A stretch of 64,000 bases of DNA from Fibrobacterota bacterium (GTDB taxonomy: Bacteria > Fibrobacterota > Fibrobacteria > UBA11236). The position numbers and the translations under genes were made by a program. Position 1 is the first letter of the stretch. Each line of letters opens with the position of its first letter. Below, in pieces: positions 1 through 64,000 of this stretch. The notes beneath the pieces were generated by a model. That model was given only the letters and a program-made list of their open reading frames with translations. It did no database searches and was not told where the DNA came from. The stretch lies in assembly GCA_947482115.1 (NCBI GenBank), contig CANKII010000001.1, positions 62,001-126,000 on the forward strand, given 5' to 3'.

Positions 1-693
1 GCCGAAGAGAAATGCACCGGCGAAGGAAGGCATGGGAGTTCCATTCAAACCGGTGGTAAAGGTTTTGTAAATGCTGGCGGGATCATTACCCCGTTTGTAT
101 TGAGCCCAGGTAAAATTGACGGGCCGGATGGGATGTCCCCAATTATCCATGAGAATACTGGCGGCCTTTCCGTCACCATGACCTTCCGTGCCGTGGCAGG
201 ACCAGCATTGCAAGGCCATGAAAACTTTTCTTCCCTCCTGCACGAGTGCCGGGGAGGATGCGGGTGTCTCCGGAATCACAAGAACTTCCGGTGGTTTGGC
301 GTCCTTGAAATCTGAGGAAAACCCCTTGATGTAGGCGACCACATCCAGTCGTTCCTGTTCCGAAAGGGTATGCTTCCACGGGGGCATTTGCGAATGCGGA
401 ATGCCCTCATTGATCACTTGCAGAAGATCTTCATCGGTGGGCAGTTCGCCGAATCCCGTGGAACGATATTTATACAGGCCGCTGGTGAAGTCGCGAGGTT
501 TGGGATTCAGCGGACCCGCACCGGGGCCGTTTCCGTCGCCGTTTTCACCATGGCAGGCAGTACAGGCTTTGCTGTAAACGACCTGTCCACGAGCGGCGGA
601 TGCCGGGAAAAGTGCCGGGGCTCCAGCCATCGCCAGAAAAGGCACGGCAATCAGCGCCAATCCGGAAAAGCTCAAAGGGTTGATTTTTTGCAT
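1..693 (-). CDS. Di-heme c-type cytochrome (C-terminus cut off by window edge)
   Basis: The reading frame stays open from an ATG at 693 to the window edge (231 codons), so the C-terminus is missing. An N-terminal signal peptide (about 27 residues, ending near ASAARG) is followed by two CxxCH haem-binding motifs, CTACH and CWSCH, each starting a class I cytochrome c fold (GENGDG and GTEGHGDG follow them). Conserved sixth-ligand-type methionines appear in SQMPPWK and near GTPMPSF. A good ribosome site (AGAAGGAAG) precedes the ATG. It is a periplasmic electron carrier or a subunit of a respiratory or oxidase complex. The partner cannot be told because the downstream genes lie outside the window. 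The haem motifs make the family certain; the specific role is unknown. Confidence 0.9.
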   Translation of the reverse strand, partial: MQKINPLSFSGLALIAVPFLAMAGAPALFPASAARGQVVYSKACTACHGENGDGNGPGAGPLNPKPRDFTSGLYKYRSTGFGELPTDEDLLQVINEGIPHSQMPPWKHTLSEQERLDVVAYIKGFSSDFKDAKPPEVLVIPETPASSPALVQEGRKVFMALQCWSCHGTEGHGDGKAASILMDNWGHPIRPVNFTWAQYKRGNDPASIYKTFTTGLNGTPMPSFAGAFLFG

Positions 694-942
694 TTTAGTC
701 GCTTCCTTCTCGGTTCGGAATCGGTTCGGAAACCCCGCTTCGGTTTTATTCCGCCTTGGATTCTGGGAAAATATAAAGCAAAGCAGGAAAAAAAACACCG
801 TTTGATTGGGGAAAATTTGGCAAAAGACTCCCCTGTTTGATTGACGCCTTGGGATTCGATTTCCAAGTTTGGTTTCTGTTTCCGATGGCATTTGAAAGAC
901 TCCCGGGAGCGGAGAGGCTGTAATCTTCACAGTGTTGTCCCA

Positions 943-1710
943 ATGAACCCCTATCAGGAAGAACTCGCCCTCGCATTATCCCTGGCCGATGAAAGTCGGC
1001 GGATTTTGCTTTCGCATTTCGGCTCCAATCTTCAGGTGGAATGGAAGGGTGACAACACGCCCGTCACCCGTGCCGACAGGGAAGTGGAGGAAGTGCTTCG
1101 CGGCCGTCTTGCGAAGACGACTCCAGGTTACGGGATTATTGGCGAAGAGTTTGGGCAGGAACCCGGATCGATCGATCGGGAGTGGGTTCTCGATCCCATT
1201 GACGGCACCAAGGCCTTCATTCACCATGTTCCTTTGTTTGGAACTTTGATAGCCCTGTTGGAAAAAGGCGAGCCCATTCTTGGCATCATCGATCTTCCCG
1301 TACTCGGTCAACGGGTTTATGCAACACGGGGTGGCGGGTGCTTTCACAATGAAAAAAAGTGCCGTGTTTCTGAAACAAAGGATTTGGACGGCGCCTTGAT
1401 TCTCGATGGCAGCATCACCACCATGGAACGGTTGGGGCATGGACTCGCATGGAAAGGCCTTCGTGAAAAGGCGAGGCTGCATCGCGGCTGGGGGGATTGC
1501 TACGGACACTTTCTTGTGGCCACGGGAGCAGCCGAAGTCATGGCGGATCCCATAGTGGAAATTTGGGATATCGCACCCATGGCGGTGATTTTACCCGAAG
1601 CCGGAGGGCGTTTTACAAGCCTTCAGGGGAATGAAACCATTCGGGATCGATCGGGCCTGTCCACCAATGGCCGTTTGCATGAAACGATATTGAGTGCGTT
1701 ACAGTCTTAA
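943..1710 (+). CDS. hisN: HisN-like histidinol-phosphatase / inositol monophosphatase family
   Basis: A 255-residue Mg2+-dependent phosphatase of the inositol monophosphatase superfamily. Metal and catalytic motifs are visible: GEE at 67-69, DPIDGTKAF at 84-92 and WDIAP at 208-212. The form DPIDGTKAF followed by GTLIALL, and a GDCYGH segment before the WD motif, resemble HisN (last phosphatase step of histidine synthesis) more than SuhB or CysQ. No other his gene is nearby, so the substrate is inferred. The frame is open 34 codons further upstream, but family alignment favours the ATG at 943. Neither start has a strong Shine-Dalgarno. The stop overlaps the convergent nnr gene by four bases. 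Confidence 0.75.
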   Translation: MNPYQEELALALSLADESRRILLSHFGSNLQVEWKGDNTPVTRADREVEEVLRGRLAKTTPGYGIIGEEFGQEPGSIDREWVLDPIDGTKAFIHHVPLFGTLIALLEKGEPILGIIDLPVLGQRVYATRGGGCFHNEKKCRVSETKDLDGALILDGSITTMERLGHGLAWKGLREKARLHRGWGDCYGHFLVATGAAEVMADPIVEIWDIAPMAVILPEAGGRFTSLQGNETIRDRSGLSTNGRLHETILSALQS

Positions 1711-3377
1711 ATCTCTTCGTCGTCTTCAAATTCCAGCAACAAATCTTCCATCTCCTTAATCGCCAGCGGCAAATACAGGATGAGATCCGAAGCCGCCATG
1801 CCCAACGTTCCGCGATCGCGGCGGGCGGCATCGCCTGAACGGCCATGTAAAAATACGGCTAATGGTGCGGCTTCTTCACGCGATTGACGGGTGAGAAAGG
1901 CGGCGAGAATTCCTGCCAGCACATCGCCCGAACCGGCTGTGGCCATGCCTGGATTCCCTGCCGTGATGACAATGTGTTTACCATCGGGTCCCGTGAACAC
2001 GGTCGTGGGCCCCTTTAGCACGGTTGAAATCGCACCGGACTCGGCATACTGACGCGCGTTGTTGAGCAATTCCATCGGGTCTTCGTAATCGTAGACGCCG
2101 CCCATGTGTTTGTATTCGCCGGGGTGCGGTGTCGTGACGAATTGTTCCAGACCCTTGCCCTGTCGTCGTTCCGGATGCTCGGAATCGAAGTAGCTCAAGG
2201 CATCCCCATCCACCACCACGCGCAGTCCGCGCAACCGGGGCATGATTTGATTGAGAAATTCCATCGTGCGTGGATCTTTCCCGAGTCCGGGTCCGATGAG
2301 AATGCTGTCCGCCCAGGTAATCCACGGTTCTATTTCCGCAAGATGATCCGGTGTGAAACAAAAATCGGTTGCAGAACCCACCGGAGTTCCGATGACTTCC
2401 AGCAAATGGGCCGAGATGTCCGGATAAATTCCGGAAGGCACCACGGCTCTCACCATGCCGGCTCCTGCGCGCAAAGAGGCATTGGCGGCGAGAGCCGCCG
2501 CACCGTGCATTCCACGGCAGCCGCTCAGAACAAGAACCTTGCCGGAATTGTATTTGTTGCTGCGCCATGTTTTGGAGGGAAGCGCGTCAAGCGCGTCATC
2601 CTCGGTATACATGTCCATCCGTGAAGGCTGGTTGACAAGCATTTTTTCGTCGAAGCAGATGGGGCTGTAATCCACCTTGCCATAGGAGGCGCTGGCGGGG
2701 AAAAAAAGCGTGGAGAGTTTGATGGAACCGAGACAAAGGGTGGATGTCGCCTTGACCACCGATCCCTTGATCGCGCTCGAGTCGCAGAAAACGCCCGAAG
2801 GCACGTCGATGGAAAGAACAGGGAGCTCGCTGCGGTTGATGCCGTAAATGAGCGAAGGAACCAACCCTTCGAGTTCCCCCTTGATACCGCTGCCGAGTAA
2901 TCCATCCACGATCATGTCCACGTTCTGGAACACGGGAAGATCGACGGCGGAACGAATGACATGGACTTTCAAATCCGTGTCCAAAAGCTGCTTGTGCAAC
3001 CGTTGTGTTTCGGGATTGTGACGTTCCGAATGCATTTGATAAATCACCACGCCATATCCCGCCTGCGCGGAAAGAAGCGCGGCGGAAAGTGCGTCCGCAC
3101 CGTTATGTCCCTTGCCGCAAACGAATGCGATCACGGGACGGGAGTCCCGGATGTTCATGTCTTCGTGATCCTGTTCGTGATCGTGGGAATGCTCGTGATC
3201 ATGCGGGTGAAATCCTTCGGCGAAGGCGTCTTCCTCCGCCTGTTCCAGCATGACCTTGATGGCCTGGAAAACGGCTTCGCCGGCGCTCAGGATCATGTCA
3301 AATTCGGAGAGCCCGTGCTCCTGCGAACTTTTCTGTTCCACGTTTTTGATTTCGGACAGCGTCAGAATGGGGATCAT
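1707..3377 (-). CDS. nnr: Bifunctional NAD(P)HX epimerase / ADP-dependent NAD(P)HX dehydratase
   Basis: A 556-residue metabolite-repair enzyme fusing the YjeF_N epimerase with the C-terminal dehydratase. It restores NADH and NADPH that have become hydrated. The N-terminal half shows GKGHNGADAL (88-97) and a later VDGLLGSGIKG loop. The C-terminal half shows GKVLVLSG, an SLRAGAGMV segment and the nucleotide loop GNPGMATAGSGDVLAG near residues 470-487. Compared with the usual GMATGGSGD, one glycine is alanine. Odd feature: residues 57-71 form a histidine/aspartate-rich run (HPHDHEHSHDHEQDH) in a surface loop before the epimerase core, which could bind metal. The length fits the full bifunctional enzyme. 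Confidence 0.92.
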   Translation of the reverse strand: MIPILTLSEIKNVEQKSSQEHGLSEFDMILSAGEAVFQAIKVMLEQAEEDAFAEGFHPHDHEHSHDHEQDHEDMNIRDSRPVIAFVCGKGHNGADALSAALLSAQAGYGVVIYQMHSERHNPETQRLHKQLLDTDLKVHVIRSAVDLPVFQNVDMIVDGLLGSGIKGELEGLVPSLIYGINRSELPVLSIDVPSGVFCDSSAIKGSVVKATSTLCLGSIKLSTLFFPASASYGKVDYSPICFDEKMLVNQPSRMDMYTEDDALDALPSKTWRSNKYNSGKVLVLSGCRGMHGAAALAANASLRAGAGMVRAVVPSGIYPDISAHLLEVIGTPVGSATDFCFTPDHLAEIEPWITWADSILIGPGLGKDPRTMEFLNQIMPRLRGLRVVVDGDALSYFDSEHPERRQGKGLEQFVTTPHPGEYKHMGGVYDYEDPMELLNNARQYAESGAISTVLKGPTTVFTGPDGKHIVITAGNPGMATAGSGDVLAGILAAFLTRQSREEAAPLAVFLHGRSGDAARRDRGTLGMAASDLILYLPLAIKEMEDLLLEFEDDEEI

Positions 3378-3448
3378 GGTTTCTTGTTCACACGGATGTG
3401 TGCTGCTTTCACGCGGTTGAGGGAAAAAGGGAGGGGACTCCCGCCGCG

Positions 3449-3709
3449 TCAGGTATTTTCGATGTCGCCGAGGATCTCGTCAATTTCATCGCGCACTTCG
3501 CGTTCGAACTGGTTGGGTCCGCGATGCTCGATGATGATGGCCCGGGAATGGATCGCTTTTTTGAGGGCGGAAAGTTTTTTCTGTTCAATCTCCATGTTGG
3601 CCCGCTCCAGTTTTGCAAGTCGCAAACGCAACAGCAATTGACCGAGTGACGCTCCTGCGAGGAACACTGCGGCGAGCACGGCGAGAATGAACATGGACTC
3701 GGGGATCAT
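3449..3709 (-). CDS. Small single-pass membrane protein with coiled coil
   Basis: An 86-residue protein not recognised as a named family. Residues about 5-25 (MFILAVLAAVFLAGASLGQLL) form one transmembrane segment. The rest is charged and helical (LRLAKLERANMEIEQKKLSALKKA), then an acidic tail DEIDEILGDIENT. This layout suggests a membrane-anchored cytoplasmic coiled coil. It lies on the same strand as nnr, 71 bases upstream, and may be cotranscribed with it. It is kept because length, membrane segment and codon usage look genuine. No function can be assigned. Confidence 0.55.
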   Translation of the reverse strand: MIPESMFILAVLAAVFLAGASLGQLLLRLRLAKLERANMEIEQKKLSALKKAIHSRAIIIEHRGPNQFEREVRDEIDEILGDIENT

Positions 3710-3767
3710 CAGAACCCTCTTTCTTGGATTGGAGAAATTCTGCCAACCTCTAGCGGGAATAATCTAG

Positions 3768-4802
3768 TCAATCACGAAGCCGCTTGACCCGGCTTTTGGC
3801 AAATTCAGAGGGGACTCCCTGCTGATAGTGCAAAAGCAGCCGTTCGTAGGCCGCCATGGCCGAATCCCGCTTGTTCGGCTCCAATTGAAACCGGGCCAGA
3901 TGCATGGCCGCTTTTCTTCCCGGAAGTGAAGTGGGGCCCATTGCAAGTTCTTCTAAAAACTGGAGTTCCCCCGCCTTATCTCCAGTTCTTTCTGAAATCT
4001 GGGCGGCTTCCCAAAGGCTGTAAGGATGCAAGGGGGAAGAGGTCGGAACGTTTTTTAACGAGGCGAGTCGCAGGGAATCCGGCAGGGGACTTTCCATCAA
4101 ACCCCGGATGTAAGCGTACAGGGCCGGAGTGGAATCCGCCATGAGGGCTTGGCGGTATTCCAAAGCTTTTTGCGAAGCATCTTCGTCGGCATAGGCGCTG
4201 GCGAGGGTGAACAAAGTATCTGCATCGTTAAGGTGATGCTGATGCAGCGCAACCCATCCCTGCCAGAACAAAATTTCTCCGCTGCCTTCCCGGCGATCCG
4301 GATTGTTTTTCCAGGAACCCAGACGCGTTTCCGTTTCCTTCCAGTTTCCTGAAGCTGCTTTCAATCGCGCGCTGAAGATTTCCCACTTCTGTCGCAATGC
4401 GGGAAGGTTTGCCGGAGCCGGGTTTCCAAGAAGCGAAGAGGCGATTTGGGATTCTCCCGCATCCAGCGCCTCCTCCACAAGCCGGAATTTTTCTTCAGGG
4501 ATCCAGACTTTGGTGTCAAACCTTGCGGCCCAATTCAACCATGCATGATTTCCCGGTTGGGCGCGCAGACCGGCCAAGGCAAGACGCGAAGCGTGGGAAT
4601 ACAGGGAAACGGGAAGGGTCGAAGGATTTAAAGTTTGGGCCTGTTTTATTGCAAGTGTGGCCTGACCAGCATTGATCAGGCGGAATGCCGAATCGATGCG
4701 CATCAACAGGGAATCTTTTCCATCCGCATGAGATTGTGAAATGCAGACAAAAAGGCAAAGGATCAATGCCGGTAAGGAGGGCAAAGCGCGGAGTTCAGGC
4801 AT
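3768..4802 (-). CDS. Secreted TPR-type repeat protein
   Basis: A 344-residue protein with a signal peptide (start MPELRALPSLPALILCLFV, cleavage near QSHA/DG) followed by helical repeats of TPR style, for example FWQGWVALHQHHLNDADTLF and YSLWEAAQISERTGDKAGEL. It probably acts in the periplasm as a scaffold. Start choice: an ATG at 4802 is preceded by AAAAGG, while the upstream ATG at 4826 has no clear ribosome site and would add an untypical charged leader. The chosen start codon overlaps the start codon of the divergent pyk gene in a shared CATG. Specific role unknown. Confidence 0.65.
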   Translation of the reverse strand: MPELRALPSLPALILCLFVCISQSHADGKDSLLMRIDSAFRLINAGQATLAIKQAQTLNPSTLPVSLYSHASRLALAGLRAQPGNHAWLNWAARFDTKVWIPEEKFRLVEEALDAGESQIASSLLGNPAPANLPALRQKWEIFSARLKAASGNWKETETRLGSWKNNPDRREGSGEILFWQGWVALHQHHLNDADTLFTLASAYADEDASQKALEYRQALMADSTPALYAYIRGLMESPLPDSLRLASLKNVPTSSPLHPYSLWEAAQISERTGDKAGELQFLEELAMGPTSLPGRKAAMHLARFQLEPNKRDSAMAAYERLLLHYQQGVPSEFAKSRVKRLRD

Positions 4803-6225
4803 GCATTCAAAGTACCTTTTGTTCATGTCCACTTTACGCCGTTCCAAAATCCTCATTACCATGGGTCCGGCTCTTGAAGAGCCCGGAAAACTTGAAGCGG
4901 CCCTGCGGGCCGGCGCCGATGCCGTGCGCATTAATTTTTCCCACGGAGATTCCGCCCAGCATCACCGGTACGTGCGTTTGGTGCGCGAGGCTTCGCAACG
5001 CGTGGGAAAGTCCTGTGCGGTTCTGGCGGATCTGATGGGCCCGAAAATCCGCGTGGACAAGAAAACGTATTTGCTGAAACCCGGAGCGACCGTCACCTTG
5101 ACGCGCGGTGTGGGGAAACCCGAGTCGGCCATCATCGGCATCACAAATGCAGGCTGGTTGCGCGAAGCCAAATCCGGCCAGCGCATTTTACTCGACGACG
5201 GAAAACTGGAACTGAAATTTCAGGGAGTGTTGCGGGGTTTGGCCAAAGCGAAGGTGGTGCGCGGCGGAACATTGAAACCCGGCAAGTCTCTGAATGTGCC
5301 GGGGGTGAATCTCGGTTTGCCGGTGCCGACAACGAAAGACAAGACGGATCTTCAATTCATTCAGAAGGCGGGATTCGACTGGATCGCCGCATCGTTCATC
5401 AGCAATGCGGAGGACGTGAAAAAACTCCGGGCTTATTGCAGCAAACTGGGTTTGCACATTCCCATCATCTCGAAGATTGAAAACGCCGCCGCCATCGAAC
5501 ATCTGCGCGGCATCGTGGAGGAATCGGATGGAGTGATGGTGGCCCGCGGGGATTTGGGTGTGGAGATGGAACTGGAAATGATTCCCACCTTGCAACGCAA
5601 TGTGATCCATCTGGCGCGCGAGCTCGGAAAGGTCACCATCGTGGCCACGCAAATGCTGGAGACCATGACGGAAAATCCCCTGCCCACGCGCGCCGAAGTC
5701 ACGGATGTATCCACTGCGGCATTGTCCCGCGTCGATTCCCTGATGCTTTCCGGTGAAACGGCCGCCGGTAAATATCCGGTGGAGACCATTGCCATGATGG
5801 ATCGCATCATTCGCATGGCCGAACGCAATCTGGAAGAGGACATCGTCAGTATTCCTCACGTCGAGTATATGGCTCTGACTTGCGAAGCAGGTTTGTATCT
5901 GAGTCTTTCCTTGGGGGCGAAAGCGTTGATCACCATCAGCACCCGTGGTTCCACGCCGAGAATCCTCTCGTCCTATCGCGGTAACATTCCCATCGTGGTG
6001 GCCTGTACACGGCCGGAGATTTACAACCGCTCTCCGCTGTACTATTCGGTGTATCCATTGCTCATCGATCCCGTGCGTGAATCGGAAACCGTTTTCCGTA
6101 AAATCGAAGCGGAATTAAAATCCCGAAAGTTGGTGAAAAAGGGGGACGTGGTCATTTTCGTGTTCGGTTATCCGATTCATGGAAAGAATCGGACCAATAC
6201 CATCCGCAGATGGGAAGTGGGTTGA
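4801..6225 (+). CDS. pyk: Pyruvate kinase
   Basis: Catalyses phosphoenolpyruvate plus ADP to pyruvate plus ATP in the cytoplasm, the last step of glycolysis. From the chosen ATG the protein has 474 residues, the usual length. Signature motifs: MGPALEEP (variant of the usual TIGPAS start), RINFSHGD, the catalytic-lysine motif KIENAAAIEHL, MVARGDLGVE (about residue 247) and LSGETAAGKYPVE. The C-terminal regulatory domain is complete. GGAG lies seven bases before the ATG at 4801; another in-frame ATG at 4825 has no ribosome site. The gene is divergent from a secreted TPR gene and its 3' end overlaps the PhyH-like gene by 47 bases. Confidence 0.95.
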   Translation: MHSKYLLFMSTLRRSKILITMGPALEEPGKLEAALRAGADAVRINFSHGDSAQHHRYVRLVREASQRVGKSCAVLADLMGPKIRVDKKTYLLKPGATVTLTRGVGKPESAIIGITNAGWLREAKSGQRILLDDGKLELKFQGVLRGLAKAKVVRGGTLKPGKSLNVPGVNLGLPVPTTKDKTDLQFIQKAGFDWIAASFISNAEDVKKLRAYCSKLGLHIPIISKIENAAAIEHLRGIVEESDGVMVARGDLGVEMELEMIPTLQRNVIHLARELGKVTIVATQMLETMTENPLPTRAEVTDVSTAALSRVDSLMLSGETAAGKYPVETIAMMDRIIRMAERNLEEDIVSIPHVEYMALTCEAGLYLSLSLGAKALITISTRGSTPRILSSYRGNIPIVVACTRPEIYNRSPLYYSVYPLLIDPVRESETVFRKIEAELKSRKLVKKGDVVIFVFGYPIHGKNRTNTIRRWEVG

Positions 6226-7060
6226 GGAATTGACCCCCGCGTTTTCCCGAAGGCTTCAGGATGGCGGATATTTCGTCTCCGCTCCGGATCGGGAAAAATT
6301 CAAATCCCTCGGGTTCGTCACTCTGGAAAACGTTCTGGAGGAAAATGAAGTCCGGGAAATTGAGACCGTCTATGACCTGTTTGCTCAAGGCAAAATCTCC
6401 GGGATGGGTCGGGACTTGTGTGACATGTCGGGAAGCTACGATGACCGCTTCGAGGACTTTTCGCTGATCAATGCCATGCTTCCCCGGGTCTATCGCCCCG
6501 ATCTTCAGGGAAACATTTTCGAAAAAATCTCCGCTGACATTTCACGTCAGTTGATTGGCGATGACATTGCGCTGGACTACGATCAATTTCTGAGCAAGAA
6601 ACCCTGCTGTCCCGCCGCTGCTTTTGCCTGGCATCAGGACATGGGCTACTGGCCAGCGGGTACGCCTGATACCCGTACTGCCACGGTCAGTTTGGCGATC
6701 ACGGATGCGACTCTGGAGAATGGCTGCATCCGGTTTTTACCCGGTAGCCACCTCCCTCCCAAACTTTGGACCCACAAACCCCGGCCCATCGGTGGGGAAG
6801 AGGATGGGAACCGGAAGAAGTCACATACTCTGGTGTTGGATGTGGGTGAAAATCCGGAGATGGTTTATCAACCGGTGAAACGGGGAAGCGTTACCGTGCA
6901 TGACGAATGGGTGGTGCATGGATCAGGCGGCAATCCTTCGCCTCGTTGGAGGAAAACCTATGTCATCGCCTATCGTTCACGGGAAACGGTTGCGTATGAA
7001 CGGTCGATTGGTTTTACGCATTCGCATAATGATGCCGCTGACTTCGGCTTCGCTCAGTGA
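6179..7060 (+). CDS. Phytanoyl-CoA dioxygenase (PhyH) family Fe(II)/2-oxoglutarate oxygenase
   Basis: A 293-residue protein of the PhyH family. The iron ligands are visible as H-x-D in WHQDMGYWP (about residue 150) and a distal histidine in VVHGSGGN (about 245). IRFLPGSH and YRSRE are further family hallmarks; the arginine that holds 2-oxoglutarate probably lies in the RKTYVIAYR segment. The substrate is unknown; relatives hydroxylate lipids, mitomycin-type metabolites or ectoine. The start overlaps the end of pyk, and no better start is seen. Odd feature: the last residues ADFGFAQ and the stop codon are encoded by an interspersed repeat (7037-7120), suggesting the original C-terminus was replaced when the repeat inserted. 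Confidence 0.85.
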   Translation: MERIGPIPSADGKWVEELTPAFSRRLQDGGYFVSAPDREKFKSLGFVTLENVLEENEVREIETVYDLFAQGKISGMGRDLCDMSGSYDDRFEDFSLINAMLPRVYRPDLQGNIFEKISADISRQLIGDDIALDYDQFLSKKPCCPAAAFAWHQDMGYWPAGTPDTRTATVSLAITDATLENGCIRFLPGSHLPPKLWTHKPRPIGGEEDGNRKKSHTLVLDVGENPEMVYQPVKRGSVTVHDEWVVHGSGGNPSPRWRKTYVIAYRSRETVAYERSIGFTHSHNDAADFGFAQ

Positions 7061-7120
7061 GCGAGTGGTCGTTTCGGCTTGCTTCGACTGCGCCCCCGTT
7101 GACTTCGGCTACGCTCAGGG
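7037..7120. repeat. Interspersed repeat, two copies of a CTTCGgCTaCGCTCAG unit
   Basis: Two direct near-copies, GACTTCGGCTTCGCTCAG (about 7040-7057) and GACTTCGGCTACGCTCAG (about 7100-7117), are separated by a related degenerate stretch with GCTTCGACTGCGC. The same unit recurs at 12126-12214 and 15581-15597. The unit matches a REP-like element type often seen in environmental genomes. The first copy supplies the end of the upstream dioxygenase gene. Confidence 0.8.
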
Positions 7121-7203
7121 CTCAAAACTTCCGTAAAATCGCTATGCTTTGACAACTCCAATAGACCGGAAACCTCCTCCAAACTGATCTGCAAGGTGGT
7201 AGT

Positions 7204-10200
7204 GTGACCCCGCTAAGTTCTCTGCTCAATCAATACCGTGCCCAGTCCCAAAGCCAGCGGGAAAAAGGCACCTACTTTGAATTGCTCATCAAGTGCTATC
7301 TCGAAAACGAAGCCAGCTACCGCGATTTGTACAGCGACATTTGGATGTATGCGGATTGGGCAAAGACGCAAGGGATCAATGCGCAGGATGCAGGTATCGA
7401 TCTCGTCGCCAAAACCCGGACAGGTGAATTTCACGCCATCCAGTGCAAGCTTTATGCTGCTGACTATCGTTTACAGAAGAGCGACATCGACAGCTTCTTC
7501 ACCGCGTCGGGCAAAAAGATTTTCACCCATCGCATCATCGTCAGCAGCACCACCGCGCCCTGGAGTCCGCACGCTGAAGATGCCATCAAGGATCAGCAAC
7601 CTCCCGTCAGTAAAATCGATCTGCATGATTTGGAAGAGAGTCAGATCGATTGGAGTCGATACCAGCCTACAAAGGCGGCCACGCTCAAGCCCAAAAAGAA
7701 ACTGCGACCACATCAGGAGCACGCGCTCGATGCCGTGAAGTTGGGTTTGAAGCGCGATGATCGGGGCAAACTCATCATGGCTTGCGGTACCGGCAAAACA
7801 TTTACGGCTTTGAAAATCGCGGAGGAACTTGCGGGCAAAAATGGCCGGGTGCTCTTTTTGGTGCCGAGCCTTTCCCTGTTGTCCCAAACACTTACCGAAT
7901 GGACGCAAGAGAGCAGCATTCCTTTGCACAGCTTCGCCGTCTGTTCTGACAGCGACGTGGGCAAGAAGAAAGGTTCCGACGAAGATCTTGTTCCGGTGTT
8001 GACCCACGAGTTGCGCTACCCGGCCACGACGGACGCAAAATCGCTGGCCCGGGAAATGGACAAGCGCCACGATAAAACCCACATGAGCGTGGTGTATTCC
8101 ACCTATCACTCCATCGACGTGATCAGTCAGGCGCAGAAGAAACACGGCCTTGCCGATTTCGATCTCATCATTTGCGACGAGGCGCATCGCACCACGGGCG
8201 TCACCTTTGAGAACTCGGAAGAAAGCAATTTCGTCAAGGTGCATGACGCCAAGTTCCTGCGCGCTGACAAGCGGATCTACATGACCGCCACCCCGCGCAT
8301 CTATGCTGACAGCGCGAAAGCCGTTGCGGAAAAAGACAATATGGCGCTTTGTTCCATGGACGATGAAGATCTCTATGGCAAACAATTATATGTGCTCACC
8401 TTCTCCGATGCAGTGAAGCAGCAACTGCTGGTGGATTACAAAGTGATTGTGCTGGCCGTGGAAGAAGTGCATGTGAGCCGCAAGCTGCAGAAACTTTTGT
8501 CCGATGAGAACAACCAGCTCAAGGTGGATGATGCTGCGAAGATCGTGGGCTGCTGGAAGGCGTTGTCGAAACAGGGGCTCACGCAGGACTTGGTGGGTGA
8601 CGATAAAGCCATGCACCGTGCCGTGGCTTTTTGTCAGGTGATTGAACCCAGCAAAGATTCCAGGAAGCACAAGGTGAGTTCCAAGAACATCGCCGCCATG
8701 TTCCAGCAGGTGGTGGAAGCGTATCAAGAGCAGGAGGAAGTGGAACCGGACACGCGGCTCATTTGCGAAGCCGAGCATGTGGATGGAACCATGAACGCCA
8801 CCCAGAAGGATGTCAAGCTCACCTGGCTCAAGGCGGAGACGGACGACAATGTGTGCCGTATTCTCAGCAATGTGCGCTGTCTTTCGGAAGGCGTGGATGT
8901 TCCCGCGCTGGATGCCGTGCTCTTTTTGACGCCGCGCAATTCACAGGTGGATGTGGTACAGTCGGTAGGCCGCGTGATGCGCAATGCGCCCAATAAAAAA
9001 CGCGGCTATGTGATTCTGCCGGTGGTGATTCCCGCCGGGATGGAACCGCATGAAGCGTTGAACGACAATAGAACCTATTCCGTGGTGTGGCAGGTGTTGC
9101 AAGCTTTGCGATCCCATGATGATCGATTCGACGCCATGGTGAACAAGATGGATCTGGAATTGAACCGGAACATGCTTTCCAAAATGGAAGTCATTGCCAT
9201 CACCGATAAAATTGCGCCGAAGCAGAAGAAGTCCCGCAAGGTCGATGGAATTACGGATAAGCAGGCAGGCCGTGGTGGAATGATGGTGGGCGAACCGACG
9301 CCTGGTTACCGCCCTGACAGTGAAAAAGTGGAGATGCAATTCGAGATCGGCGAGATCGAACGAGCGATCTATGCTAAAGTGGTAAAAAAATGCGGTAACC
9401 CAAATCAGTGGGAGAAGTTGGCAGACGATATTGCAAAAATTGCCAACACTCACATCGGCCGTATCAAAACCATATTGGAAAATCCCGCAAACAAAAAAGA
9501 ACTCAAAGCGTTTCAAAGTTTTGCGGAAGAATTACGCGACGATCTCAATGACAGCATCAACAACGACGAGATTATCGAAATGCTCGCGCAGCATCTGATC
9601 ACTAAGCCGGTATTTGACGCACTCTTTTCCGGTTACAGCTTTGCCCAGAACAATCCCATGTCGCTAGCCATGCAGGACATATTGGATGCGTTGCAAGAAC
9701 ACCGGCTGGACAAGGAAACCGACACACTCGAAACCTTTTATGCAAGCGTACGCCTACGCGCCGACAATATCGAAAGTGTTGCTGCGAAGCAACATATCAT
9801 TAAGGAGCTTTACGACAATTTCTTCCGCAATGCATTCCCCAAAATGTCCAAGCGGTTGGGGATCGTCTATACTCCTGTTGAGGTTATTGATTTCATTCTT
9901 CACAGCGTCAATCATTTATTGAAAACAGAATTTGGCCAGACTTTGGGAAGCAAGGGTGTACACATCCTCGACCCATTCACAGGAACGGGAACCTTCATCA
10001 CACGGCTGATCCAAAGTGGCTTGATCGATCCTAAGGAATTACCGCATAAATACAAGAACGAGATTCACGCCAACGAATTGGTACTGCTTGCCTATTACAT
10101 TGCCGCGATCAACATCGAGTCGGTGTATCACAGCCAGATTGGTGGCGAGTATGTTCCCTTTGAAGGAATATGTCTTACCGACACCTTTCAGCTTTATGAA

Positions 10201-12120
10201 AAAGAAGACCTGATAAGTCAAATTTTGGTGGACAACAGCGCACGTCGTACCCGTCAGAAAAAACTCGACATTCGCGTCATCATTGGGAACCCGCCTTATT
10301 CTTCCGGTGATAAGGAGGACGACAACAACAAAAACGTTAAATACCCGTCGCTTGATGAAAGAGTTTCCGAAACTTACGTCGAGAAGTCATCAAGGAGCAT
10401 GGGGAAAAGCAAAATGTATGACTCTTACATTCGAGCCATTCGTTGGGCAAGCGATCGTATAGGCGATAGTGGAATTATCGGATTTGTTTGTGGAAGCGGA
10501 TTTGTTGAGAAATCTTCAATGGATGGTATACGCAAAAGCCTATCGGAAGAATTTAGCAGTCTTTACATCTTCAATTTGCGGGGCGATGTACGAAAAAACA
10601 TACTGAGCAAGGGACGGGCAGGGGAAGGTCAAAACATATTCTCTGGAAACAGTATGACTGGAATCGCTATAGCTGTCTTTGTTAAAAACCTTAACGCAGT
10701 TACGGCCGGTCAAATATTTTACCACGATATCGGCAACAATCTGACAACCCAAGAAAAATTGTCGCGCATCAACGAACTATCAGGTGTAATCGGAATTACT
10801 CGTGAAAATGGCTGGGAAACATTGATACCTGACAAACACGGGGACTGGTTAAATCAGAGAGATGACGATCTTGGCCGACATATTCTTATTGGCTATAAAT
10901 CGGAACATGACGGGCAAGGCCTTTTCAAAACTTACTCAATGGGGTTAAAAACCAATCGGGACGAATGGACTTATAACTTTTCAAAGTCGAACTTGGAATC
11001 AATTTTGAGAAAGATGATCAAATTTTACAATAGCGAAGTTACTCGCTATAAAAACATGTTCAATGATGGCCAAAGTATTGAGGATTTTGTTTCAAGGGAT
11101 GAAACAAAAATAAAATGGACATCTGATGTTTTAAACGAATTGGAAAAGGGACGGCTTCATTCATTCGAAGGTGACGATGTTGTACAATCTCTTTACAGAC
11201 CATTTTCAAAACAATGGGTTTACTCTAACAAAACTTGGAATTGGACACGGCATCTTATGCCTCGTTTCTTTCCGAATGATAAAACCGAGAATAGGGTGAT
11301 TTGCGTTTCAGGGGTTGGGGCAAGAAGTGGATTCTCAGCATTAATGGCTGATACCCTGCCAAATCTGCATACGCTAGATACGGCCCAATGCTTTCCCCTC
11401 TATTTATATGAAGAAGCGAACAATGACGACGAGCCCAATCTTCTTGGCAGTAAAACCAAAAATGGGCGGACACGGCGAGATGCGCTGACGGATCAAGGTC
11501 TTGCACATTTCAAAGCAGCGTACCCAAATGAAAAGATCAGCAAGGAAGATGTCTTCTACTACATCTACGGCCTTCTCCATTCTCCCGACTACCGCGAACG
11601 CTACGCCGATAATTTGAGCAAAGAATTGCCCCGAATTCCCTGCGTCAAAAAAGCCGCCGACTTCTGGGCCTTCAGCAAATCAGGTCGTAGTTTGGCGAAA
11701 TTGCATCTCGACTACGAAACCGTGAAACCTTATCCCGTCACTCTCGAAACCGCCATGCGCGGAAAACTTCCCGATTCCGCTTACCGCATTGCCGATAAAA
11801 TGCGCTATGGAAAAACCAAGTTGGACGGCAAAAGCGTGGACGACAAAACCATCCTGGTTTATAACGATCATATCACGTTGAAAAATATTCCCGTCAAAGC
11901 TTATGACTATGTCGTGAATGGCAAGTCCGCGCTGGATTGGGTTGTGGAGCGGCAATGCGTCAAGACCGACAAGGATTCCGGAATCGTCAATGATGCCAAC
12001 GCATGGGCAACGGAAACGATGGGCAATGCAAAGTATCCGCTGGAATTATTTCAGCGGGTCATCACCGTGAGTTTGGAAACACTGAAGATTGTGGAAGGGT
12101 TGCCGGCGTTGGAGATTTGA
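7204..12120 (+). CDS. Type ISP-like single-polypeptide restriction-modification enzyme
   Basis: A 1638-residue protein with all activities of a restriction-modification system on one chain. In order: an Mrr-like PD-(D/E)xK nuclease (about residues 15-125; GIDLVAK then FHAIQCK), an SF2 helicase/translocase (Walker A CGTGKT near 195, CDEAH near 325, MTATPR, motif VI SVGRVMRNA), a helical coupler, a gamma-type N6-adenine methylase (DPFTGTGTF near 922-930, NPPY at 1029-1032) and a C-terminal target-recognition region. This order and length match the LlaGI/LlaBIII (Type ISP) class. The GTG start has AAGGTGG just upstream. The stretch from about 10300 to 11450 is visibly more A/T-rich than the ends, consistent with exchange of the recognition part. 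Repeats flank the gene on both sides. Confidence 0.93.
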   Translation: MTPLSSLLNQYRAQSQSQREKGTYFELLIKCYLENEASYRDLYSDIWMYADWAKTQGINAQDAGIDLVAKTRTGEFHAIQCKLYAADYRLQKSDIDSFFTASGKKIFTHRIIVSSTTAPWSPHAEDAIKDQQPPVSKIDLHDLEESQIDWSRYQPTKAATLKPKKKLRPHQEHALDAVKLGLKRDDRGKLIMACGTGKTFTALKIAEELAGKNGRVLFLVPSLSLLSQTLTEWTQESSIPLHSFAVCSDSDVGKKKGSDEDLVPVLTHELRYPATTDAKSLAREMDKRHDKTHMSVVYSTYHSIDVISQAQKKHGLADFDLIICDEAHRTTGVTFENSEESNFVKVHDAKFLRADKRIYMTATPRIYADSAKAVAEKDNMALCSMDDEDLYGKQLYVLTFSDAVKQQLLVDYKVIVLAVEEVHVSRKLQKLLSDENNQLKVDDAAKIVGCWKALSKQGLTQDLVGDDKAMHRAVAFCQVIEPSKDSRKHKVSSKNIAAMFQQVVEAYQEQEEVEPDTRLICEAEHVDGTMNATQKDVKLTWLKAETDDNVCRILSNVRCLSEGVDVPALDAVLFLTPRNSQVDVVQSVGRVMRNAPNKKRGYVILPVVIPAGMEPHEALNDNRTYSVVWQVLQALRSHDDRFDAMVNKMDLELNRNMLSKMEVIAITDKIAPKQKKSRKVDGITDKQAGRGGMMVGEPTPGYRPDSEKVEMQFEIGEIERAIYAKVVKKCGNPNQWEKLADDIAKIANTHIGRIKTILENPANKKELKAFQSFAEELRDDLNDSINNDEIIEMLAQHLITKPVFDALFSGYSFAQNNPMSLAMQDILDALQEHRLDKETDTLETFYASVRLRADNIESVAAKQHIIKELYDNFFRNAFPKMSKRLGIVYTPVEVIDFILHSVNHLLKTEFGQTLGSKGVHILDPFTGTGTFITRLIQSGLIDPKELPHKYKNEIHANELVLLAYYIAAINIESVYHSQIGGEYVPFEGICLTDTFQLYEKEDLISQILVDNSARRTRQKKLDIRVIIGNPPYSSGDKEDDNNKNVKYPSLDERVSETYVEKSSRSMGKSKMYDSYIRAIRWASDRIGDSGIIGFVCGSGFVEKSSMDGIRKSLSEEFSSLYIFNLRGDVRKNILSKGRAGEGQNIFSGNSMTGIAIAVFVKNLNAVTAGQIFYHDIGNNLTTQEKLSRINELSGVIGITRENGWETLIPDKHGDWLNQRDDDLGRHILIGYKSEHDGQGLFKTYSMGLKTNRDEWTYNFSKSNLESILRKMIKFYNSEVTRYKNMFNDGQSIEDFVSRDETKIKWTSDVLNELEKGRLHSFEGDDVVQSLYRPFSKQWVYSNKTWNWTRHLMPRFFPNDKTENRVICVSGVGARSGFSALMADTLPNLHTLDTAQCFPLYLYEEANNDDEPNLLGSKTKNGRTRRDALTDQGLAHFKAAYPNEKISKEDVFYYIYGLLHSPDYRERYADNLSKELPRIPCVKKAADFWAFSKSGRSLAKLHLDYETVKPYPVTLETAMRGKLPDSAYRIADKMRYGKTKLDGKSVDDKTILVYNDHITLKNIPVKAYDYVVNGKSALDWVVERQCVKTDKDSGIVNDANAWATETMGNAKYPLELFQRVITVSLETLKIVEGLPALEI

Positions 12121-12125
12121 AGGCC

Positions 12126-12214
12126 GCTAACTTCGGCTACGCTCAGTCAGCGGAACGAAGATTCTTCGCCCGCCCATTGAGCGTAGTCGAAGTGTCGAAG
12201 TCAGCGGGTTGCCG
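12126..12214. repeat. Interspersed repeat arranged as an inverted pair (hairpin)
   Basis: ACTTCGGCTACGCTCA near 12129-12144 is followed about 30 bases later by TGAGCGTAGTCGAAGT (about 12178-12193), its reverse complement with one mismatch. Outer GCTAAC/GTCAGC segments extend the similarity. The pair can fold into a stem-loop just after the restriction-modification gene and could also act as a terminator or mRNA-stabilising structure. It belongs to the same family as 7037-7120. Confidence 0.8.
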
Positions 12215-12267
12215 CTACCGGGAAAACAAAAACGAACGGACAGGGACGGGACGGGGAGAAAGGGAAC

Positions 12268-12786
12268 ATGAAAGCTACACTGCAAATCATCAACCAAATG
12301 CAAACCGATGGCATTATCGGCAGCTACGCCATTGGCGGAGCCGTCGGCGCCACTTTTTATCTCGAACCTGTGTCCACCATCGACATCGATATTTTTGTTT
12401 CCTTCCAACAATCTCCAGGCCGCCTGATTAGCCTTTCACCCCTTTACGATTATCTTGTCTCCAAGGGATTTCAAGCCAAGGATGAATACATCGTTATTCA
12501 CGGTTGGCCAGTTCAGTTTTTACCTCCAAGTGACGCCTTGGGTGAAGAGGCCTTGGAACAGGCTCTTGAAACGGAAGTGGAGGGGATTCCAACTCGGGTG
12601 TTCACCGCAGAACATCTCGTTGCCATTGCCCTTCAAACAGGGCGCAGCAAGGATTTTCTCCGAATTCTGCAATTTGTTGAAGCGGGAGTACTCGATGTGG
12701 ACAAATTTGACGCAATTATCAATAGATACGGGTTGCTCACAAAATGGGAGGAGTTTGGGATTAAATTTCTTAAGGGAAATTCATGA
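12268..12786 (+). CDS. Nucleotidyltransferase-fold protein (MNT/AbiEii-like)
   Basis: A 172-residue protein with the nucleotidyltransferase signature IGGAVGATFYLEPVSTIDID (residues about 22-41): a GG motif, then the metal-binding D-x-D (DID) on the next strand, followed by a small helical C-terminal part. This is the minimal pol-beta-type fold found in AbiEii-like and other toxin or antitoxin nucleotidyltransferases. AAAGGGAAC precedes the ATG. Its stop overlaps the start of the 50-residue gene (ATGA), and a zinc-finger gene follows, so three genes probably form one unit. Placement next to a restriction-modification gene suggests a defence or toxin-antitoxin role; this is inference. Confidence 0.7.
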   Translation: MKATLQIINQMQTDGIIGSYAIGGAVGATFYLEPVSTIDIDIFVSFQQSPGRLISLSPLYDYLVSKGFQAKDEYIVIHGWPVQFLPPSDALGEEALEQALETEVEGIPTRVFTAEHLVAIALQTGRSKDFLRILQFVEAGVLDVDKFDAIINRYGLLTKWEEFGIKFLKGNS

Positions 12787-12935
12787 GTGGCTGGATGCGC
12801 AAAATTTTGGAAAGCAAGCACAAGATGCGCAAAGAACTTGCCTCGCTTCCTTTTTCGGAAAAGCTCAAGCTTCTTGAGAAACTTCGGGATCGCAGTTTGG
12901 CAATTGCAGCAAATCCGCTCAGGCGCAATGGTTAG
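12783..12935 (+). CDS. 50-residue basic helical protein coupled to the nucleotidyltransferase
   Basis: A 50-codon frame whose ATG overlaps the upstream stop (ATGA), so translation is probably coupled. The protein is basic and predicted helical, with a pattern KxxMRKELASLPFSEKLKLLEKLRDR. From memory, similar short proteins with an LPFxEKL core recur beside nucleotidyltransferase genes, which supports it being real. It may be the antitoxin or regulator of its partner. No known domain can be named with confidence. The gene ends five bases before the zinc-finger gene. Confidence 0.6.
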   Translation: MSGWMRKILESKHKMRKELASLPFSEKLKLLEKLRDRSLAIAANPLRRNG

Positions 12936-12940
12936 ATAAT

Positions 12941-13171
12941 ATGTTTAGATGCCATGTATGCGGAAACACCACCGCCAAATCTGATTTTGTCAGCGAGGTA
13001 TTTACCATCGATGATCGCCGCGTGTTGGTGGAGCATATTCCCGCCGAGGTTTGCGAACGTTGCGATGAAGCGGTATTTTCCAGTGAAACCACCGAGAAGA
13101 TCCGCCATCTTATTCATGAATCCGGGCGACCTCTAAAGACCGTGCCGATGGACGTGTTCGCCCTGGCCTGA
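12941..13171 (+). CDS. YgiT/MqsA-type zinc-finger protein
   Basis: A 76-residue protein with two CxxC pairs: CHVCGN near the N-terminus and CERCDEAVFSSET around residues 37-49. This spacing and the phrase VEHIPAEVCERCDEAVF match YgiT-type zinc fingers, the N-terminal module of MqsA antitoxins. The MqsA helix-turn-helix domain is absent, as in the short YgiT family that normally pairs with a DUF4258 toxin. No DUF4258 gene is present; the neighbours are the 50-residue protein and the nucleotidyltransferase. Its ribosome site is weak, so it is probably translated by coupling. Confidence 0.75.
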   Translation: MFRCHVCGNTTAKSDFVSEVFTIDDRRVLVEHIPAEVCERCDEAVFSSETTEKIRHLIHESGRPLKTVPMDVFALA

Positions 13172-13226
13172 TGTTTCCCACCCACGTTGAAGTGACCGCA
13201 GCGTAATATCCTCAACGTACTGCAAC

Positions 13227-13931
13227 TCAATAAAGCTCGGCGCGAATCTTCTCCACCATTTCCTTCAAGGCCGCGTGGTCGGCCCTCAGATCCGTCAACT
13301 CACTTCGCAGATCTTCGACCTCCTCACGCAAGGAGCGTCCTGGAACCCCGCCAGCTTGGGTCACGGCCCCCGCGGAAGGATGCATATCCTCAGAACTCGA
13401 ATCGCCACCCGCCTCGGTTTTGGAATCGGAGCTTGCCAACTCCTCGCGCACCAAATCGCGCCAACGCGGCTCCTTCCAGCCTGGTCGCTTGGGCAATCGC
13501 ACCACCAAGGGTTCGTCCCGACCTGCCAATCCGGCCAGGATTGTTTCCGTCTCCTCCAAGGTAGCGATGGAGATCAGGCTCGAAGCCCGTAGCTTGATTT
13601 CGTTCAATGTCTGGCTGCCGCGCAGAAGCAGTACCGCAAGCACGGCGATGTCGTGCTTCTTCAGGTTGAAACGCGGATCTTCCAGGAAGTGGCGGTATTT
13701 ATAATTGTTCCCCTGCGACCCATAAGGGACGAAAGTCACAAGCACTTTGCGCTTGAGGCCCAATAAGGCCTGGGATACGGTCTCGTCCGAGTAGTCGGTG
13801 ACGGGATCGCGGCTGCTCTTCTGGTTGCAGGCGGTCCTGAGCGAATTCAAGGTCAGCGGATAATGATCCGGCGTGGCCAGGCTTTTCTCGGCCAGGGTTC
13901 CCAGCACCCGGGCCTCTTCTTGCAAAAGCAT
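13227..13931 (-). CDS. YceH/DUF480 family protein
   Basis: A 234-residue protein of the YceH (DUF480) family, made of tandem winged-helix domains. Hallmarks are EARVLGTLAEKSLATPDHYPLTLNSL at the N-terminus and the helix-turn-helix-like LRGSQTLNEIKLRAS in the middle. A Ser/Gly-rich linker (about 165-195) leads to a coiled-coil tail (EEVEDLRSELTDLRADHAALK). The biochemical function of the family is not established. A GGAGG lies 16 bases upstream of the ATG, a longer gap than usual, so initiation slightly upstream is possible. Confidence 0.9.
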   Translation of the reverse strand: MLLQEEARVLGTLAEKSLATPDHYPLTLNSLRTACNQKSSRDPVTDYSDETVSQALLGLKRKVLVTFVPYGSQGNNYKYRHFLEDPRFNLKKHDIAVLAVLLLRGSQTLNEIKLRASSLISIATLEETETILAGLAGRDEPLVVRLPKRPGWKEPRWRDLVREELASSDSKTEAGGDSSSEDMHPSAGAVTQAGGVPGRSLREEVEDLRSELTDLRADHAALKEMVEKIRAELY

Positions 13932-14031
13932 CTCGATGAGCGTATAAGCCTCCTATTATTTCATTCGTTTGCAGAATGGGCGAACTTTGATTTTGGAAGT
14001 CAATGGTCAGGGATAGGACGGGGAAAAGATT

Positions 14032-14703
14032 TTAATTCCCCTTTATCACCGCATACGCCTTTCGCGCCTGAACCTGATAAAACCGGTTTTCCTCCGGACA
14101 CCACCCCGTCAACTTCCGCCCATAAACACAGCCGGTATCCAAACCTTTGAATTTTGGAAGATCGATCAATCCGCGCCTGGCCCAATGTCCAAAGACCACG
14201 ATCTTGTCCATGGTCACACATTCAAACCACGGCGGGTTCGATTCGGATTTCAAATCTTCGCCTTTGCCATCCCATGTGCGGATGGTGAAAAAAATCTTAC
14301 GCCGCATTCCCGAAAGTTGTGAAACGCCGGGTTCCAATCCTGCATGTACCATGAGAATGTCCGGCTCTTCGATATAAAGCGGCCACGAGGCCATTTCCGC
14401 CAGCCAACGACTGAGCTCTTCAACATCTCCCAGCGATGTCAGATAATGATGTTGGGATTCGGAGCGTTCCTTTTCCGGTGTGGCCGCGGCCGTCAGACAA
14501 AAGTTGTCATGATTCCCCAGCACAATCTTCGCGTTAAATTTTTTCAGGAGTGTCAAAGTCTCACGCGGCTTGGGGCCTTTACCAATCACATCGCCGACGG
14601 AATAAAGTGAATCATTTCCAGAAGTGAAGTTGAAACTGTGGATCAGCTCCGCGAGTTCGTCCGCGCAGCCGTGCAAATCGCCGATGAAAAGACGCCGTTT
14701 CAT
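14032..14703 (-). CDS. ApaH-like metallophosphoesterase
   Basis: A 223-residue calcineurin-type phosphoesterase. Metal ligands appear in order: GDLHGC (8-13), GDVIGKGP, GNHD, a later VHAGLEPG and FGHWARRG, ending with LDTGCVYGRKLTGW. The last segment is characteristic of ApaH and PrpA-like enzymes that cleave Ap4A or act as serine/threonine protein phosphatases. It is shorter than E. coli ApaH (about 280 residues). It sits 14 bases downstream of the reductase gene, so the two are likely cotranscribed. The exact substrate is inferred only. Confidence 0.85.
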   Translation of the reverse strand: MKRRLFIGDLHGCADELAELIHSFNFTSGNDSLYSVGDVIGKGPKPRETLTLLKKFNAKIVLGNHDNFCLTAAATPEKERSESQHHYLTSLGDVEELSRWLAEMASWPLYIEEPDILMVHAGLEPGVSQLSGMRRKIFFTIRTWDGKGEDLKSESNPPWFECVTMDKIVVFGHWARRGLIDLPKFKGLDTGCVYGRKLTGWCPEENRFYQVQARKAYAVIKGN

Positions 14704-14717
14704 GTGAGCGAATGCGC

Positions 14718-15560
14718 CTACCAGTATTCTTCAACGTGCAACGAACCCGGAGTAGCGGGGGCATGCACGGAATAACCTTTGGGTTCCAGCACTTTTTTCA
14801 CATCCTCGATCATGGCGGGATTACCGCACAGAAACACCGAGGTCTTGTTCGGATCGAATTCCAGCCCAAGCCTTTCATGCAATAGAGATGTGTCGAAGTA
14901 ACGCGTGATGCGTCCGCTTTCTCCGGTCCAAAACGGATCTTCCTTCACACGGGTGATGGAGGGGATGTAGGTGACGTCGGGAAGAAATTTGGCGTACAGG
15001 GAAAGTTCGCGGAGATAGCCCAGTTCCCAACTGCGCGGTGCGCCATGAAGAATGACGAAGCGAAACGGAAACGGTTTTTCCATGTGCGCACGCATCATGG
15101 AAACATAAGGCGCGAGTCCCGTCCCTGTGGCTGCCAGCACCACCCATTCATGGGAAGAGGGAACGGTGTCCAGTGTGAAAAAGCCGCGAATTTTTTCACC
15201 GACATTGAGACGATCGCCGGGTTTAAGCTGTACCATGCGCGGAGTCAGCGAACCCATCGGAACGACGGAGATGTAGAACTCCAGCAATTCCGGTTCATGT
15301 CCCGCAGACCCGATGCTGTAGGCGCGCAACACAAGCCGATCCGGTTTCTGTTCCTTGAATTCGGGAGCGCTTCCCTCCCGCCGCGCCATGTTGCTGGAAA
15401 GACCGAGCAGCACATATTGACCCGAGGTGAATGGCGCCATCGGTTTATCGGGTTTGACCTGAATCGTGAAAAGATCCGGTGTAAAATGATGAATGGCGGT
15501 TACAGTTGCGTTGTATTTCTCTTGTACGGGATCCATGATGGGGTCAAATGTAATTGTCAT
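14718..15560 (-). CDS. fpr: Ferredoxin/flavodoxin-NADP+ reductase
   Basis: A 280-residue FAD-dependent reductase moving electrons between NADPH and ferredoxin or flavodoxin. It has the FAD-binding RAYSIGSA motif (about residue 95), a GSLTPRM phosphate loop, the NADP-binding ATGTGLAPYVSM (about 143-154), CGNPAMIE, and a C-terminal VEEYW in which the terminal aromatic residue stacks on the flavin. Length and motif order match the bacterial Fpr family. The ATG at 15560 is the only start that keeps the full N-terminal strand. Confidence 0.92.
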   Translation of the reverse strand: MTITFDPIMDPVQEKYNATVTAIHHFTPDLFTIQVKPDKPMAPFTSGQYVLLGLSSNMARREGSAPEFKEQKPDRLVLRAYSIGSAGHEPELLEFYISVVPMGSLTPRMVQLKPGDRLNVGEKIRGFFTLDTVPSSHEWVVLAATGTGLAPYVSMMRAHMEKPFPFRFVILHGAPRSWELGYLRELSLYAKFLPDVTYIPSITRVKEDPFWTGESGRITRYFDTSLLHERLGLEFDPNKTSVFLCGNPAMIEDVKKVLEPKGYSVHAPATPGSLHVEEYW

Positions 15561-15572
15561 CGTCTTTAGGGG

Positions 15573-15611
15573 CGACCCACCTTTCGACTACGCTCAGAGA
15601 CCATGGGGTCG
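15573..15611. repeat. Single copy of the interspersed CTTCGaCTACGCTCAG repeat with short inverted flanks
   Basis: TTTCGACTACGCTCAGAG lies at 15582-15599, flanked by CGACCC (15573-15578) and GGGTCG (15606-15611), so the block can form a weak hairpin. It occupies the gap between fpr and the large lipoprotein gene and is the third occurrence of this repeat family in the window. Confidence 0.7.
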
Positions 15612-15613
15612 TC

Positions 15614-18600
15614 CTACAGGCGTGAAATGGCCATGCGCAGACCGCAATGATGAAACACCGGTTCCCATTCCGAGCGAAGCTTCCGGTATTCCCCTGCATC
15701 CGCAACGAAAGGTTGGATTTGCCATTTCTGGCGCAGCACGATGGCTTCCGGCTCGCCTTGCTGGATGGAAAAACGCCATTGGAGATGATCCTGCTCCAAC
15801 TCGCGCGCGAGTGAAATTGATTTCCACTCGAAACCGGTGGGAAGATGATAGCTCCAGTTGGATTCCACGTCGATTTCATGCGGCACGCATACCGGAACCT
15901 TCCGGTGTTCCGCATCCGGGAAGCGCATGAAACTGAGTTCCAGTTTGGGGAAATAGTCGAAGGGTTGTCCGTTGTCGAGATCGGGAAACCGGCTGTGATA
16001 GCGCAGGACAAAGATCAACGGGGCATCGGGATCCGACTCATTTACGATGTGGAAGGAATCTTCGGCAAAGGCGGGGTAGCCGGAGGACAGCCAGCTCAGC
16101 AGATTCTGATGCTTCACCGGGCCGCTCCATTTGTTCAGATGCTCGCGGAATTCCGAGGCGGCTTTTCCGTTCAGGATCAAACTGTCGCATCCTTGGGCGC
16201 TTTGGTCGCGGAGCACGTTCAAGTCGTGGAATATTTTCACCGAATGCTCGTCGGCGCTGTCGATTTCCGGAATGGAAACAAGTTGCGGATTGGCGGGATC
16301 GAGAATGAGTGCGTTGCGTCCCTCGAGTTCCAATGGGGAGCGGCGGAATGCGGAAAACTTTTCCGTGGGATCCAAAAAATACGGGTTCAGATTGCGCTGC
16401 CGGGGAACATAGACGATCATGTGATTGAACTGGTTGATGTGAGGCTGTCCCACATCGCCGATGCGAAACAGATTGACGAGCGCAGGATGGGCCTCCAGAC
16501 CGCGTGCCCGAAGCAATTGCGCCAGCAGCAGGGCCTGTCCCTTGCAATCTCCGTATCCGCGGGCCAGCACTTCGGGCGCCGAGTCCGGAACGCCCGCTTG
16601 CAGGCTGAATTCGTCATTGTCGTAGCGGATGGAATCCCGGACATAGCGGAAGATGGGCTTCAGGGGATTTTCGAGCGGCGATTTCTCCGCGAAAAATTTC
16701 GCGGTGATTTCGGAAGCGCATTCGCGAACACGGAGAGGAGGTTTGGAAACCTCAATGCCGGCTTTCTTCAATTCCTCGAGATAACGCAGTCCCACTTCCC
16801 GCCATGTGGTAAAAGGCGAGGCGCTGAATCCGCTGCCAAAAGTTTCGGGCTCCGGAGTGAAACCGTCTTCGGAGGGGAAGGCGGGGGCGGGCAAAGTGAG
16901 TACGACGCGATCCGAAAGCGAATCGATTTTCACGTCGCCAAAAGGTGAGATCAACAAATGAGGTGGAGCGTGAAGAAGTTCAAACCGGCTGTGAATTACC
17001 GGGTATCCCGACACCTGCTCAAAGCGGACGTAAGGGAACTCGGAACTGGGAACCTGTGCCTCCCGTGTCGTCAGCAACTCCACATACATCCGTCCCGGCC
17101 GGGTCTTCAGCACAAGATGTGCGAGAAGATTTTCCGGGTGCAGGCTGGCGTCGGGATTTTTAGTGATGTAATAATCCGCAAGACTTCCCTCATGGATGCA
17201 GGTCCACGAAGAATCGTAAATGCGCATTCGGTTCACATGGAAACGCTCATAGCTGGGGTTGAGGTTGAAAATCAGTTCGGAAAACCGGATGAGGTTGGCG
17301 CCATCGGTCACTCCGAAAAATGCACGCCGGGTTTGTTTCCAGCGTCCCTGTGCGGGCCAATCGTGAACAATTTGCTGGGAGATGAGAAAAATGGGATATC
17401 CGGCCAGACGTTTGTCCCACGCTGAATCTCGCAATGTTTTTTGAACCTGTTTCACATTGAGGGTGGTGGGCAAAGGTGCGATGGGCGTGCGCAAAAGCTG
17501 GTTGCTCTTGTCTCCCATCAAAGCGGCGATTTGCGTTTGCAGTTCCCGTGCCTCCCGATCGGATGGATTTAATGACAGGGATTGGCGCGTGGACTCGACG
17601 GCTTGGCGGTACAGACGAAGATGGAATTCACAGGCGGCCTTGAGAAATAAATTCTCCGCAGTCATGGGAAACGCCGCACCGGATTTGCGGATGAAATCAA
17701 GGCCTTCTTCAAAGTGCTTCAAGCCCAGACAGGCGCGCAACTGATAAGCGGCGGATTTGGGCGTGGGGGTTGTATCGGCATGCACTTGTTTTAGCACTCC
17801 AAGCGCGTTCTCATATTCTTCAAGTCCCAGATAAGTTCCCGCGAGATAAACTCCCAGGCGGAAATCGGGTTTTTCGGCATAGGGTTTTAACAGCACGTTG
17901 CGGGATTGAACTTTTTCGCCCAGCGCCCACAAGGCGTCGGAGAGATTGATCACCCATTCATGATTGTCGGGTTCTTTTTGCACGGCCCTGATGGCCCAAT
18001 CCCTTGCCTCGGGATATTGACTGATCTCTTCATAAAACGCTCCGAGAATTCCGCAGAGCTGCCCCGAGGATTCCAGCAGTTGCGGATAATGCAACATGAG
18101 CGCGATGCCTTCCACAGGATTGTTTCTCAGGGCGTGAAGCATGGCGCGATTTCCCAAATATTCCGGCGTGGTGGAATCCATCGACAGGGCTTCCTGAAAA
18201 CGTCGTTGCGCCTCCCGGTAATTCGTGTCTTCGAGATTCTTGAGGCCGACGGTGTTCAACAGGGCGGCGAGAAAACGCCGGTGCCTGTGGCCTGATGTGA
18301 CATTCTTTGCCGGATTGGAACTCAGGGAAAGTCCTTCAATTGAACAATCTTTCAACTGCAGATAAATCAAAGTGGAATCGGTAAGCTTCATCAAGCCGCA
18401 ATGCGTTTCGCGGTCCGCACTGTGCATCATTCTGAAATCTTCGAAACCCGCAGGTGGGATTGAGTCCGGAGAATCCACTTTGAACAGATAACCCAGCGCA
18501 TTTTCAAGATCCGATTTTTGAAATTCTCCCGGCGGAAACTCCGCTTCATACCAGGCGGTCAAACGATTGGTGTCCAATGCTGGCGTCAATTTTAGAGATG

Positions 18601-18832
18601 CCAACCTCAAAAGTCGGGAAGTGTCGTTTGAAATATTCCACGCTCCGGCTTTTCCCGAGAGAATCATTCCGAGGGATTTAAACTCCCTGAATGGAATGGG
18701 TTTTGCAGCAAGGCGAAGAACAGAAACAGGATTTTTTTGTGGTGACGGGGGAACCCGTGCAACATGATGCGCGCAGCCGGAAAGGATCGCCCCGGTCAGA
18801 CACAAAGTTCCCACACCTAATTTTTGTGCCAT
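15614..18832 (-). CDS. Large lipoprotein with TPR repeats and a transglutaminase-like domain (DUF3857 type)
   Basis: A 1072-residue envelope protein. The start MAQKLG at 18832 has GGAG six bases upstream and gives a clean lipoprotein signal with lipobox LSGC. Residues about 190-430 hold TPR units (for example YREAQRRFQEALSMDSTTPEYLGNRAML, split by others). The C-terminal half resembles DUF3857 followed by a transglutaminase-like cysteine-protease fold: YGDCKGQALLLAQLL (Cys near 760), FNHMIVYV (His near 804) and FLDPTEKF (Asp near 821), the expected triad. Proteins of this build are secreted or lipid-anchored and of unknown substrate. The frame stays open far upstream through gapA on the opposite strand, but that is chance. 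Confidence 0.8.
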   Translation of the reverse strand: MAQKLGVGTLCLTGAILSGCAHHVARVPPSPQKNPVSVLRLAAKPIPFREFKSLGMILSGKAGAWNISNDTSRLLRLASLKLTPALDTNRLTAWYEAEFPPGEFQKSDLENALGYLFKVDSPDSIPPAGFEDFRMMHSADRETHCGLMKLTDSTLIYLQLKDCSIEGLSLSSNPAKNVTSGHRHRRFLAALLNTVGLKNLEDTNYREAQRRFQEALSMDSTTPEYLGNRAMLHALRNNPVEGIALMLHYPQLLESSGQLCGILGAFYEEISQYPEARDWAIRAVQKEPDNHEWVINLSDALWALGEKVQSRNVLLKPYAEKPDFRLGVYLAGTYLGLEEYENALGVLKQVHADTTPTPKSAAYQLRACLGLKHFEEGLDFIRKSGAAFPMTAENLFLKAACEFHLRLYRQAVESTRQSLSLNPSDREARELQTQIAALMGDKSNQLLRTPIAPLPTTLNVKQVQKTLRDSAWDKRLAGYPIFLISQQIVHDWPAQGRWKQTRRAFFGVTDGANLIRFSELIFNLNPSYERFHVNRMRIYDSSWTCIHEGSLADYYITKNPDASLHPENLLAHLVLKTRPGRMYVELLTTREAQVPSSEFPYVRFEQVSGYPVIHSRFELLHAPPHLLISPFGDVKIDSLSDRVVLTLPAPAFPSEDGFTPEPETFGSGFSASPFTTWREVGLRYLEELKKAGIEVSKPPLRVRECASEITAKFFAEKSPLENPLKPIFRYVRDSIRYDNDEFSLQAGVPDSAPEVLARGYGDCKGQALLLAQLLRARGLEAHPALVNLFRIGDVGQPHINQFNHMIVYVPRQRNLNPYFLDPTEKFSAFRRSPLELEGRNALILDPANPQLVSIPEIDSADEHSVKIFHDLNVLRDQSAQGCDSLILNGKAASEFREHLNKWSGPVKHQNLLSWLSSGYPAFAEDSFHIVNESDPDAPLIFVLRYHSRFPDLDNGQPFDYFPKLELSFMRFPDAEHRKVPVCVPHEIDVESNWSYHLPTGFEWKSISLARELEQDHLQWRFSIQQGEPEAIVLRQKWQIQPFVADAGEYRKLRSEWEPVFHHCGLRMAISRL

Positions 18833-18907
18833 TATGGCTCCGCAAAAACGGCAGAAAGCTGCTGTACAGGATGGCAAACGCCCATTCATAATAAAAAGAG
18901 CAAATGA

Positions 18908-19989
<1,082 letters not shown>

Positions 19990-19990
<1 letters not shown>

Positions 19991-21228
19991 TGGCGAAACT
20001 TTTCATTGAAGACGTTTCCCTTCGCGGCAAGCGCGTGCTTGTCCGCGTGGATTTCAATGTGCCGGTCAAGGATGGGAAGGTTGAAAGCGACAAGCGTTTG
20101 CGCGAGTCGCTGCCGACTTTGAATTATTGTCTGAATCAAGGTGCAAGTTTGGTGCTCATGAGCCATTTGGGACGTCCCGATGGCAAGCGTATAGAAAAGC
20201 ACAGCCTGAAACCCGTGGCCTCACGTGTTCAGGAATTGCTCGGTCGCCCGGTGAAATTTCTTGAGGATTGTTCCGGACCGGAAGTGGAAGCCGCTTGCGC
20301 TGCGCTTCAACCCGGTGAAGTGATTTTGCTGGAAAACCTTCGCTTTCATTTGGAGGAGGAAGGCAAGATCAAGCACAAGGACGGCACCAAAACCGTGGCT
20401 GAACCGGAAGCTGTCACGGCTTTTCGCGCTTCGCTAACCAAACTGGGTGACGTGTATGTCAACGACGCTTTTGGAACCGCACATCGTGCGCACAGTTCCA
20501 TGGTGGGTGTGGACTTGCCGCAACGCGCCGCCGGTTATCTGATGAAGAAGGAACTCGATTTTCTGGGTGGCGCTCTGGATAGTCCCAAGCCGCCTTTTGT
20601 TTCCATCATCGGTGGGGCTAAAATTTCCGGAAAGATCGATGTCATCGAAGCATTGCTTCCCAAGGTCGATAAATTGATCATTGGCGGTGGCATGGCTTAT
20701 ACCTTTCTCAAGGCCATGGGTTTTGAGATTGGAAAGTCCCTGTGCGAAAACGACAAGGTGGAATTGGCGAAGAGTCTCCTGGAACGCGCCGGTGATAAAA
20801 TTCAACTGCCGGTGGATTTCCAAGTCACCGACAACGTGGATTTTGGCGGCCGCAAAATCGGTTCGCCCTTGCGCACCGTGTCGCGTGAGGGAATTCCTTC
20901 GGACATGGAATCGGTGGACATCGGTCCCAAGAGCATTGAATTGTTTTCCTCCATCATCGTGAATGCCAGAACCGTGGTGTGGAATGGTCCGATGGGCGTG
21001 TTTGAAATCGAGGCCTGTGCCAAAGGCACTTTTGGTGTCGCACATGCTTTGGTTGAAGCGACAGCCAAAGGATGCATCACCATTGTTGGTGGCGGTGATT
21101 CTGCGGCAGCCATTGAGCAAATGGGATTGGAAAGCAAGGTGTCGCACGTTTCCACAGGTGGCGGTGCTTCCTTGGAATTCCTCGAAGGCAAAGCCCTGCC
21201 CGGTGTGACTGCCCTTACTGACAAGTAA
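19990..21228 (+). CDS. pgk: Phosphoglycerate kinase
   Basis: A 412-residue enzyme making ATP from 1,3-bisphosphoglycerate and ADP. Visible signatures are RVDFNVPVKDGK at the N-terminus, LMSHLGRPDG, the FVSIIGGAKISGKID segment, and the C-terminal nucleotide site WNGPMGVFE and GGGDSAAAIEQ. The length is about 15-20 residues above the most common 390-400, within family range. The ATG lies inside TAATG shared with the gapA stop. The frame is open further upstream inside gapA but homology begins here. Confidence 0.97.
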
Positions 21229-21267
21229 GCGGATCCAAATAACCGAGAAAGAAAAGCGAAAGAATCC

Positions 21268-22023
21268 ATGCGCAAAAAAATTCTTGCCGGTAACTGGAAA
21301 ATGCACAAGACGATTGCCGAGTCGGTGGCCTTGGCGCAAGACATCGTTACCGCATTGAAAGCCAAGCCTTCCGCCAGCGAAGTGATCGTGTGCCCGACCT
21401 ATGTCGCGTTGGATCGCGTCGCCACCGTATTGGCCGGTTCTCCGGTATTACTCGGCGCCCAGGACATGCACTGGGAATCGCAGGGAGCCTACACGGGAAA
21501 GATTTCTGCGGACATGTTGAAAGCCATCGGCGTGACTTATGTCATTCTCGGGCATTCCGAACAACGCGCTTATTTTCACGAAACGGATGAAACCGTCAAC
21601 AAGAAAACCATCAAAGCTTTGGCTGAAGGTTTGAAGCCGATTGTTTGCGTGGGTGAAACGTTGGCGGAACGCGAAGCGGAAATCACTGAAAAAGTGGTGG
21701 AGACGCAGATTCGCGGAGCGTATGCCGGAATCTCTGCATCCGATGCAGTGAAAACCGTGATTGCCTACGAACCGGTTTGGGCCATTGGCACGGGTCGCAA
21801 TGCCAGCCCACAACAGGCTCAGGATGTGCATCGATTTATCCGTACCTTGATGGCGTCCCTGTATGGGGATTCAGTTGCGAATGCCGTGCAAATCCAGTAT
21901 GGCGGAAGCATGAAACCGGAGAATGCGGCGGAATTGCTGTCTCAGGCCGATGTGGACGGTGGATTGATTGGTGGCGCCGCCTTGAAGGCGGATGCGTTTC
22001 TGGGTATAATTGCCTCCTCCTAA
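21268..22023 (+). CDS. tpiA: Triose-phosphate isomerase
   Basis: A 251-residue TIM-barrel enzyme interconverting dihydroxyacetone phosphate and glyceraldehyde 3-phosphate. Active-site residues are present: GNWKMHKT (Lys), ILGHSEQR (His) and AYEPVWAIGTG (catalytic Glu), with the phosphate loop near YGGSMKPENA and GGLIGGAAL. It lies 39 bases after pgk with a purine-rich ribosome site (GAAAG) and is the third gene of the operon. Confidence 0.97.
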   Translation: MRKKILAGNWKMHKTIAESVALAQDIVTALKAKPSASEVIVCPTYVALDRVATVLAGSPVLLGAQDMHWESQGAYTGKISADMLKAIGVTYVILGHSEQRAYFHETDETVNKKTIKALAEGLKPIVCVGETLAEREAEITEKVVETQIRGAYAGISASDAVKTVIAYEPVWAIGTGRNASPQQAQDVHRFIRTLMASLYGDSVANAVQIQYGGSMKPENAAELLSQADVDGGLIGGAALKADAFLGIIASS

Positions 22024-22053
22024 GGGAGATTTTTCCTGGGAAAGGACAATATC

Positions 22054-22461
22054 ATGGGCATTGGGTTCACATTATTGCTGGTTGTGCACATTGTTTTGTG
22101 CCTTTTTCTCGTTTTGCTGGTTTTGGTGCAAAATGACAAGGGTGGTGGTTTGGCCGGAGCGTTTGGCGGTATGGGAGGCAACGCGGCCTTTACCGGCAGT
22201 TCGACGGTGACCATTCTGACTCGCATTACCCAAGGAGTGGCTGTTGCGGCGTTCGTAGTTTTGATCGGCCTGAATTACATGAGCTTAAGTTCCAATCGTG
22301 CAGCGCAATCCGAATCGGAATTGAAAGGCGCCCGCAAGGGACTTTCGACCGTGCTTCCCGCCGGAATGCCAGTCCCTGCCGCGGCTCCTGCCGCCGGTGA
22401 CGCACCGGCTCAGGTTCCGGGTTTGGGCGGTGGTGCTGCTCCTGAGGGTTCCGGAAAATAA
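22054..22461 (+). CDS. secG: Protein translocase subunit SecG
   Basis: A 135-residue inner-membrane protein of the SecYEG channel. It has two transmembrane segments (residues about 5-25 and 55-75) around the conserved cytoplasmic loop QNDKGGGLAGAFGGMGG. The C-terminal tail is long and Ala/Pro/Gly-rich (PVPAAAPAAGDAPAQV), longer than in E. coli SecG. It follows tpiA by 30 bases and is followed by tRNA-Leu, an order also seen in E. coli (secG-leuU). Confidence 0.93.
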   Translation: MGIGFTLLLVVHIVLCLFLVLLVLVQNDKGGGLAGAFGGMGGNAAFTGSSTVTILTRITQGVAVAAFVVLIGLNYMSLSSNRAAQSESELKGARKGLSTVLPAGMPVPAAAPAAGDAPAQVPGLGGGAAPEGSGK

Positions 22462-22484
22462 TCCGGCACCATCCTTTGAATTTC

Positions 22485-22570
22485 GCGGTCGTGGTGAAAT
22501 GGTAGACACGCAAGCTTGAGGTGCTTGTGGGGGCAACCCTGTGACGGTTCAAGTCCGTCCGACCGCACCA
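22485..22570 (+). tRNA. tRNA-Leu (anticodon GAG)
   Basis: An 86-base class II tRNA with the 3' CCA encoded. The acceptor stem GCGGTCG pairs perfectly with CGACCGC. The anticodon arm is CAAGC-TTGAGGT-GCTTG, giving anticodon GAG, which reads CUC and CUU leucine codons. The variable arm GTGGGGGCAACCCTGT is long, as expected for leucine, and the T arm GACGG-TTCAAGT-CCGTC is intact. It sits between secG and psd on the same strand. Confidence 0.97.
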
Positions 22571-22597
22571 ACCATCAATCTCATTAGTTTTGGTTTT

Positions 22598-23440
22598 GTG
22601 TACTATCTCCTTTATCTGGTCCCCAAGAACTGGCTGAGTCGCTTTGTCGGCTGGTCGGTTCGATGTCGTTGGCCTTTCGGCCTGGCTCAATACATTCGCG
22701 ACTCTTTCATCAAACATTTTAAGGTCGATGTTTCCGAGTCGGAATTTCCGTTGGAAAACTATCCGACGTTGGGCGAGTTTTTCATAAGACGGTTGCGTTC
22801 GGGCGCACGTCCTTTGGGAACCTCAGCCTTGATCTCTCCTGTGGATGGCATGCTGACTCAAAGAGGCGGGTTTACTTCGGGCTCGGAATCCAGCCTGACT
22901 CAAATCAAAGGGATTCAATACAGCCTCAAGAAATTGATCGGCGAGGGATGGGACGCATCGCCCTATGCAGGCGGCTCCTTTCTCACAATCTATCTCGCTC
23001 CCTGGAATTACCATCGCATTCATTCACCTATCAGCGGTCGTGTTCTGCGTGTCCGTCACATCGCCGGTGCGCTGTGGCCCGTGAACCGGTGGAGTGTGGA
23101 AAATATCTCCGAACTTTTTGTCCGCAACGATCGTATTCTGGTGGAAATGGAAGGCGACGGCGGGCGCGTTCTGGCGGTCATGGTGGGTGCCACCAATGTG
23201 GGTCGCATTACCGTGCCTTTCTGTCCCCAATTCATCGGGAATTCCATGGGTGTTACAGGCATTCGTGATTGGTCGCCTTCGAATGAACTGAATCTTGCCA
23301 AGGGCGATGATCTCGGTTGCTTTGAAATGGGATCTACGGTGGTGCTGGTGCTGGATGCCTTGTGGACTTCCCTGCTGAAGAATGAATTGAAGGGTGACGC
23401 ACCCCTTCCGATGAAAGTCGGCACGGATCTCTCTGCGTGA
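22598..23440 (+). CDS. psd: Phosphatidylserine decarboxylase
   Basis: Converts phosphatidylserine to phosphatidylethanolamine at the inner membrane using a self-generated pyruvoyl group. Motifs: SPVDGML (Asp of the processing triad), YHRIHSPISG (His), and EMGSTVVLVLD, where cleavage before Ser of GST makes the pyruvoyl cofactor. It is E. coli-like in length and N-terminus (YLVPKNWLSRFVGW). Start problem: the frame runs open back into the tRNA (GTG at 22541), and the only ordinary start after the tRNA is GTG at 22598 without a ribosome site; ATC (22574) or ATT (22583) are alternatives. The end overlaps the next gene by four bases (GTGA). Confidence 0.9.
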   Translation: MYYLLYLVPKNWLSRFVGWSVRCRWPFGLAQYIRDSFIKHFKVDVSESEFPLENYPTLGEFFIRRLRSGARPLGTSALISPVDGMLTQRGGFTSGSESSLTQIKGIQYSLKKLIGEGWDASPYAGGSFLTIYLAPWNYHRIHSPISGRVLRVRHIAGALWPVNRWSVENISELFVRNDRILVEMEGDGGRVLAVMVGATNVGRITVPFCPQFIGNSMGVTGIRDWSPSNELNLAKGDDLGCFEMGSTVVLVLDALWTSLLKNELKGDAPLPMKVGTDLSA

Positions 23441-24279
23441 ACATGGTCTTTCCAAAATCCCTTTTGGACAACATCCGCCTTTACGCGGAACCTTTTACCC
23501 ACCATCCTCCCTCAATCATCACGCGTTTTTCAGGGGATAAGGATTCGCTGTTTCCCTTTGAGATGGATTCGGATCGCGGTCTAGGCATCCTGCTGCTTTG
23601 CGCCGCGCTCTATCGTCCGGGAGCTGAAACCCGCGCCGCCAACATTATCGCCGGCTTATACTCGCGGATGGGGAATGATATTTTCAAATTGAACCGCATT
23701 CCGTTTGAAAAACTTCAGGCGGAGTTGGCGGGACTTCCCCTCGCGCCGGATATGGAGGAACAGAAACGCATTCCGGGAATACTGCGAAGCGTTTGCGATT
23801 TCTTTTACAAGGCCGGAAGTTTGCAGAAGTGGATGGTATCCACGAAAGATTGGGAGCGGCAGACCTCGGAATTGTCCGCCGAAATTTTTTGGATGGGGAA
23901 GCATTCAAAATCGCGCATCAAATCCCGTTATTTCCTGTGGTTGACATCTTTCCAAGCGGATTTTTCCGTTCGATTTCCTCAAGCCCTCCAGTTTGCCTGG
24001 CCTGTGGGGGAGGGACACTTGCGCTTTCGCAGAAACTTCCTTGCTTCCAGAACACATCGCTCCGCTTCAGCACCGGAGATGCAGGCAAATTTTTTCACAA
24101 ACCTGGGGCGTGAAATTTTTTCGGAGGAACCGTGGAAACTTTTCCAGCCTTTGGACGCATATTTACGTCCGGAAAAGGAACATGAATATTTATGCCGAAA
24201 GGTCCAGAAAAATTGCGATTCCTGTCCGTTGGTAAAATCATGTCCCGCCGCCAAATACTTCATCGCTTCCAAATCCTAG
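23437..24279 (+). CDS. Iron-sulfur-cluster-loop protein, EndoIII-like C-terminus
   Basis: A 280-residue protein starting at GTG within the psd stop (GTGA). The C-terminal CRKVQKNCDSCPLVKSC has spacing C-x6-C-x2-C-x5-C, exactly that of the [4Fe-4S] loop in endonuclease III and MutY. The rest is helical, but I cannot find a clear helix-hairpin-helix motif or the catalytic Lys/Asp of the glycosylases, so catalytic activity is uncertain. Relatives are usually labelled only as iron-sulfur cluster loop proteins. It could be a degenerate or divergent DNA-repair protein. It is coupled to psd but unrelated to it in function. Confidence 0.6.
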   Translation: MNMVFPKSLLDNIRLYAEPFTHHPPSIITRFSGDKDSLFPFEMDSDRGLGILLLCAALYRPGAETRAANIIAGLYSRMGNDIFKLNRIPFEKLQAELAGLPLAPDMEEQKRIPGILRSVCDFFYKAGSLQKWMVSTKDWERQTSELSAEIFWMGKHSKSRIKSRYFLWLTSFQADFSVRFPQALQFAWPVGEGHLRFRRNFLASRTHRSASAPEMQANFFTNLGREIFSEEPWKLFQPLDAYLRPEKEHEYLCRKVQKNCDSCPLVKSCPAAKYFIASKS

Positions 24280-25112
24280 GGCTATTCCTTTTGGGAGCAG
24301 CGACTGTCGTGTCTATGACGGGTTGTCGTTTCGGGAGTGGGGAAAATTCCGATGGTATTGCTTGGGATGGGGAAACATTGACGACCCAACGCGAATTTCC
24401 AAATCCATCCTCGGCACAATTGCACGAAGAAGGTTTTCCTGCAAACCTTCTTCCTTCTCCAAAGCGTTTTTTGTCTTTGCAGGCTCCCGGGTTGAAAGGA
24501 GATCTGAAACTTCTCGAGTTTCCTGGAGAAAATGAAGCTTACGGGGCTTTTCAGGAAATGGCAGGTTCCAGCGAACTGGCGAAAGGCTGCATCTCCCGTG
24601 GAGATCGGGCGTTCTTCCGCAAGGGCCGATGGCTCGGCATGTTGAAGAGGGACACAGGAAATGGGGAAGATCGCTTCAAAAGCAAACTTCGGCTTCCAAG
24701 TGATAAAGATTGGGGTGATTTGCCAAATGGATTTTCCTCCCTTTTGCATCAGGGGCGTTTCCCAGAATCGGAAAGGATTCTATTCCAACATTTTTTGGGA
24801 TTCCCGATCACTCATGAGGTTTTTGCCGCGCGTTTTGATTGCAGAGGCGATTCTGCATGGATTTACGCATCTCCCAGTATGGACATTTCATTCGCTTTTC
24901 TGGTAGGCAAAAGACAGGGATACCATCTGGATTCAAGTGAATCTGATAAAACCATTATCGCTTCGCTTGACTCCAAAGTCCCACTCAAACTCGATTTTTT
25001 TGAATCGGGCATGGTTGGAGTGGAGGGGTGTTTTGATGATTCCCTGACAAATTATTGGCTTCAAACACAAAAAAAGGTGCTCAAAAGCCTCAAATTAGGG
25101 GTTTCCAACTAA
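24240..25112 (+). CDS. Lipoprotein of unknown function (possibly DUF6599-like)
   Basis: A 290-residue protein with basic N-terminus (MSRRQILHRF), a hydrophobic stretch and lipobox SMTGC, so it is probably anchored in the outer membrane. The body (EAYGAFQEM, GDRAFFRKGRWLGMLK, LPNGFSSLLHQGRFPESERI) recalls DUF6599 proteins, which share the GDRAFF..G.W and late repeated pattern; this is from memory and weak. The ATG at 24240 is preferred because it puts the signal at the N-terminus; an earlier ATG at 24192 would bury it. It overlaps the preceding gene by 40 bases in another frame. Confidence 0.65.
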   Translation: MSRRQILHRFQILGLFLLGAATVVSMTGCRFGSGENSDGIAWDGETLTTQREFPNPSSAQLHEEGFPANLLPSPKRFLSLQAPGLKGDLKLLEFPGENEAYGAFQEMAGSSELAKGCISRGDRAFFRKGRWLGMLKRDTGNGEDRFKSKLRLPSDKDWGDLPNGFSSLLHQGRFPESERILFQHFLGFPITHEVFAARFDCRGDSAWIYASPSMDISFAFLVGKRQGYHLDSSESDKTIIASLDSKVPLKLDFFESGMVGVEGCFDDSLTNYWLQTQKKVLKSLKLGVSN

Positions 25113-25139
25113 AATAAGGCGAATTTAAGCGACTTTTTA

Positions 25140-25171
25140 TTGACAACGCTTTGCGTACTGTGCAATTTAAT
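25140..25171 (+). promoter_or_regulatory. Predicted promoter for the Hc1-like gene
   Basis: A perfect -35 TTGACA (25140-25145) lies upstream of an A/T-rich region with possible -10 boxes CAATTT (25163, spacing 17) or TTTAAT (25166, spacing 20). Transcription would start just before the hairpin at 25178. Confidence 0.45.
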
Positions 25172-25177
25172 GGAATA

Positions 25178-25205
25178 AAAGGGGTGGAGAACCCCTTTGG
25201 GGAGG
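25178..25205 (+). promoter_or_regulatory. 5'-leader hairpin directly abutting the ribosome-binding site
   Basis: AAAGGGGT (25178-25185) and ACCCCTTT (25191-25198) form a perfect 8-bp stem with a GGAGA loop, immediately followed by the Shine-Dalgarno GGGGAGG (25199-25205). The hairpin may stabilise the short mRNA or control access to the ribosome site. Confidence 0.6.
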
Positions 25206-25213
25206 AAAAGAAT

Positions 25214-25396
25214 ATGAGCCATATTCAAGCCTTGGAAAATGAGATTGCCGCACTGAAAGAGGAACTTGAAAAGTTCGAACGCGGAAACAAATCCGCGGGT
25301 ACTCGGGCACGAAAGGTTCTTCAAAACATCAAGCGCGTAGCCCAGGATGTTCGCGTTTATATCCAGACTGCGAAAAAAACAGAAGAACCCAAGTAA
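25214..25396 (+). CDS. Hc1/histone H1-like small DNA-binding protein
   Basis: A 60-residue protein beginning with a heptad-like helix (MSHIQALENEIAALKEEL) and continuing FERGNKSAGTRARKVLQNIKRVAQDVR. The phrase ERGNK-(S/A)AGTR-x-RK is the hallmark of the chlamydial Hc1 / Bacteroidetes histone H1-like family, which compacts DNA. Here the lysine-rich tail is short (KKTEEPK). A strong ribosome site GGGGAGG lies eight bases upstream. It stands alone between its own promoter and a terminator, suiting an abundant nucleoid protein. Confidence 0.75.
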   Translation: MSHIQALENEIAALKEELEKFERGNKSAGTRARKVLQNIKRVAQDVRVYIQTAKKTEEPK

Positions 25397-25471
25397 GGTG
25401 CTTAACCTGCGTCCTCTTTGATTTTTCCGCTTCGTCGTTGGCGAGACATTTTCTTTAGTTCAAACCTTATG

Positions 25472-25500
25472 GCCGGCTTTAACGAGTCGGCTTTTTGTTT
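25472..25500 (+). terminator. Rho-independent terminator after the Hc1-like gene
   Basis: GCCGGC (25472-25477) pairs with GTCGGC (25486-25491, one G-T pair) around an 8-base loop and is followed by TTTTTGTTTT. The rest of the 303-base gap to the next gene holds only a predicted promoter (25606). Confidence 0.75.
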
Positions 25501-25605
25501 TCAGGCAGGTAAAACTCAATCTGTTTTTGTTGTTGTGTTCGAACAGGTGATCTGGCGTTATCGTTCTTAAACTCCCCAAAACTTGCTTTTTTCAGCAAAA
25601 GTCAT

Positions 25606-25634
25606 TTGACTTGGATGTGACTTGGAGGTAACTT
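25606..25634 (+). promoter_or_regulatory. Predicted promoter for the trans-envelope operon
   Basis: TTGACT (25606-25611) and TAACTT (25629-25634) are spaced by exactly 17 bases, about 65 bases upstream of the beta-helix/OmpA gene. Confidence 0.5.
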
Positions 25635-25699
25635 CAAGTAAAGATGGCCGGGGACTTATCAGCTTCCGGAGTGCTCCTGTCGTGAATGATGGGTTATAA

Positions 25700-27013
25700 A
25701 TGGGGAAAAGAACACATATGCTCAAGCACTTGAATGTGGTGCTCCTCTTTACGGGTGCCTTGGCGTTTCAAGCCGCGCAGACCAAAACTCTTCGCGTACC
25801 TTCCCAATTCCCCACGATTTCGGCCGCTTTGTCCCACGCGGATTTCGGAGATTCTGTAAGTGTTTCTCCTGGAAGGTATTCTGAAAACGTGGTATTGGTA
25901 CAGGGTGTAGTCTTGAAAGGGACGGATGCGCTCAAGTGCATTATTGACGGAATGCGCCGTGGTCCTGCCGTTTATGGTGTCGCGGGTTCTGAAATTTCGA
26001 ATTTTACCATTACGAATGGAATAGACGGTATTCTTTGCGAGAACGCGTCCCTTCATATTCATCACAACTGGATTATTGACAATGAAGGTGCGGGAATCGG
26101 CGCTTTCCTTTCGCTTCCCCAAATCGACAATAACGTGATTTATGGCAACCGTTGGACGGGCGTGCTGGTGTGGGGCGCAAAGTCTCTGGACACCAAACTT
26201 GAAAACAACGTGATTCTGCGGAACGGATACAGCGGTATTTCTCTGCGCGGCCCCACCCGCATCGTGGTTCGCAACAACATTCTCAGCGAAAATGTGGAAT
26301 ACGGAATTTTTTCGGATCCCGCCGCAGGCCAATCTCAAATCGTTTACAACGACATCTACAAGAATGTGATGCCGTTTAATCGCTATACCAAAGTCAACAA
26401 GTCCAATATTTCAGTGGATCCGATGTTTGTGAGCGCCAGCTTGGGTCACCCAAACTTTTTCCCCGCATCCAGGTCTCCCGTCATTCGTCGTGGTTATGAG
26501 CAGATGGACATTGGGTTGATGGATCACGAGATGCCTGCCGAAGTCGTAGTACCGGAACCAGCTCCGGCTCCCGTTGTGGTTGCCGCACCCGAACCCGTTG
26601 TCGTTCCTCCTCCGCCACCTGCTCCGGTTGCCCCCCCTGTTGTTCCAGCTCCGAAGGTTGTTGTGGCTCCTACAGACAGTTTTGTGATGGATGGATTGAA
26701 TTTTGCCCCTGGAAGCTCCGAATTGGCGGCCGCTTCTGCCGGAAAATTGGATGACGTCGCAGAGCAGTTGAAGAAATTTCCCGGCAGCCGGTTTGAGATA
26801 TCAGGCCATACTGACAACCTGGCCTCGGACAAGGTCAACATGAAACTTTCCGTGGATCGCGCCAATGCGGTTCGTGATTACCTCGTCAAAAAAGGTGTGG
26901 ATTCACAGCGTCTCGTAGCCAAGGGATACGGTTCTTCCAAACCCAAAGCGGACAATAAAACCGCCGCGGGACAGGCCTTGAACCGCCGCATTGAATTCCA
27001 TCGCATCAAGTAA
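25700..27013 (+). CDS. Outer-membrane fusion: parallel beta-helix domain plus OmpA peptidoglycan-binding domain
   Basis: A 437-residue protein. After a signal peptide (MLKHLNVVLLFTGALAFQAA) comes a right-handed beta-helix (about residues 30-260) with typical turns: NVVLVQGVVLKG, ISNFTITNGIDGI, IHHNWIIDNEGAGI, NNVIYGNRWTGV, NNVILRNGYSGI, NNILSENVEYGI. A Pro/Val-rich linker (about 275-325) joins it to an OmpA C-terminal domain with GHTDN and LNRRIEF, the residues that hold diaminopimelate of peptidoglycan. It should anchor a surface or periplasmic helix to the cell wall. The start may be the ATG at 25718 instead of 25700. It leads an operon with TPR, ExbB/D and AgmX-like genes. The fusion is unusual. 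Confidence 0.85.
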   Translation: MGKRTHMLKHLNVVLLFTGALAFQAAQTKTLRVPSQFPTISAALSHADFGDSVSVSPGRYSENVVLVQGVVLKGTDALKCIIDGMRRGPAVYGVAGSEISNFTITNGIDGILCENASLHIHHNWIIDNEGAGIGAFLSLPQIDNNVIYGNRWTGVLVWGAKSLDTKLENNVILRNGYSGISLRGPTRIVVRNNILSENVEYGIFSDPAAGQSQIVYNDIYKNVMPFNRYTKVNKSNISVDPMFVSASLGHPNFFPASRSPVIRRGYEQMDIGLMDHEMPAEVVVPEPAPAPVVVAAPEPVVVPPPPPAPVAPPVVPAPKVVVAPTDSFVMDGLNFAPGSSELAAASAGKLDDVAEQLKKFPGSRFEISGHTDNLASDKVNMKLSVDRANAVRDYLVKKGVDSQRLVAKGYGSSKPKADNKTAAGQALNRRIEFHRIK

Positions 27014-27055
27014 CCGGACGGCAACATCCGCACGCACAACCAGGGAGTGGACGCC

Positions 27056-29248
27056 TTGAACTATCGAATTGCCTTCCTTCCGATTCTGGCCTGCACCGCA
27101 ATCGGATTCGGGCAGATGCCCTACAAGCCCAATGCCTACCAGCAGAACGACTGGTTTGCGGAGTATGGGGAAAACATCGCCGCCTATGTGAACCCTGCCT
27201 CCATTGCCGAGGCGGATCAAATTGAGGTGAGCGCTGCGGCTTATACGACTCTTTCCGGTCAGGCCGGCCAGGAGTTCATCAGCGCCGTTCATCCCTTTGG
27301 ATACAACCATACGGTCAACATCACTTATTTTGAAAACGGCTCCCAGATCGACGGTTCCAACGCCTCGTATCTTGAGAACGCCTATTCCTTGGGATACGCC
27401 TTGCGCATTCCTTCGCTTCACAAATTGGCTGTCGGCGCAAACTTTACCGTCTTTCAATACGATCCTTTTGGAGCGTTAGGCGGAATACAATACAGCTTTG
27501 GCGGCGATTTGGGATTGACTTACAACCCCTTTACCACATCGCGTTATGGCAAGCTCCTGCTGGGTGTGGCCGTGCAAAACGTTTTACAGCCGAAGATCAA
27601 ACGGGTCTCCGGTGGAAGCGATGCGATTCCCCGGAATATCAATACCTCCCTGTTCTGGTGCGGCTTTAACAGAAAACTGGAGTTGGCCGCTTCCGCCAGT
27701 GTTGTGGACATCAGCCATCAGGGTTCAGGCAAGGGCAATCAGGTTGTTCCTTCCGGACGGGTCACTTATTACGTGGCACCGTGGGCGGGAGTCAAGGTGA
27801 AATATTCCAAGGAAGGTTATCCTGTCATTGGTTTGACCGCCAACGTGCAGCGGTTCAACCTGTTCCGTTATTTGCAGCTGGATGTGGACATGTCGCATGA
27901 TGCGCTTTCCGCCAATAACGAGGAACGCGGGTTCATCTGGAACGTGCGAGCCACCACTCGTCTGGGACCTACGCGCGAAGAGCGCATCGGTGATGCTCGC
28001 TACGAGCGTTTGAAAACAGAACCCGAGGAAGCCTATCGTGAGGCCATGCGGCTTTATCTGGCCCGGAAATTCCTGCCGGCTGCGTATGCCTTCGGCAAGG
28101 TTACCAGCAAGTATCCCACCTTCCATCTGGTGGATCAGGCCGCTTTTTACAAGGGCAAGGTTTTTGAGAACCTGCGGATGAATCAGGCTGCAAGGGATGT
28201 TTATGACGAAGCGCTGCGCAAGTATACGGACTCCGAACTGCGTCCCAAGTACATGTTCCAGTTGATGAATCTGAACTACAAGGAAGGGAAGTTCGAAGAA
28301 GCCTCCCGTTTGCACGAACAAATCGTGAATCTTTATCCGGAATCCGACGTCAAGTCCGATGCCGATTATATCCGGGGTCAGATCAAGTATGCGAAGAAGG
28401 ATTACACCGGAGCGATTACCCTGCTTTCCTCCATCACTTCCGGAAATGCCAATTACGCTTACGCGCGTTACACCATGGGTGTCTCTTATGCGAATCTCGG
28501 GAAAATGACAAATGCCGAAGCGGCGTTTGGAGATGTCGCACAGATTAAGCCGTCCAACGCTTCCGAACAGGAAATGAAGGATGTTGCCACCGTCAAATTG
28601 GGCCACATCAATTTCGGCAAACCCCAGCTCAAGAAAGCTGCGGAGTACTATGCCTCCGTCTCGGCCAACAGTCCCAAGTATGACGAGGCATTGCTCGGTC
28701 TGGCGTGGGCCTTCCTGAAGGAAAAGGATTTCAAGCACGGCGCCGATTATGCCGAGGCGATTATCACCAAAGCGCCCAACAGTCTGCTGATTCCCGAAGC
28801 ACATCTTCTCTTGGGGTATAGTGCGTACTTCCAGAAAAATTTCGATGCCGCTACCGCAGAGTTTGACAAGGCTGTGGATCTGTCGGATAAAAAGGCCGCT
28901 TCCATCGGAATGTTGAAACAGCAGAGAGGTGCGGACGTGCTGACCAGCAGTGAATTTGCTGCGGTTCAAAAGGAAGCATTGGAGCTTGCCAACCAGCTTC
29001 CCACCGAACACGTGGTCGAGAAGCAGAACAAGCTGCGTCCCCGGTATGACGCGCTGTCTGCCAAAATCGAAAAATATTTCGATTACCAGCGGGATTCAGA
29101 GCGTTATGAAAAATTCCTTCAGGACCGAAACCGGGTTGTCAAGGACGCCAAGTTTACCAAGGCCACAATTGGCAATATCAAAGCCGGTTCAGGCGGCGGA
29201 AATCGACCTCCCTCTTCGCAGGATTTGAAAGGTCTTGAAGTTCAGTAG
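27056..29248 (+). CDS. Outer-membrane beta-barrel fused to TPR repeats
   Basis: About 730 residues. A signal peptide (NYRIAFLPILACTAIGFG) precedes an N-terminal part of roughly 290 residues rich in alternating strands (YVNPASIAEADQIEVSAAAY, LAVGANFTVFQYDPFGAL, YGKLLLGVAVQNVLQPKIKR) typical of PorV/UPF0164-like barrels. The C-terminal part is TPR (YREAMRLYLARKFLPAAYAF, YKEGKFEEASRLHEQIVNLYP, LLLGYSAYFQKNFDAATAEF). A Gly/Pro-rich tail ends the protein. TTG at 27056 is chosen: AGGGAG lies eight bases upstream, whereas the in-frame GTG at 27047 overlaps that sequence. It is probably an outer-membrane anchor for the complex encoded around it. Confidence 0.75.
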   Translation: MNYRIAFLPILACTAIGFGQMPYKPNAYQQNDWFAEYGENIAAYVNPASIAEADQIEVSAAAYTTLSGQAGQEFISAVHPFGYNHTVNITYFENGSQIDGSNASYLENAYSLGYALRIPSLHKLAVGANFTVFQYDPFGALGGIQYSFGGDLGLTYNPFTTSRYGKLLLGVAVQNVLQPKIKRVSGGSDAIPRNINTSLFWCGFNRKLELAASASVVDISHQGSGKGNQVVPSGRVTYYVAPWAGVKVKYSKEGYPVIGLTANVQRFNLFRYLQLDVDMSHDALSANNEERGFIWNVRATTRLGPTREERIGDARYERLKTEPEEAYREAMRLYLARKFLPAAYAFGKVTSKYPTFHLVDQAAFYKGKVFENLRMNQAARDVYDEALRKYTDSELRPKYMFQLMNLNYKEGKFEEASRLHEQIVNLYPESDVKSDADYIRGQIKYAKKDYTGAITLLSSITSGNANYAYARYTMGVSYANLGKMTNAEAAFGDVAQIKPSNASEQEMKDVATVKLGHINFGKPQLKKAAEYYASVSANSPKYDEALLGLAWAFLKEKDFKHGADYAEAIITKAPNSLLIPEAHLLLGYSAYFQKNFDAATAEFDKAVDLSDKKAASIGMLKQQRGADVLTSSEFAAVQKEALELANQLPTEHVVEKQNKLRPRYDALSAKIEKYFDYQRDSERYEKFLQDRNRVVKDAKFTKATIGNIKAGSGGGNRPPSSQDLKGLEVQ

Positions 29249-29278
29249 CCGGAAAACGCGGGAGAACGGGGTTCCTAG

Positions 29279-32200
29279 ATGAGTAATTGGAAGTCCGGGG
29301 CGATGGTTCGCATGAATCGCGCCTTGGTTTTATTGTGGATCGCGGGCTTGGTCAGCGCAGTTTGGGCGGACAAGCTCGGGGATTTGAAGAAGCGCAAGGG
29401 TGAACTCGATCAAATTGCGGCAAGTTGTGCCGCTATGCAGGAACCCGGGAAGAGCGCCTGTCTCGCTGAACGCCAGAAAAAAGTGACGGCCTACAAGGCC
29501 GACTTGGAAAGCTACAAGGCGGATTTGAACAAGGCTTCCTCCACTCAGGATGAAGCGCAAGATTACGCGAATTCCATTGCCATTCTCGACAAAAGCATCA
29601 AGGAATTTACCGAATATCTGAACAGTTGCACGGATAAATCCGAACGTTGCGGTTCCGCTTTGTTTCAGGCTGCGAATCTGACTCTTCGAAAAGAGGAGGA
29701 CATCTTTCTCGCTACCCAGGCAAAGTACGAAAAGGACATGCAGCGCTGGGAAGATCACGACAAGAATGGTGCCGAGCCCGTTTCACCCCGTCGCAATCAC
29801 ACGGTTTCCCTTGGCCTTTTCCAGCGCTTTTTGAACGACTATCCCAATAACCGGGAAGTGCCGGATGTCTTGGCCCAGTCGGCTTTTATCGCTGATATGC
29901 AGGGTAAGGATCAGCTTTCCTTTGAGTTTCTCAACAAGCTCGTTGTGGGCTGGCCTCATCATCCCCAGGCCGTGAAGGCGCATCTTCGTTTGGGGGAATA
30001 CTGGTTCCTCAAGCATGAATATTCCAAGGCCGTTGAACAACTCAACGCCGTGCCTCTGGATTACGCGGGCAATGAAGCAGGCTTGGCCCTGTATCGTCGC
30101 GCGGAATGCTATTACAGTCTGGCTTCCTATGAAGAGGCCGCAAAATGGTTTTATGAATACGTGTCGCGTGTCGATGCCGGCAAGATACGCGGGGGAGATC
30201 AGCGCGACGAAGCCATGTCCTTCATGGCCGTGGCGTGGGCGGATATGGACAATGGTTTTGAAGTGGCGGAAAAGTTCCTCCGTGAACGTGGAAATCCGCC
30301 TTGGGAAAAGGACGTTTATTATCTGATTGGAATCAAGAACAAGTCGCATGATCGCCTTGACGAAGCTGTCAAAGCTTTCCGTTTTCTTTTGACCAAGGAT
30401 CCAACATACGTGAAGGCTCCTTCCGCGGATCTCGCCATTGTCGAAATATTGATGTTGCAGAAGAAATTTGATGAGGCACAGAAAGCCCGTCTGGATCTCG
30501 CAAACCGTTACGCAGAGGGTTCCGAATGGTTTCGCAAGAATGCTGCCGACAAGGGGGCCGTTGAGGAAGCCTCCAAAGCCGTCCATCTTGCGCTTTATCA
30601 GATTCCGGTTTATTACCACACGAAAAACGAGGCGGGGGATTCCGATGTTACCCTTCTCAAAAAAGCCGAGGAAGGTTACAGGAATTACCTGAATCGCTTT
30701 CCCAATGAAGTTTCATGGGATGTGTTTCAAGTGCACCAGCATTTGGCCGTGCTTTATGGAAAACTCAAGGTTTATCCCAAGGCTGCGACGGAATGGCGTT
30801 GGTGTGCCACATCGGATACGGCCAAGATGGGGGTTTTGCCCAAGGACAAAAAAAATCTGGTCTCCCGTCAGGATGCAGGATACAACGCCGTTTACATGAC
30901 GGATGAGGCAAGAAGAGCGGCCATTCCGACCGTTTATCACAATGATACTGCGGCTGCATTCAAGGGCCCTGAGACGAAGGCCTTTTTGGAGTACGTGAAC
31001 TGGTACTCTGAACTTTTTGGCAATTCGCCCTCGGTCGCGGATCTTGCCTACAACGCCGCTATTTTGCACTACGAAGCAAAACAATACGACGAGGCGATCA
31101 AACCCTTGAGCGATCTGATTGCCAGATTTCCAAACCATCCTCGCATCGTGTTGATCCGTCGCGCTTTGGCCCAGTGTCTTTTGGAAGGTGGCCAGTATGA
31201 CGAGGCCGGGAAACAGTTCGCGATATTGCAAGGCAAGCTATGCCCGTTTGACAGTCAATGCACCGAGATCAAAAAATCCATGGCTGCGACTTTATATAAA
31301 CAGGCCGAGAAGCAGCGCAAAAGCGGGGATTTCGTGGGTGCTTCACAGCAGTATGCAAAACTCGCTTCCACCTATCGCGATGTCGAATTTGCCGACAAGG
31401 CCATGTTTGAAGCAGGTGTCAGTGCCGATTCTGCCGGGAACCACGATGAAGGGGCTCGTACACTGCTGAGAATTTCGCAGGACTACCCCAACTCAAAGCT
31501 CGGTCTTAAAAGCATGCTCCGGGCAGCCTCCATTTACATGAATGCGAAAAAATATCGGGATGCCGCAGACGTGTTTCTCAAGATTCAAATGAAATTTCCA
31601 GAAGATTCTCTCGGAGGCATTCAAGCACTTGGCTGGGCAGCTGATGCTTATCAAAAGTTGCCGAGTCCGCGTCAAGCGGGGCAGACCTTTGAATCCGCCT
31701 TCCGCCTTTATCCCCGCAGTGAAAAAACGGCAGGGTTCCTCTATAACGCAGGGCAACTTTACGAAGATTCCAAATGGTATACGGATGCCATTGGGGATTA
31801 CAAACAGGTGTACGAAAATTATCCTGCCAGTCAGTATGCGCCGGAAGCCATGTTTTCGGTGCCGCTGCTGATGGAGAAGCTCGGAGATTCCACCGGAGCC
31901 ATTCTGGCGTATCAGGCATTTGTTGCCAAGTACCCCGGAGAAAGAACCAAGGTTATTCAAGCTCGAACCAGCATCATGCAATCGCGTTTGAACAACGGCA
32001 AGCGTTTTGAAATGCAGGGCGAAGAGAAGCAGGCTCTTGATTTATACGAGCAATGCATTTCGTCCCAGGAAGGGAGTGAAATTCCTCCTGCAATTGCCTC
32101 CGAAGCGGCCTATCGCGCGGGAGATGTCTATTACCGGAAAGTGGCGAGCATTCGCTTGGATGGAACCAAAGCTCAAAACGACGGACGCACCAAAACCATG

Positions 32201-32845
32201 CAGGAAAACCTCGTAACCGCCATTCAACATTATGCGAAGGCCGTGGGATTTGCAGAAGAGGAATGGGCCCTTCGAGCCACCTTGCGCATGGGAGATCTGT
32301 TCTCCACCATGGCACTTATTTATGACAATCAGCGTGTGGCGGGCCTTTCCGGTGAAGAGCGTTTTAAAATCACCATCCAGAACAAATTTTTTGTGCCCAA
32401 CTTTCTTGATAAGGGGAAGGAGATTTACAAGAAGAATCTCAACGTGGGTTTGCAGCAGAATATTTCCAGCCCTTGGATCGACACAACCGGAAACCGTTTG
32501 ATGGAGACCTATGCCTTTAAAGGCCGGGCCCTCGAAGACTTGGGGCAGTTATTTTTGCAATTCCCCCTCCCTGAAGATGCGACTCCCGAAGATCTGGCCC
32601 CTGTTCGGGCACAGCTAAAAGGGGAGTCTGACAAGCATAGGGCAGAGGCGATTGAAAATTATCGCAACGCATTGGATACGGCGCAGATCTATTTTATTGA
32701 CAATCCGGTCCGTGGCCGCATTATGAACAGGCTCCGTGAGCTCGATCCAACTGCCCCGCAACTCCAATTGCAAGTGCCTGTCAAACCTAAAATTGCGCCG
32801 AATCTAGATACAAAGTCAGCCCCTGCCGGCAGCCAAAAACAGTAA
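29279..32845 (+). CDS. Giant periplasmic TPR protein
   Basis: A 1188-residue protein with a signal sequence (MVRMNRALVLLWIAGLVSAVWA) and more than ten TPR-like units across its length, for example YLNRFPNEVSWDVFQVHQHL, YNAAILHYEAKQYDEAIKPL, RALAQCLLEGGQYDEAGKQF and PEAMFSVPLLMEKLGDSTGA. An early charged coiled coil lies at about 30-100. In layout it resembles the periplasmic TPR scaffolds of the Myxococcus Glt complex. The gene is 30 bases after the barrel-TPR gene. Start uncertain among ATGs at 29279, 29303 and 29312. Its exact family is not recognised. Confidence 0.75.
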   Translation: MSNWKSGAMVRMNRALVLLWIAGLVSAVWADKLGDLKKRKGELDQIAASCAAMQEPGKSACLAERQKKVTAYKADLESYKADLNKASSTQDEAQDYANSIAILDKSIKEFTEYLNSCTDKSERCGSALFQAANLTLRKEEDIFLATQAKYEKDMQRWEDHDKNGAEPVSPRRNHTVSLGLFQRFLNDYPNNREVPDVLAQSAFIADMQGKDQLSFEFLNKLVVGWPHHPQAVKAHLRLGEYWFLKHEYSKAVEQLNAVPLDYAGNEAGLALYRRAECYYSLASYEEAAKWFYEYVSRVDAGKIRGGDQRDEAMSFMAVAWADMDNGFEVAEKFLRERGNPPWEKDVYYLIGIKNKSHDRLDEAVKAFRFLLTKDPTYVKAPSADLAIVEILMLQKKFDEAQKARLDLANRYAEGSEWFRKNAADKGAVEEASKAVHLALYQIPVYYHTKNEAGDSDVTLLKKAEEGYRNYLNRFPNEVSWDVFQVHQHLAVLYGKLKVYPKAATEWRWCATSDTAKMGVLPKDKKNLVSRQDAGYNAVYMTDEARRAAIPTVYHNDTAAAFKGPETKAFLEYVNWYSELFGNSPSVADLAYNAAILHYEAKQYDEAIKPLSDLIARFPNHPRIVLIRRALAQCLLEGGQYDEAGKQFAILQGKLCPFDSQCTEIKKSMAATLYKQAEKQRKSGDFVGASQQYAKLASTYRDVEFADKAMFEAGVSADSAGNHDEGARTLLRISQDYPNSKLGLKSMLRAASIYMNAKKYRDAADVFLKIQMKFPEDSLGGIQALGWAADAYQKLPSPRQAGQTFESAFRLYPRSEKTAGFLYNAGQLYEDSKWYTDAIGDYKQVYENYPASQYAPEAMFSVPLLMEKLGDSTGAILAYQAFVAKYPGERTKVIQARTSIMQSRLNNGKRFEMQGEEKQALDLYEQCISSQEGSEIPPAIASEAAYRAGDVYYRKVASIRLDGTKAQNDGRTKTMQENLVTAIQHYAKAVGFAEEEWALRATLRMGDLFSTMALIYDNQRVAGLSGEERFKITIQNKFFVPNFLDKGKEIYKKNLNVGLQQNISSPWIDTTGNRLMETYAFKGRALEDLGQLFLQFPLPEDATPEDLAPVRAQLKGESDKHRAEAIENYRNALDTAQIYFIDNPVRGRIMNRLRELDPTAPQLQLQVPVKPKIAPNLDTKSAPAGSQKQ

Positions 32846-32904
32846 CGCTTTTAAGCCGGACTGCAACAGAATAGACACGTTTTTCTTGAAAATTCCCAAA
32901 AATA

Positions 32905-32935
32905 TGGTGCGAATTCAACAAAAAGACGGTATAAT
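32905..32935 (+). promoter_or_regulatory. Predicted internal promoter upstream of exbB
   Basis: A perfect -10 TATAAT (32930-32935) lies in the 192-base gap before exbB, with only a weak -35 candidate (TGGTGC, 32905-32910, spacing 19). It could allow exbB onward to be expressed apart from the TPR genes. Confidence 0.4.
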
Positions 32936-33037
32936 ATTCATGAAATTTGGCTGAACCCAGCGATGGAACATCTAACGTGGGTTCGAGCTTGGCCATTTTT
33001 TTAGCTTACCCGTACCAACTCAAACGAGAGGATAAAA

Positions 33038-33649
33038 ATGTCACTGCTTCTTAAAGGTTTTAATGGTGAAGGCCGCTTCTACATGAGCGTGATCCTTTTT
33101 CTCGGTCTCGTCTCCCTCGCGATTATCGCCGAGCGATTCATTTACATCTTCCTGAAATCCTCCAAGGGTCGTGCGGAATTCATGCGCAATGTGGCCAAGT
33201 TGCTGCAAGGCGGGCGTGTGGACGAGGCCAACCGGCTGGCTGCAAGTCAGGGAACCCCTCTGGCTCGCATCATCGCTGCCGTGTTACAAAACAAACCCAA
33301 GGGCCAGGCTGCCGCTGAAAGAGCGGTTGACGAAGTGTTCCTGACCGAAGCTCCTCGGATTAACCGTTACCTGAATCTGTTGCCTGCGCTCGCGAACATT
33401 GCCATGCTTTGCGGCCTGCTGGGCACCATTTTCGGTCTGATTCTGGCTTTCGATGCTGTGGCCAATCTTCCGGCTGCACAACGTCCTGCCGCTTTGGCCA
33501 ATGGTATCTCCATCGTTATGGTGAACACCTTCACCGGTTTGGCCGTGGCCATTCCGGTTTTGCTGTGCCATGGCCTTCTTGCCATGCAATCTGAGCGGTT
33601 GCAGGAAGAGATGGAAGAAAAATCCGTCAAAGTGATGAACCTGCTCTAA
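33038..33649 (+). CDS. exbB: ExbB/TolQ/MotA-type proton channel protein
   Basis: A 203-residue inner-membrane protein with three transmembrane segments (about residues 14-35, 115-140 and 158-182). The conserved family core is intact: LNLLPALANIAMLCGLLGTIFGLILAF, then ANGISIVMVNTFTGLAVAIPVLL. Together with ExbD partners it forms a proton-driven motor that moves periplasmic proteins. GAGAGGA precedes the ATG. The two ExbD-like genes and a TonB-like gene follow directly, as in Tol, Exb and Agl systems. Confidence 0.92.
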   Translation: MSLLLKGFNGEGRFYMSVILFLGLVSLAIIAERFIYIFLKSSKGRAEFMRNVAKLLQGGRVDEANRLAASQGTPLARIIAAVLQNKPKGQAAAERAVDEVFLTEAPRINRYLNLLPALANIAMLCGLLGTIFGLILAFDAVANLPAAQRPAALANGISIVMVNTFTGLAVAIPVLLCHGLLAMQSERLQEEMEEKSVKVMNLL

Positions 33650-33708
33650 GAATTGATGCCCATTGAAACCGTGCGTTTCCGACAGGGAACGCACTTGCAG
33701 GGAAAAAA

Positions 33709-34518
33709 ATGAAGAAATCAAGTGTGAAAGAGCACAAAGCGAAGGAGTTGGATCTCCTTCCTGTGATGAGCCTGTTTTCGATTCTGGTGACCATTGTGAT
33801 CACGATGGCATCCTTCGAAAAGCTTGGCATTCTGGAGTTATGGCTTCCGGAACGCAGCCAGGCGATGACGAGCCAGTCCGAGGATCAAGATCTTGGCTTG
33901 CTCAACCTTGCGGTAGTGATTACGGATAACAGCATTACCGTGGGTGCGTCCAACGGTTTTCAGCCCGCAGTTTATTACCAGGAGGAAGTCCAGTATCGCA
34001 GCCGTTCGGACCAGAACGTGTTCCGGAAGATCTACGTGAAAGGCGAGAAGGTTTATTCATCAACGGATAAAAAGCTCATGGGCCTGAACGAGAAGGAACT
34101 CATTTTCCTGAACGTGGTCGTCAAAAAGGATTCCTCTGATCCCGGCACTTACCTGTTTGCCGCACAGGATCACGAAGGTGAGCCGTTGATGGACACTTCT
34201 GGAAACTGGTATAAGGATATTCCTCCCGTGGGAGCTCCATACCGGGCCGTGGGTGACGAGACCATTCTCCACATGAACGAGGCGACACGGGTCACGTGCA
34301 AGATTGACAAGTTGAGTGCCTACTATGAGGTCGCGAGGGTTTTGGAAAAGGTTCACAAAATGTACAGCCGGCTTTCACCGCTCCCCACGGACGTGGATGA
34401 CATCGTCATTCTGGCCGGAGAGGATGTGATTTATGACAAAATCATCCAGATGATGGATGCAGCCAAAGCCGCCGGATATGATCGCGTGGCATTATCCCTG
34501 ATGGGAGGGGCAACCTGA
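33709..34518 (+). CDS. Enlarged ExbD-like protein lacking the membrane aspartate
   Basis: A 269-residue protein with one N-terminal transmembrane segment (ELDLLPVMSLFSILVTIVIT) and a periplasmic domain ending in a typical ExbD fold (YDKIIQMMDAAKAAGYDRVALSLM). It is about twice the normal ExbD size because of an insertion (about 70-195). At the position of the proton-carrying Asp of ExbD/TolR (P-x-I-D), the sequence reads PVMS, so the Asp is replaced by Ser21. It therefore probably serves as a structural or regulatory partner of the following ExbD, which keeps the Asp. Its stop overlaps that gene (TGATG). Confidence 0.8.
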   Translation: MKKSSVKEHKAKELDLLPVMSLFSILVTIVITMASFEKLGILELWLPERSQAMTSQSEDQDLGLLNLAVVITDNSITVGASNGFQPAVYYQEEVQYRSRSDQNVFRKIYVKGEKVYSSTDKKLMGLNEKELIFLNVVVKKDSSDPGTYLFAAQDHEGEPLMDTSGNWYKDIPPVGAPYRAVGDETILHMNEATRVTCKIDKLSAYYEVARVLEKVHKMYSRLSPLPTDVDDIVILAGEDVIYDKIIQMMDAAKAAGYDRVALSLMGGAT

Positions 34519-35096
34519 TGCTTGGAGGAATTGAAAAAACGTCACACGGTGGCGGCCATTCGCATTCGATTCATGATGGGGGAGGGCATCCTGAAGAAGG
34601 CGGCGCACCCAAGAAACGCGGGATTAAAAAACAGGAAGAGGCTGGCCTCATCATCACGTCGTTGATCGACGTGTTCGTGATCGTTCTGGTATTCCTTTTG
34701 CGCACTATTTCTGCCGAGGGGAATTTGCTGACTTCGGCTGATAATCTGGTTCTTCCCATGTCGGCTCATGCCAGATCTCCAACCGAGGTCTCCATGATCA
34801 TTTTGGGAACCTCCAACAAGATCACTGTCGATGGCGTTGAAATTGTGGAAACCTCTGCCGTCCGCAAACAGGAACCGTTGTTGATCGATGCCATGGCCAA
34901 GGTTCTCATCAAGAAACATGATGAGGAAAAGAAGGCGGAAATGCTGGGTGTCATCAAGGATGCTTCCGGCAAGGTTGTGGTTCAGTTCGACAAGAATCTG
35001 CCTTATGATGTTGTCACCAAGGTGATGGCCACATGTGGTTATGCGGGTTATAACAACATCAAGTTCGCCGTGTTGCGCAAGAATGAGGAGGGCTAA
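34518..35096 (+). CDS. exbD: ExbD/TolR-like protein with histidine-rich N-terminus
   Basis: A 192-residue single-pass protein. The membrane segment ITSLIDVFVIVLVFLL carries the functional Asp51, and the C-terminal periplasmic domain ends with the family pattern LPYDVVTKVMATCGYAGYNNIKFAVLR. Residues 10-24 are rich in His and Gly (HGGGHSHSIHDGGGH), which is unusual on the cytoplasmic side of ExbD and could sense or bind metal. It overlaps the preceding gene by one base and is followed after one base by the TonB-like gene. Confidence 0.9.
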   Translation: MLGGIEKTSHGGGHSHSIHDGGGHPEEGGAPKKRGIKKQEEAGLIITSLIDVFVIVLVFLLRTISAEGNLLTSADNLVLPMSAHARSPTEVSMIILGTSNKITVDGVEIVETSAVRKQEPLLIDAMAKVLIKKHDEEKKAEMLGVIKDASGKVVVQFDKNLPYDVVTKVMATCGYAGYNNIKFAVLRKNEEG

Positions 35097-35097
35097 G

Positions 35098-36075
35098 ATG
35101 TCGACGAATAAAAAGCCTTCCCAAGCTTCCAAGCCTTCGAAGGATCCCTTCATCCAAAAGTTTGAAGTCGAGTCCGATGCACGTCTTTTCCGTTTCATGG
35201 GTGTGTTCGTTCTTTTGGGTGCTGCGTTTGTCTCCTATACGATGACTGTGAGTTCGATTATTCCAGGTGTGCTTCAGACGCACAACAAGAAGGAAATTTC
35301 GGAAAAGGTCAGCGTGGTGAAGTTGGGCGAAGTCAAGAAGGAAGAGGAAAAGAAAAAAGAGAAGCCCAAGGAAAAGACTCCTCCTTCATCCCATGAAGGG
35401 GGCGGTGCCAGAGCCCGAGGTCATGGAAACCCCAAGGCTGTGGCAACTCAGGCTGCTTTGAAGATGATTACTTCGAGATCGGCTTCCAACGCCCTTTCCG
35501 GTTACACCCTGATGGCTTCCAAGTTCACCAAGGATATCGACAAGGTTCTCAACGGTGTTTCCGGTTTGACCAAAACGGGGACAACCCGCATCGGAGGCCG
35601 GAAAGGTATGGCGGGTACCGGTGGATTCAATGAGGGATTTGCCAGTGGTACGCCGGGTGGTGTGGATGATCTTCTCGGCGGATTGTGGGGCGGCGGAGGT
35701 GGTGGCGGTCTAAGTCTGACTGCCAAGGGCGGAGCCGGTCTTCAAGCGCCGAAAGCGTCGGATATTGACTTGGGTTCGGATGGCGGTTCACGTTCCACTG
35801 AATCCATTATCTCGGTGATTCGTCAGCACACACCGGGGTTACGCCACACGTTCGAAAAGTATTTGAAGCTCCAGCCGGGTTTCAAGGGCAAGGTGTCCTT
35901 CCATTTCATCATTGCTCCCAGCGGTTCCATCATTGAATTGACCATTGTTTCCAGCACTACCGGAAACAGTGACTTCGATCAAGAGATACGCGACAAGGTC
36001 AAAACTTGGCGTTTCGAACCGACCAAGGGCAAGGGAAATGACGCTGTGAACGTACCCTTCAATTTCTCCGAATAA
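35098..36075 (+). CDS. TonB-family protein with AgmX/PglI C-terminal domain
   Basis: A 325-residue protein. Residues about 38-58 form one membrane anchor. The periplasmic part has a Lys/Glu/Pro stretch (KKEEEKKKEKPKEKTPP), a Gly-rich linker (GGLWGGGGGGG) and a C-terminal AgmX/PglI domain: IRQHTPGLRHTFEKYLK, GKVSFHFIIAPSG, SSTTGNSDFD, KTWRF, PFNFSE. This domain is the TonB-like end of gliding protein GltJ/AgmX and of many TonB paralogs. It likely carries ExbB/ExbD energy across the periplasm to the TPR, barrel and OmpA partners. GAGGAGGG precedes the ATG. Confidence 0.88.
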   Translation: MSTNKKPSQASKPSKDPFIQKFEVESDARLFRFMGVFVLLGAAFVSYTMTVSSIIPGVLQTHNKKEISEKVSVVKLGEVKKEEEKKKEKPKEKTPPSSHEGGGARARGHGNPKAVATQAALKMITSRSASNALSGYTLMASKFTKDIDKVLNGVSGLTKTGTTRIGGRKGMAGTGGFNEGFASGTPGGVDDLLGGLWGGGGGGGLSLTAKGGAGLQAPKASDIDLGSDGGSRSTESIISVIRQHTPGLRHTFEKYLKLQPGFKGKVSFHFIIAPSGSIIELTIVSSTTGNSDFDQEIRDKVKTWRFEPTKGKGNDAVNVPFNFSE

Positions 36076-36095
36076 GCCGAGAGATCATTACATCT

Positions 36096-36130
36096 AAAAA
36101 CCCGCGGTGTCCCATCGCGGGTTTTTTATT
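36096..36130 (+). terminator. Rho-independent terminator ending the trans-envelope operon
   Basis: AAACCCGCG (36098-36106) pairs perfectly with CGCGGGTTT (36116-36124) around a 9-base loop, followed by a T-rich run. It separates the AgmX-like gene from the lipoprotein-mreB cluster. Confidence 0.9.
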
Positions 36131-36155
36131 TTACGCTCTTTCAAAGGCGTGTTTC

Positions 36156-36605
36156 ATGTTTAAAACATCGACATGGGGGAGTAGATGGGCTTTAAGCTTG
36201 GTTGTTGCCTTGGGTTTTGGAGTCTTGTTACAGGCCTGTGGTTCGCCTCCCAAGGAAATGCAAAGCAAGCTTCAGGAGATTGGTAGGGCGGATCTCGCCT
36301 TCATCATAAGTGAATTTTCAGAACAAACCCGTCACGATGCTGTTCTGGCCAAGCCTTATTTTTTGGTGGATGAGTATCAAGAATTCAAGGGAGATACCGC
36401 CCGGGTTTTTCAGGCCTATGCCTCCCTGGTCTTTTTTTACCTCGATCCTTCTCTGGATCTCTGCCAGGTTCGCAAATACCGGTACAATCGCTCTGCGAGG
36501 GTTTGGGAGCGCTTTGAGGTGGTTCTGGAGCATTTCCCACCCAAATATGCAGGTGGTCAGGTGAATGGGGATTCCTCGCTTCCCTCAGGGGCGGAAAAAC
36601 CCTGA
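36156..36605 (+). CDS. Small lipoprotein upstream of mreB
   Basis: A 149-residue protein with signal sequence and lipobox LLQAC (cleavage before Cys28), then a mixed alpha/beta body with no recognised domain (YQEFKGDTARVFQAYASLVFFYLDPSL, YRYNRSARVWERF). AAAGGCG precedes the ATG. It is 43 bases upstream of mreB on the same strand and may share its transcript; a link to cell-wall elongation is only suggested by position. Confidence 0.7.
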   Translation: MFKTSTWGSRWALSLVVALGFGVLLQACGSPPKEMQSKLQEIGRADLAFIISEFSEQTRHDAVLAKPYFLVDEYQEFKGDTARVFQAYASLVFFYLDPSLDLCQVRKYRYNRSARVWERFEVVLEHFPPKYAGGQVNGDSSLPSGAEKP

Positions 36606-36648
36606 ATTTTGCTAGTTTCCCAACTTTAAGAACTTAAGAAGGTGCGCG

Positions 36649-37671
36649 GTGTTCGGATTACTTTCCAGTGACATAGGTATTGATTTAGGGACGGCTAACA
36701 CGCTTGTTCATGTCAGCGGTCGCGGTATTGTCGTAAATGAGCCCTCGGTGGTGGCCGTTGATCGGCGGACCAACCGGGTGTTGGCGATCGGCACCGAGGC
36801 CAAGGCGATGTTGGGGCGTACGCCGGGAGAAATCATCGCCGTGCGTCCGATGAAGGATGGCGTGATTGCCGATTTTCAACTGGTGGAAAGCCTGCTGACG
36901 CGTCTCATTAAAACGGCGCAGAAATATCCGCTCTTTTTTCTTCGGCCTCGCATTGTGATTGGTGTTCCTTCCGGCATTACCGAAGTGGAAAAGCGCGCCG
37001 TATTGGATGCCGCACGCAAGGCCGGGGCCCGCGAAGTGCATCTGGTGGCCGAACCCATGGCGGCGGCGATTGGCATGGGCGTTCCCGTTGAGGATCCATC
37101 CGGTAACATGGTGATCGACATCGGTGGTGGCACGACTGAGATTGCCGTCATTGCGTTGTATGGAATCGTATGCGACACGTCGGTACGGGTGGGTGGCGAT
37201 GAAATGGACGAAGCCATCATCAGTTATCTCAAGAAGAAATACAACCTGCTGATCGGCGAAGGCATGGCGGAAAAAATCAAGATGCAGATCGGCGCCGCAT
37301 TTCCCCTTGAGCGGGAACTCGAGATGGATGTGAAGGGCCGTGATTTGGTGGCGGGTGTTCCTCACACGCTTAAAATCAGTTCTGCAGAGATTCGCGAGGC
37401 GTTGACGGAACCCGTCAACGCCATTGTGGAGGCTGTACGGCGGGCTTTGGAGCAGACGCCCCCGGAACTTTCCGCGGATCTCATGGACAAGGGAATTGTG
37501 ATGACCGGCGGGGGTTCACAACTCCGCGGCCTGGACGCTCTTCTTCGTCAGGAGACGAATCTTCCGGTCAACGTGATAGATGATCCCATGGTATGCGTTT
37601 GCAAGGGAACCGCGCGCATTCTCGAGGACATGGGGAAGTATTACAAGGTTCTCATGGACTCCCAACGCTGA
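36649..37671 (+). CDS. mreB: Rod-shape-determining protein MreB
   Basis: A 340-residue bacterial actin that organises lateral wall synthesis. Nucleotide-binding motifs are present: IGIDLGTANTLVHV (phosphate 1), VIDIGGGTTEIAVIAL (phosphate 2) and MTGGGSQLRGLD (adenosine). GVPSGITEVEKRAVLDAARKAGAREVHLVAEPMAAAIG is nearly canonical, though split here for brevity. GTG start with AAGGTG upstream. It heads the order mreB-mreC-mreD-mrdA-rodA. Confidence 0.97.
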   Translation: MFGLLSSDIGIDLGTANTLVHVSGRGIVVNEPSVVAVDRRTNRVLAIGTEAKAMLGRTPGEIIAVRPMKDGVIADFQLVESLLTRLIKTAQKYPLFFLRPRIVIGVPSGITEVEKRAVLDAARKAGAREVHLVAEPMAAAIGMGVPVEDPSGNMVIDIGGGTTEIAVIALYGIVCDTSVRVGGDEMDEAIISYLKKKYNLLIGEGMAEKIKMQIGAAFPLERELEMDVKGRDLVAGVPHTLKISSAEIREALTEPVNAIVEAVRRALEQTPPELSADLMDKGIVMTGGGSQLRGLDALLRQETNLPVNVIDDPMVCVCKGTARILEDMGKYYKVLMDSQR

Positions 37672-37675
37672 TCCG

Positions 37676-38506
37676 GTGAATCTTTTCGAGTGGCTGCGCA
37701 AGGCGCTTGTTGTCTGGCGCGGGATCCTTTCCCTTCTGTTGTGCGTGGTTTTTTCCGGGGTGCTGCTTTCACAGGATCGTACAGGACGGATCGTTTTTCA
37801 TGAAGTGATGGTGGGAACCCTTCTTTATCCCCTTCAGGCAACGCTTTCCCATTTCGACGGTTCACTGCGCATTTATCATGAGAATGAACGGCTGCGGCGC
37901 GAGAACATGGCTTTTCGCACCGAAAATGATTTTCTAAAACAATCGCTGCGGCAATCACCCCGGTTGGTGGAGATGGAACGTTTTCACGCCACTGTTTCCA
38001 TGCGACTCAAAGCAGGGGAAATTGTTGCCGAAGACGCGGGCAGACTCCAGCGCGCTTGGGTTCTCGATTTGGGCAGGGCGGATTCCGTGGATGTGAACAT
38101 GCCCGTGATGACTTCGCGTGGAATTGTGGGGAAAATCGCAAAGTGTTTTCAGAAGTACAGCCTTGTCCAGCTTCTTTCCGATCCCGAGTTCAAAGCTTCC
38201 GTGCAAGTGGATCGCAGTCGCGCCCGGGGAATTCTGGAGTCCCATGGAACTTCACGTCTTGAAGTCCAATTTCCTGCGGGATCCGATGTGCAGCCGGGGG
38301 ATACGCTGGTTACCGCAGGCATGGGCGGGGTTTTTCCCAAGGGCTTGCGTGTTGGAATTGCATTACAGGACGTCTCCGGCATGGAAGAACAGAACAGCGA
38401 CGTGATCCGGGTTTTTCAGGTGGAACCTTTTCAGTCGCTCGACGCCGTGGAAGAAGTGTTTGTCTTGATCAAACAGGATCAATGGAAACTGGAGATGGCG
38501 CCGTGA
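37676..38506 (+). CDS. mreC: Rod-shape-determining protein MreC
   Basis: A 276-residue bitopic inner-membrane protein. One transmembrane segment (about 15-35) is followed by a coiled coil (ENERLRRENMAFRTENDFLKQSL) and the two beta-barrel domains with RAWVLDLGRADSVDVNMPVM and a TAGMGGVFPKGLRVG motif typical of MreC. It links MreB to the penicillin-binding protein. The GTG at 37676, four bases after mreB, is chosen because the frame upstream overlaps mreB. The end overlaps mreD (GTGA). Confidence 0.93.
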   Translation: MNLFEWLRKALVVWRGILSLLLCVVFSGVLLSQDRTGRIVFHEVMVGTLLYPLQATLSHFDGSLRIYHENERLRRENMAFRTENDFLKQSLRQSPRLVEMERFHATVSMRLKAGEIVAEDAGRLQRAWVLDLGRADSVDVNMPVMTSRGIVGKIAKCFQKYSLVQLLSDPEFKASVQVDRSRARGILESHGTSRLEVQFPAGSDVQPGDTLVTAGMGGVFPKGLRVGIALQDVSGMEEQNSDVIRVFQVEPFQSLDAVEEVFVLIKQDQWKLEMAP

Positions 38507-38994
38507 GAATTCACTGGAAACGCATCGCCATGGAAGCCGGTATTCTGGCGGGGGCCCTGCTCCTTCAACAGACTTTAATCCGCTGGATTTCACTGGGACC
38601 GGTGCGCCCCGATCTCACTTTAATTGCCTTGATGGCGCTGGCATTGCGCCGCGGTCCCATTGCCGGACTTTATGCCGGAATGATACTGGGATTGGTGCAG
38701 GACGTTTATGCAGTGGAAACATTGGGTGCAAACGCTCTCTCCAATTGCCTGGTGGGTTATGTCCTCGGTTTTTTTGAGGACAAGGTGGTGAAAAGTCTTC
38801 CGGCCACGCGCATTTTGCTTTTGGGCGCCGCATTGATTTTGCACGACGTGATTTTTTATCTCGCGGCGGGTTTTCATGGTGGCGTATTCTGGAGCGCTCT
38901 GTTGCGCCAAAGCGCGCCTTCCGCCGTGTACACCTTGTTTGTGGGCGGCCTCATATTCTACTCGACCCTCCGGCTGAAACCCAGGGAGGTCTGA
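38503..38994 (+). CDS. mreD: Rod-shape-determining protein MreD
   Basis: A 163-residue inner-membrane protein with about five hydrophobic helices. The family pattern PDLTLIALMALALRRGPIAGLYAG and GLVQDVYAVETLGANALSNCLVGY matches MreD (G.. .GL..D and GxxxL). It starts at a GTG within the mreC stop, so translation is coupled. It works with MreC in the elongasome. Confidence 0.92.
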   Translation: MRIHWKRIAMEAGILAGALLLQQTLIRWISLGPVRPDLTLIALMALALRRGPIAGLYAGMILGLVQDVYAVETLGANALSNCLVGYVLGFFEDKVVKSLPATRILLLGAALILHDVIFYLAAGFHGGVFWSALLRQSAPSAVYTLFVGGLIFYSTLRLKPREV

Positions 38995-38997
38995 CGC

Positions 38998-40857
38998 ATG
39001 GCGGCTCCGCTGGTAAATCGTTTGGACGACCCGCATTACCGGGCCTCCGCCGTCCGCTCCCTGATGTTTTTTTTGCTGGCCGCCGCGCTGATTCTGGCGG
39101 GGCGTCTTTTTTATCTCCAGATCATCAAGGGTTCCTATCATGAAATGCTGTCCGCACAAAACAGCATCCGTCTGCAAATCGTGAAAGCGCCACGCGGTTT
39201 GATTTATGATCGCAACGGACTCGTGATCGCCCGCAACCGGCCATCATATCAAATCGCGATCCTGCCCACGGAATTGAAAAACCCGGATGAGTTGATGGAA
39301 CATCTTTTGCGCATGAAGGATGCAACGGACCGGCCGGTCTTTGATTCGAATGTGGTGGACTGGAGTTTGCAACGTGCGCGGTGGCGCAAGTTTCAGCCGC
39401 TGGTGATCCTCGAAGACGCGCCTTTTGACGTGGTGGCCATGGTGGGGGAGCATCAAACGGATTTGCCGGGTGTGGTGACTGTGGTGGAGTCGCGCCGCTC
39501 CTATCCTTACGGGGCCGCTGCGGGGCACATGATTGGATACATGGACGAAGTCCGCGAGGATGAAGTGCAGGATTCGAAGCTTGATGCCGAAGAGGATGGC
39601 ACGAGTCCTTACTTGCGCGGGGATCGCATTGGGCGCAAGGGACTGGAAAAACATTATGAGGACGATTTCCGGGGAAAGGATGGCGTGCGCTATGTAAAGG
39701 TGAATGCCTACGGCCGCCAGATTGAAGTCGTGCGGGAGATGCCGCAATACAAACCCGTTGCCGGAAAAAACATTTACACCAATATCGACATCCGTCTGCA
39801 ATGTCTGGCGGAATCGCTGCTGTCTGACACGGTGCGGGGAGCGGTGGTGGCCATCGATCCGCGCAACGGCGAAGTGCTCGTCATGGCCTCTTCTCCGCGC
39901 ATGGACGGCAACATATTTTCCCTGAGCCGCGCCAAACGAGGGAAAGAATGGGCGCGCCTCGCGTTGGACCCGGCGAGACCGCTGAACAACAGGGCCGTGA
40001 GCGGTGGATATGAACCCGGATCCACGTTCAAGGGAGTGGTGGCCGTGGCCGCGCTGCAATCGGGTAAAATCAATGCTGCGAATTTCATGCCCCGTGCCTG
40101 TACGGGCGGGTATCCATTCGGCAACCGGGTGTGGAAATGCTGGGATCCGAGAGGACACGGTTTTGTCAATCTGGTGGATGCCTTTACGCGATCGTGCGAC
40201 GTGTATTTCTATCAGGCTGGCTTGATGCTCGGTATGGATCGCATTAATAAAGTCGCGAGAGAGTTTGGACTTGGGGAAAAAACAGGAATTGATTTGGACG
40301 AGGAACGCGCCGGAGTATTGATGGATTCCGCGTCATACAATGCCAGTTACGGAGGGCGCAACTGGCATTGGTCACGGGGTTTGATCCTGAATCTTTCCAT
40401 CGGCCAGGGGGAAATTTCCACGCCTTTGCAACTGGCAAATTACGCCGCAGGGCTGGCGAATGGCCGTCAATTGTACCGTCCTCATATCATGCATGAGATT
40501 CGCAATGCGGACGGTGGTGTGGACGAAGCATCCCATCCTGAGCTCCTTCGCAATATTCAAATGACGGATGCCGAACATCGCATTCTTTTGGAAGCCATGG
40601 AGCAGGTCGTGAATTCCCCCAATGGCACGGCGGCTCGTGCGCGTGTTCCGGGAGTTTTAGTGGGCGGGAAAACGGGCTCGGCGGAAAATCCGCACGGAGC
40701 CAAGACGCACGCCCTGTTCATTTGCGCCGCACCTTTGGGCAACGCGCGCATTGCCATTGCGGTGGTGTTGGAGAACATGGGGCACGGCGGCACTTTCGCG
40801 GCTCCCATCGCCGGGGCGCTTCTCAAGAGATTCTTCGAGCATGAACCGCACGGATAA
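38998..40857 (+). CDS. mrdA: Penicillin-binding protein 2 (elongasome transpeptidase)
   Basis: A 619-residue class B penicillin-binding protein that cross-links peptidoglycan during elongation. It has one N-terminal membrane segment, a dimerisation domain (RGLIYDRNGLVIARNRPSYQI) and the transpeptidase domain with catalytic STFK (Ser342), SCD as the second motif and KTGSAE (about 558). ATG lies four bases after mreD and the end overlaps rodA by 17 bases. Length and order are typical. Confidence 0.96.
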   Translation: MAAPLVNRLDDPHYRASAVRSLMFFLLAAALILAGRLFYLQIIKGSYHEMLSAQNSIRLQIVKAPRGLIYDRNGLVIARNRPSYQIAILPTELKNPDELMEHLLRMKDATDRPVFDSNVVDWSLQRARWRKFQPLVILEDAPFDVVAMVGEHQTDLPGVVTVVESRRSYPYGAAAGHMIGYMDEVREDEVQDSKLDAEEDGTSPYLRGDRIGRKGLEKHYEDDFRGKDGVRYVKVNAYGRQIEVVREMPQYKPVAGKNIYTNIDIRLQCLAESLLSDTVRGAVVAIDPRNGEVLVMASSPRMDGNIFSLSRAKRGKEWARLALDPARPLNNRAVSGGYEPGSTFKGVVAVAALQSGKINAANFMPRACTGGYPFGNRVWKCWDPRGHGFVNLVDAFTRSCDVYFYQAGLMLGMDRINKVAREFGLGEKTGIDLDEERAGVLMDSASYNASYGGRNWHWSRGLILNLSIGQGEISTPLQLANYAAGLANGRQLYRPHIMHEIRNADGGVDEASHPELLRNIQMTDAEHRILLEAMEQVVNSPNGTAARARVPGVLVGGKTGSAENPHGAKTHALFICAAPLGNARIAIAVVLENMGHGGTFAAPIAGALLKRFFEHEPHG

Positions 40858-42061
40858 TTCCCAGCAGCAAAAATGGGACTGGCTGTTGTTGGGAACGGTC
40901 GGAGTTTTGCTGGCGATTGGTTTGGCGGTGGTGTATTCCGCGACTTTGGGAGAACCCGGACATCATTGGCAAAAACAGGTGTTGTTTGCCGGGATGGGCG
41001 TGGTGGCGATGGCGGGCATGTGCCTGATCCCACCCCGGTTTTTCTACGCGGCGGCTTACCCGCTGTATTTCATTTCCCTGATTCCGCTGCTTTACATCAT
41101 CATCTTCAAGGCCAATTCCGTGGAGCGTTGGATCGCGCTGCCGGGCGGTTTCAATCTGCAGCCAAGTGAATTATCCAAGGTCGCCCTTCTGCTCGTGATG
41201 GCGCGTCTGCTATCCTTTCAGCCGATCAGTCTTTCGCAACCGCGCACGTTGCTCGCGCCGACTTTGCTTTTTATAGTGCCCTTCGCCCTCGTATTGAAGG
41301 AGCCAAATCTGAGCACGGCCCTGAGTTTTGTGGCCATGACCGGAATGATGCTGTTTTTTTCAGGGCTGTCCGTTCGCGATCTTTTTTTCCTGGCTTCACC
41401 GGTGCTATCGGTGGCATTGACTTTTAACCACATTGCGTGGGCGCTCCTTTTCATGGTCCTCATTGCCATCATGTGGTGGACTCGCGCCAGCCTGAAGGCG
41501 TTTGTCCTGCTCATCCTCGTCAACATTGCTGCGGGATACGGTGCGATTTTTGTGTGGAACAAGCTGCTGTACGCCCATCAACGGGATCGCATTCTGACCT
41601 TCATGAGTCCCATGCGCGATCCGCAGGGGGCGGGATACCAGGTGTTGCAGAGCAAGGTGGCCATCGGTTCCGGCAAGTTGATTGGAAAAGGGTATTTGCA
41701 TGGAACACAAACCAATTTGAGTTTTCTGCCCGAGGAACACACGGATTTCATTTACTCGGTGTTGGGAGAGCAGTTTGGATTTCTCGGATGCGTTGTAGTG
41801 CTGGGATTGTATCTCTTCATGTTGCAGCGCCTGCTGCGTATTGCCTCCGACAGCCGCAGCCGTTACACCTCGCTGCTGGCCGTGGGGTTGACCGGTATTT
41901 TTTCCTTCCACGTTCTGGTGAACATTTCCATGACGGTGGGAATCATGCCGGTGACGGGTTTGCCTTTGCCGTTCCTGTCCTATGGCGGTTCGTTTCTCAT
42001 CTCCTGTTTTATCATGCTGGGCATTGTAATCAATTTTAAAGCCCATGGCGAATACCTCTGA
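40841..42061 (+). CDS. rodA: Peptidoglycan glycosyltransferase RodA
   Basis: A 406-residue SEDS-family polymerase that makes glycan strands with PBP2. About ten membrane helices are seen. Conserved motifs: QPSELSKVALLLVMAR, the VLKEPNLSTALSF segment with the Glu-Pro-Asn pair, GKGYLHGTQTNLSFLPEEHTDFIYSVLGEQFG and a final GLPLPFLSYGGS. The ATG lies inside the end of mrdA; a longer upstream frame is ignored because homology begins at MNRTDN. Confidence 0.95.
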   Translation: MNRTDNSQQQKWDWLLLGTVGVLLAIGLAVVYSATLGEPGHHWQKQVLFAGMGVVAMAGMCLIPPRFFYAAAYPLYFISLIPLLYIIIFKANSVERWIALPGGFNLQPSELSKVALLLVMARLLSFQPISLSQPRTLLAPTLLFIVPFALVLKEPNLSTALSFVAMTGMMLFFSGLSVRDLFFLASPVLSVALTFNHIAWALLFMVLIAIMWWTRASLKAFVLLILVNIAAGYGAIFVWNKLLYAHQRDRILTFMSPMRDPQGAGYQVLQSKVAIGSGKLIGKGYLHGTQTNLSFLPEEHTDFIYSVLGEQFGFLGCVVVLGLYLFMLQRLLRIASDSRSRYTSLLAVGLTGIFSFHVLVNISMTVGIMPVTGLPLPFLSYGGSFLISCFIMLGIVINFKAHGEYL

Positions 42062-42734
42062 AGTTTTAAAAAAGTGGGGGTTGTGGCTTGAGGCGTGGGT
42101 GGTTCCCCCGGTTTGTGTGCATTGTGCAAAACGGAGATGGGGTGGCTTGCCGTTGTGCCGTCCCTGTTTGCGCTTGCTGCGTGCTGCGTTGATTTGGGAT
42201 GACGAGGTGTTGTCCCAGCCCGGACTTCATGCCTTGTTCCGCATGAGCCCGCCGTTGCTTAGTTTGATTCATGGATTCAAATACAGTCATTATCGCCGGC
42301 ATATCCGCTTTCTCTGTGCTTACTTGCGCTACCGTCCGGCATTTGTGGAAGCATTGGGAAAGCCGGACGTGCTAATCCCCGTTCCGCTTCACTCTGCGCG
42401 ACTACGGGAACGAGGATATAATCAAGCGGAATTGATTGCGGAGGAAATGGGTCGGCGTTATGTGTTGCCAGTGATGTCAAATGCGTTAAAGCGAATTCGT
42501 TTTACTTCCACGCAAACCAAGTTGGATGCGGAAGAGAGGACTCGAAATCTTGTCGGGGCTTTTCGGTGTTCAGATGCGGTGGCGGGGAAGAAGGTTGTGT
42601 TGGTGGATGATGTTTGCACGACGGGGAGTACGCTGGGGCAATGTCAACAGGAATTGATAAAGGCCGGGGCGGCGAGGGTCGATGCGTTTGTACTGGGATG
42701 GGTGGAGAGGGAAGATTCCATTAACAGGAGATAG
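42045..42734 (+). CDS. comF: ComF-family phosphoribosyltransferase-like protein
   Basis: A 229-residue protein of the ComF/GntX type. An N-terminal zinc-ribbon-like stretch has two CxxC pairs (CVHC and CRPC). The C-terminal phosphoribosyltransferase fold has the PRPP loop VVLVDDVCTTGSTL and the family block VPLHSARLRERGYNQAELIA. Members act in DNA uptake or recycling; the substrate is not established. Its start overlaps rodA by 17 bases, and it ends 9 bases before a convergent gene. Confidence 0.9.
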   Translation: MANTSEVLKKWGLWLEAWVVPPVCVHCAKRRWGGLPLCRPCLRLLRAALIWDDEVLSQPGLHALFRMSPPLLSLIHGFKYSHYRRHIRFLCAYLRYRPAFVEALGKPDVLIPVPLHSARLRERGYNQAELIAEEMGRRYVLPVMSNALKRIRFTSTQTKLDAEERTRNLVGAFRCSDAVAGKKVVLVDDVCTTGSTLGQCQQELIKAGAARVDAFVLGWVEREDSINRR

Positions 42735-42743
42735 GATTATAGA

Positions 42744-43838
42744 CTACTCCCGCAACCAGCCTTCAATCTGATCCCGAAACCGTTCCCCGTCCTTCCGTCC
42801 ATACTCCATCAATTCTTTCGCGTACTCCCCGTCAAACAACAAATAGCTCAGCATATCCTGCGAGATCCATCCGCCGTAGAGATACCGCAGAGTTCGCGGA
42901 AAGCGGTGGCGGTAATGTGAAGCGATGAGGCTGAAGTCGATCATGGGTGCGACTCGGCAGAGTTCGATGTTTCGGGTGTTCCGCTGGCCTTCCGGAATGC
43001 TTTCAGTCAAAACATTAACCCGCCGCATGAATTCCGAATCCACATCCAGAGCGTCCAGGAACATGCCGTCAAACAAGGTGGAAGCGATGCGGCCCAAGGT
43101 CGGAACCACATGGGGTTCATGCTGGAATTGATCCCCGCTCAGACTGATGTTAATGATGCGATCCGCTCCCATGCGCACGGCGGATTGCAGCGGCGTGATG
43201 TTGCGCAATGAACCGTCTCCGTAATAATTCCCGTCCATCAGCACCGGCGGAAAGATCAGCGGGGCCGCACAGGAGGCCATGATGTGTTCGAGCGTTAATG
43301 TCGCCCGCATGCCACGGGTCGACGGTCGTTCCCATTCCGCGCAGGTTTCCAGCGTTTCAAAAAACGTGATGTTCTTCTTGTAGGAATAATCGAAACAATT
43401 CACCGCCAATCCATGGCCGGGAAGGCTGCTCAACCCGTGATGCACTTTTTCCATGTCGATATGGCCCGCGAGATACGAACGCAGCGGCGCTGTGCTGAGA
43501 ATGGCATTCGCAATGTCGTTGTTTTGCCCGTTGCCAACGTGACGCGAAGAGCTGACAAGCCGCATCAGGTTGTGCGTCACCGAGCGGACTTTGGATTCAA
43601 AGATGTCGTTCGGTGTAATGGTGCACCACAAGCGCTTCACAGCCTCGAGACCGGTTGCAAAGTCCGGGGCGAACTGCATCATGCCGACGGCATTGATGGC
43701 CCCTGCGGATACACCGATTAAAATTTCAAGAGAGGCTCCGCGCTCGAAGATATCCTTCCACGCTTCCAGCACACCGATTTGATAAGCCGCCCGCGCACCG
43801 CCGCCGCCAAGAATGAGGGCTACTTTCTTGCGCGCCAC
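42744..43838 (-). CDS. Patatin-like phospholipase
   Basis: A 364-residue protein with the patatin catalytic dyad: oxyanion loop GGGGARAAYQIG (11-22), nucleophile in GVSAG (Ser44) and the Asp in YGDGSLRN (about 209). The C-terminal part is longer than in RssA. It probably hydrolyses lipid acyl chains, at the inner face of the membrane since no signal peptide is present. It follows the penicillin-binding-like gene by 16 bases on the same strand. Confidence 0.88.
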   Translation of the reverse strand: MARKKVALILGGGGARAAYQIGVLEAWKDIFERGASLEILIGVSAGAINAVGMMQFAPDFATGLEAVKRLWCTITPNDIFESKVRSVTHNLMRLVSSSRHVGNGQNNDIANAILSTAPLRSYLAGHIDMEKVHHGLSSLPGHGLAVNCFDYSYKKNITFFETLETCAEWERPSTRGMRATLTLEHIMASCAAPLIFPPVLMDGNYYGDGSLRNITPLQSAVRMGADRIINISLSGDQFQHEPHVVPTLGRIASTLFDGMFLDALDVDSEFMRRVNVLTESIPEGQRNTRNIELCRVAPMIDFSLIASHYRHRFPRTLRYLYGGWISQDMLSYLLFDGEYAKELMEYGRKDGERFRDQIEGWLRE

Positions 43839-43854
43839 AACCTAACTCCGGACT

Positions 43855-45063
43855 TCAACGCCTTGCATAAGCGGCACGACGAATCTTACCATGCCGACGG
43901 TGTTGTTGTACCGGTTCGGGTCCCGGTGGATGATTCCAGTCGCGAATCATCAATGCGGCGAGTTCGCTGGCATGCACGGTTCTATTGCGCTGGTTGATGA
44001 CCATCACTGCGACGGCGATACCCTGATCCGGATGATCCTTGGCTTTGGCATAACCGATATACCATTCATAACGACCGGGAGGGTTGAGTCCATCCAACGA
44101 TCCGGTTTTTCCGCCCATGTCCAGATTGGAAACATCCTGCCGTCCGAAAGCGCGGCGAAAACCCTTGCGCGCTGTTCCCGTGCTGACAGTCGCAGCCATC
44201 AGGGTTCTCAAATTGTCGAGGGTGGCGGGGGAGACAAAAGGCTCCGAGGGATTCTCCTCCACGGTAAACTTGTTTTGATTCACAAGATTGCGCAACTCGG
44301 GGGTGAAGTACAGTGGACGAATGCGCCCATCGTCGCCAATGCCCCGTGCGATTCGCAAGGCGTGCAAAGGCGAAATGGTTGTGGATTTCGTGTAACCACA
44401 GGCGACTTGAGCGAGACCGAAACCGGTGTCCGGGACGTCAAGCCGGCTGGGTTTGCATTCCAGCATGGGCTGGGGCTGGTTAAATCCCATCGCCCGTCCC
44501 ATTTTTCGCAACGATTCCGCGCCCATTTTAATGCCCAGAGAACCGAACACCGGGTTCACGGATTTTGCGAAGGCATTTTCCAAAGTGATTCGGGTATACC
44601 GGTTCGATTTGGGTGTTCTCAACTGGTATTGATACAGGGTATGGCTTCTGCCCAAGAGCGGAAGATCATCCATTGGACGGGTGTTGTTCCATTCCAACGC
44701 GGCGGAAGCCGTGAGAATTTTGATCAGGGACGCGGCGGGAAAGGTGGCGGCCAGCGCCATTTGTGGACGGGAATGCGATCCGGTGGAATCATATTCCGCC
44801 AACGCGCGCACCGCACCGGTTTTGAGATCGCAAACGGCCACCACGGCTCTTCCCGGCCGGAACCGGCTCAGATACAACTGTGATCGTGCCTGCAGCATGC
44901 TGTCCGCGCCGTAACGCGTCACCCAGCGACTACCCTGAATGGAAAACGTATCCTGAACCGGAAAATTTTTCGGCGCGGGAATGGTGAAAGTGGCGATAGG
45001 CGTGGCGGCCACGGCAAAAGATGCAGCGAGTAATGCACCTGCAAAAATCAGATTTTGTTTCAT
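43855..45063 (-). CDS. Secreted penicillin-binding transpeptidase-domain protein
   Basis: A 402-residue protein with a signal peptide (cleavage near AVAA/TP) and all three penicilloyl-serine transferase motifs: SLIK (112-115), SVN (168-170) and KTG (319-321, [11 protein letters not shown]). There is no glycosyltransferase or dimerisation domain, so it resembles a stand-alone D,D-peptidase, transpeptidase or class D-type relative. It acts in the periplasm. The last 20 residues are Arg/His-rich and unusual. The start overlaps the orn stop (ATGA). Confidence 0.85.
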
Positions 45064-45614
45064 GGCACAAGCACGGGGGTGGAGGGTGAAAAAATCTTTT
45101 CACGGTAATAGCGCAACTCGGCCACGGACTCGCGAATGTCACTCAAGGCCAGATGCGCATCCGATTTCAGAAAAGGCGCAACATCGGGATACCAGCTTGA
45201 AGCCAGTATTTTAACGGAACTGACATCGAGAAGGCGGTAATGAAAAAACTTGTCCAGTCGGGGCATATGCCTTACGAGAAAACGGCGATCCTGCCAGATG
45301 GAATTTCCGCACAACGGAGCCTTTCCAGGTTTCACATGGGCTGCCAAATACTCCAGAATTTTGGACTCCGCTGAAGTCGTATCCTCGGTGGACTGGCGAA
45401 CCCGGTCGGTTAAACCCGACTTTCCATGCTGGGTTGTGTTCCATTCATCCATGCCTGTCAGAATTTCTTCGGAATGATGGATGGCGAAAACAGGGCCTTC
45501 GGAGAGGATGTTCAACTCTGAATCGGTTACCAGAGCCGCAATTTCAAGAATGACGTCCCTGTCAGGGTTCAAGCCCGTCATTTCCAAATCAATCCAGACA
45601 AGTCGGTTTTCCAT
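45060..45614 (-). CDS. orn: Oligoribonuclease
   Basis: A 184-residue DEDDh exonuclease that degrades 2-5 nucleotide RNAs, including pGpG. Catalytic residues: Asp9 and Glu11 in WIDLEMTGL, Asp in [16 protein letters not shown], and the His/Asp pair in [10 protein letters not shown]. Length and motif spacing match the E. coli protein. It is the first gene of a coupled pair with the penicillin-binding-like protein, divergent from fabF. Confidence 0.95.
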
Positions 45615-45733
45615 GTGGGAAGCCGTTTCTTATAATTTGTAAGGCCCCGGTTAATCTTAACTTAGGCTTGACTCAAGTTTAGCAACTTTAGTGGACGGAT
45701 GCCAATTCTTCACAAGTTCAAGGGCAGGTTCAG

Positions 45734-46978
45734 GTGAACGGAAAAAGAGACGTAGTCATCACGGGAACGGGAGTGGTCACAGCACTCGGTGTGGATGTGG
45801 AAACCTGTTTCGCCAATTTGCTGGCGGGGAAAAGCGGTGTGGGGCGCATACAGCGTTTCGACCCAGCGGAATACTCCACCCAGTTCGCAGGAGAAGTTCG
45901 CGATTTCGATCCGATATCGTGTTTTGATCCCAAGGAGGCGCAACGCACGAGTCGCTATATCCAGTATCTGATGCATGCATCGTTGCAGGCGGTTAAGCAG
46001 GCGGGTTTGGATGCCAGTCCTCCCAAACTGGATCGTGCAGGCATGATTCTGGGATCCGGAATGGGTGGCATTGAAGTGTTTACGGAGAATGCACAAGCTC
46101 TTGGTTCCAAAGGACCTAAGAGGGTTTCTCCGTTCTTTATTCCCATGGCCATCACCAACATGGGCAGCGGTATGGTTGCGATGAGATTGGGTTGGCGCGG
46201 ACCCAATTGGTGCGTGACATCGGCTTGTACAACAGCGAACCACGCATTAATAACGGCGGCGGATCAAATTCGTTTGGGCCGCGCGGACGTGATGTTGGCC
46301 GGTGGGGCGGAGGAGTCGGTTTGTCAGGCATCCTTGGCTGGATTTTCCAACATGCGAGCCTTGTCCCGGCGCAATGACGAACCTGCAAAGGCCTCGCGTC
46401 CTTTTGACAAGGGCCGCGACGGGTTTGTGCTGGGTGAGGGTGGGGGAGTGCTGGTCTTGGAATCCCGCGAACACGCCGAAGCGCGTGGTGCGAAGATTCT
46501 GGGAACCCTGCGGGGTTACGGAAGCAGCTGTGATGCCTACCACATGTCCGCACCGTTGGAAACAGGCGAAGCCGTGGCCCAAGCCATACAACTCGCTTTG
46601 GATGACGCAGGGATTAAGGCCAATGAAGTTGGCATTGTGAATGCCCATGCGACATCGACACCATTGGGTGATGTTGCAGAGGTGAAAGCTTTGGGCCGGG
46701 TATTCGGCGATCATCTGTCCAAGATGAAGGTTCACAGCACCAAGTCCATGCTCGGTCATTCGCTGGGAGGCACATCTGCAATCGAAGCGGTGACGTTGGT
46801 GATGACATTGAACTCCGGGAAAGTTCATCCCACGATTAACGTGGACGAGCAAGACCCGGATTGTCCGGTGGATTGTTCACCCAATGTGGCTTCAACCACT
46901 ACTGCGCAGATTGGAATCAGCAACAGTTTTGGATTCGGCGGACACAACAGCTGTGTGGTGATTGAAAAGGGCGAATAA
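45734..46978 (+). CDS. fabF: Beta-ketoacyl-ACP synthase II (FabF family)
   Basis: A 414-residue condensing enzyme for fatty-acid chain elongation. The Cys-His-His triad is visible: SACTTANHA (Cys165), NAHATSTPLGD and KSMLGHSLGGTSAIEA; the C-terminal loop is NSFGFGGHNS. In the cysteine motif the usual CATG/S is CTTA. The GTG start at 45734 follows an AAGGGCAGG ribosome-site region. No acpP or other fab gene adjoins, so it is not in the standard cluster. Confidence 0.92.
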   Translation: MNGKRDVVITGTGVVTALGVDVETCFANLLAGKSGVGRIQRFDPAEYSTQFAGEVRDFDPISCFDPKEAQRTSRYIQYLMHASLQAVKQAGLDASPPKLDRAGMILGSGMGGIEVFTENAQALGSKGPKRVSPFFIPMAITNMGSGMVAMRLGWRGPNWCVTSACTTANHALITAADQIRLGRADVMLAGGAEESVCQASLAGFSNMRALSRRNDEPAKASRPFDKGRDGFVLGEGGGVLVLESREHAEARGAKILGTLRGYGSSCDAYHMSAPLETGEAVAQAIQLALDDAGIKANEVGIVNAHATSTPLGDVAEVKALGRVFGDHLSKMKVHSTKSMLGHSLGGTSAIEAVTLVMTLNSGKVHPTINVDEQDPDCPVDCSPNVASTTTAQIGISNSFGFGGHNSCVVIEKGE

Positions 46979-47073
46979 TTTCCCTTAGGTTACCAAACAG
47001 TTAGCGGTATCGTCTAAGCCGTGATATTCAATTTTCGCTGTTGTTTGAATTCATTCACCCAGGAAAGGACCAT

Positions 47074-47592
47074 ATGCTAAAGAATATCTGGATTCTCATG
47101 TTCGTTTTTGTCTGCGGCCTTTATGCCCAATCCACTGCCAAGTTTAAAGTGGGAACCGGATTACTGGTCGGATTTGGAGGTGTCGCCGGGGTGGGCGCAG
47201 AATTCGAGATGGAACAGATGGCCATACTCGCCGGGGGCGGTACTTTTGACGGGGTTGTTGGATTCGAAATTGGAGGTCGATATTATTTCCGTCCTGTGGA
47301 TAGGAAGCTCCGGCCTCATGGTACTATCAGTTATGCCCCGACACATGAAATTAAATACGGCAATCTATCCAATTTGGATCACAAGGCTCTGATTTACGGC
47401 TTTAATTTTATGGCTGGTTTGGATCATGATTTCGGAAAGCCAGGTGGTTTCATCATGACTTACGGGCTTGGGCTTGCGGTCCCGGGATCGCTTCCTCAAA
47501 GAGTCCAGGATTTTTACAACGCCGCGCATCAACCTTTACCAAAAACAGATATTGCACCCACGGGGGCCTTGGGTATTAAATACCAGTTTTAG
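47074..47592 (+). CDS. Small outer-membrane beta-barrel protein
   Basis: A 172-residue protein with a signal peptide (MLKNIWILMFVFVCGLYAQ) and alternating hydrophobic strands (GTGLLVGFGGVAGVGAEF, GVVGFEIGGRYYF, ALIYGFNFMAGLDHDF, GFIMTYGLGLAVPG) ending in an aromatic residue (YQF), the usual outer-membrane barrel ending. It is probably an 8-stranded barrel of unknown role. AGGAAAGGA precedes the ATG and a terminator follows. Confidence 0.75.
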   Translation: MLKNIWILMFVFVCGLYAQSTAKFKVGTGLLVGFGGVAGVGAEFEMEQMAILAGGGTFDGVVGFEIGGRYYFRPVDRKLRPHGTISYAPTHEIKYGNLSNLDHKALIYGFNFMAGLDHDFGKPGGFIMTYGLGLAVPGSLPQRVQDFYNAAHQPLPKTDIAPTGALGIKYQF

Positions 47593-47620
47593 AAACCGAG
47601 AATTCTTTGAGATCAATAAA

Positions 47621-47649
47621 AAAGCCCTCCGAATGGAGGGCTTTTTCGT
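47621..47649. terminator. Bidirectional Rho-independent terminator between convergent genes
   Basis: AAAGCCCTCC (47621-47630) pairs perfectly with GGAGGGCTTT (47635-47644) around a GAAT loop, flanked by A-rich and T-rich runs, so it can stop transcription from both the barrel gene and fba. Confidence 0.92.
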
Positions 47650-47666
47650 TAATGGATTTCAGATGC

Positions 47667-48695
47667 TTACGCCTTGTACAGCGTCTTGCCCGTTGAATTC
47701 AGATCGTTGCAGGCCTCGGTGATGCGGGCCGCCATGCCTTTTTCGCCGGCCTTCAAATAAGCGCGGGGGTCATAGGCTTTTTTGTTGCCCACTTCGCCGT
47801 CGATCTTCAACACACCGTCGTAGTTCTTCATGATATGATCTACGACGGGACGGGTGAACGCGTATTGCGTGTCCGTGTCCACGTTCATCTTGATCACGCC
47901 ATAGGCCAAAGTCTCATGGATTTCTTCCTTGGTGGAGCCGGAACCGCCGTGGAACACGAGGTCGAAGCGTGCGCCGTGCTTGGCTTTGAGCGCGTCTTGT
48001 CCTTCTTTAAGGATGACGGGCTTGAGTTTCACATTACCGGGTTTGTACACGCCGTGCACGTTGCCGAAGGTAGCTGCGAACATGTAGCGACCGCCCTTGA
48101 TTTGTGAGAGTGCTTCGTACACGCCGATCATGTCTTCTGGCGTCGTGTAAAGTTTTTCCGCCGGAGCGTGTTCGTTGCTCACGCCGTCCTCTTCGCCGCC
48201 GACTACACCGGCTTCGACTTCGAGGATGATTTCATTCTTGGCGCAGAGGGCCATCAGCTCCACTGCGATTTTCATGTTCTCTGCCAGTGGAAGTTCGGAA
48301 CCGTCGAACATGTGGCTGTTGAACAAATTTTTCTCGCCACGGGCGCGGCGCTTTTCCGTTTCCGCAATCAACGGCTTCAGGAAGGAATCCACCTTGCCGG
48401 GCTGGCAATGGTCGGTGTGCAAGGCGATGTTGATCGGATATTTTTCGGCCATCATGTGAACGTGGTTGGCAAGTGAGATTGCGCCCAGAACCATGTCCTT
48501 AACTTTGGAACCGGAAGCATGCTGGCCGCCGCCGGTGGAAACCTGAATGATTCCGTCGGACTTTGCGTCGGCAAATCCCAAGAGGGCTGCGTTGGCGGTT
48601 TCCATGCTGGAAACATTAATGGCCGGATAGGCGTATTTGTTCTTGTTGGCCGAATCGAGCATTTCGCAATAGGTTTTATAGTCCACAACAGGCAT
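47667..48695 (-). CDS. fba: Class II fructose-bisphosphate aldolase
   Basis: A 342-residue zinc-dependent enzyme cleaving fructose 1,6-bisphosphate to two triose phosphates. Zinc-ligand and phosphate motifs: LHTDHCQPGK, EVEAGVVGGEEDG, FAATFGNVHGVY, VFHGGSGSTKEE and KMNVDTDTQYAF. It resembles the class IIA type (yeast and E. coli FbaA length). It complements the gapA-pgk-tpiA operon in this window. It is convergent with the small barrel gene and divergent from xseA. Confidence 0.95.
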   Translation of the reverse strand: MPVVDYKTYCEMLDSANKNKYAYPAINVSSMETANAALLGFADAKSDGIIQVSTGGGQHASGSKVKDMVLGAISLANHVHMMAEKYPINIALHTDHCQPGKVDSFLKPLIAETEKRRARGEKNLFNSHMFDGSELPLAENMKIAVELMALCAKNEIILEVEAGVVGGEEDGVSNEHAPAEKLYTTPEDMIGVYEALSQIKGGRYMFAATFGNVHGVYKPGNVKLKPVILKEGQDALKAKHGARFDLVFHGGSGSTKEEIHETLAYGVIKMNVDTDTQYAFTRPVVDHIMKNYDGVLKIDGEVGNKKAYDPRAYLKAGEKGMAARITEACNDLNSTGKTLYKA

Positions 48696-48774
48696 GACAC
48701 AGGCTCCTTGAGTTTTGGATGAAGTTTGAAGATTTGGTTCGGTGCAAATTTAGTTTCCTTAATACGTTTTGGAT

Positions 48775-50121
48775 ATGTCCGAAGGCCCCGAAACCGCTGT
48801 AAAAAAGACCTTTACGGTCACGAATTACAATCGCAGTGTCGAGCGTTTTCTGAAAGCGCAGGTTCCGCAGGTTTGGGTGGAAGGCGTTATCACCCAATTA
48901 CAGGTGCGTGGCAAGGTCGTTTACATGACTTTGGCGGAATTTGAAGAGGGAGATACCAAGCCCAAGGCGGTTTTGGATGTCATCCTGTGGTCTAGGCAGT
49001 TTGAGGAGTACAACCAGCGTTTTGCCCATCTTCCCACACCGCTGGAGCTTCGTCCGGAGTTAAAAGTTTCGTTTCAATTGGAAGCCAATTTCTATGTGCC
49101 GACGGGTCGTTTTCAACCCCGGGTCATCGATGTGGATGAGGCGTTCACTCTTGGCGAACTCAGTATCACGCGGCAGAAAATTCTGGAACGTTTGCTCAAG
49201 GAAGGATTGATCGAGCGCAATAAGAAACTGTTTCTCTCGGATGTCCCATTGAGAGTTGGTTTGATCACATCACCCGAATCGGCAGCGTTTAAGGATTTTA
49301 CAACCGTGTTGCTGCAATCCGGTTTTTCCTTTGACATAGTGGTGGCTTCCGCGCGCATGCAAGGTGTGGCAACCGAAGAAACCGTAGTGCAGGCGCTGGA
49401 GATTTTAGCCCGCCAATCCCTGGATGTGATTTGTCTGGTACGTGGCGGTGGATCCAAAACCGATTTGGTGTTTTTTGATTCGGAAAAAATTTGCCGGGCC
49501 ATTGCAATATGTCCGGTTCCCGTTCTCACTGGCATCGGTCATGAAATTGATCGTTCTCTGGCGGATGTGGTTTCCTACATGGACCTCATCACTCCCACGG
49601 ATTGCGCCAAGTTTTTGGAGGAGCGCCTGGAAGACGCGCTTTCCTCCCTGCGTCATCGCGCCGCCACTTTGCGTGAAACATGGGACTTGGTGTATCAGGA
49701 AAGCGGATACGATGCCATTCGCGCAGCCGAGACATTGCGTTCTGCATGGCAAAGTCGATCCCGTAATGAAGCAGCACGACAAACGGAAATGCGCAAAGGC
49801 ATTGCCGCCGGAGTGCGCCGCTTTTTTCAGGGGCAGCGCGAAAGGATTTCCTTGAACTTCAAGGGGCTTTCCCGCGGACCTTTCAAAATTTCCCGTCTGG
49901 AAATACAGGCATTGGACTTGAAGGAAAGATTGGTGCAGTCGGCAGACCCGGCGGTATTATTGCGCAAGGGATTTGCATTGGTGTTTGCCGCTGATGGGAA
50001 ATCCATACGGAATGCGGCAGAATTGAATGAAGGGGATGAAATTCGAACACGGCTTCATGACGGGGATGTTTTGAGCCGTGTGCAATCAAAGGAGAAAAAT
50101 CCATGGCAGCCAAAGAATTGA
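48775..50121 (+). CDS. xseA: Exodeoxyribonuclease VII large subunit
   Basis: A 448-residue nuclease subunit. N-terminal OB-fold (VWVEGVITQLQVRGKVVYMTL), catalytic core with GLITSPESAAFKDF, CLVRGGGSKTDLVFFD and GIGHEIDRSLADVVS, followed by a long coiled coil and a C-terminal EDGxxV-type ending. The protein degrades single-stranded DNA together with XseB. The ATG at 48775 is used; a TTG two codons earlier is possible. It overlaps xseB by 19 bases. Confidence 0.93.
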   Translation: MSEGPETAVKKTFTVTNYNRSVERFLKAQVPQVWVEGVITQLQVRGKVVYMTLAEFEEGDTKPKAVLDVILWSRQFEEYNQRFAHLPTPLELRPELKVSFQLEANFYVPTGRFQPRVIDVDEAFTLGELSITRQKILERLLKEGLIERNKKLFLSDVPLRVGLITSPESAAFKDFTTVLLQSGFSFDIVVASARMQGVATEETVVQALEILARQSLDVICLVRGGGSKTDLVFFDSEKICRAIAICPVPVLTGIGHEIDRSLADVVSYMDLITPTDCAKFLEERLEDALSSLRHRAATLRETWDLVYQESGYDAIRAAETLRSAWQSRSRNEAARQTEMRKGIAAGVRRFFQGQRERISLNFKGLSRGPFKISRLEIQALDLKERLVQSADPAVLLRKGFALVFAADGKSIRNAAELNEGDEIRTRLHDGDVLSRVQSKEKNPWQPKN

Positions 50122-50327
50122 ATTACGCCGAGTCCATCAAAAGGTTGGACGAAATTTTGGAAGATATCGATCAAAGCCGTGTTCCCATCGATGTGCTGGC
50201 CGAACGAGTGCTGGAAGCGGCGGTGTTGCTGAAACGGTGCAAAAGTCTGCTGACGGAAACCGAGGCCAAGGTGCGCGATGTGTTGCAGGGTTTGGAAAAG
50301 GATTTTGGGGATGGAGAGGATGAATGA
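50103..50327 (+). CDS. xseB: Exodeoxyribonuclease VII small subunit
   Basis: A 74-residue helical protein with the family core YAESIKRLDEILEDIDQSRVPIDVL and KSLLTETEAKVRDVLQ. It binds the coiled coil of XseA. Its start lies inside the end of xseA and its stop overlaps the next gene, so all three are cotranslated. Confidence 0.93.
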   Translation: MAAKELNYAESIKRLDEILEDIDQSRVPIDVLAERVLEAAVLLKRCKSLLTETEAKVRDVLQGLEKDFGDGEDE

Positions 50328-50835
50328 GCCCGTTGCAGGAGCGGGTTGTAAACCCGCCCCTGCAACGGTTGGTGATCGTTATGCCGCTGATGTGTTCGGC
50401 CTGACCTACCGCGAATTTGCTGAGGTCAAAAATACCCATTACAAATGGAGGGTGATTGCGCCCGCCGCCGTGGAGAATCTTCGCAAGGCCCATGCGGAAC
50501 GCTGGTCGGTGGAGAAACTAGCCGATTATTTGCACGGCGATGTTGAAGAAGCACGTCAAAGCTTAAAGAGGTATGTCATGTCCGAAAAAGTGAATCAAGG
50601 GAATGGCTCCGCTGAACGAATCTTCATCCTGTTCCAGGAATGGCTGGACCGTTGGGAACCGGATGCACGTGAACGAAAAATTCTGGCACGGGATTTATCC
50701 CGACTGTTGGCCAGTCAATTGCAAGTCGCAGTAGAATCCGGTGAAAATTTGGAGGAGATTATTCAGAGCTTGGAAAAAGATCCTGTTGTGCCGGTCGATC
50801 GGCCGCGTCAACAAGGTCCACAATGGAAGGATTAG
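50320..50835 (+). CDS. Conserved-looking hypothetical protein with a repeat-encoded N-terminus
   Basis: A 171-residue protein not recognised. The ATG at 50320 lies within the xseB end (GGAGAGG just upstream). Residues 4-17 (PVAGAGCKPAPATV) are encoded by a palindromic repeat, so the native start may have been downstream (for example ATG near 50578 would lose too much). Beyond it are two helical segments: a DNA-binding-like YREFAEVKNTHYKWRVIAP..WSVEKLADYLHGDVEEARQ and an acidic C-terminus. It may be a helical regulatory protein; function unknown. Confidence 0.6.
   Translation: MNEPVAGAGCKPAPATVGDRYAADVFGLTYREFAEVKNTHYKWRVIAPAAVENLRKAHAERWSVEKLADYLHGDVEEARQSLKRYVMSEKVNQGNGSAERIFILFQEWLDRWEPDARERKILARDLSRLLASQLQVAVESGENLEEIIQSLEKDPVVPVDRPRQQGPQWKD
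50330..50368. repeat. Palindromic repeat inside a coding region (GCAGGAGCGGGTT type)
   Basis: Arm CCGTTGCAGGAGCGGGTT (50330-50347) is the reverse complement of 50351-50368 with one mismatch, around a 3-base loop GTA. It encodes VAGAGCKPAPAT, a peptide that I recall from other repeat-invaded genes (VAGAGxKPAPT). Confidence 0.85.
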
Positions 50836-50841
50836 AAGAAT

Positions 50842-51321
50842 TTAATCGTCGGACAGATTCGCGGCTTCGGCCTTGAAAGTCTCCTGCGTCATCAGCACGG
50901 AAACGTTCCCATCATCCGGGTCTACCAGCATGGCAATGCCGTTTTCAATGCTGCTCACGACAAACTCCATGGTCTCATTCGGAAGCACAAGAATGAGCAG
51001 TTGTTTGTCGACATCCCAAACACCCTCGACCGAGTCGGCTTCCGTGGTTTGGGATTTTTCGCCGTTCGATTTTTCCGCCAGCACATAAGTTCGCACTCTT
51101 GCGAGTCCGTTTTTTGAAAAGGCAACGGAATAAGTTGTATGCTCGTCGTGGTCTTCAACGACACCTTGCGAGTTCATGGCATAGGCGAGAAACCATTCTT
51201 CATTTCCCAGTTTGGCGGCAAGGCTTGCCCGGGTGTATTCCACATATTCATAGCCATCCGGATGGGCTTCTGAAATCTTCAGGGCGTCGATTTGCTGAAG
51301 CTTGGAAAATGGAAATTTCAT
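50842..51321 (-). CDS. Hypothetical cytoplasmic protein
   Basis: A 159-residue acidic protein with no signal peptide or membrane segment and no family I recognise. It looks mostly beta (YEYVEYTRASLAAKLGNEEWFLAYAMNSQ, LLILVLPNETMEFVVSSIENG, VSVLMTQETF). It is transcribed toward the xseB side, 115 bases downstream of the sugar-transport operon on the same strand. Good length and codon use suggest it is real. Confidence 0.55.
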   Translation of the reverse strand: MKFPFSKLQQIDALKISEAHPDGYEYVEYTRASLAAKLGNEEWFLAYAMNSQGVVEDHDEHTTYSVAFSKNGLARVRTYVLAEKSNGEKSQTTEADSVEGVWDVDKQLLILVLPNETMEFVVSSIENGIAMLVDPDDGNVSVLMTQETFKAEAANLSDD

Positions 51322-51436
51322 CTGGGAACTCTCCGGGAACGTTGAGTTTGATGGGTTTATCGTCGGGGGATATTAACAATTTCAAATAGTGTCCCAATGA
51401 CAGCCGGGAAAAATATTTGTGTGTTGGAAAAACGTG

Positions 51437-52366
51437 TTAGGTTCTGTTACAATCGGGTATTCCCAAGGCTTGATCGACAGCTACCGCCATCGTCAAAATC
51501 AAACCCAAAATGACCTTTTGAACCGTCGAAGCAATGCCCATTTGTTCCATGCCGTTCAGTATGCTGGCCATCAATACCGCTCCGAGAAGTGACATCCAGA
51601 CATTACCCGTGCCGCCTCTCAAGCTGGCCCCTCCCAGTACACAGGCGGCAATGGCGTACATCTCCTGATAATCGCCGATGTCTGCAGCGCCTGCCATGAG
51701 TTGACTGGTGGCGGTGATTCCTGCCAGAAAGGCCATCAATCCCATCAATGCAAAAGCAAATACCGTGATGCCCCGAACGGGGATTCCAGCGTATCGTGCG
51801 GCTTCGCGGTTGCTGCCCAAGGCGAAGACATAACGCCCCTGTTTGGTGCGGGTGGCAAGAAAATGACAGAGTATGGCGGACAGGCCCAGAACCAAAACAC
51901 AAATGGGAATCCCGTACACATTTCCTTGTCCTAATCGAAGCAATGTTTCATTCCGGATGGGGATTACCGGATTGGCCAGATATTGTTTGAGACCGGTGTA
52001 GGCAAGCAATCCGCTCAAGGTTGCGATGAAAGCGGGAACTCTCAGCCATGCCACAATAAATCCGTGCAGGCTTCCCAGCAATATCGCCAGCAATATTCCC
52101 ACCAAGAGCGTGGTCCACAGCGGCCAACCGGTCATGAGCAGCCATGCATTCACCGCGCCGAGGAATCCCAGCAAAGAACCGACGGAAAGATCGATGTATC
52201 CTGCTCCGATCACCAAGGTCATGCCTGTGGCGAGAATACCGGTGACTGACATGTATTTGAACAGGTTGACCATGTTTCCCGTGGTGAGGATTGCACCGTG
52301 GGACAGGATGTTGAACAAAACCCAAATCAAGGGAATGGCGATAAGAAGAACTAATGCGCGTTTCAT
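51437..52366 (-). CDS. Sugar ABC transporter permease (RbsC-like)
   Basis: A 309-residue inner-membrane protein with about nine hydrophobic helices. The family motif GAGYIDLSVGSLLGFLGA, the loop HGFIVAWLRVPAFIATLS and AACVLGGASLRGGTGNVWMSLLGA place it in the RbsC/AraH/XylH group. It is much shorter than E. coli XylH (393) and closer to RbsC. It overlaps the ATPase gene (ATGA) and is the last gene of the operon. Confidence 0.9.
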   Translation of the reverse strand: MKRALVLLIAIPLIWVLFNILSHGAILTTGNMVNLFKYMSVTGILATGMTLVIGAGYIDLSVGSLLGFLGAVNAWLLMTGWPLWTTLLVGILLAILLGSLHGFIVAWLRVPAFIATLSGLLAYTGLKQYLANPVIPIRNETLLRLGQGNVYGIPICVLVLGLSAILCHFLATRTKQGRYVFALGSNREAARYAGIPVRGITVFAFALMGLMAFLAGITATSQLMAGAADIGDYQEMYAIAACVLGGASLRGGTGNVWMSLLGAVLMASILNGMEQMGIASTVQKVILGLILTMAVAVDQALGIPDCNRT

Positions 52367-53877
52367 GCCGCGCCCGCTGCCAAGGCCATGGCCTCTTCCA
52401 GTTCCAAATCACCGCCTTTTCTTTCTTCGACAACACGGCCGTTGCGAAGCACGAGAATGCGATGGCTTAAACGCAGCACTTCCTCGTTTTCCGAAGAGAT
52501 GAGAATGATGGCCATTCCATCCGCAGCGAGTTGTTGAATCATCCGGTAAATTTCGGATTTGGCACCAACATCAATTCCGCGAGTGGGTTCATCCAGGATT
52601 AAAATCTTCGGTCGGGTCAAAAGCCAGCGGCCGATCAAAACCTTTTGCTGATTTCCTCCGGATAAATTGTCGATGGGGAAGTCGAGGCTGGGAGTTTTGA
52701 TTCGGAGAGATTCGATCTGGTTTTTTACGGCATCGGCTTCTTTGTCGTTACGAATCAATCCTCCGGTGTGGCAGTAGGACTGCAGGGCCGAATAGGTCAT
52801 ATTCTCCCGCACACTTTTGCCGGGCATGATACCATGTCCGCGTCGATCCTCGCACAGCAATGCCAGTCCATGCAATAATGCATCTCCGGCATTTTTGGGG
52901 ATGTAAGATTTTCCCTCAACTTGAATTTCCCCACGTCCGCGCGCAGGGGAAAGTCCGCACAGACTTTCGACCAGTTCCGTGCGACCCGATCCCATCAATC
53001 CCACCAATCCGAGTATTTCCCCGGCACGGAGATCGAAGGAAATATTTTCCAATGTGTTTTTATCCACGTTTCCGGGGGAGGGTAAAGTCCAATTGTGAAG
53101 AGACAGCAAACATTCCGCAGGACGGGATGATTTTGTCCGTTCCGGAAATACATCATCGGCCTTGCGTCCTACCATCATGGATACCACGCGACTGGAGCCA
53201 AATTCTTCGCGGGCAACTGTCCCCACGCTTTCTCCGTTCCGCAATACGGTGATGCGATCCGCGAGGCGGAAGACTTCATCGAGGCGGTGCGAGATGTACA
53301 GTAGGGCGTAGCTTTCGTCTCGCAAACGACGCAGTGCGGCTTCAAGATTTTCAGCTTCGCGCGCGCTGAGCGCCGAGGTGGGTTCGTCTAGGATCAAGAC
53401 CTTACCTCTTTGCCGCAAGGCTCTGGCGATTTCCACCATTTGTTTGAGGCCAACAGGTAATGTTCCTGCGCGGAGCCGGGGATCAAGTTTTAATCCCAAT
53501 CTTTCCAGTTGCGTCACGGCTTCGGATTCCATGCGCCGCTTGTCTAAAAGTCCGAAGCGGACGGGCTCTTCGCCGAGACAGACGTTTTCAGCGACGGTGA
53601 GATCTTCGCACAGAGCCAGTTCCTGATGAATGACGCGAATGCCGGATTTGAGCGCATCGGCTGGGCCGTGGAATCGGCATTCCCTGTTTTCAAATTCAAC
53701 TCTGCCACCGTATTCTCCATGCGAAATAATCCCGCCGAGAATTTTGATGAGTGTGGATTTTCCCGCTCCGTTCTCACCACAGAGAGCATGTATCTCGCCG
53801 GGTTTTAAATCGAAATCCACACCCGCCAGCGCCTTCACGCCGGGATATTGCATGGTGAGGGAATGAGTGGAAAGCAT
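52363..53877 (-). CDS. xylG: Sugar ABC transporter ATP-binding protein (two-domain, XylG/RbsA type)
   Basis: A 504-residue protein with two fused ATPase domains. The first has Walker A GENGAGKST, signature-like LPVGLKQMVEIARAL and Walker B VLILDEPTSAL. The second has the degenerate Walker A GLMGSGRTELVE typical of this family, and signature LSGGNQQKVLIGRWL with ILILDEPTRGIDVGAK. It powers monosaccharide uptake. It starts nine bases after the AgmX-like gene and overlaps the permease. Confidence 0.93.
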   Translation of the reverse strand: MLSTHSLTMQYPGVKALAGVDFDLKPGEIHALCGENGAGKSTLIKILGGIISHGEYGGRVEFENRECRFHGPADALKSGIRVIHQELALCEDLTVAENVCLGEEPVRFGLLDKRRMESEAVTQLERLGLKLDPRLRAGTLPVGLKQMVEIARALRQRGKVLILDEPTSALSAREAENLEAALRRLRDESYALLYISHRLDEVFRLADRITVLRNGESVGTVAREEFGSSRVVSMMVGRKADDVFPERTKSSRPAECLLSLHNWTLPSPGNVDKNTLENISFDLRAGEILGLVGLMGSGRTELVESLCGLSPARGRGEIQVEGKSYIPKNAGDALLHGLALLCEDRRGHGIMPGKSVRENMTYSALQSYCHTGGLIRNDKEADAVKNQIESLRIKTPSLDFPIDNLSGGNQQKVLIGRWLLTRPKILILDEPTRGIDVGAKSEIYRMIQQLAADGMAIILISSENEEVLRLSHRILVLRNGRVVEERKGGDLELEEAMALAAGAA

Positions 53878-53886
53878 AGGATGGGA

Positions 53887-54306
53887 TTATTTCAAAACGC
53901 GGTCAGAATCGTGTTTTGAAAAATCAATGGGAATGTTCACATGGACGATGTCTTTTTTCCGAACTCTTTTGAAACGCCAGCCAAAAATCGTATCACGAAC
54001 GGCTTCATCAAATTCCGGAAATCCCGTGGTGCTGGAAATAATCCTGTTTTCCACCACAATGCCGGAGGACGCAATGCCCAGTTTCAATTTCACCATGCCT
54101 TTGAAACCCGCGTGGGCCTTTTGATAGGTCCTTCGCAAATGAGAGAGGCTTTTGATATTCGCATTGATGGTGACATGGATCGACTCCGGTGTGCGGATGG
54201 AATCTTCAGAAATGATTGTGGAATCGGGTAGGGACGTTGCTGGAGCACAATAGGCAGGATGATAGGCGAAGCCGATGAGAACAATAAGGAGCGACTGATA
54301 CTTCAC
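53887..54306 (-). CDS. Secreted stand-alone AgmX/PglI-type (TonB-like) domain protein
   Basis: A 139-residue protein with a signal peptide (MKYQSLLIVLIGFAYHPAYC) and then essentially one AgmX/PglI C-terminal domain. It matches the TonB-like protein at 35098-36075 along its domain: GFKGMVKLKLGIASSG, ISSTTGFPEFDEAVRD, FGWRF, PIDFSK against GFKGKVSFHFIIAPSG, VSSTTGNSDFDQEIRD, KTWRF, PFNFSE. It has no membrane anchor or Pro-rich linker. It starts at GTG within the xylF stop (GTGA) and lies between the binding protein and ATPase genes of the sugar transporter. Role unknown. Confidence 0.75.
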   Translation of the reverse strand: MKYQSLLIVLIGFAYHPAYCAPATSLPDSTIISEDSIRTPESIHVTINANIKSLSHLRRTYQKAHAGFKGMVKLKLGIASSGIVVENRIISSTTGFPEFDEAVRDTIFGWRFKRVRKKDIVHVNIPIDFSKHDSDRVLK

Positions 54307-55322
54307 TTCGTCACCTCTGTTTCCGTATGAAACCCATCGGCCACAACCGTCTGCATCATATTCTCCTTTGTCACCGCCACCGGATCCAGAAATAGGGCAG
54401 AGATAGAATCTCCACCGTTTTGCATTCTTCTTGAACCCGCTGCATCCAGCGCCTCACCCTTCGCCGCCTTCACTGCAAGTTCCGCCGCCATCTCCGCAAG
54501 CTTCTTGATAGGCTTGTAGACGGTCACTGTCTGAACGCCCTTCCAAATGTACTGGCAAGCGATGAGATCCGCATCCTGTCCGGAGATGGGAATCTTCCCG
54601 GCCATGCCCTTGGCTTCCAACGCCGCAATGGCTCCGGATGCCGTGCCGTCATTGCTGGCCACAATGGCATCGATGTGATTCTTTTGCAGTGCATCCGCCG
54701 TAATGCGGAGCGCCTCGCTGCGCAACCATTTATCGCAGGATTGTTCCGCCACCACCTTGATGTCACCCTTGTCGATGAGAGGTTGCAGAATCTTCAGATG
54801 GCCGGCATGCACCATATCAGAATTCTTATCCGCAGGGTCGCCTTTGAGGACCAGATAATTTCCCTTGGGAACTTTGGCCACGATGGCCTGCGCCTGAATC
54901 TCGCCGACTTTTTCATTATCGAAGGACAAATAGAGATCGACGGGGGAGTCGCCAATCAGGCGATCATAGGAGATGACTTTCACGCCTTTGGCATGCGCAT
55001 TCAACACAATGGGCCGGGCTGCATCCGCATTTTTGGGAACCACCACGAGAATCTTCACGCCTTTGGCCAGCAGCGCATCGCATTGACGCAATTGCGCATT
55101 GGGATCACCCGCCGCATCCTGCACCACAACTTCGGCGCCGAGTGATTCGGCTTTGGCTGTGAAGAAATCCCGGTCGCGCTGCCAGCGTTCTTCTTTCAAG
55201 TCAGCGAGGCTGAATCCGATGAGCGGTTTGATCGGAGCCACGGTTTCCTGAGAGGATGATGATTTCTTGTTGCAGGCCAGGAAGGCCGATGCGGCAACAA
55301 GAAGCGGGAGCCAGCGTTTCAT
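54303..55322 (-). CDS. xylF: XylF-type sugar-binding lipoprotein
   Basis: A 339-residue periplasmic binding protein of a sugar ABC transporter. The start at 55322 (AAAGGA upstream) yields a lipobox AFLAC. The body follows E. coli XylF closely: GFSLADLKEERWQRDRDFF, VVVPKN, KVISYDRLI, LYLSFDNEKVGEIQAQAIV, VASNDGTASGAIAAL, ISGQDADLIACQ, VTVYKPIKKLAEMAAELAV. That suggests D-xylose as ligand, though related pentoses are possible. It is first gene of the operon, followed by the AgmX-like protein, XylG and the permease. Confidence 0.88.
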   Translation of the reverse strand: MKRWLPLLVAASAFLACNKKSSSSQETVAPIKPLIGFSLADLKEERWQRDRDFFTAKAESLGAEVVVQDAAGDPNAQLRQCDALLAKGVKILVVVPKNADAARPIVLNAHAKGVKVISYDRLIGDSPVDLYLSFDNEKVGEIQAQAIVAKVPKGNYLVLKGDPADKNSDMVHAGHLKILQPLIDKGDIKVVAEQSCDKWLRSEALRITADALQKNHIDAIVASNDGTASGAIAALEAKGMAGKIPISGQDADLIACQYIWKGVQTVTVYKPIKKLAEMAAELAVKAAKGEALDAAGSRRMQNGGDSISALFLDPVAVTKENMMQTVVADGFHTETEVTK

Positions 55323-55507
55323 TAGAGAATCCTTTCGGAACAATGAGTTCGTTCAAAATAGCCAAATACAAAGGCCTTTTCTGGTTCAATCAGAATGGAT
55401 TTAACCTGTGTTCACAGTCGAATCGTTAGATAGTTTGGGAACTGCGGTTACCTTCTGTCCAAGGCTTGCGTCAAAGGATGGGATTTTCCAAAAGGAAGGG
55501 ATTAATC

Positions 55508-56572
55508 ATGAATCCGAAAACCTGGTTGAAATCATCCTCCTATTTAGTCCTAACAGCCGTATTTGGAATGCTTTTTGTCCAATGCGATATTCTGGGAAGT
55601 GGCGGATCGGGTAGCACTGAAGGGGGCCTGACATTGACGGGTTCTACGCCGTATGTCATCCAGGGAAATATGATCATCAGCACCTATGTTGACACGTTTT
55701 ATTACTGTCGTGAAGTCGGCTTGTTGGAAGTAACCAGGGACACGTTTGTTGACAGTCAGCCGTACGTATTGCAGGGCAACACCCTTTCTTATACTGTGGC
55801 TGAAAGTTTGTTTACCCGTGACAGCATGGGATATCCTGTGGGCAATGCTCGTGCCATTGTGGGGCATAAAATTGATTACACGCGGGTTGGGAATGGTACA
55901 AGCCTTCAGGGGACATGGAAGTTCATGGGATATTCCTACAGCGTACTTTCCGGCGCCTTGACCTCCACCGATTCCACAAACCAAAATTCATCGTGGCTTC
56001 AATATATCTACAAGGCAATTTTCACCTACTACGGAGCCTTTGAATTACAGTTCACTGCAACCGATATTCTTTATTATTCTGGCATGCAGTGGGCCAAATT
56101 TTTTCTGGATGACTGGGACGGCACCGTCCAAGGTTTTTCCCTATCGGATCCGAAGGGCGCGGACAGTGCACATTACAATATATCCGTCAGCCAAGTGAAT
56201 CAACACACTGTACAGTTGAAGGGGAATACGACTGGGGAAGTTGTTACCCTCACATTCACTGATGGGGATTTTCCCGTCTTTGGTTTTGATTCTCCTGTCT
56301 TCGGTTCTGATGTTGGAGGCTTCGGTTCTGATGTTGGAACTTACGCGAGCAACAATCCCCAACATAAGACACATTACTTCGATTCGAAAGAAATCCCTAT
56401 TTGTCTGTCAGACATAGATACCTCCTATTACTGGATCAATCGTTTTTATACAGACAATCGAAAACCGAGTGTGATGGCTAAATCCACCGCATTGGCAAAG
56501 CAAAGTTTAACCTCCCCGCTGAATCGGGAAAAGAATCGGCACACGCCCTTTTTGTTTCGATATTCCCCGTAG
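55508..56572 (+). CDS. Lipoprotein of unknown function with 7-residue repeats
   Basis: A 354-residue protein with signal sequence and lipobox LFVQC, then Gly/Ser-rich spacer GSGGSGSTEGG. The body is beta-rich without a recognised domain (TPYVIQGNMIISTYVDTFYYCREVGLLEVTRDTF, YGAFELQFTATDILYY). Near residue 260-285 a 7-residue unit repeats (PVFGFDS, PVFGSDV, GGFGSDV). It is divergent from xylF across a 185-base gap and may be a surface lipoprotein. The start at 55508 is chosen because the signal begins there. Confidence 0.7.
   Translation: MNPKTWLKSSSYLVLTAVFGMLFVQCDILGSGGSGSTEGGLTLTGSTPYVIQGNMIISTYVDTFYYCREVGLLEVTRDTFVDSQPYVLQGNTLSYTVAESLFTRDSMGYPVGNARAIVGHKIDYTRVGNGTSLQGTWKFMGYSYSVLSGALTSTDSTNQNSSWLQYIYKAIFTYYGAFELQFTATDILYYSGMQWAKFFLDDWDGTVQGFSLSDPKGADSAHYNISVSQVNQHTVQLKGNTTGEVVTLTFTDGDFPVFGFDSPVFGSDVGGFGSDVGTYASNNPQHKTHYFDSKEIPICLSDIDTSYYWINRFYTDNRKPSVMAKSTALAKQSLTSPLNREKNRHTPFLFRYSP
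56299..56338. repeat. Short in-frame tandem repeat (21-bp unit)
   Basis: CTTCGGTTCTGATGTTGGA occurs at 56299-56317 and again at 56320-56338, exactly 21 bases apart, with a degenerate copy just upstream. Each unit encodes seven residues, so copy-number change would keep the frame. Confidence 0.85.
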
Positions 56573-56652
56573 AGTTCTTCCAGAAAATAATGCTTTTAAT
56601 TTGGGTCATTCTTCGGAATGGCCTTTCTTATGTCAAGTACATTTAAGCCCAA

Positions 56653-57495
56653 ATGCTTTTCCTTAAAAACTCCGGTCTTACTGTCTCCATTCTTGACCCC
56701 GCAGCAGACCGCGACAAACTCGGCAGCCGCTATTGTTCTGGTGGATACATCTGGCAGGTTGAGGACGATGTCCATGGATCACTTTTATCAGGGCCGTTCT
56801 TTCCAGATTCCACAACGCCGTTCGACGGTCAGGGCGCTCCCGAAGTTTTTGAGATTGCTTTGGGTGCGGATGTGGCCGGAATTGGCGATGAGGTTTGTGT
56901 GCTCGGTGTGGGGATGGTCCGGCGTGAAAGTCCGGTAAAACCGTTTCATGTGCGCGACAATCCCACCGTCACCCGGTTTGTTGACTGGCATGTGGAGCAG
57001 GAAACGAATGAAGTGGTGATGAGTGCCTCGCAATCTTTTCGCGATTACAGCATCCATATTTTGCGGCGGATTCGACTCAAGGGCAGGGAATTGGTTTCAC
57101 ATACGGAAGTGAGCAATACCGGAGAACGGCGTTTGCCGCTGCGCTGGTTCGCCCATCCCTTTTTTCCTGTTATGGAAACACTTTGCCGTTTCTCCCTGGA
57201 ATCCTGCACGCCTTCCAATCCAGCTTTTGAAATGGATACCGAAGGATTTGTGAAACGAAAATCCGGGTATGATTGGAGCAAAGGCTTTTTCCAACCGCTG
57301 CAACTCAGCTTTGGATTCCCTTTGCGCGTGGAACAGCAGCATCCCAAACTCGGAACAGTAAACGTATCCTGCGATTTTCCACTGGCATGGCTGCCGATCT
57401 GGGGTAATGTCCGCACATTTTCCTTTGAACCTTATTATCACACCAACTTGGAACAGGGCATGAAAACAGCCTGGTCCATCCGTTACAAGTTTTAG
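56653..57495 (+). CDS. Galactose-mutarotase-fold protein
   Basis: A 280-residue protein resembling aldose 1-epimerase-like enzymes: VSILDPAADRDKLGSRYCSGGYIWQV at the N-terminus, then RRIRLKGRELVSHTEVSNTGERRLPLRWFAHPFFP, where the His may be a sugar-binding residue, and a late FEPYYHTNLEQG that supplies the usual carboxylate. It probably acts on a hexose or on a glycan-derived sugar. It precedes recO by four bases. Start at 56653 lacks a clear ribosome site; the first shadow codons upstream are not better. Confidence 0.75.
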   Translation: MLFLKNSGLTVSILDPAADRDKLGSRYCSGGYIWQVEDDVHGSLLSGPFFPDSTTPFDGQGAPEVFEIALGADVAGIGDEVCVLGVGMVRRESPVKPFHVRDNPTVTRFVDWHVEQETNEVVMSASQSFRDYSIHILRRIRLKGRELVSHTEVSNTGERRLPLRWFAHPFFPVMETLCRFSLESCTPSNPAFEMDTEGFVKRKSGYDWSKGFFQPLQLSFGFPLRVEQQHPKLGTVNVSCDFPLAWLPIWGNVRTFSFEPYYHTNLEQGMKTAWSIRYKF

Positions 57496-57499
57496 TTCC

Positions 57500-58264
57500 A
57501 TGGCTTTGGCAAAAGACACGGGATTTCTGTTGCGGAAAATCCCCTATTCCGAATCGAGCTTTATTCTCAAGGCCTTCACGCGTGAACACGGGCTGCTCAC
57601 TTTCATGGCCAAGGGAGCCAAGCAGCCTAAATCGCGCCACCACGGATTGCTGGACCCGGTGTTGCATCTGCAATTTCTTTTTCCCGCCTTTTCGCGCAGC
57701 GACATCCGCATTCTCGGAGAAGTGAGTTTGATGCGCGATTTTCCCGGCATTCGGGAGGATATTGTGAAACAGGGGTTGTCCTGCATCTTCTCGGAAATTC
57801 TTTTGCGCTATACGCCGAGCGAATCCGACTCCTCACAATTTCACGATTTGCTGCTGGCTGCGCAGGAGGGACTTGAAAGTTCCTCATCGGAAAGAACGGT
57901 ATTACAGGCCAAACTCAGCGCCTTTCTGTTGGGCTATTGCGACATCTCGGGATTTCAACCGCAATTCCAGAATTGTGTGCGATGCGGTTCGGCATTGTCC
58001 GGTTCAAACATCCCTTTCCTGATGGATCGCGGTGGTCCGTTGTGCGCATCCTGTCAGCGCGCGGAACCCGCGACTTTCTTTTTGCGGGAAAACATTGTCC
58101 GCTGGCTCGATGCGATACAAACCGGGGGTGAAGTGCCGGCGGTGGGCCGCACCGATGCATGGCGGGCCGAGGAATTTCTGCTGAGCTATTTGGGGCGGCA
58201 TACGGGGGGTGAAAAGAATTTGAAGTCTGTGGCTGTTTGGCATGAACTTTTGGGCGATGCATGA
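57500..58264 (+). CDS. recO: DNA repair protein RecO
   Basis: A 254-residue recombination mediator. The N-terminal OB-fold part begins DTGFLLRKIPYSESSFILKAFTREHG with FMAKGAKQPKSRHHGLLDP, and the C-terminal part carries a zinc-type CVRCG then CASC (about residues 158-190). It helps RecR load RecA. It begins four bases after the mutarotase-like gene and overlaps gluQ by four bases. Confidence 0.93.
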   Translation: MALAKDTGFLLRKIPYSESSFILKAFTREHGLLTFMAKGAKQPKSRHHGLLDPVLHLQFLFPAFSRSDIRILGEVSLMRDFPGIREDIVKQGLSCIFSEILLRYTPSESDSSQFHDLLLAAQEGLESSSSERTVLQAKLSAFLLGYCDISGFQPQFQNCVRCGSALSGSNIPFLMDRGGPLCASCQRAEPATFFLRENIVRWLDAIQTGGEVPAVGRTDAWRAEEFLLSYLGRHTGGEKNLKSVAVWHELLGDA

Positions 58265-59196
58265 AATTGCGGACGCGCATTGCTCCAACTCCGAGTGGTT
58301 ATTTGCATTTGGGAAACGCGTGGTCGTTTGTGCTGACATGGCTGGCTGCGCGCAGTCAAAACGGACACATCCATTTGCGCATTGACGATCTCGATGCAGC
58401 CCGTTATCGCGACGAATATCTGGAAGACATCTTTGAAACCCTGCATTGGCTGGGTCTGGATTGGGATAGCGGTCCGCACGATTTGACGGAATTCAAATCA
58501 GACTATTCCCAGCAACTCCGACTCTCCCGTTATCATGAAGCGCTGGCGCTTTTGCAAGCGCAGGGCAAAGTGTACGCATGCTCCTGCAGCCGGGAACAAA
58601 TCCGCCGCGATGCCGAGGTCGCGAGGCATTCAGTGTATCCGGGAACCTGCCGCGAGAAAAAACTGCCGTTCAATGAAGTTGAGAATGCCTTGAGGTTCCG
58701 TGTGGATGCCGCAGTAAAGGCAAGGGACGAATCGGGAAAGGTTTTTGAATTGCATCCTGAGCGGGACATGGGCGACTTTGTGCTGCGACAAAAAAGCGGG
58801 GACCCCAGCTATCAACTGGCGTCGGTGATGGATGATGTGGATGCAAGGATCAATTTCGTGGTGCGGGGTTTGGATCTGACGCCGTCCACTGGCGCGCAAC
58901 TCAGTCTTGCACAAAGTCTGGCTTTGAAATCCTTTTCACAAGCACGGTTCTGGCATCATGCTTTGATGGTGGATGATGGGGGTGAAAAATTATCGAAATC
59001 TGAAGGGGCTGAATCGATTCGCGCATTGCGGCAAAAATTTTCCGATCCGTCGCCCTTGTTCCGGTTTTTTGCAAGGCATTTGGGAATGGAACCGAATGGA
59101 ATATTTTCTGTTCAGGATTTATTGGGCGGGTTTCGCGTGGAAAAGGTTGCTACCATGCCATTAAAGCTTTCGGATTTTTGGGGTGGGAATGCCTAG
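58261..59196 (+). CDS. gluQ: Glutamyl-queuosine tRNA(Asp) synthetase (GluQ-RS)
   Basis: A 311-residue class I synthetase-like enzyme that attaches glutamate to queuosine in tRNA-Asp. It has the HIGH-type motif TPSGYLHLGNA, the KMSKS-type EKLSKSEG, and a zinc site ACSCS..GTC with an intervening Tyr, features of GluQ-RS rather than full GltX, which is longer and has an anticodon domain. The start is within the recO stop (ATGA). It implies that the cell carries queuosine tRNA. Confidence 0.9.
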   Translation: MKLRTRIAPTPSGYLHLGNAWSFVLTWLAARSQNGHIHLRIDDLDAARYRDEYLEDIFETLHWLGLDWDSGPHDLTEFKSDYSQQLRLSRYHEALALLQAQGKVYACSCSREQIRRDAEVARHSVYPGTCREKKLPFNEVENALRFRVDAAVKARDESGKVFELHPERDMGDFVLRQKSGDPSYQLASVMDDVDARINFVVRGLDLTPSTGAQLSLAQSLALKSFSQARFWHHALMVDDGGEKLSKSEGAESIRALRQKFSDPSPLFRFFARHLGMEPNGIFSVQDLLGGFRVEKVATMPLKLSDFWGGNA

Positions 59197-59197
59197 G

Positions 59198-59956
59198 ATG
59201 GGGGATAGTTACAACATGTTGTCCGCATCAGAAATCGCCGTCCGTAAATCACCTCCATTGGTGGTGGCGACGGCTTATGATTTCCCCTTCGCCCGGATAC
59301 TGGAAGAGGCCGGTGTGGACATCGTTCTCGTGGGCGATTCCCTTGCCAATGTGGTATTAGGCATGTCTTCGACGCGCGAAATAGGCATGAATGAAATGGA
59401 AGTATTTGTAGCGGCTGTGGTTCGGGGTGCATCGAATACCCATGTGACCGCAGACATGCCGTACGGTTCCGATTTTTCTCCTGAGCTGGCCCTGCTCAAC
59501 GCCAAAAAATTCATGGACTTGGGGGCTTCCTCGGTTAAGCTGGAAGGAACCAAGCTGGAAGTCATTCGGGTTTTGGTTCAGGCGGGGATTCCCGTAATGG
59601 GGCATCTCGGTGTGTTGCCCCAAACCGCAACCTCATTCCGCAAAGTGGGGCATGAAGGCGCGAGTCGGGACCAATTGTTGCAAGATGCTCGATGCCTTCA
59701 GGATGCGGGAGTGTTTTCCATGGTGCTGGAAAATGTGGATGCGGATGCCGCGCAGCAAATCGCCGGGGCCCTTTCCGTTCCGACCATTGGCATCGGTTCC
59801 GGAAATGGAGTTACGGGACAGGTTCACGTGTTGCACGATTTATTGGGCTTATCGCTGAAACCCCCTCCTTTTGCCAAACACTTTGCGGATTTACGCAGTC
59901 AGGCTTTGGATGCGATTCGGGCATACGCGAATGCGGTGCGTGGTGGTGGGTTGTAG
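59198..59956 (+). CDS. panB: 3-methyl-2-oxobutanoate hydroxymethyltransferase
   Basis: A 252-residue enzyme for the first committed step of pantothenate synthesis. Motifs: TAYDFPFARILEEAGVDIVLVGDSLANV, TADMPYGSDF, SVKLEGTK, GHLGVLPQ, and VLENVDADAAQQI, ending with GIGSGNGVTGQVHVLHDLLGL. The ATG at 59198 has GGTGGG upstream; earlier in-frame starts at 59183 (GTG) and 59189 (ATG) exist. It is adjacent to gluQ but biochemically unrelated. panC is not in the window. Confidence 0.93.
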   Translation: MGDSYNMLSASEIAVRKSPPLVVATAYDFPFARILEEAGVDIVLVGDSLANVVLGMSSTREIGMNEMEVFVAAVVRGASNTHVTADMPYGSDFSPELALLNAKKFMDLGASSVKLEGTKLEVIRVLVQAGIPVMGHLGVLPQTATSFRKVGHEGASRDQLLQDARCLQDAGVFSMVLENVDADAAQQIAGALSVPTIGIGSGNGVTGQVHVLHDLLGLSLKPPPFAKHFADLRSQALDAIRAYANAVRGGGL

Positions 59957-59977
59957 GGCGATTATATTTCACCCATC

Positions 59978-60301
59978 ATGTCAGAACAATCCGAAGAACA
60001 TTCCGAAAATACTGAAACCGGTTTAAGACCCGATCCGGGTCTTGAGATTGTGCAAAACCGCGAGTTTATAGCCGAGAACGTGGCCATCTCCGGGCGGCAT
60101 TTCATCCGCTGTTCCTTCAACTTCTGCAATTTGATTTACTCGGGCGGGCCGGTGGGATTGATCGAGTGCGGCGGCAACAACAACCGCCTCATTGAAGTGG
60201 GTCCCATGCTTGAGGCCTTGAAGGATCTCGACAGCGACGAGATCCGTGAAAAGATGTTGCGTTACTGGGCCGAAGTGCGGCGCGGTTTGAACATCGAATA
60301 G
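59978..60301 (+). CDS. Small pentapeptide-like hypothetical protein
   Basis: A 107-residue protein. Its middle (FIAENVAISGRHFIRCSFNFCNLIYSGG) has the look of a short beta-solenoid unit with Phe and Cys at regular positions, as in small pentapeptide-like proteins, and its C-terminus is helical (LEALKDLDSDEIREKMLRYW). No function known. The gene follows panB by 22 bases and its end overlaps a convergent gene by 40 bases. Confidence 0.5.
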   Translation: MSEQSEEHSENTETGLRPDPGLEIVQNREFIAENVAISGRHFIRCSFNFCNLIYSGGPVGLIECGGNNNRLIEVGPMLEALKDLDSDEIREKMLRYWAEVRRGLNIE

Positions 60302-60627
60302 ACGGCCGAGCAATAAACTCCGGCCAGCGTGCCGAATCCCGCAGTAAGCCCTCCGATGAGGGCTGTTACCGCGACCAGCCATCCACCATTTGACAGTCCG
60401 AATATTCCCGCCACTCTTCCCGCCAGTAATCCATGATTGCCGGTTTGATAGACAAGGGCCAATCCACCCCACGCCAATGCCGTTCCGATAAAAGCGGAGA
60501 AGAAAATGCGCAGACGGGATTTCGGCTTCCAAAATCCGAGGGCGATTCCCAACACGGCGGGCCACCACCAAGGAAGAAAGAAACCACCGAGCAACGATGC
60601 GGCAAAAGCGATCAGCATGGAAATCAC
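60262..60627 (-). CDS. Small multi-pass membrane protein
   Basis: A 121-residue hydrophobic protein with about four membrane helices (ISMLIAFAASLLGGFFLPWW, LRIFFSAFIGTALAWGGLAL, AGRVAGIFGLSNGGWLVAVT, LIGGLTAGFGTLAGVY). Not recognised. The GTG start overlaps the upstream hydrolase stop (GTGA), so the two are cotranslated; a second start (ATG at 60618) is possible. Possibly helps the secreted hydrolase or the membrane nearby. Confidence 0.5.
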   Translation of the reverse strand: MISMLIAFAASLLGGFFLPWWWPAVLGIALGFWKPKSRLRIFFSAFIGTALAWGGLALVYQTGNHGLLAGRVAGIFGLSNGGWLVAVTALIGGLTAGFGTLAGVYCSAVYSMFKPRRTSAQ

Positions 60628-63074
60628 GGTGTTCCCTCGAGTTGAAGGGAATAATGTATGGCGTCCGGTTGCTCCTTTGGATGTTGCAGGAACAACAGTT
60701 TATAAGGGCGCCCTGCAAGCCAGTCGTTGACGAAGGCATCGTAGTTGGGTGAACCCGGATTTCCGCTTTGACCGCCGGGATATCCGCCCAGTGCCAAAGG
60801 CGTTGAATTCATTTCCACCACCATGCGCCACGAAGGTCCATGCGATCCGCGTTGAGCGTTTAGGCATTCTGCGCTACCATTTCCGGAGAGATTGGCCCGG
60901 CTCAATGCGGGTAGCCGCAAAAGATGGGGGATGGACAGGGGATGAAAATTGTTCCACGTTGCGAACTTTCCTGAACCGGCCTTGAGGGATTGTTGGACTG
61001 CTTCTCCGAAAGAGTGACGAACGAGATCACAACCGCTTTCCCGTTTGGGAGTGCGAATATCATCGAACCAATCCGAAGCGGTGTCGGATTGCAGCAGCAA
61101 GCGCGTAACCGGGCGCGAGGGCCATGCATAATGCAATGTGTCGCCTTCGAAGTCATCCTCCCAAGTTTGCCGGTAAAAGTTTTTCCACCAGAGATCAAAA
61201 AGTGCGGGAGCAGTGGATTCGGCCTGATAGCGATAGTTCCAGTCTTGCAGCAGATTTAAAGCCTGATGCGTTTCGGAGGATGAAGAAGTGGAATCCATAC
61301 ATCCCAATAACAGCGGCAACGTTTGTTCTGCATGCAGGCTCTGATCATTCATGACAACATTCCACGCTGAATCCAGAGTCGCATGGTGTGCGGATTCCAT
61401 AAGCCGGTTCAATCTTCCCGCGCGTTCGGAGGGATAAAATCCGGATCCGAGGTAAAACGGATAGGCACTGTCCATCGGCTCCTGATTCGCAGATGCCAGC
61501 CAGCCTTGCGATGGATTATACGCTGTGGGCAGCAGAGAGTCGGGAATATAAGAGCCCCATTCCGAAGCGGAATCGTTTTCTCGCACCAAGGTGAGGCCCT
61601 GTCCGAAGGATTTAATGGGGATGTGTCCCTGATGCACCAAAGCGATGCCGGAGGAATCAGCGAAGGCGAAGTTTTGTGCCGGACAACTCATGCCGCGAAT
61701 CGCCGAGAGAAAATCTTTGTAGCCCTGTGCCGGGAGCAAATGCAAAAACGGACTAAGGTCATCGGAGGAATCCAGCGCGGCCCAGCGTAAGGCATGCAAG
61801 GTGGGTGTATTTCTGTCAAAGGGTCGTTCTCCGTTTTTCACGGGAACTGGTCCGAGATGAGTCCATATTTGAGTGTCGATCACCACCTTGCCGCCACGTG
61901 CTGTAATGGTGTCGATGACGAAACGGGTTTTTAGCCATTGCCCATTCCAGAAATAGGCATTGAGCGAATCGTTCTGAAACCGGATCTTGTACCAGTCATA
62001 CACATCGTCCATTCCATTGGTGAGGCCCCATGCCATCCGTTGATTGAAGCCGATGACGAGGCCCGGCAATCCAGGAACACTCACGCCATAGGCATTGATG
62101 TTGCCGCCCTGCAACTGCGATTCATACCAGATGGACGGCAAAGAAAGATCCAGATGGGGATCATTGCCGAGAATGGGATGACCGGATGCGGTACGACTGC
62201 CTGCGAGCACGAAATTGCTGGAACCCGCGCCGGGTTGGGGACGTGGGAAAATGGAATCGGTATTGGGTTGTAATTGTTGGGGCGGTTTCCCCCCGACCCC
62301 CGCCGGGGGTGTTAAAACCGCCCCAACAGATTTAAAAACCGACGATGGAAAAATGGGTTCCGATCCGGGATTGCGCAGGGGAAACAGTTCCGCGAAAAAT
62401 TCCGCGCCGAATTTTTCCAGAGTGCGGGTCAGGATATAGTCGTCGCTGCTCTTGGAAAGATTCCATTGCATGTTCTTCAACAAGGCCATGCTTTTCAAAG
62501 GGGTCCATGCTTCGGGAGTGTAATCGAGCAATTTGAATTCAAGTGGATAGGTGGCAGGGGAGAGCGACGCAATCCACGCATTGACTCCCGCGGAATAAGC
62601 ATCCAAGGCCAGATTGGAAATCGAATCCCTGCAGACCATGGCCAGTGATGTCTTCGCGGATGCAGCCATTCCCATACGGCGTCTTTCCAAATCGAAGCGC
62701 AACAAATCGGATCCCATGATTTCGGAGAGCCGACCCAATCCCGCGCGGCTTTGAATATCCATTTGCCAAAGTCGATCGCGGGCCGTGGCATAACCCTGTG
62801 CGTAGAACATGCCATACAGATTCTGTGCGAAGACATGGGGCACGCCGCGCTGGTCGTATTCCATTGCGACGTTGCCTGCCAGTTTTGGAACACGGACTTC
62901 CTTGCTGTGTGGGGATACCATTTCGGCATTGCGCCAGAATCCTTCGAAGGGGCTGAAGAATTTTCCCAAAGGCGGAACAGGACCCAGCTTGTGGCTGAGC
63001 AGAAAGATCCATGAGGCTAGCAAGGCGAAACGAATCGCCGCTCCAAAGAGGGATTTTAGAATCGGAACATTCAT
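60624..63074 (-). CDS. Penicillin acylase family Ntn-hydrolase
   Basis: An 816-residue secreted or membrane-anchored amidase (N-terminal hydrophobic segment, FGAAIRFALLASWIFLLSH). The precursor is expected to self-cleave before the Ser in GAGSSNFVLAGSRTASGHPIL (about 290), giving alpha and beta chains. Other hallmarks: GVPHVFAQN, GYATARDRLWQMD, LGNDPHLDLSLPSIWYE and WGLTNGMDD. Natural substrates are often acyl-homoserine lactones or N-acyl compounds, but this one is unknown. A nested palindrome at 62275-62328 lies in the linker just before the cleavage site and adds about 18 residues (VGAVLTPPAGVGGKPPQQ). Confidence 0.88.
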   Translation of the reverse strand: MNVPILKSLFGAAIRFALLASWIFLLSHKLGPVPPLGKFFSPFEGFWRNAEMVSPHSKEVRVPKLAGNVAMEYDQRGVPHVFAQNLYGMFYAQGYATARDRLWQMDIQSRAGLGRLSEIMGSDLLRFDLERRRMGMAASAKTSLAMVCRDSISNLALDAYSAGVNAWIASLSPATYPLEFKLLDYTPEAWTPLKSMALLKNMQWNLSKSSDDYILTRTLEKFGAEFFAELFPLRNPGSEPIFPSSVFKSVGAVLTPPAGVGGKPPQQLQPNTDSIFPRPQPGAGSSNFVLAGSRTASGHPILGNDPHLDLSLPSIWYESQLQGGNINAYGVSVPGLPGLVIGFNQRMAWGLTNGMDDVYDWYKIRFQNDSLNAYFWNGQWLKTRFVIDTITARGGKVVIDTQIWTHLGPVPVKNGERPFDRNTPTLHALRWAALDSSDDLSPFLHLLPAQGYKDFLSAIRGMSCPAQNFAFADSSGIALVHQGHIPIKSFGQGLTLVRENDSASEWGSYIPDSLLPTAYNPSQGWLASANQEPMDSAYPFYLGSGFYPSERAGRLNRLMESAHHATLDSAWNVVMNDQSLHAEQTLPLLLGCMDSTSSSSETHQALNLLQDWNYRYQAESTAPALFDLWWKNFYRQTWEDDFEGDTLHYAWPSRPVTRLLLQSDTASDWFDDIRTPKRESGCDLVRHSFGEAVQQSLKAGSGKFATWNNFHPLSIPHLLRLPALSRANLSGNGSAECLNAQRGSHGPSWRMVVEMNSTPLALGGYPGGQSGNPGSPNYDAFVNDWLAGRPYKLLFLQHPKEQPDAIHYSLQLEGTP
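62275..62328. repeat. Nested palindromic repeat inside the hydrolase gene
   Basis: TGTTGGGGCGGTTT (62275-62288) is a perfect inverted copy of 62315-62328; between them ACCCCC (62296-62301) and GGGGGT (62305-62310) make an inner hairpin. The whole 54-bp element keeps the frame open and encodes a Pro/Gly-rich insertion. Confidence 0.92.
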
Positions 63075-63089
63075 TTCAATTCATGAACC

Positions 63090-63578
63090 CTATACCAGTT
63101 TGCGCATGGCCGTCATAATGCCCAGATGCTGGCTTTCATGCCATGCGTTGAATGTCAGTGCGTCGGAGATGCAGGTGAGCCGAATCCCTGCGGAAGTTTC
63201 ATAAGGTTCATAAGTGACGAAGGCGTTTTTAAGCAGATCTTCGCGCAGGGTTTTCACGCTTTCCAACAGCCAGGTTTCAATGTCTTCCAAGTCCATAGTT
63301 CCTGTCCAATCAGAGGGAGACGTTCCCTTGCGAAAAGGCGCGAGAAAGTAAGCGGGGACGCGTAAAGGGACACTGCTCTTTTCGTAGCAGAGGATTTGCA
63401 AAGTGGCGATGACATGCCCGAGATTCCAGAGGAGGTTGTTTCGAAAGCCATTGGGGACGCGCAGCAATTGTTCGGAGGATAATCCCTCCACGACTTTCAG
63501 CATGCGTTGGCGGGTTTTCTCAATCAGGGCAACGGAGAATTCCACAGTCGGCGTGATTAAAGGGCAGGGGGCTTCCAT
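63090..63578 (-). CDS. DinB-like protein
   Basis: A 162-residue four-helix protein. The metal-binding histidines of the DinB superfamily are in NLLWNLGHVIATL and FNAWHESQHLGIM. Such proteins are often thiol transferases or detoxification enzymes with a nickel or zinc site, but a specific role cannot be given. It lies 15 bases downstream (with respect to its strand) of nothing closer than the hydrolase gene and may be cotranscribed with it. Confidence 0.85.
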   Translation of the reverse strand: MEAPCPLITPTVEFSVALIEKTRQRMLKVVEGLSSEQLLRVPNGFRNNLLWNLGHVIATLQILCYEKSSVPLRVPAYFLAPFRKGTSPSDWTGTMDLEDIETWLLESVKTLREDLLKNAFVTYEPYETSAGIRLTCISDALTFNAWHESQHLGIMTAMRKLV

Positions 63579-63720
63579 TGCGGTGTCCTCGGGTTCAGGA
63601 TTCGGGAATAAAAGACAAAGATCAAAATATTCCCGTCTTTTTTGGGCGGCTTGGATTTTCTCCCGTGGTTACCTTATCGTCAGGTTTCGCGTCTAAAGTC
63701 TGAAAATTCCGGAGGATTTC

Positions 63721-64000
63721 ATGAGCATGTTCGGTTTGCTGGCCAAGAAGCGATTTGCTCCCCTGTTCGGAGTCCAGTTTCTCGGGGCGTTGAACGACAA
63801 TCTGTTCAAAAACACCATGGTCATCATGATCGCCTTCAAAGCGGCTAATGAGGCCGAGTCGGGAATGTTGATCAATCTGGCGGCCGGGCTTTTTATCCTG
63901 CCCTTCTTCCTTTTCTCAACCGTGGCCGGGCAAATCTCGGACAAGTTCGAGAAGTCCCGGATCATGCGCATCATCAAGACTGCCGAAATCGGAATCATGG
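63721..64000 (+). CDS. MFS/LplT-type transporter (5' part only)
   Basis: The first 93 codons of a membrane transporter; the frame is open to the window end. GGAGGA precedes the ATG at 63721. The start MSMFGLLAKKRFAPLFGVQFLGALNDNLFKN is the characteristic N-terminus of LplT-like lysophospholipid transporters and of the transporter half of Aas fusion proteins; the following helices fit the major facilitator fold. If it is an Aas-type fusion an acyltransferase and ligase would follow outside the window. Confidence 0.8.
   Translation, partial: MSMFGLLAKKRFAPLFGVQFLGALNDNLFKNTMVIMIAFKAANEAESGMLINLAAGLFILPFFLFSTVAGQISDKFEKSRIMRIIKTAEIGIM

Follow-up and report, generated by a model that had tools for sequence, protein, structure and literature searches.

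A seven-gene operon of a bacterium of the phylum Fibrobacterota probably codes for a machine of the Agl/Glt 'core' type that spans the cell envelope, is driven by protons and would exert force on a surface complex holding the cell to polysaccharide. Its motor comprises two ExbD proteins, the first of which lacks and the second of which carries the transmembrane aspartate in every locus compared. The operon is located in the window, by which we mean the whole stretch of 64,000 nucleotides that was analysed. The corresponding genome (2.7 Mb, 99% complete) belongs to the class Fibrobacteria. The seven open reading frames, named P1 to P7 here, are intact and co-directional on one strand at 25700-36075, and are listed in the following together with their downstream neighbours.

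25700..27013, + strand: P1, secreted right-handed beta-helix protein with a C-terminal OmpA (peptidoglycan-binding) domain, 437 aa
27047..29248, + strand: P2, predicted 14-strand FadL/PorV-like outer-membrane barrel followed by periplasmic TPRs, 733 aa, start codon GTG
29279..32845, + strand: P3, giant TPR protein of the periplasm, 1188 aa; a signal peptide is apparent on inspection
33038..33649, + strand: P4, ExbB/TolQ/AglR-type motor subunit, 203 aa
33709..34518, + strand: P5 (ExbD1), Asp-less ExbD, 269 aa
34518..35096, + strand: P6 (ExbD2), ExbD with the transmembrane Asp D51 (SLIDVF), 192 aa
35098..36075, + strand: P7, GltG-like transducer
36096..36126, + strand: intrinsic-terminator-like hairpin, stem of 14 bp, T tail
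36156..36605, + strand: H149, small putative lipoprotein between the operon and mreB
36649..37671, + strand: mreB, context gene outside the machine

The start of P7 was corrected to 35098; a GTG codon at 35035 would overlap P6. Gene content and order agree with those given by the first-pass annotation, which had been made from the sequence alone: the frames are intact in place, and the searches with Pfam and NCBIfam profiles for ExbB, ExbD, AgmX, OmpA and TPR matched in the expected genes. The operon is also bounded by terminator-like hairpins, since a second stem at 25471-25492 lies on its 5' side, although this simple pattern is often met by chance and was found only slightly more often than in shuffled sequence (20 found compared to 15 expected). 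Just 5' of the operon, positions 25214-25396 encode a histone H1-like Hc1 protein of 60 aa (PF07432, 62 bits), and this gene is retained in one congener (G023) despite the absence of the operon.

For P1, both the beta-helix (PF13229, 61.1 bits) and the OmpA domain (PF00691, 86.7 bits) were recovered, and an orthologue is found at the same position in most of the phylum. Compared to the Pal model P1 reached 59 bits at a cut-off of 125, which argues against a Pal-type lipoprotein. The barrel half of P2 showed no family match in Pfam or NCBIfam. Its AlphaFold model (pLDDT 81.8) comprises 14 long strands at residues 59-306 followed by TPR helices at residues 310-715, and Foldseek matched it to FadL (2r4l, E 1.1e-6) and to PorV of the type IX secretion translocon (6h3i_F, E 2.3e-6). 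The barrel-TPR fusion named in the annotation is borne out in this form, with a barrel predicted by AlphaFold and Foldseek and TPRs identified by Pfam. The match of P2 to the GltC model (33 bits) runs through the TPRs alone, and generic YbgF matches are stronger. P3 consists of TPRs throughout (Pfam TPR families) and showed no match to the GltD model; its closest named relatives are Fibrobacteria/Fibrobacteres MAGs, and a contig scan with P3 gave near relatives only.

In genus g2 of family f1, in f2 and f3 and in other classes, P7 is followed by an eighth gene, P8, for a conserved beta-barrel-like protein of ~420 aa, which is probably an outer-membrane barrel as judged from its sequence. P8 was found in 4/4 searched genomes of other genera and was absent from all four genomes searched of genus g1, to which the window belongs. 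The annotation had described the operon as a reduced form of the Myxococcus complex; this description holds in another sense, namely that the genus has lost the eighth barrel gene relative to other Fibrobacterota.

The motor subunit P4 matches the MotA_ExbB family (PF01618, 80.7 bits), and both channel threonines, T130 and T164, are conserved and invariant in the orthologues wherever the sequence is complete. P7 comprises one N-terminal transmembrane helix, a charged and glycine-rich periplasmic linker and a TonB-like C-terminal domain of the AgmX/PglI type (NF033768, 73.5 bits, cut-off 40). Its match to the GltG model NF033760 (64.8 bits, equivalog cut-off 650) covers GltG positions 413-646 only, and neither an FHA domain (Pfam search) nor a GYF domain was found in P7. 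TonB_C was also matched (33.5 bits), but the AgmX/PglI and GltG models fit far better than the TonB models. In P7 and 17 orthologues, the GltG and AgmX/PglI models were both matched (18/18), the latter at E<=0.001 and the former with a best value of 2.3e-32. Outside the class Fibrobacteria, P7 carries an extra N-terminal cytoplasmic domain (loci L051, L055, L057, L060-L062, L064, L065, L067, L068), which by eye resembles the C-terminal domain of ribosomal protein L7/L12.

When 57 ExbB sequences were placed in a tree, the 36 orthologues of P4 formed a single clade (support 99/98). The neighbours of this clade (100/95) are the ExbB of the Vibrio alginolyticus plasmid pMBL96 and the ExbB of a second-type module in genome G064; because of long branches in the tree, the deeper joins are to be taken as unsure. 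The TolQ and the TonB-system ExbBs of the window genome fall outside the P4 clade. This genome holds a separate operon with TolQ, TolR, a TolA-like protein, TolB, Pal and CpoB, as well as two further ExbB-ExbB-ExbD-TonB-TPR systems. The latter (loci L090 and L092 on contigs C2 and C6), with a long first ExbB, show the layout of TonB systems of marine gammaproteobacteria. No gene for TolB, for a lipoprotein Pal or for a TonB-dependent receptor was found in the P1-P7 operon. The first-pass annotation had proposed an energised trans-envelope machine of Agl-Glt composition and had named two outcomes that would speak against it, a lack of conserved gene order, or a grouping of the motor with pure Tol-Pal or TonB systems together with unrelated TPR genes. 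Instead, the order is conserved, the GltG model is matched in all P7 orthologues and the ExbB stands apart from TolQ and the TonB-system ExbBs, so that the proposal is supported.

The proton site of ExbD, TolR and MotB proteins is an aspartate in the transmembrane helix. Both P5 and P6 match the ExbD family (PF02472; 29.6 and 55.9 bits, cut-off 25.4), and P5 of the window carries a serine (S21) at the position of this aspartate. The 34 aligned ExbD1 sequences showed asparagine (16), glycine (11), serine (3), alanine (3) or cysteine (1) at this site, and two further ExbD1 sequences from f3 showed alanine, so that aspartate is missing at 36/36 loci. ExbD2 carried the aspartate in 34/34 aligned sequences and in the two f3 sequences, and thus also in 36/36. 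Six other tandem ExbD pairs (one Vibrio plasmid, plasmids of Thioclava and Tritonibacter, two Paracoccus plasmids and the G064 module) each contained exactly one aspartate (6/6). The pairs outside Fibrobacterota are a small sample, since a single ExbB sequence served as the query, and a single bacterial family accounts for four of the five operons on plasmids. Single-ExbD control systems showed the aspartate in 8/8 cases. None of the titles and abstracts found in the literature describes such pairs, and the rule of an Asp-less ExbD1 next to an Asp-bearing ExbD2 is new in this analysis.

The top Foldseek match of P5 was the periplasmic domain of TolR, which is a weak match (E 2.2e-3); matches of P5 to MreB/actin folds had low TM-scores and were rejected as noise. 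In the comparison with plasmids, ExbD1 matched only the pMBL96 operon and a second copy of it, and this weakly (E 0.2, 44% over 36 residues), and the P7 query gave no match. The operon on pMBL96 (L117, 3316-10502) is of a similar plan and includes a barrel: it comprises the barrel, two hypothetical proteins, two small proteins, ExbB, an Asp-less ExbD, an Asp-bearing ExbD and a TonB-like protein. An AgmX domain was expected in its 318-aa protein, which showed no match. Plasmid NZ_CP013487.1 carries the same ExbB and Asp-less ExbD as pMBL96. On the Thioclava, Paracoccus and Tritonibacter plasmids (L119, L132, L133, L134), the operons consist of ExbB, an ExbD with Asp, an ExbD with Asn and a hypothetical protein, and some of them adjoin DUF1036 genes, an M23 peptidase or tssH. 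The G064 module (L131, 4110-6522) comprises a 1288-aa protein, ExbB, an Asp-less ExbD, an Asp-bearing ExbD and a TonB-like protein. Extra matches of the Asp-less ExbD kind, in frames of 160-200 aa or ~440 aa, occurred in many genomes outside the class Fibrobacteria.

The one-plus/one-minus pattern in 36 loci and six other pairs suggests an asymmetric rotor with a single aspartate. In the simplest reading, the ExbB pentamer would enclose an obligate P5:P6 heterodimer that has a single proton site. As a tentative generalisation, for which the chances are somewhat less than even, the axle encoded by operons with two ExbD genes may be an obligate heterodimer in which a single aspartate can be protonated. 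This would give an asymmetric 5:2 rotary motor, in which one subunit would deliver the power strokes and the Asp-less subunit would have a structural or steering role. For AglQ and AglS of M. xanthus, the transmembrane aspartate is predicted in both proteins, and it was stated as unknown whether they form hetero- or homodimers (PMC9389320).

P3 was matched in 98/101 Fibrobacterota genomes, including a few with only weak TPR matches, and the ExbD1 profile matched in 97/101, 88 of them over the full length. In the loci with a long enough contig, which cover most of the families sampled, the order P1-P2-P3-ExbB-ExbD1-ExbD2-P7 and the orientation were unchanged, so that the search for this gene order in other genomes suggested by the annotation had a positive outcome. 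Exceptions are family f5 and some other genomes, where P1 and P2 were unrecognised beside P3, and f3 (G088, G091), where P4-P7 are present and P3 was unrecognised. This conservation of order and orientation goes beyond chance. Compared to the congener G025, the proteins of the window showed amino-acid identities of 67-88% with synonymous sites near saturation, which indicates purifying selection on P1-P7.

Throughout the class Fibrobacteria, mreBCD-pbp2 follows the operon where contigs allow this to be seen, and H149 travels with mreB. The first-pass annotation had placed the start of mreB within 600 bases after the terminator and, based on the dependence of Myxococcus motility on MreB, regarded this as a sign of kinship. 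The short distance is confirmed by the mreB start at 36649, but the lipoprotein gene H149 intervenes. For other classes, mreB was not seen in the stretch fetched downstream of the operon. Furthermore, P1-P7 and H149 are cleanly absent from two of the genus's four genomes, namely G023 (98% complete) and G100 (87%), in which a single contig runs from tpiA-secG-psd-H280-H291 (plus the Hc1 gene in G023) into mreBCD-pbp2; neither an ExbD1 nor an ExbB of the P4 kind was found elsewhere in these two genomes. Since the adjacency is limited to one class and mreBCD is kept where the operon is gone, it reflects class-level synteny and no functional link. The argument from MreB dependence thus falls, and mreB was dropped as a candidate functional partner.

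GH9 cellulases were found in none of the four genus g1 genomes (G000, G025, G023, G100) and in all 16 other Fibrobacterota tested. Fibro-slime proteins were missing from three of the four congeners, and one was found in the window genome. Without GH9, the genus appears to be a non-cellulolytic, genome-reduced lineage. We take this pattern to mean that a polysaccharide-related system is decaying in a genus with small genomes; at n=4, this is an association and not a test.

The cluster FSU_2396-2404 of Fibrobacter succinogenes S85 appears to be the counterpart of the operon, based on gene order, domains and protein sizes. FSU_2396 is annotated as OmpA, FSU_2397 and FSU_2398 as TPR proteins, FSU_2400 as ExbB, FSU_2401 and FSU_2402 as ExbD and FSU_2403 as TonB family (PMC4619616, PMC6851124), with sizes of 56, 84, 147, 23, 32, 18 and 32 kDa (PMC4619616). 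One proteome lists FSU_2396, 2401, 2402 and 2403 in cellulose-grown cells only (PMC4619616). In another study, the abundance of the cluster was raised on cellulose and FSU_2400-2403 were read as a TonB-type cellodextrin importer (PMC6851124). In the sheep rumen, the eight genes of FSU_2396-2404 were highly expressed in vivo, and FSU_2396, 2397, 2078 and 2502 were proposed to form a four-protein complex in outer-membrane vesicles, where FSU_2502 is a 180-kDa cellulose-binding fibro-slime protein (PMC8092306). Eight genes is the number predicted by the P1-P8 pattern of the phylum. Since the counterpart is reported to be cellulose-associated and highly expressed in the rumen, with its P1 and P2 equivalents in a proposed complex with a cellulose-binding protein, adhesion to polysaccharide is a likelier function than the motility considered in the annotation. 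For motility there was no positive evidence. In F. succinogenes, studies link the corresponding genes to the degradation of cellulose and adhesion to it (PMC6851124, PMC4619616, PMC8092306). No motility or adhesion experiment on this operon was found in the literature.

Altogether, the following mechanism is the most likely. A pentameric ExbB channel (P4) would enclose a dimeric axle, most likely composed of one P6 (Asp) and one P5 (Asp-less), and proton flow through P4 would turn or tilt this axle. The single-pass P7 would pass the motion on across the periplasm and the wall to P3 and the TPR half of P2, which would act as scaffolds. From there it would reach the barrel of P2 in the outer membrane, in other genomes that of P8 as well, and P1, which may grip the peptidoglycan of the wall via its OmpA domain. 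The output would be force on a surface complex of adhesins or cellulose-binding proteins holding the cell to solid polysaccharide, and neither nutrient import nor a Tol-Pal function. In favour of such an adhesion machine, the genus with loss of P8 and of the operon also lacks GH9 cellulases. Against it stands that the window genome keeps the seven genes without GH9 and with one fibro-slime protein only, that G025 keeps them without any fibro-slime protein, and that the f5 genomes have P3-P7, no fibro-slime proteins and no recognised P1/P2.

The importer proposed for FSU_2400-2403, a TonB-type energiser for cellodextrin uptake across the outer membrane, would account for the ExbB, the ExbD proteins, the TonB-like C-terminus of P7 with its TonB_C match and the increase on cellulose (PMC6851124). 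It is nevertheless unlikely, given that the AgmX/PglI and GltG models suit P7 far better than any TonB model, that the genome has two separate TonB systems whose ExbBs are excluded from the P4 clade, that the operon lacks a receptor gene and that the same three envelope genes precede the motor in most of the phylum. The original authors themselves found no MalA-like receptor (PMC6851124). Similarly improbable is a true gliding motor, in which an Agl/Glt-like force along MreB-linked tracks moves cells on surfaces. The GltG-like transducer, the motor with two ExbD proteins and the neighbouring mreB in the class Fibrobacteria point in this direction, but mreBCD persists in two congeners that lack the operon, and the sequence fetched downstream of it in other classes does not contain mreB. 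For an MglA-like GTPase, a search of the window genome with the Arf family (PF00025), which is broad and gives a weak test, matched only inside larger frames and revealed no stand-alone small GTPase frame. Moreover, according to Luciano et al. 2011, group A genes supplement the core for gliding in M. xanthus, and the core itself occurs in non-gliding bacteria (PMC3169522).

The OmpA domain, the ExbB/ExbD proteins and periplasmic TPR proteins that match the CpoB/YbgF models would also fit a second system of the Tol-Pal kind, which stabilises the envelope or helps in division. We give this explanation little weight, since a complete Tol-Pal set lies elsewhere in the genome, the operon lacks TolB, P1 is no Pal-type lipoprotein and two congeners have cleanly lost the operon.

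Fibrobacterota play a major part in degrading cellulose in the rumen, and a force-generating adhesion machine would bear on how they hold on to cellulose. The F. succinogenes cluster, which has been described partly as cellodextrin import and partly as a vesicle complex, is better read as a single energised envelope machine, probably related to the gliding core of Myxococcus. Furthermore, the ready-made Asp-less partner makes the dimer question of the AglQ/AglS type and the need of a 5:2 motor for both aspartates directly testable.

Among known systems, the operon resembles the eight-gene cluster FSU_2396-FSU_2404 of F. succinogenes S85, which appears to correspond to P1-P7 plus one gene at the P8 position, the latter being missing from the genus of the window. 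With Tol-Pal, the operon shares a proton-motive-force motor of the same superfamily, an OmpA domain and TPRs, but it has neither TolB nor Pal, coexists with a separate Tol-Pal system and is dispensable. The likeness to type IX secretion is confined to the PorV-like fold of the P2 barrel; the motor belongs to the ExbB/ExbD family, and the operon contains no GldL/GldM. According to the accessible text of Luciano et al. 2011, a group B 'core complex' of GltD, E, G and C with AglRQS is encoded by a single operon in gammaproteobacteria, in Geobacter and in one genome of the Fibrobacteres, was probably transferred from Deltaproteobacteria to Fibrobacter and was extended by group A genes for gliding in M. 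xanthus (PMC3169522). The operon described here agrees with this core in combining TPR proteins, ExbB, two ExbD proteins and a GltG-type protein, and a Fibrobacteres genome was already included there; it differs in its phylum-wide occurrence with P1, P2 and usually P8, and in the Asp-less ExbD, which the accessible main text does not describe. Based on P7, the gene content and this precedent (PMC3169522), the assignment as a candidate machine of the Agl/Glt core type is supported. An ExbB/AglR homologue adjoins two ExbD/TolR homologues, and the transducer carries an AgmX/PglI C-terminal domain above the cut-off of its model, but a full-length GltG with a cytoplasmic FHA domain is not present (64.8 compared to 650 bits). 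Like the gliding (Agl-Glt) and spore-coat (Agl-Nfs) machines of M. xanthus, which consist of AglRQS with GltG or NfsG, the operon combines an AglR-type ExbB and two ExbD proteins with a GltG-type AgmX/PglI transducer, TPR scaffolds, outer-membrane barrels and an OmpA-fold component. Unlike Agl-Glt, its transducer has no FHA or GYF domain, one of its ExbD proteins is Asp-less where AglQ and AglS are both predicted to have the aspartate (PMC9389320), and its barrel-TPR and beta-helix-OmpA fusions are encoded together with the motor in one operon.
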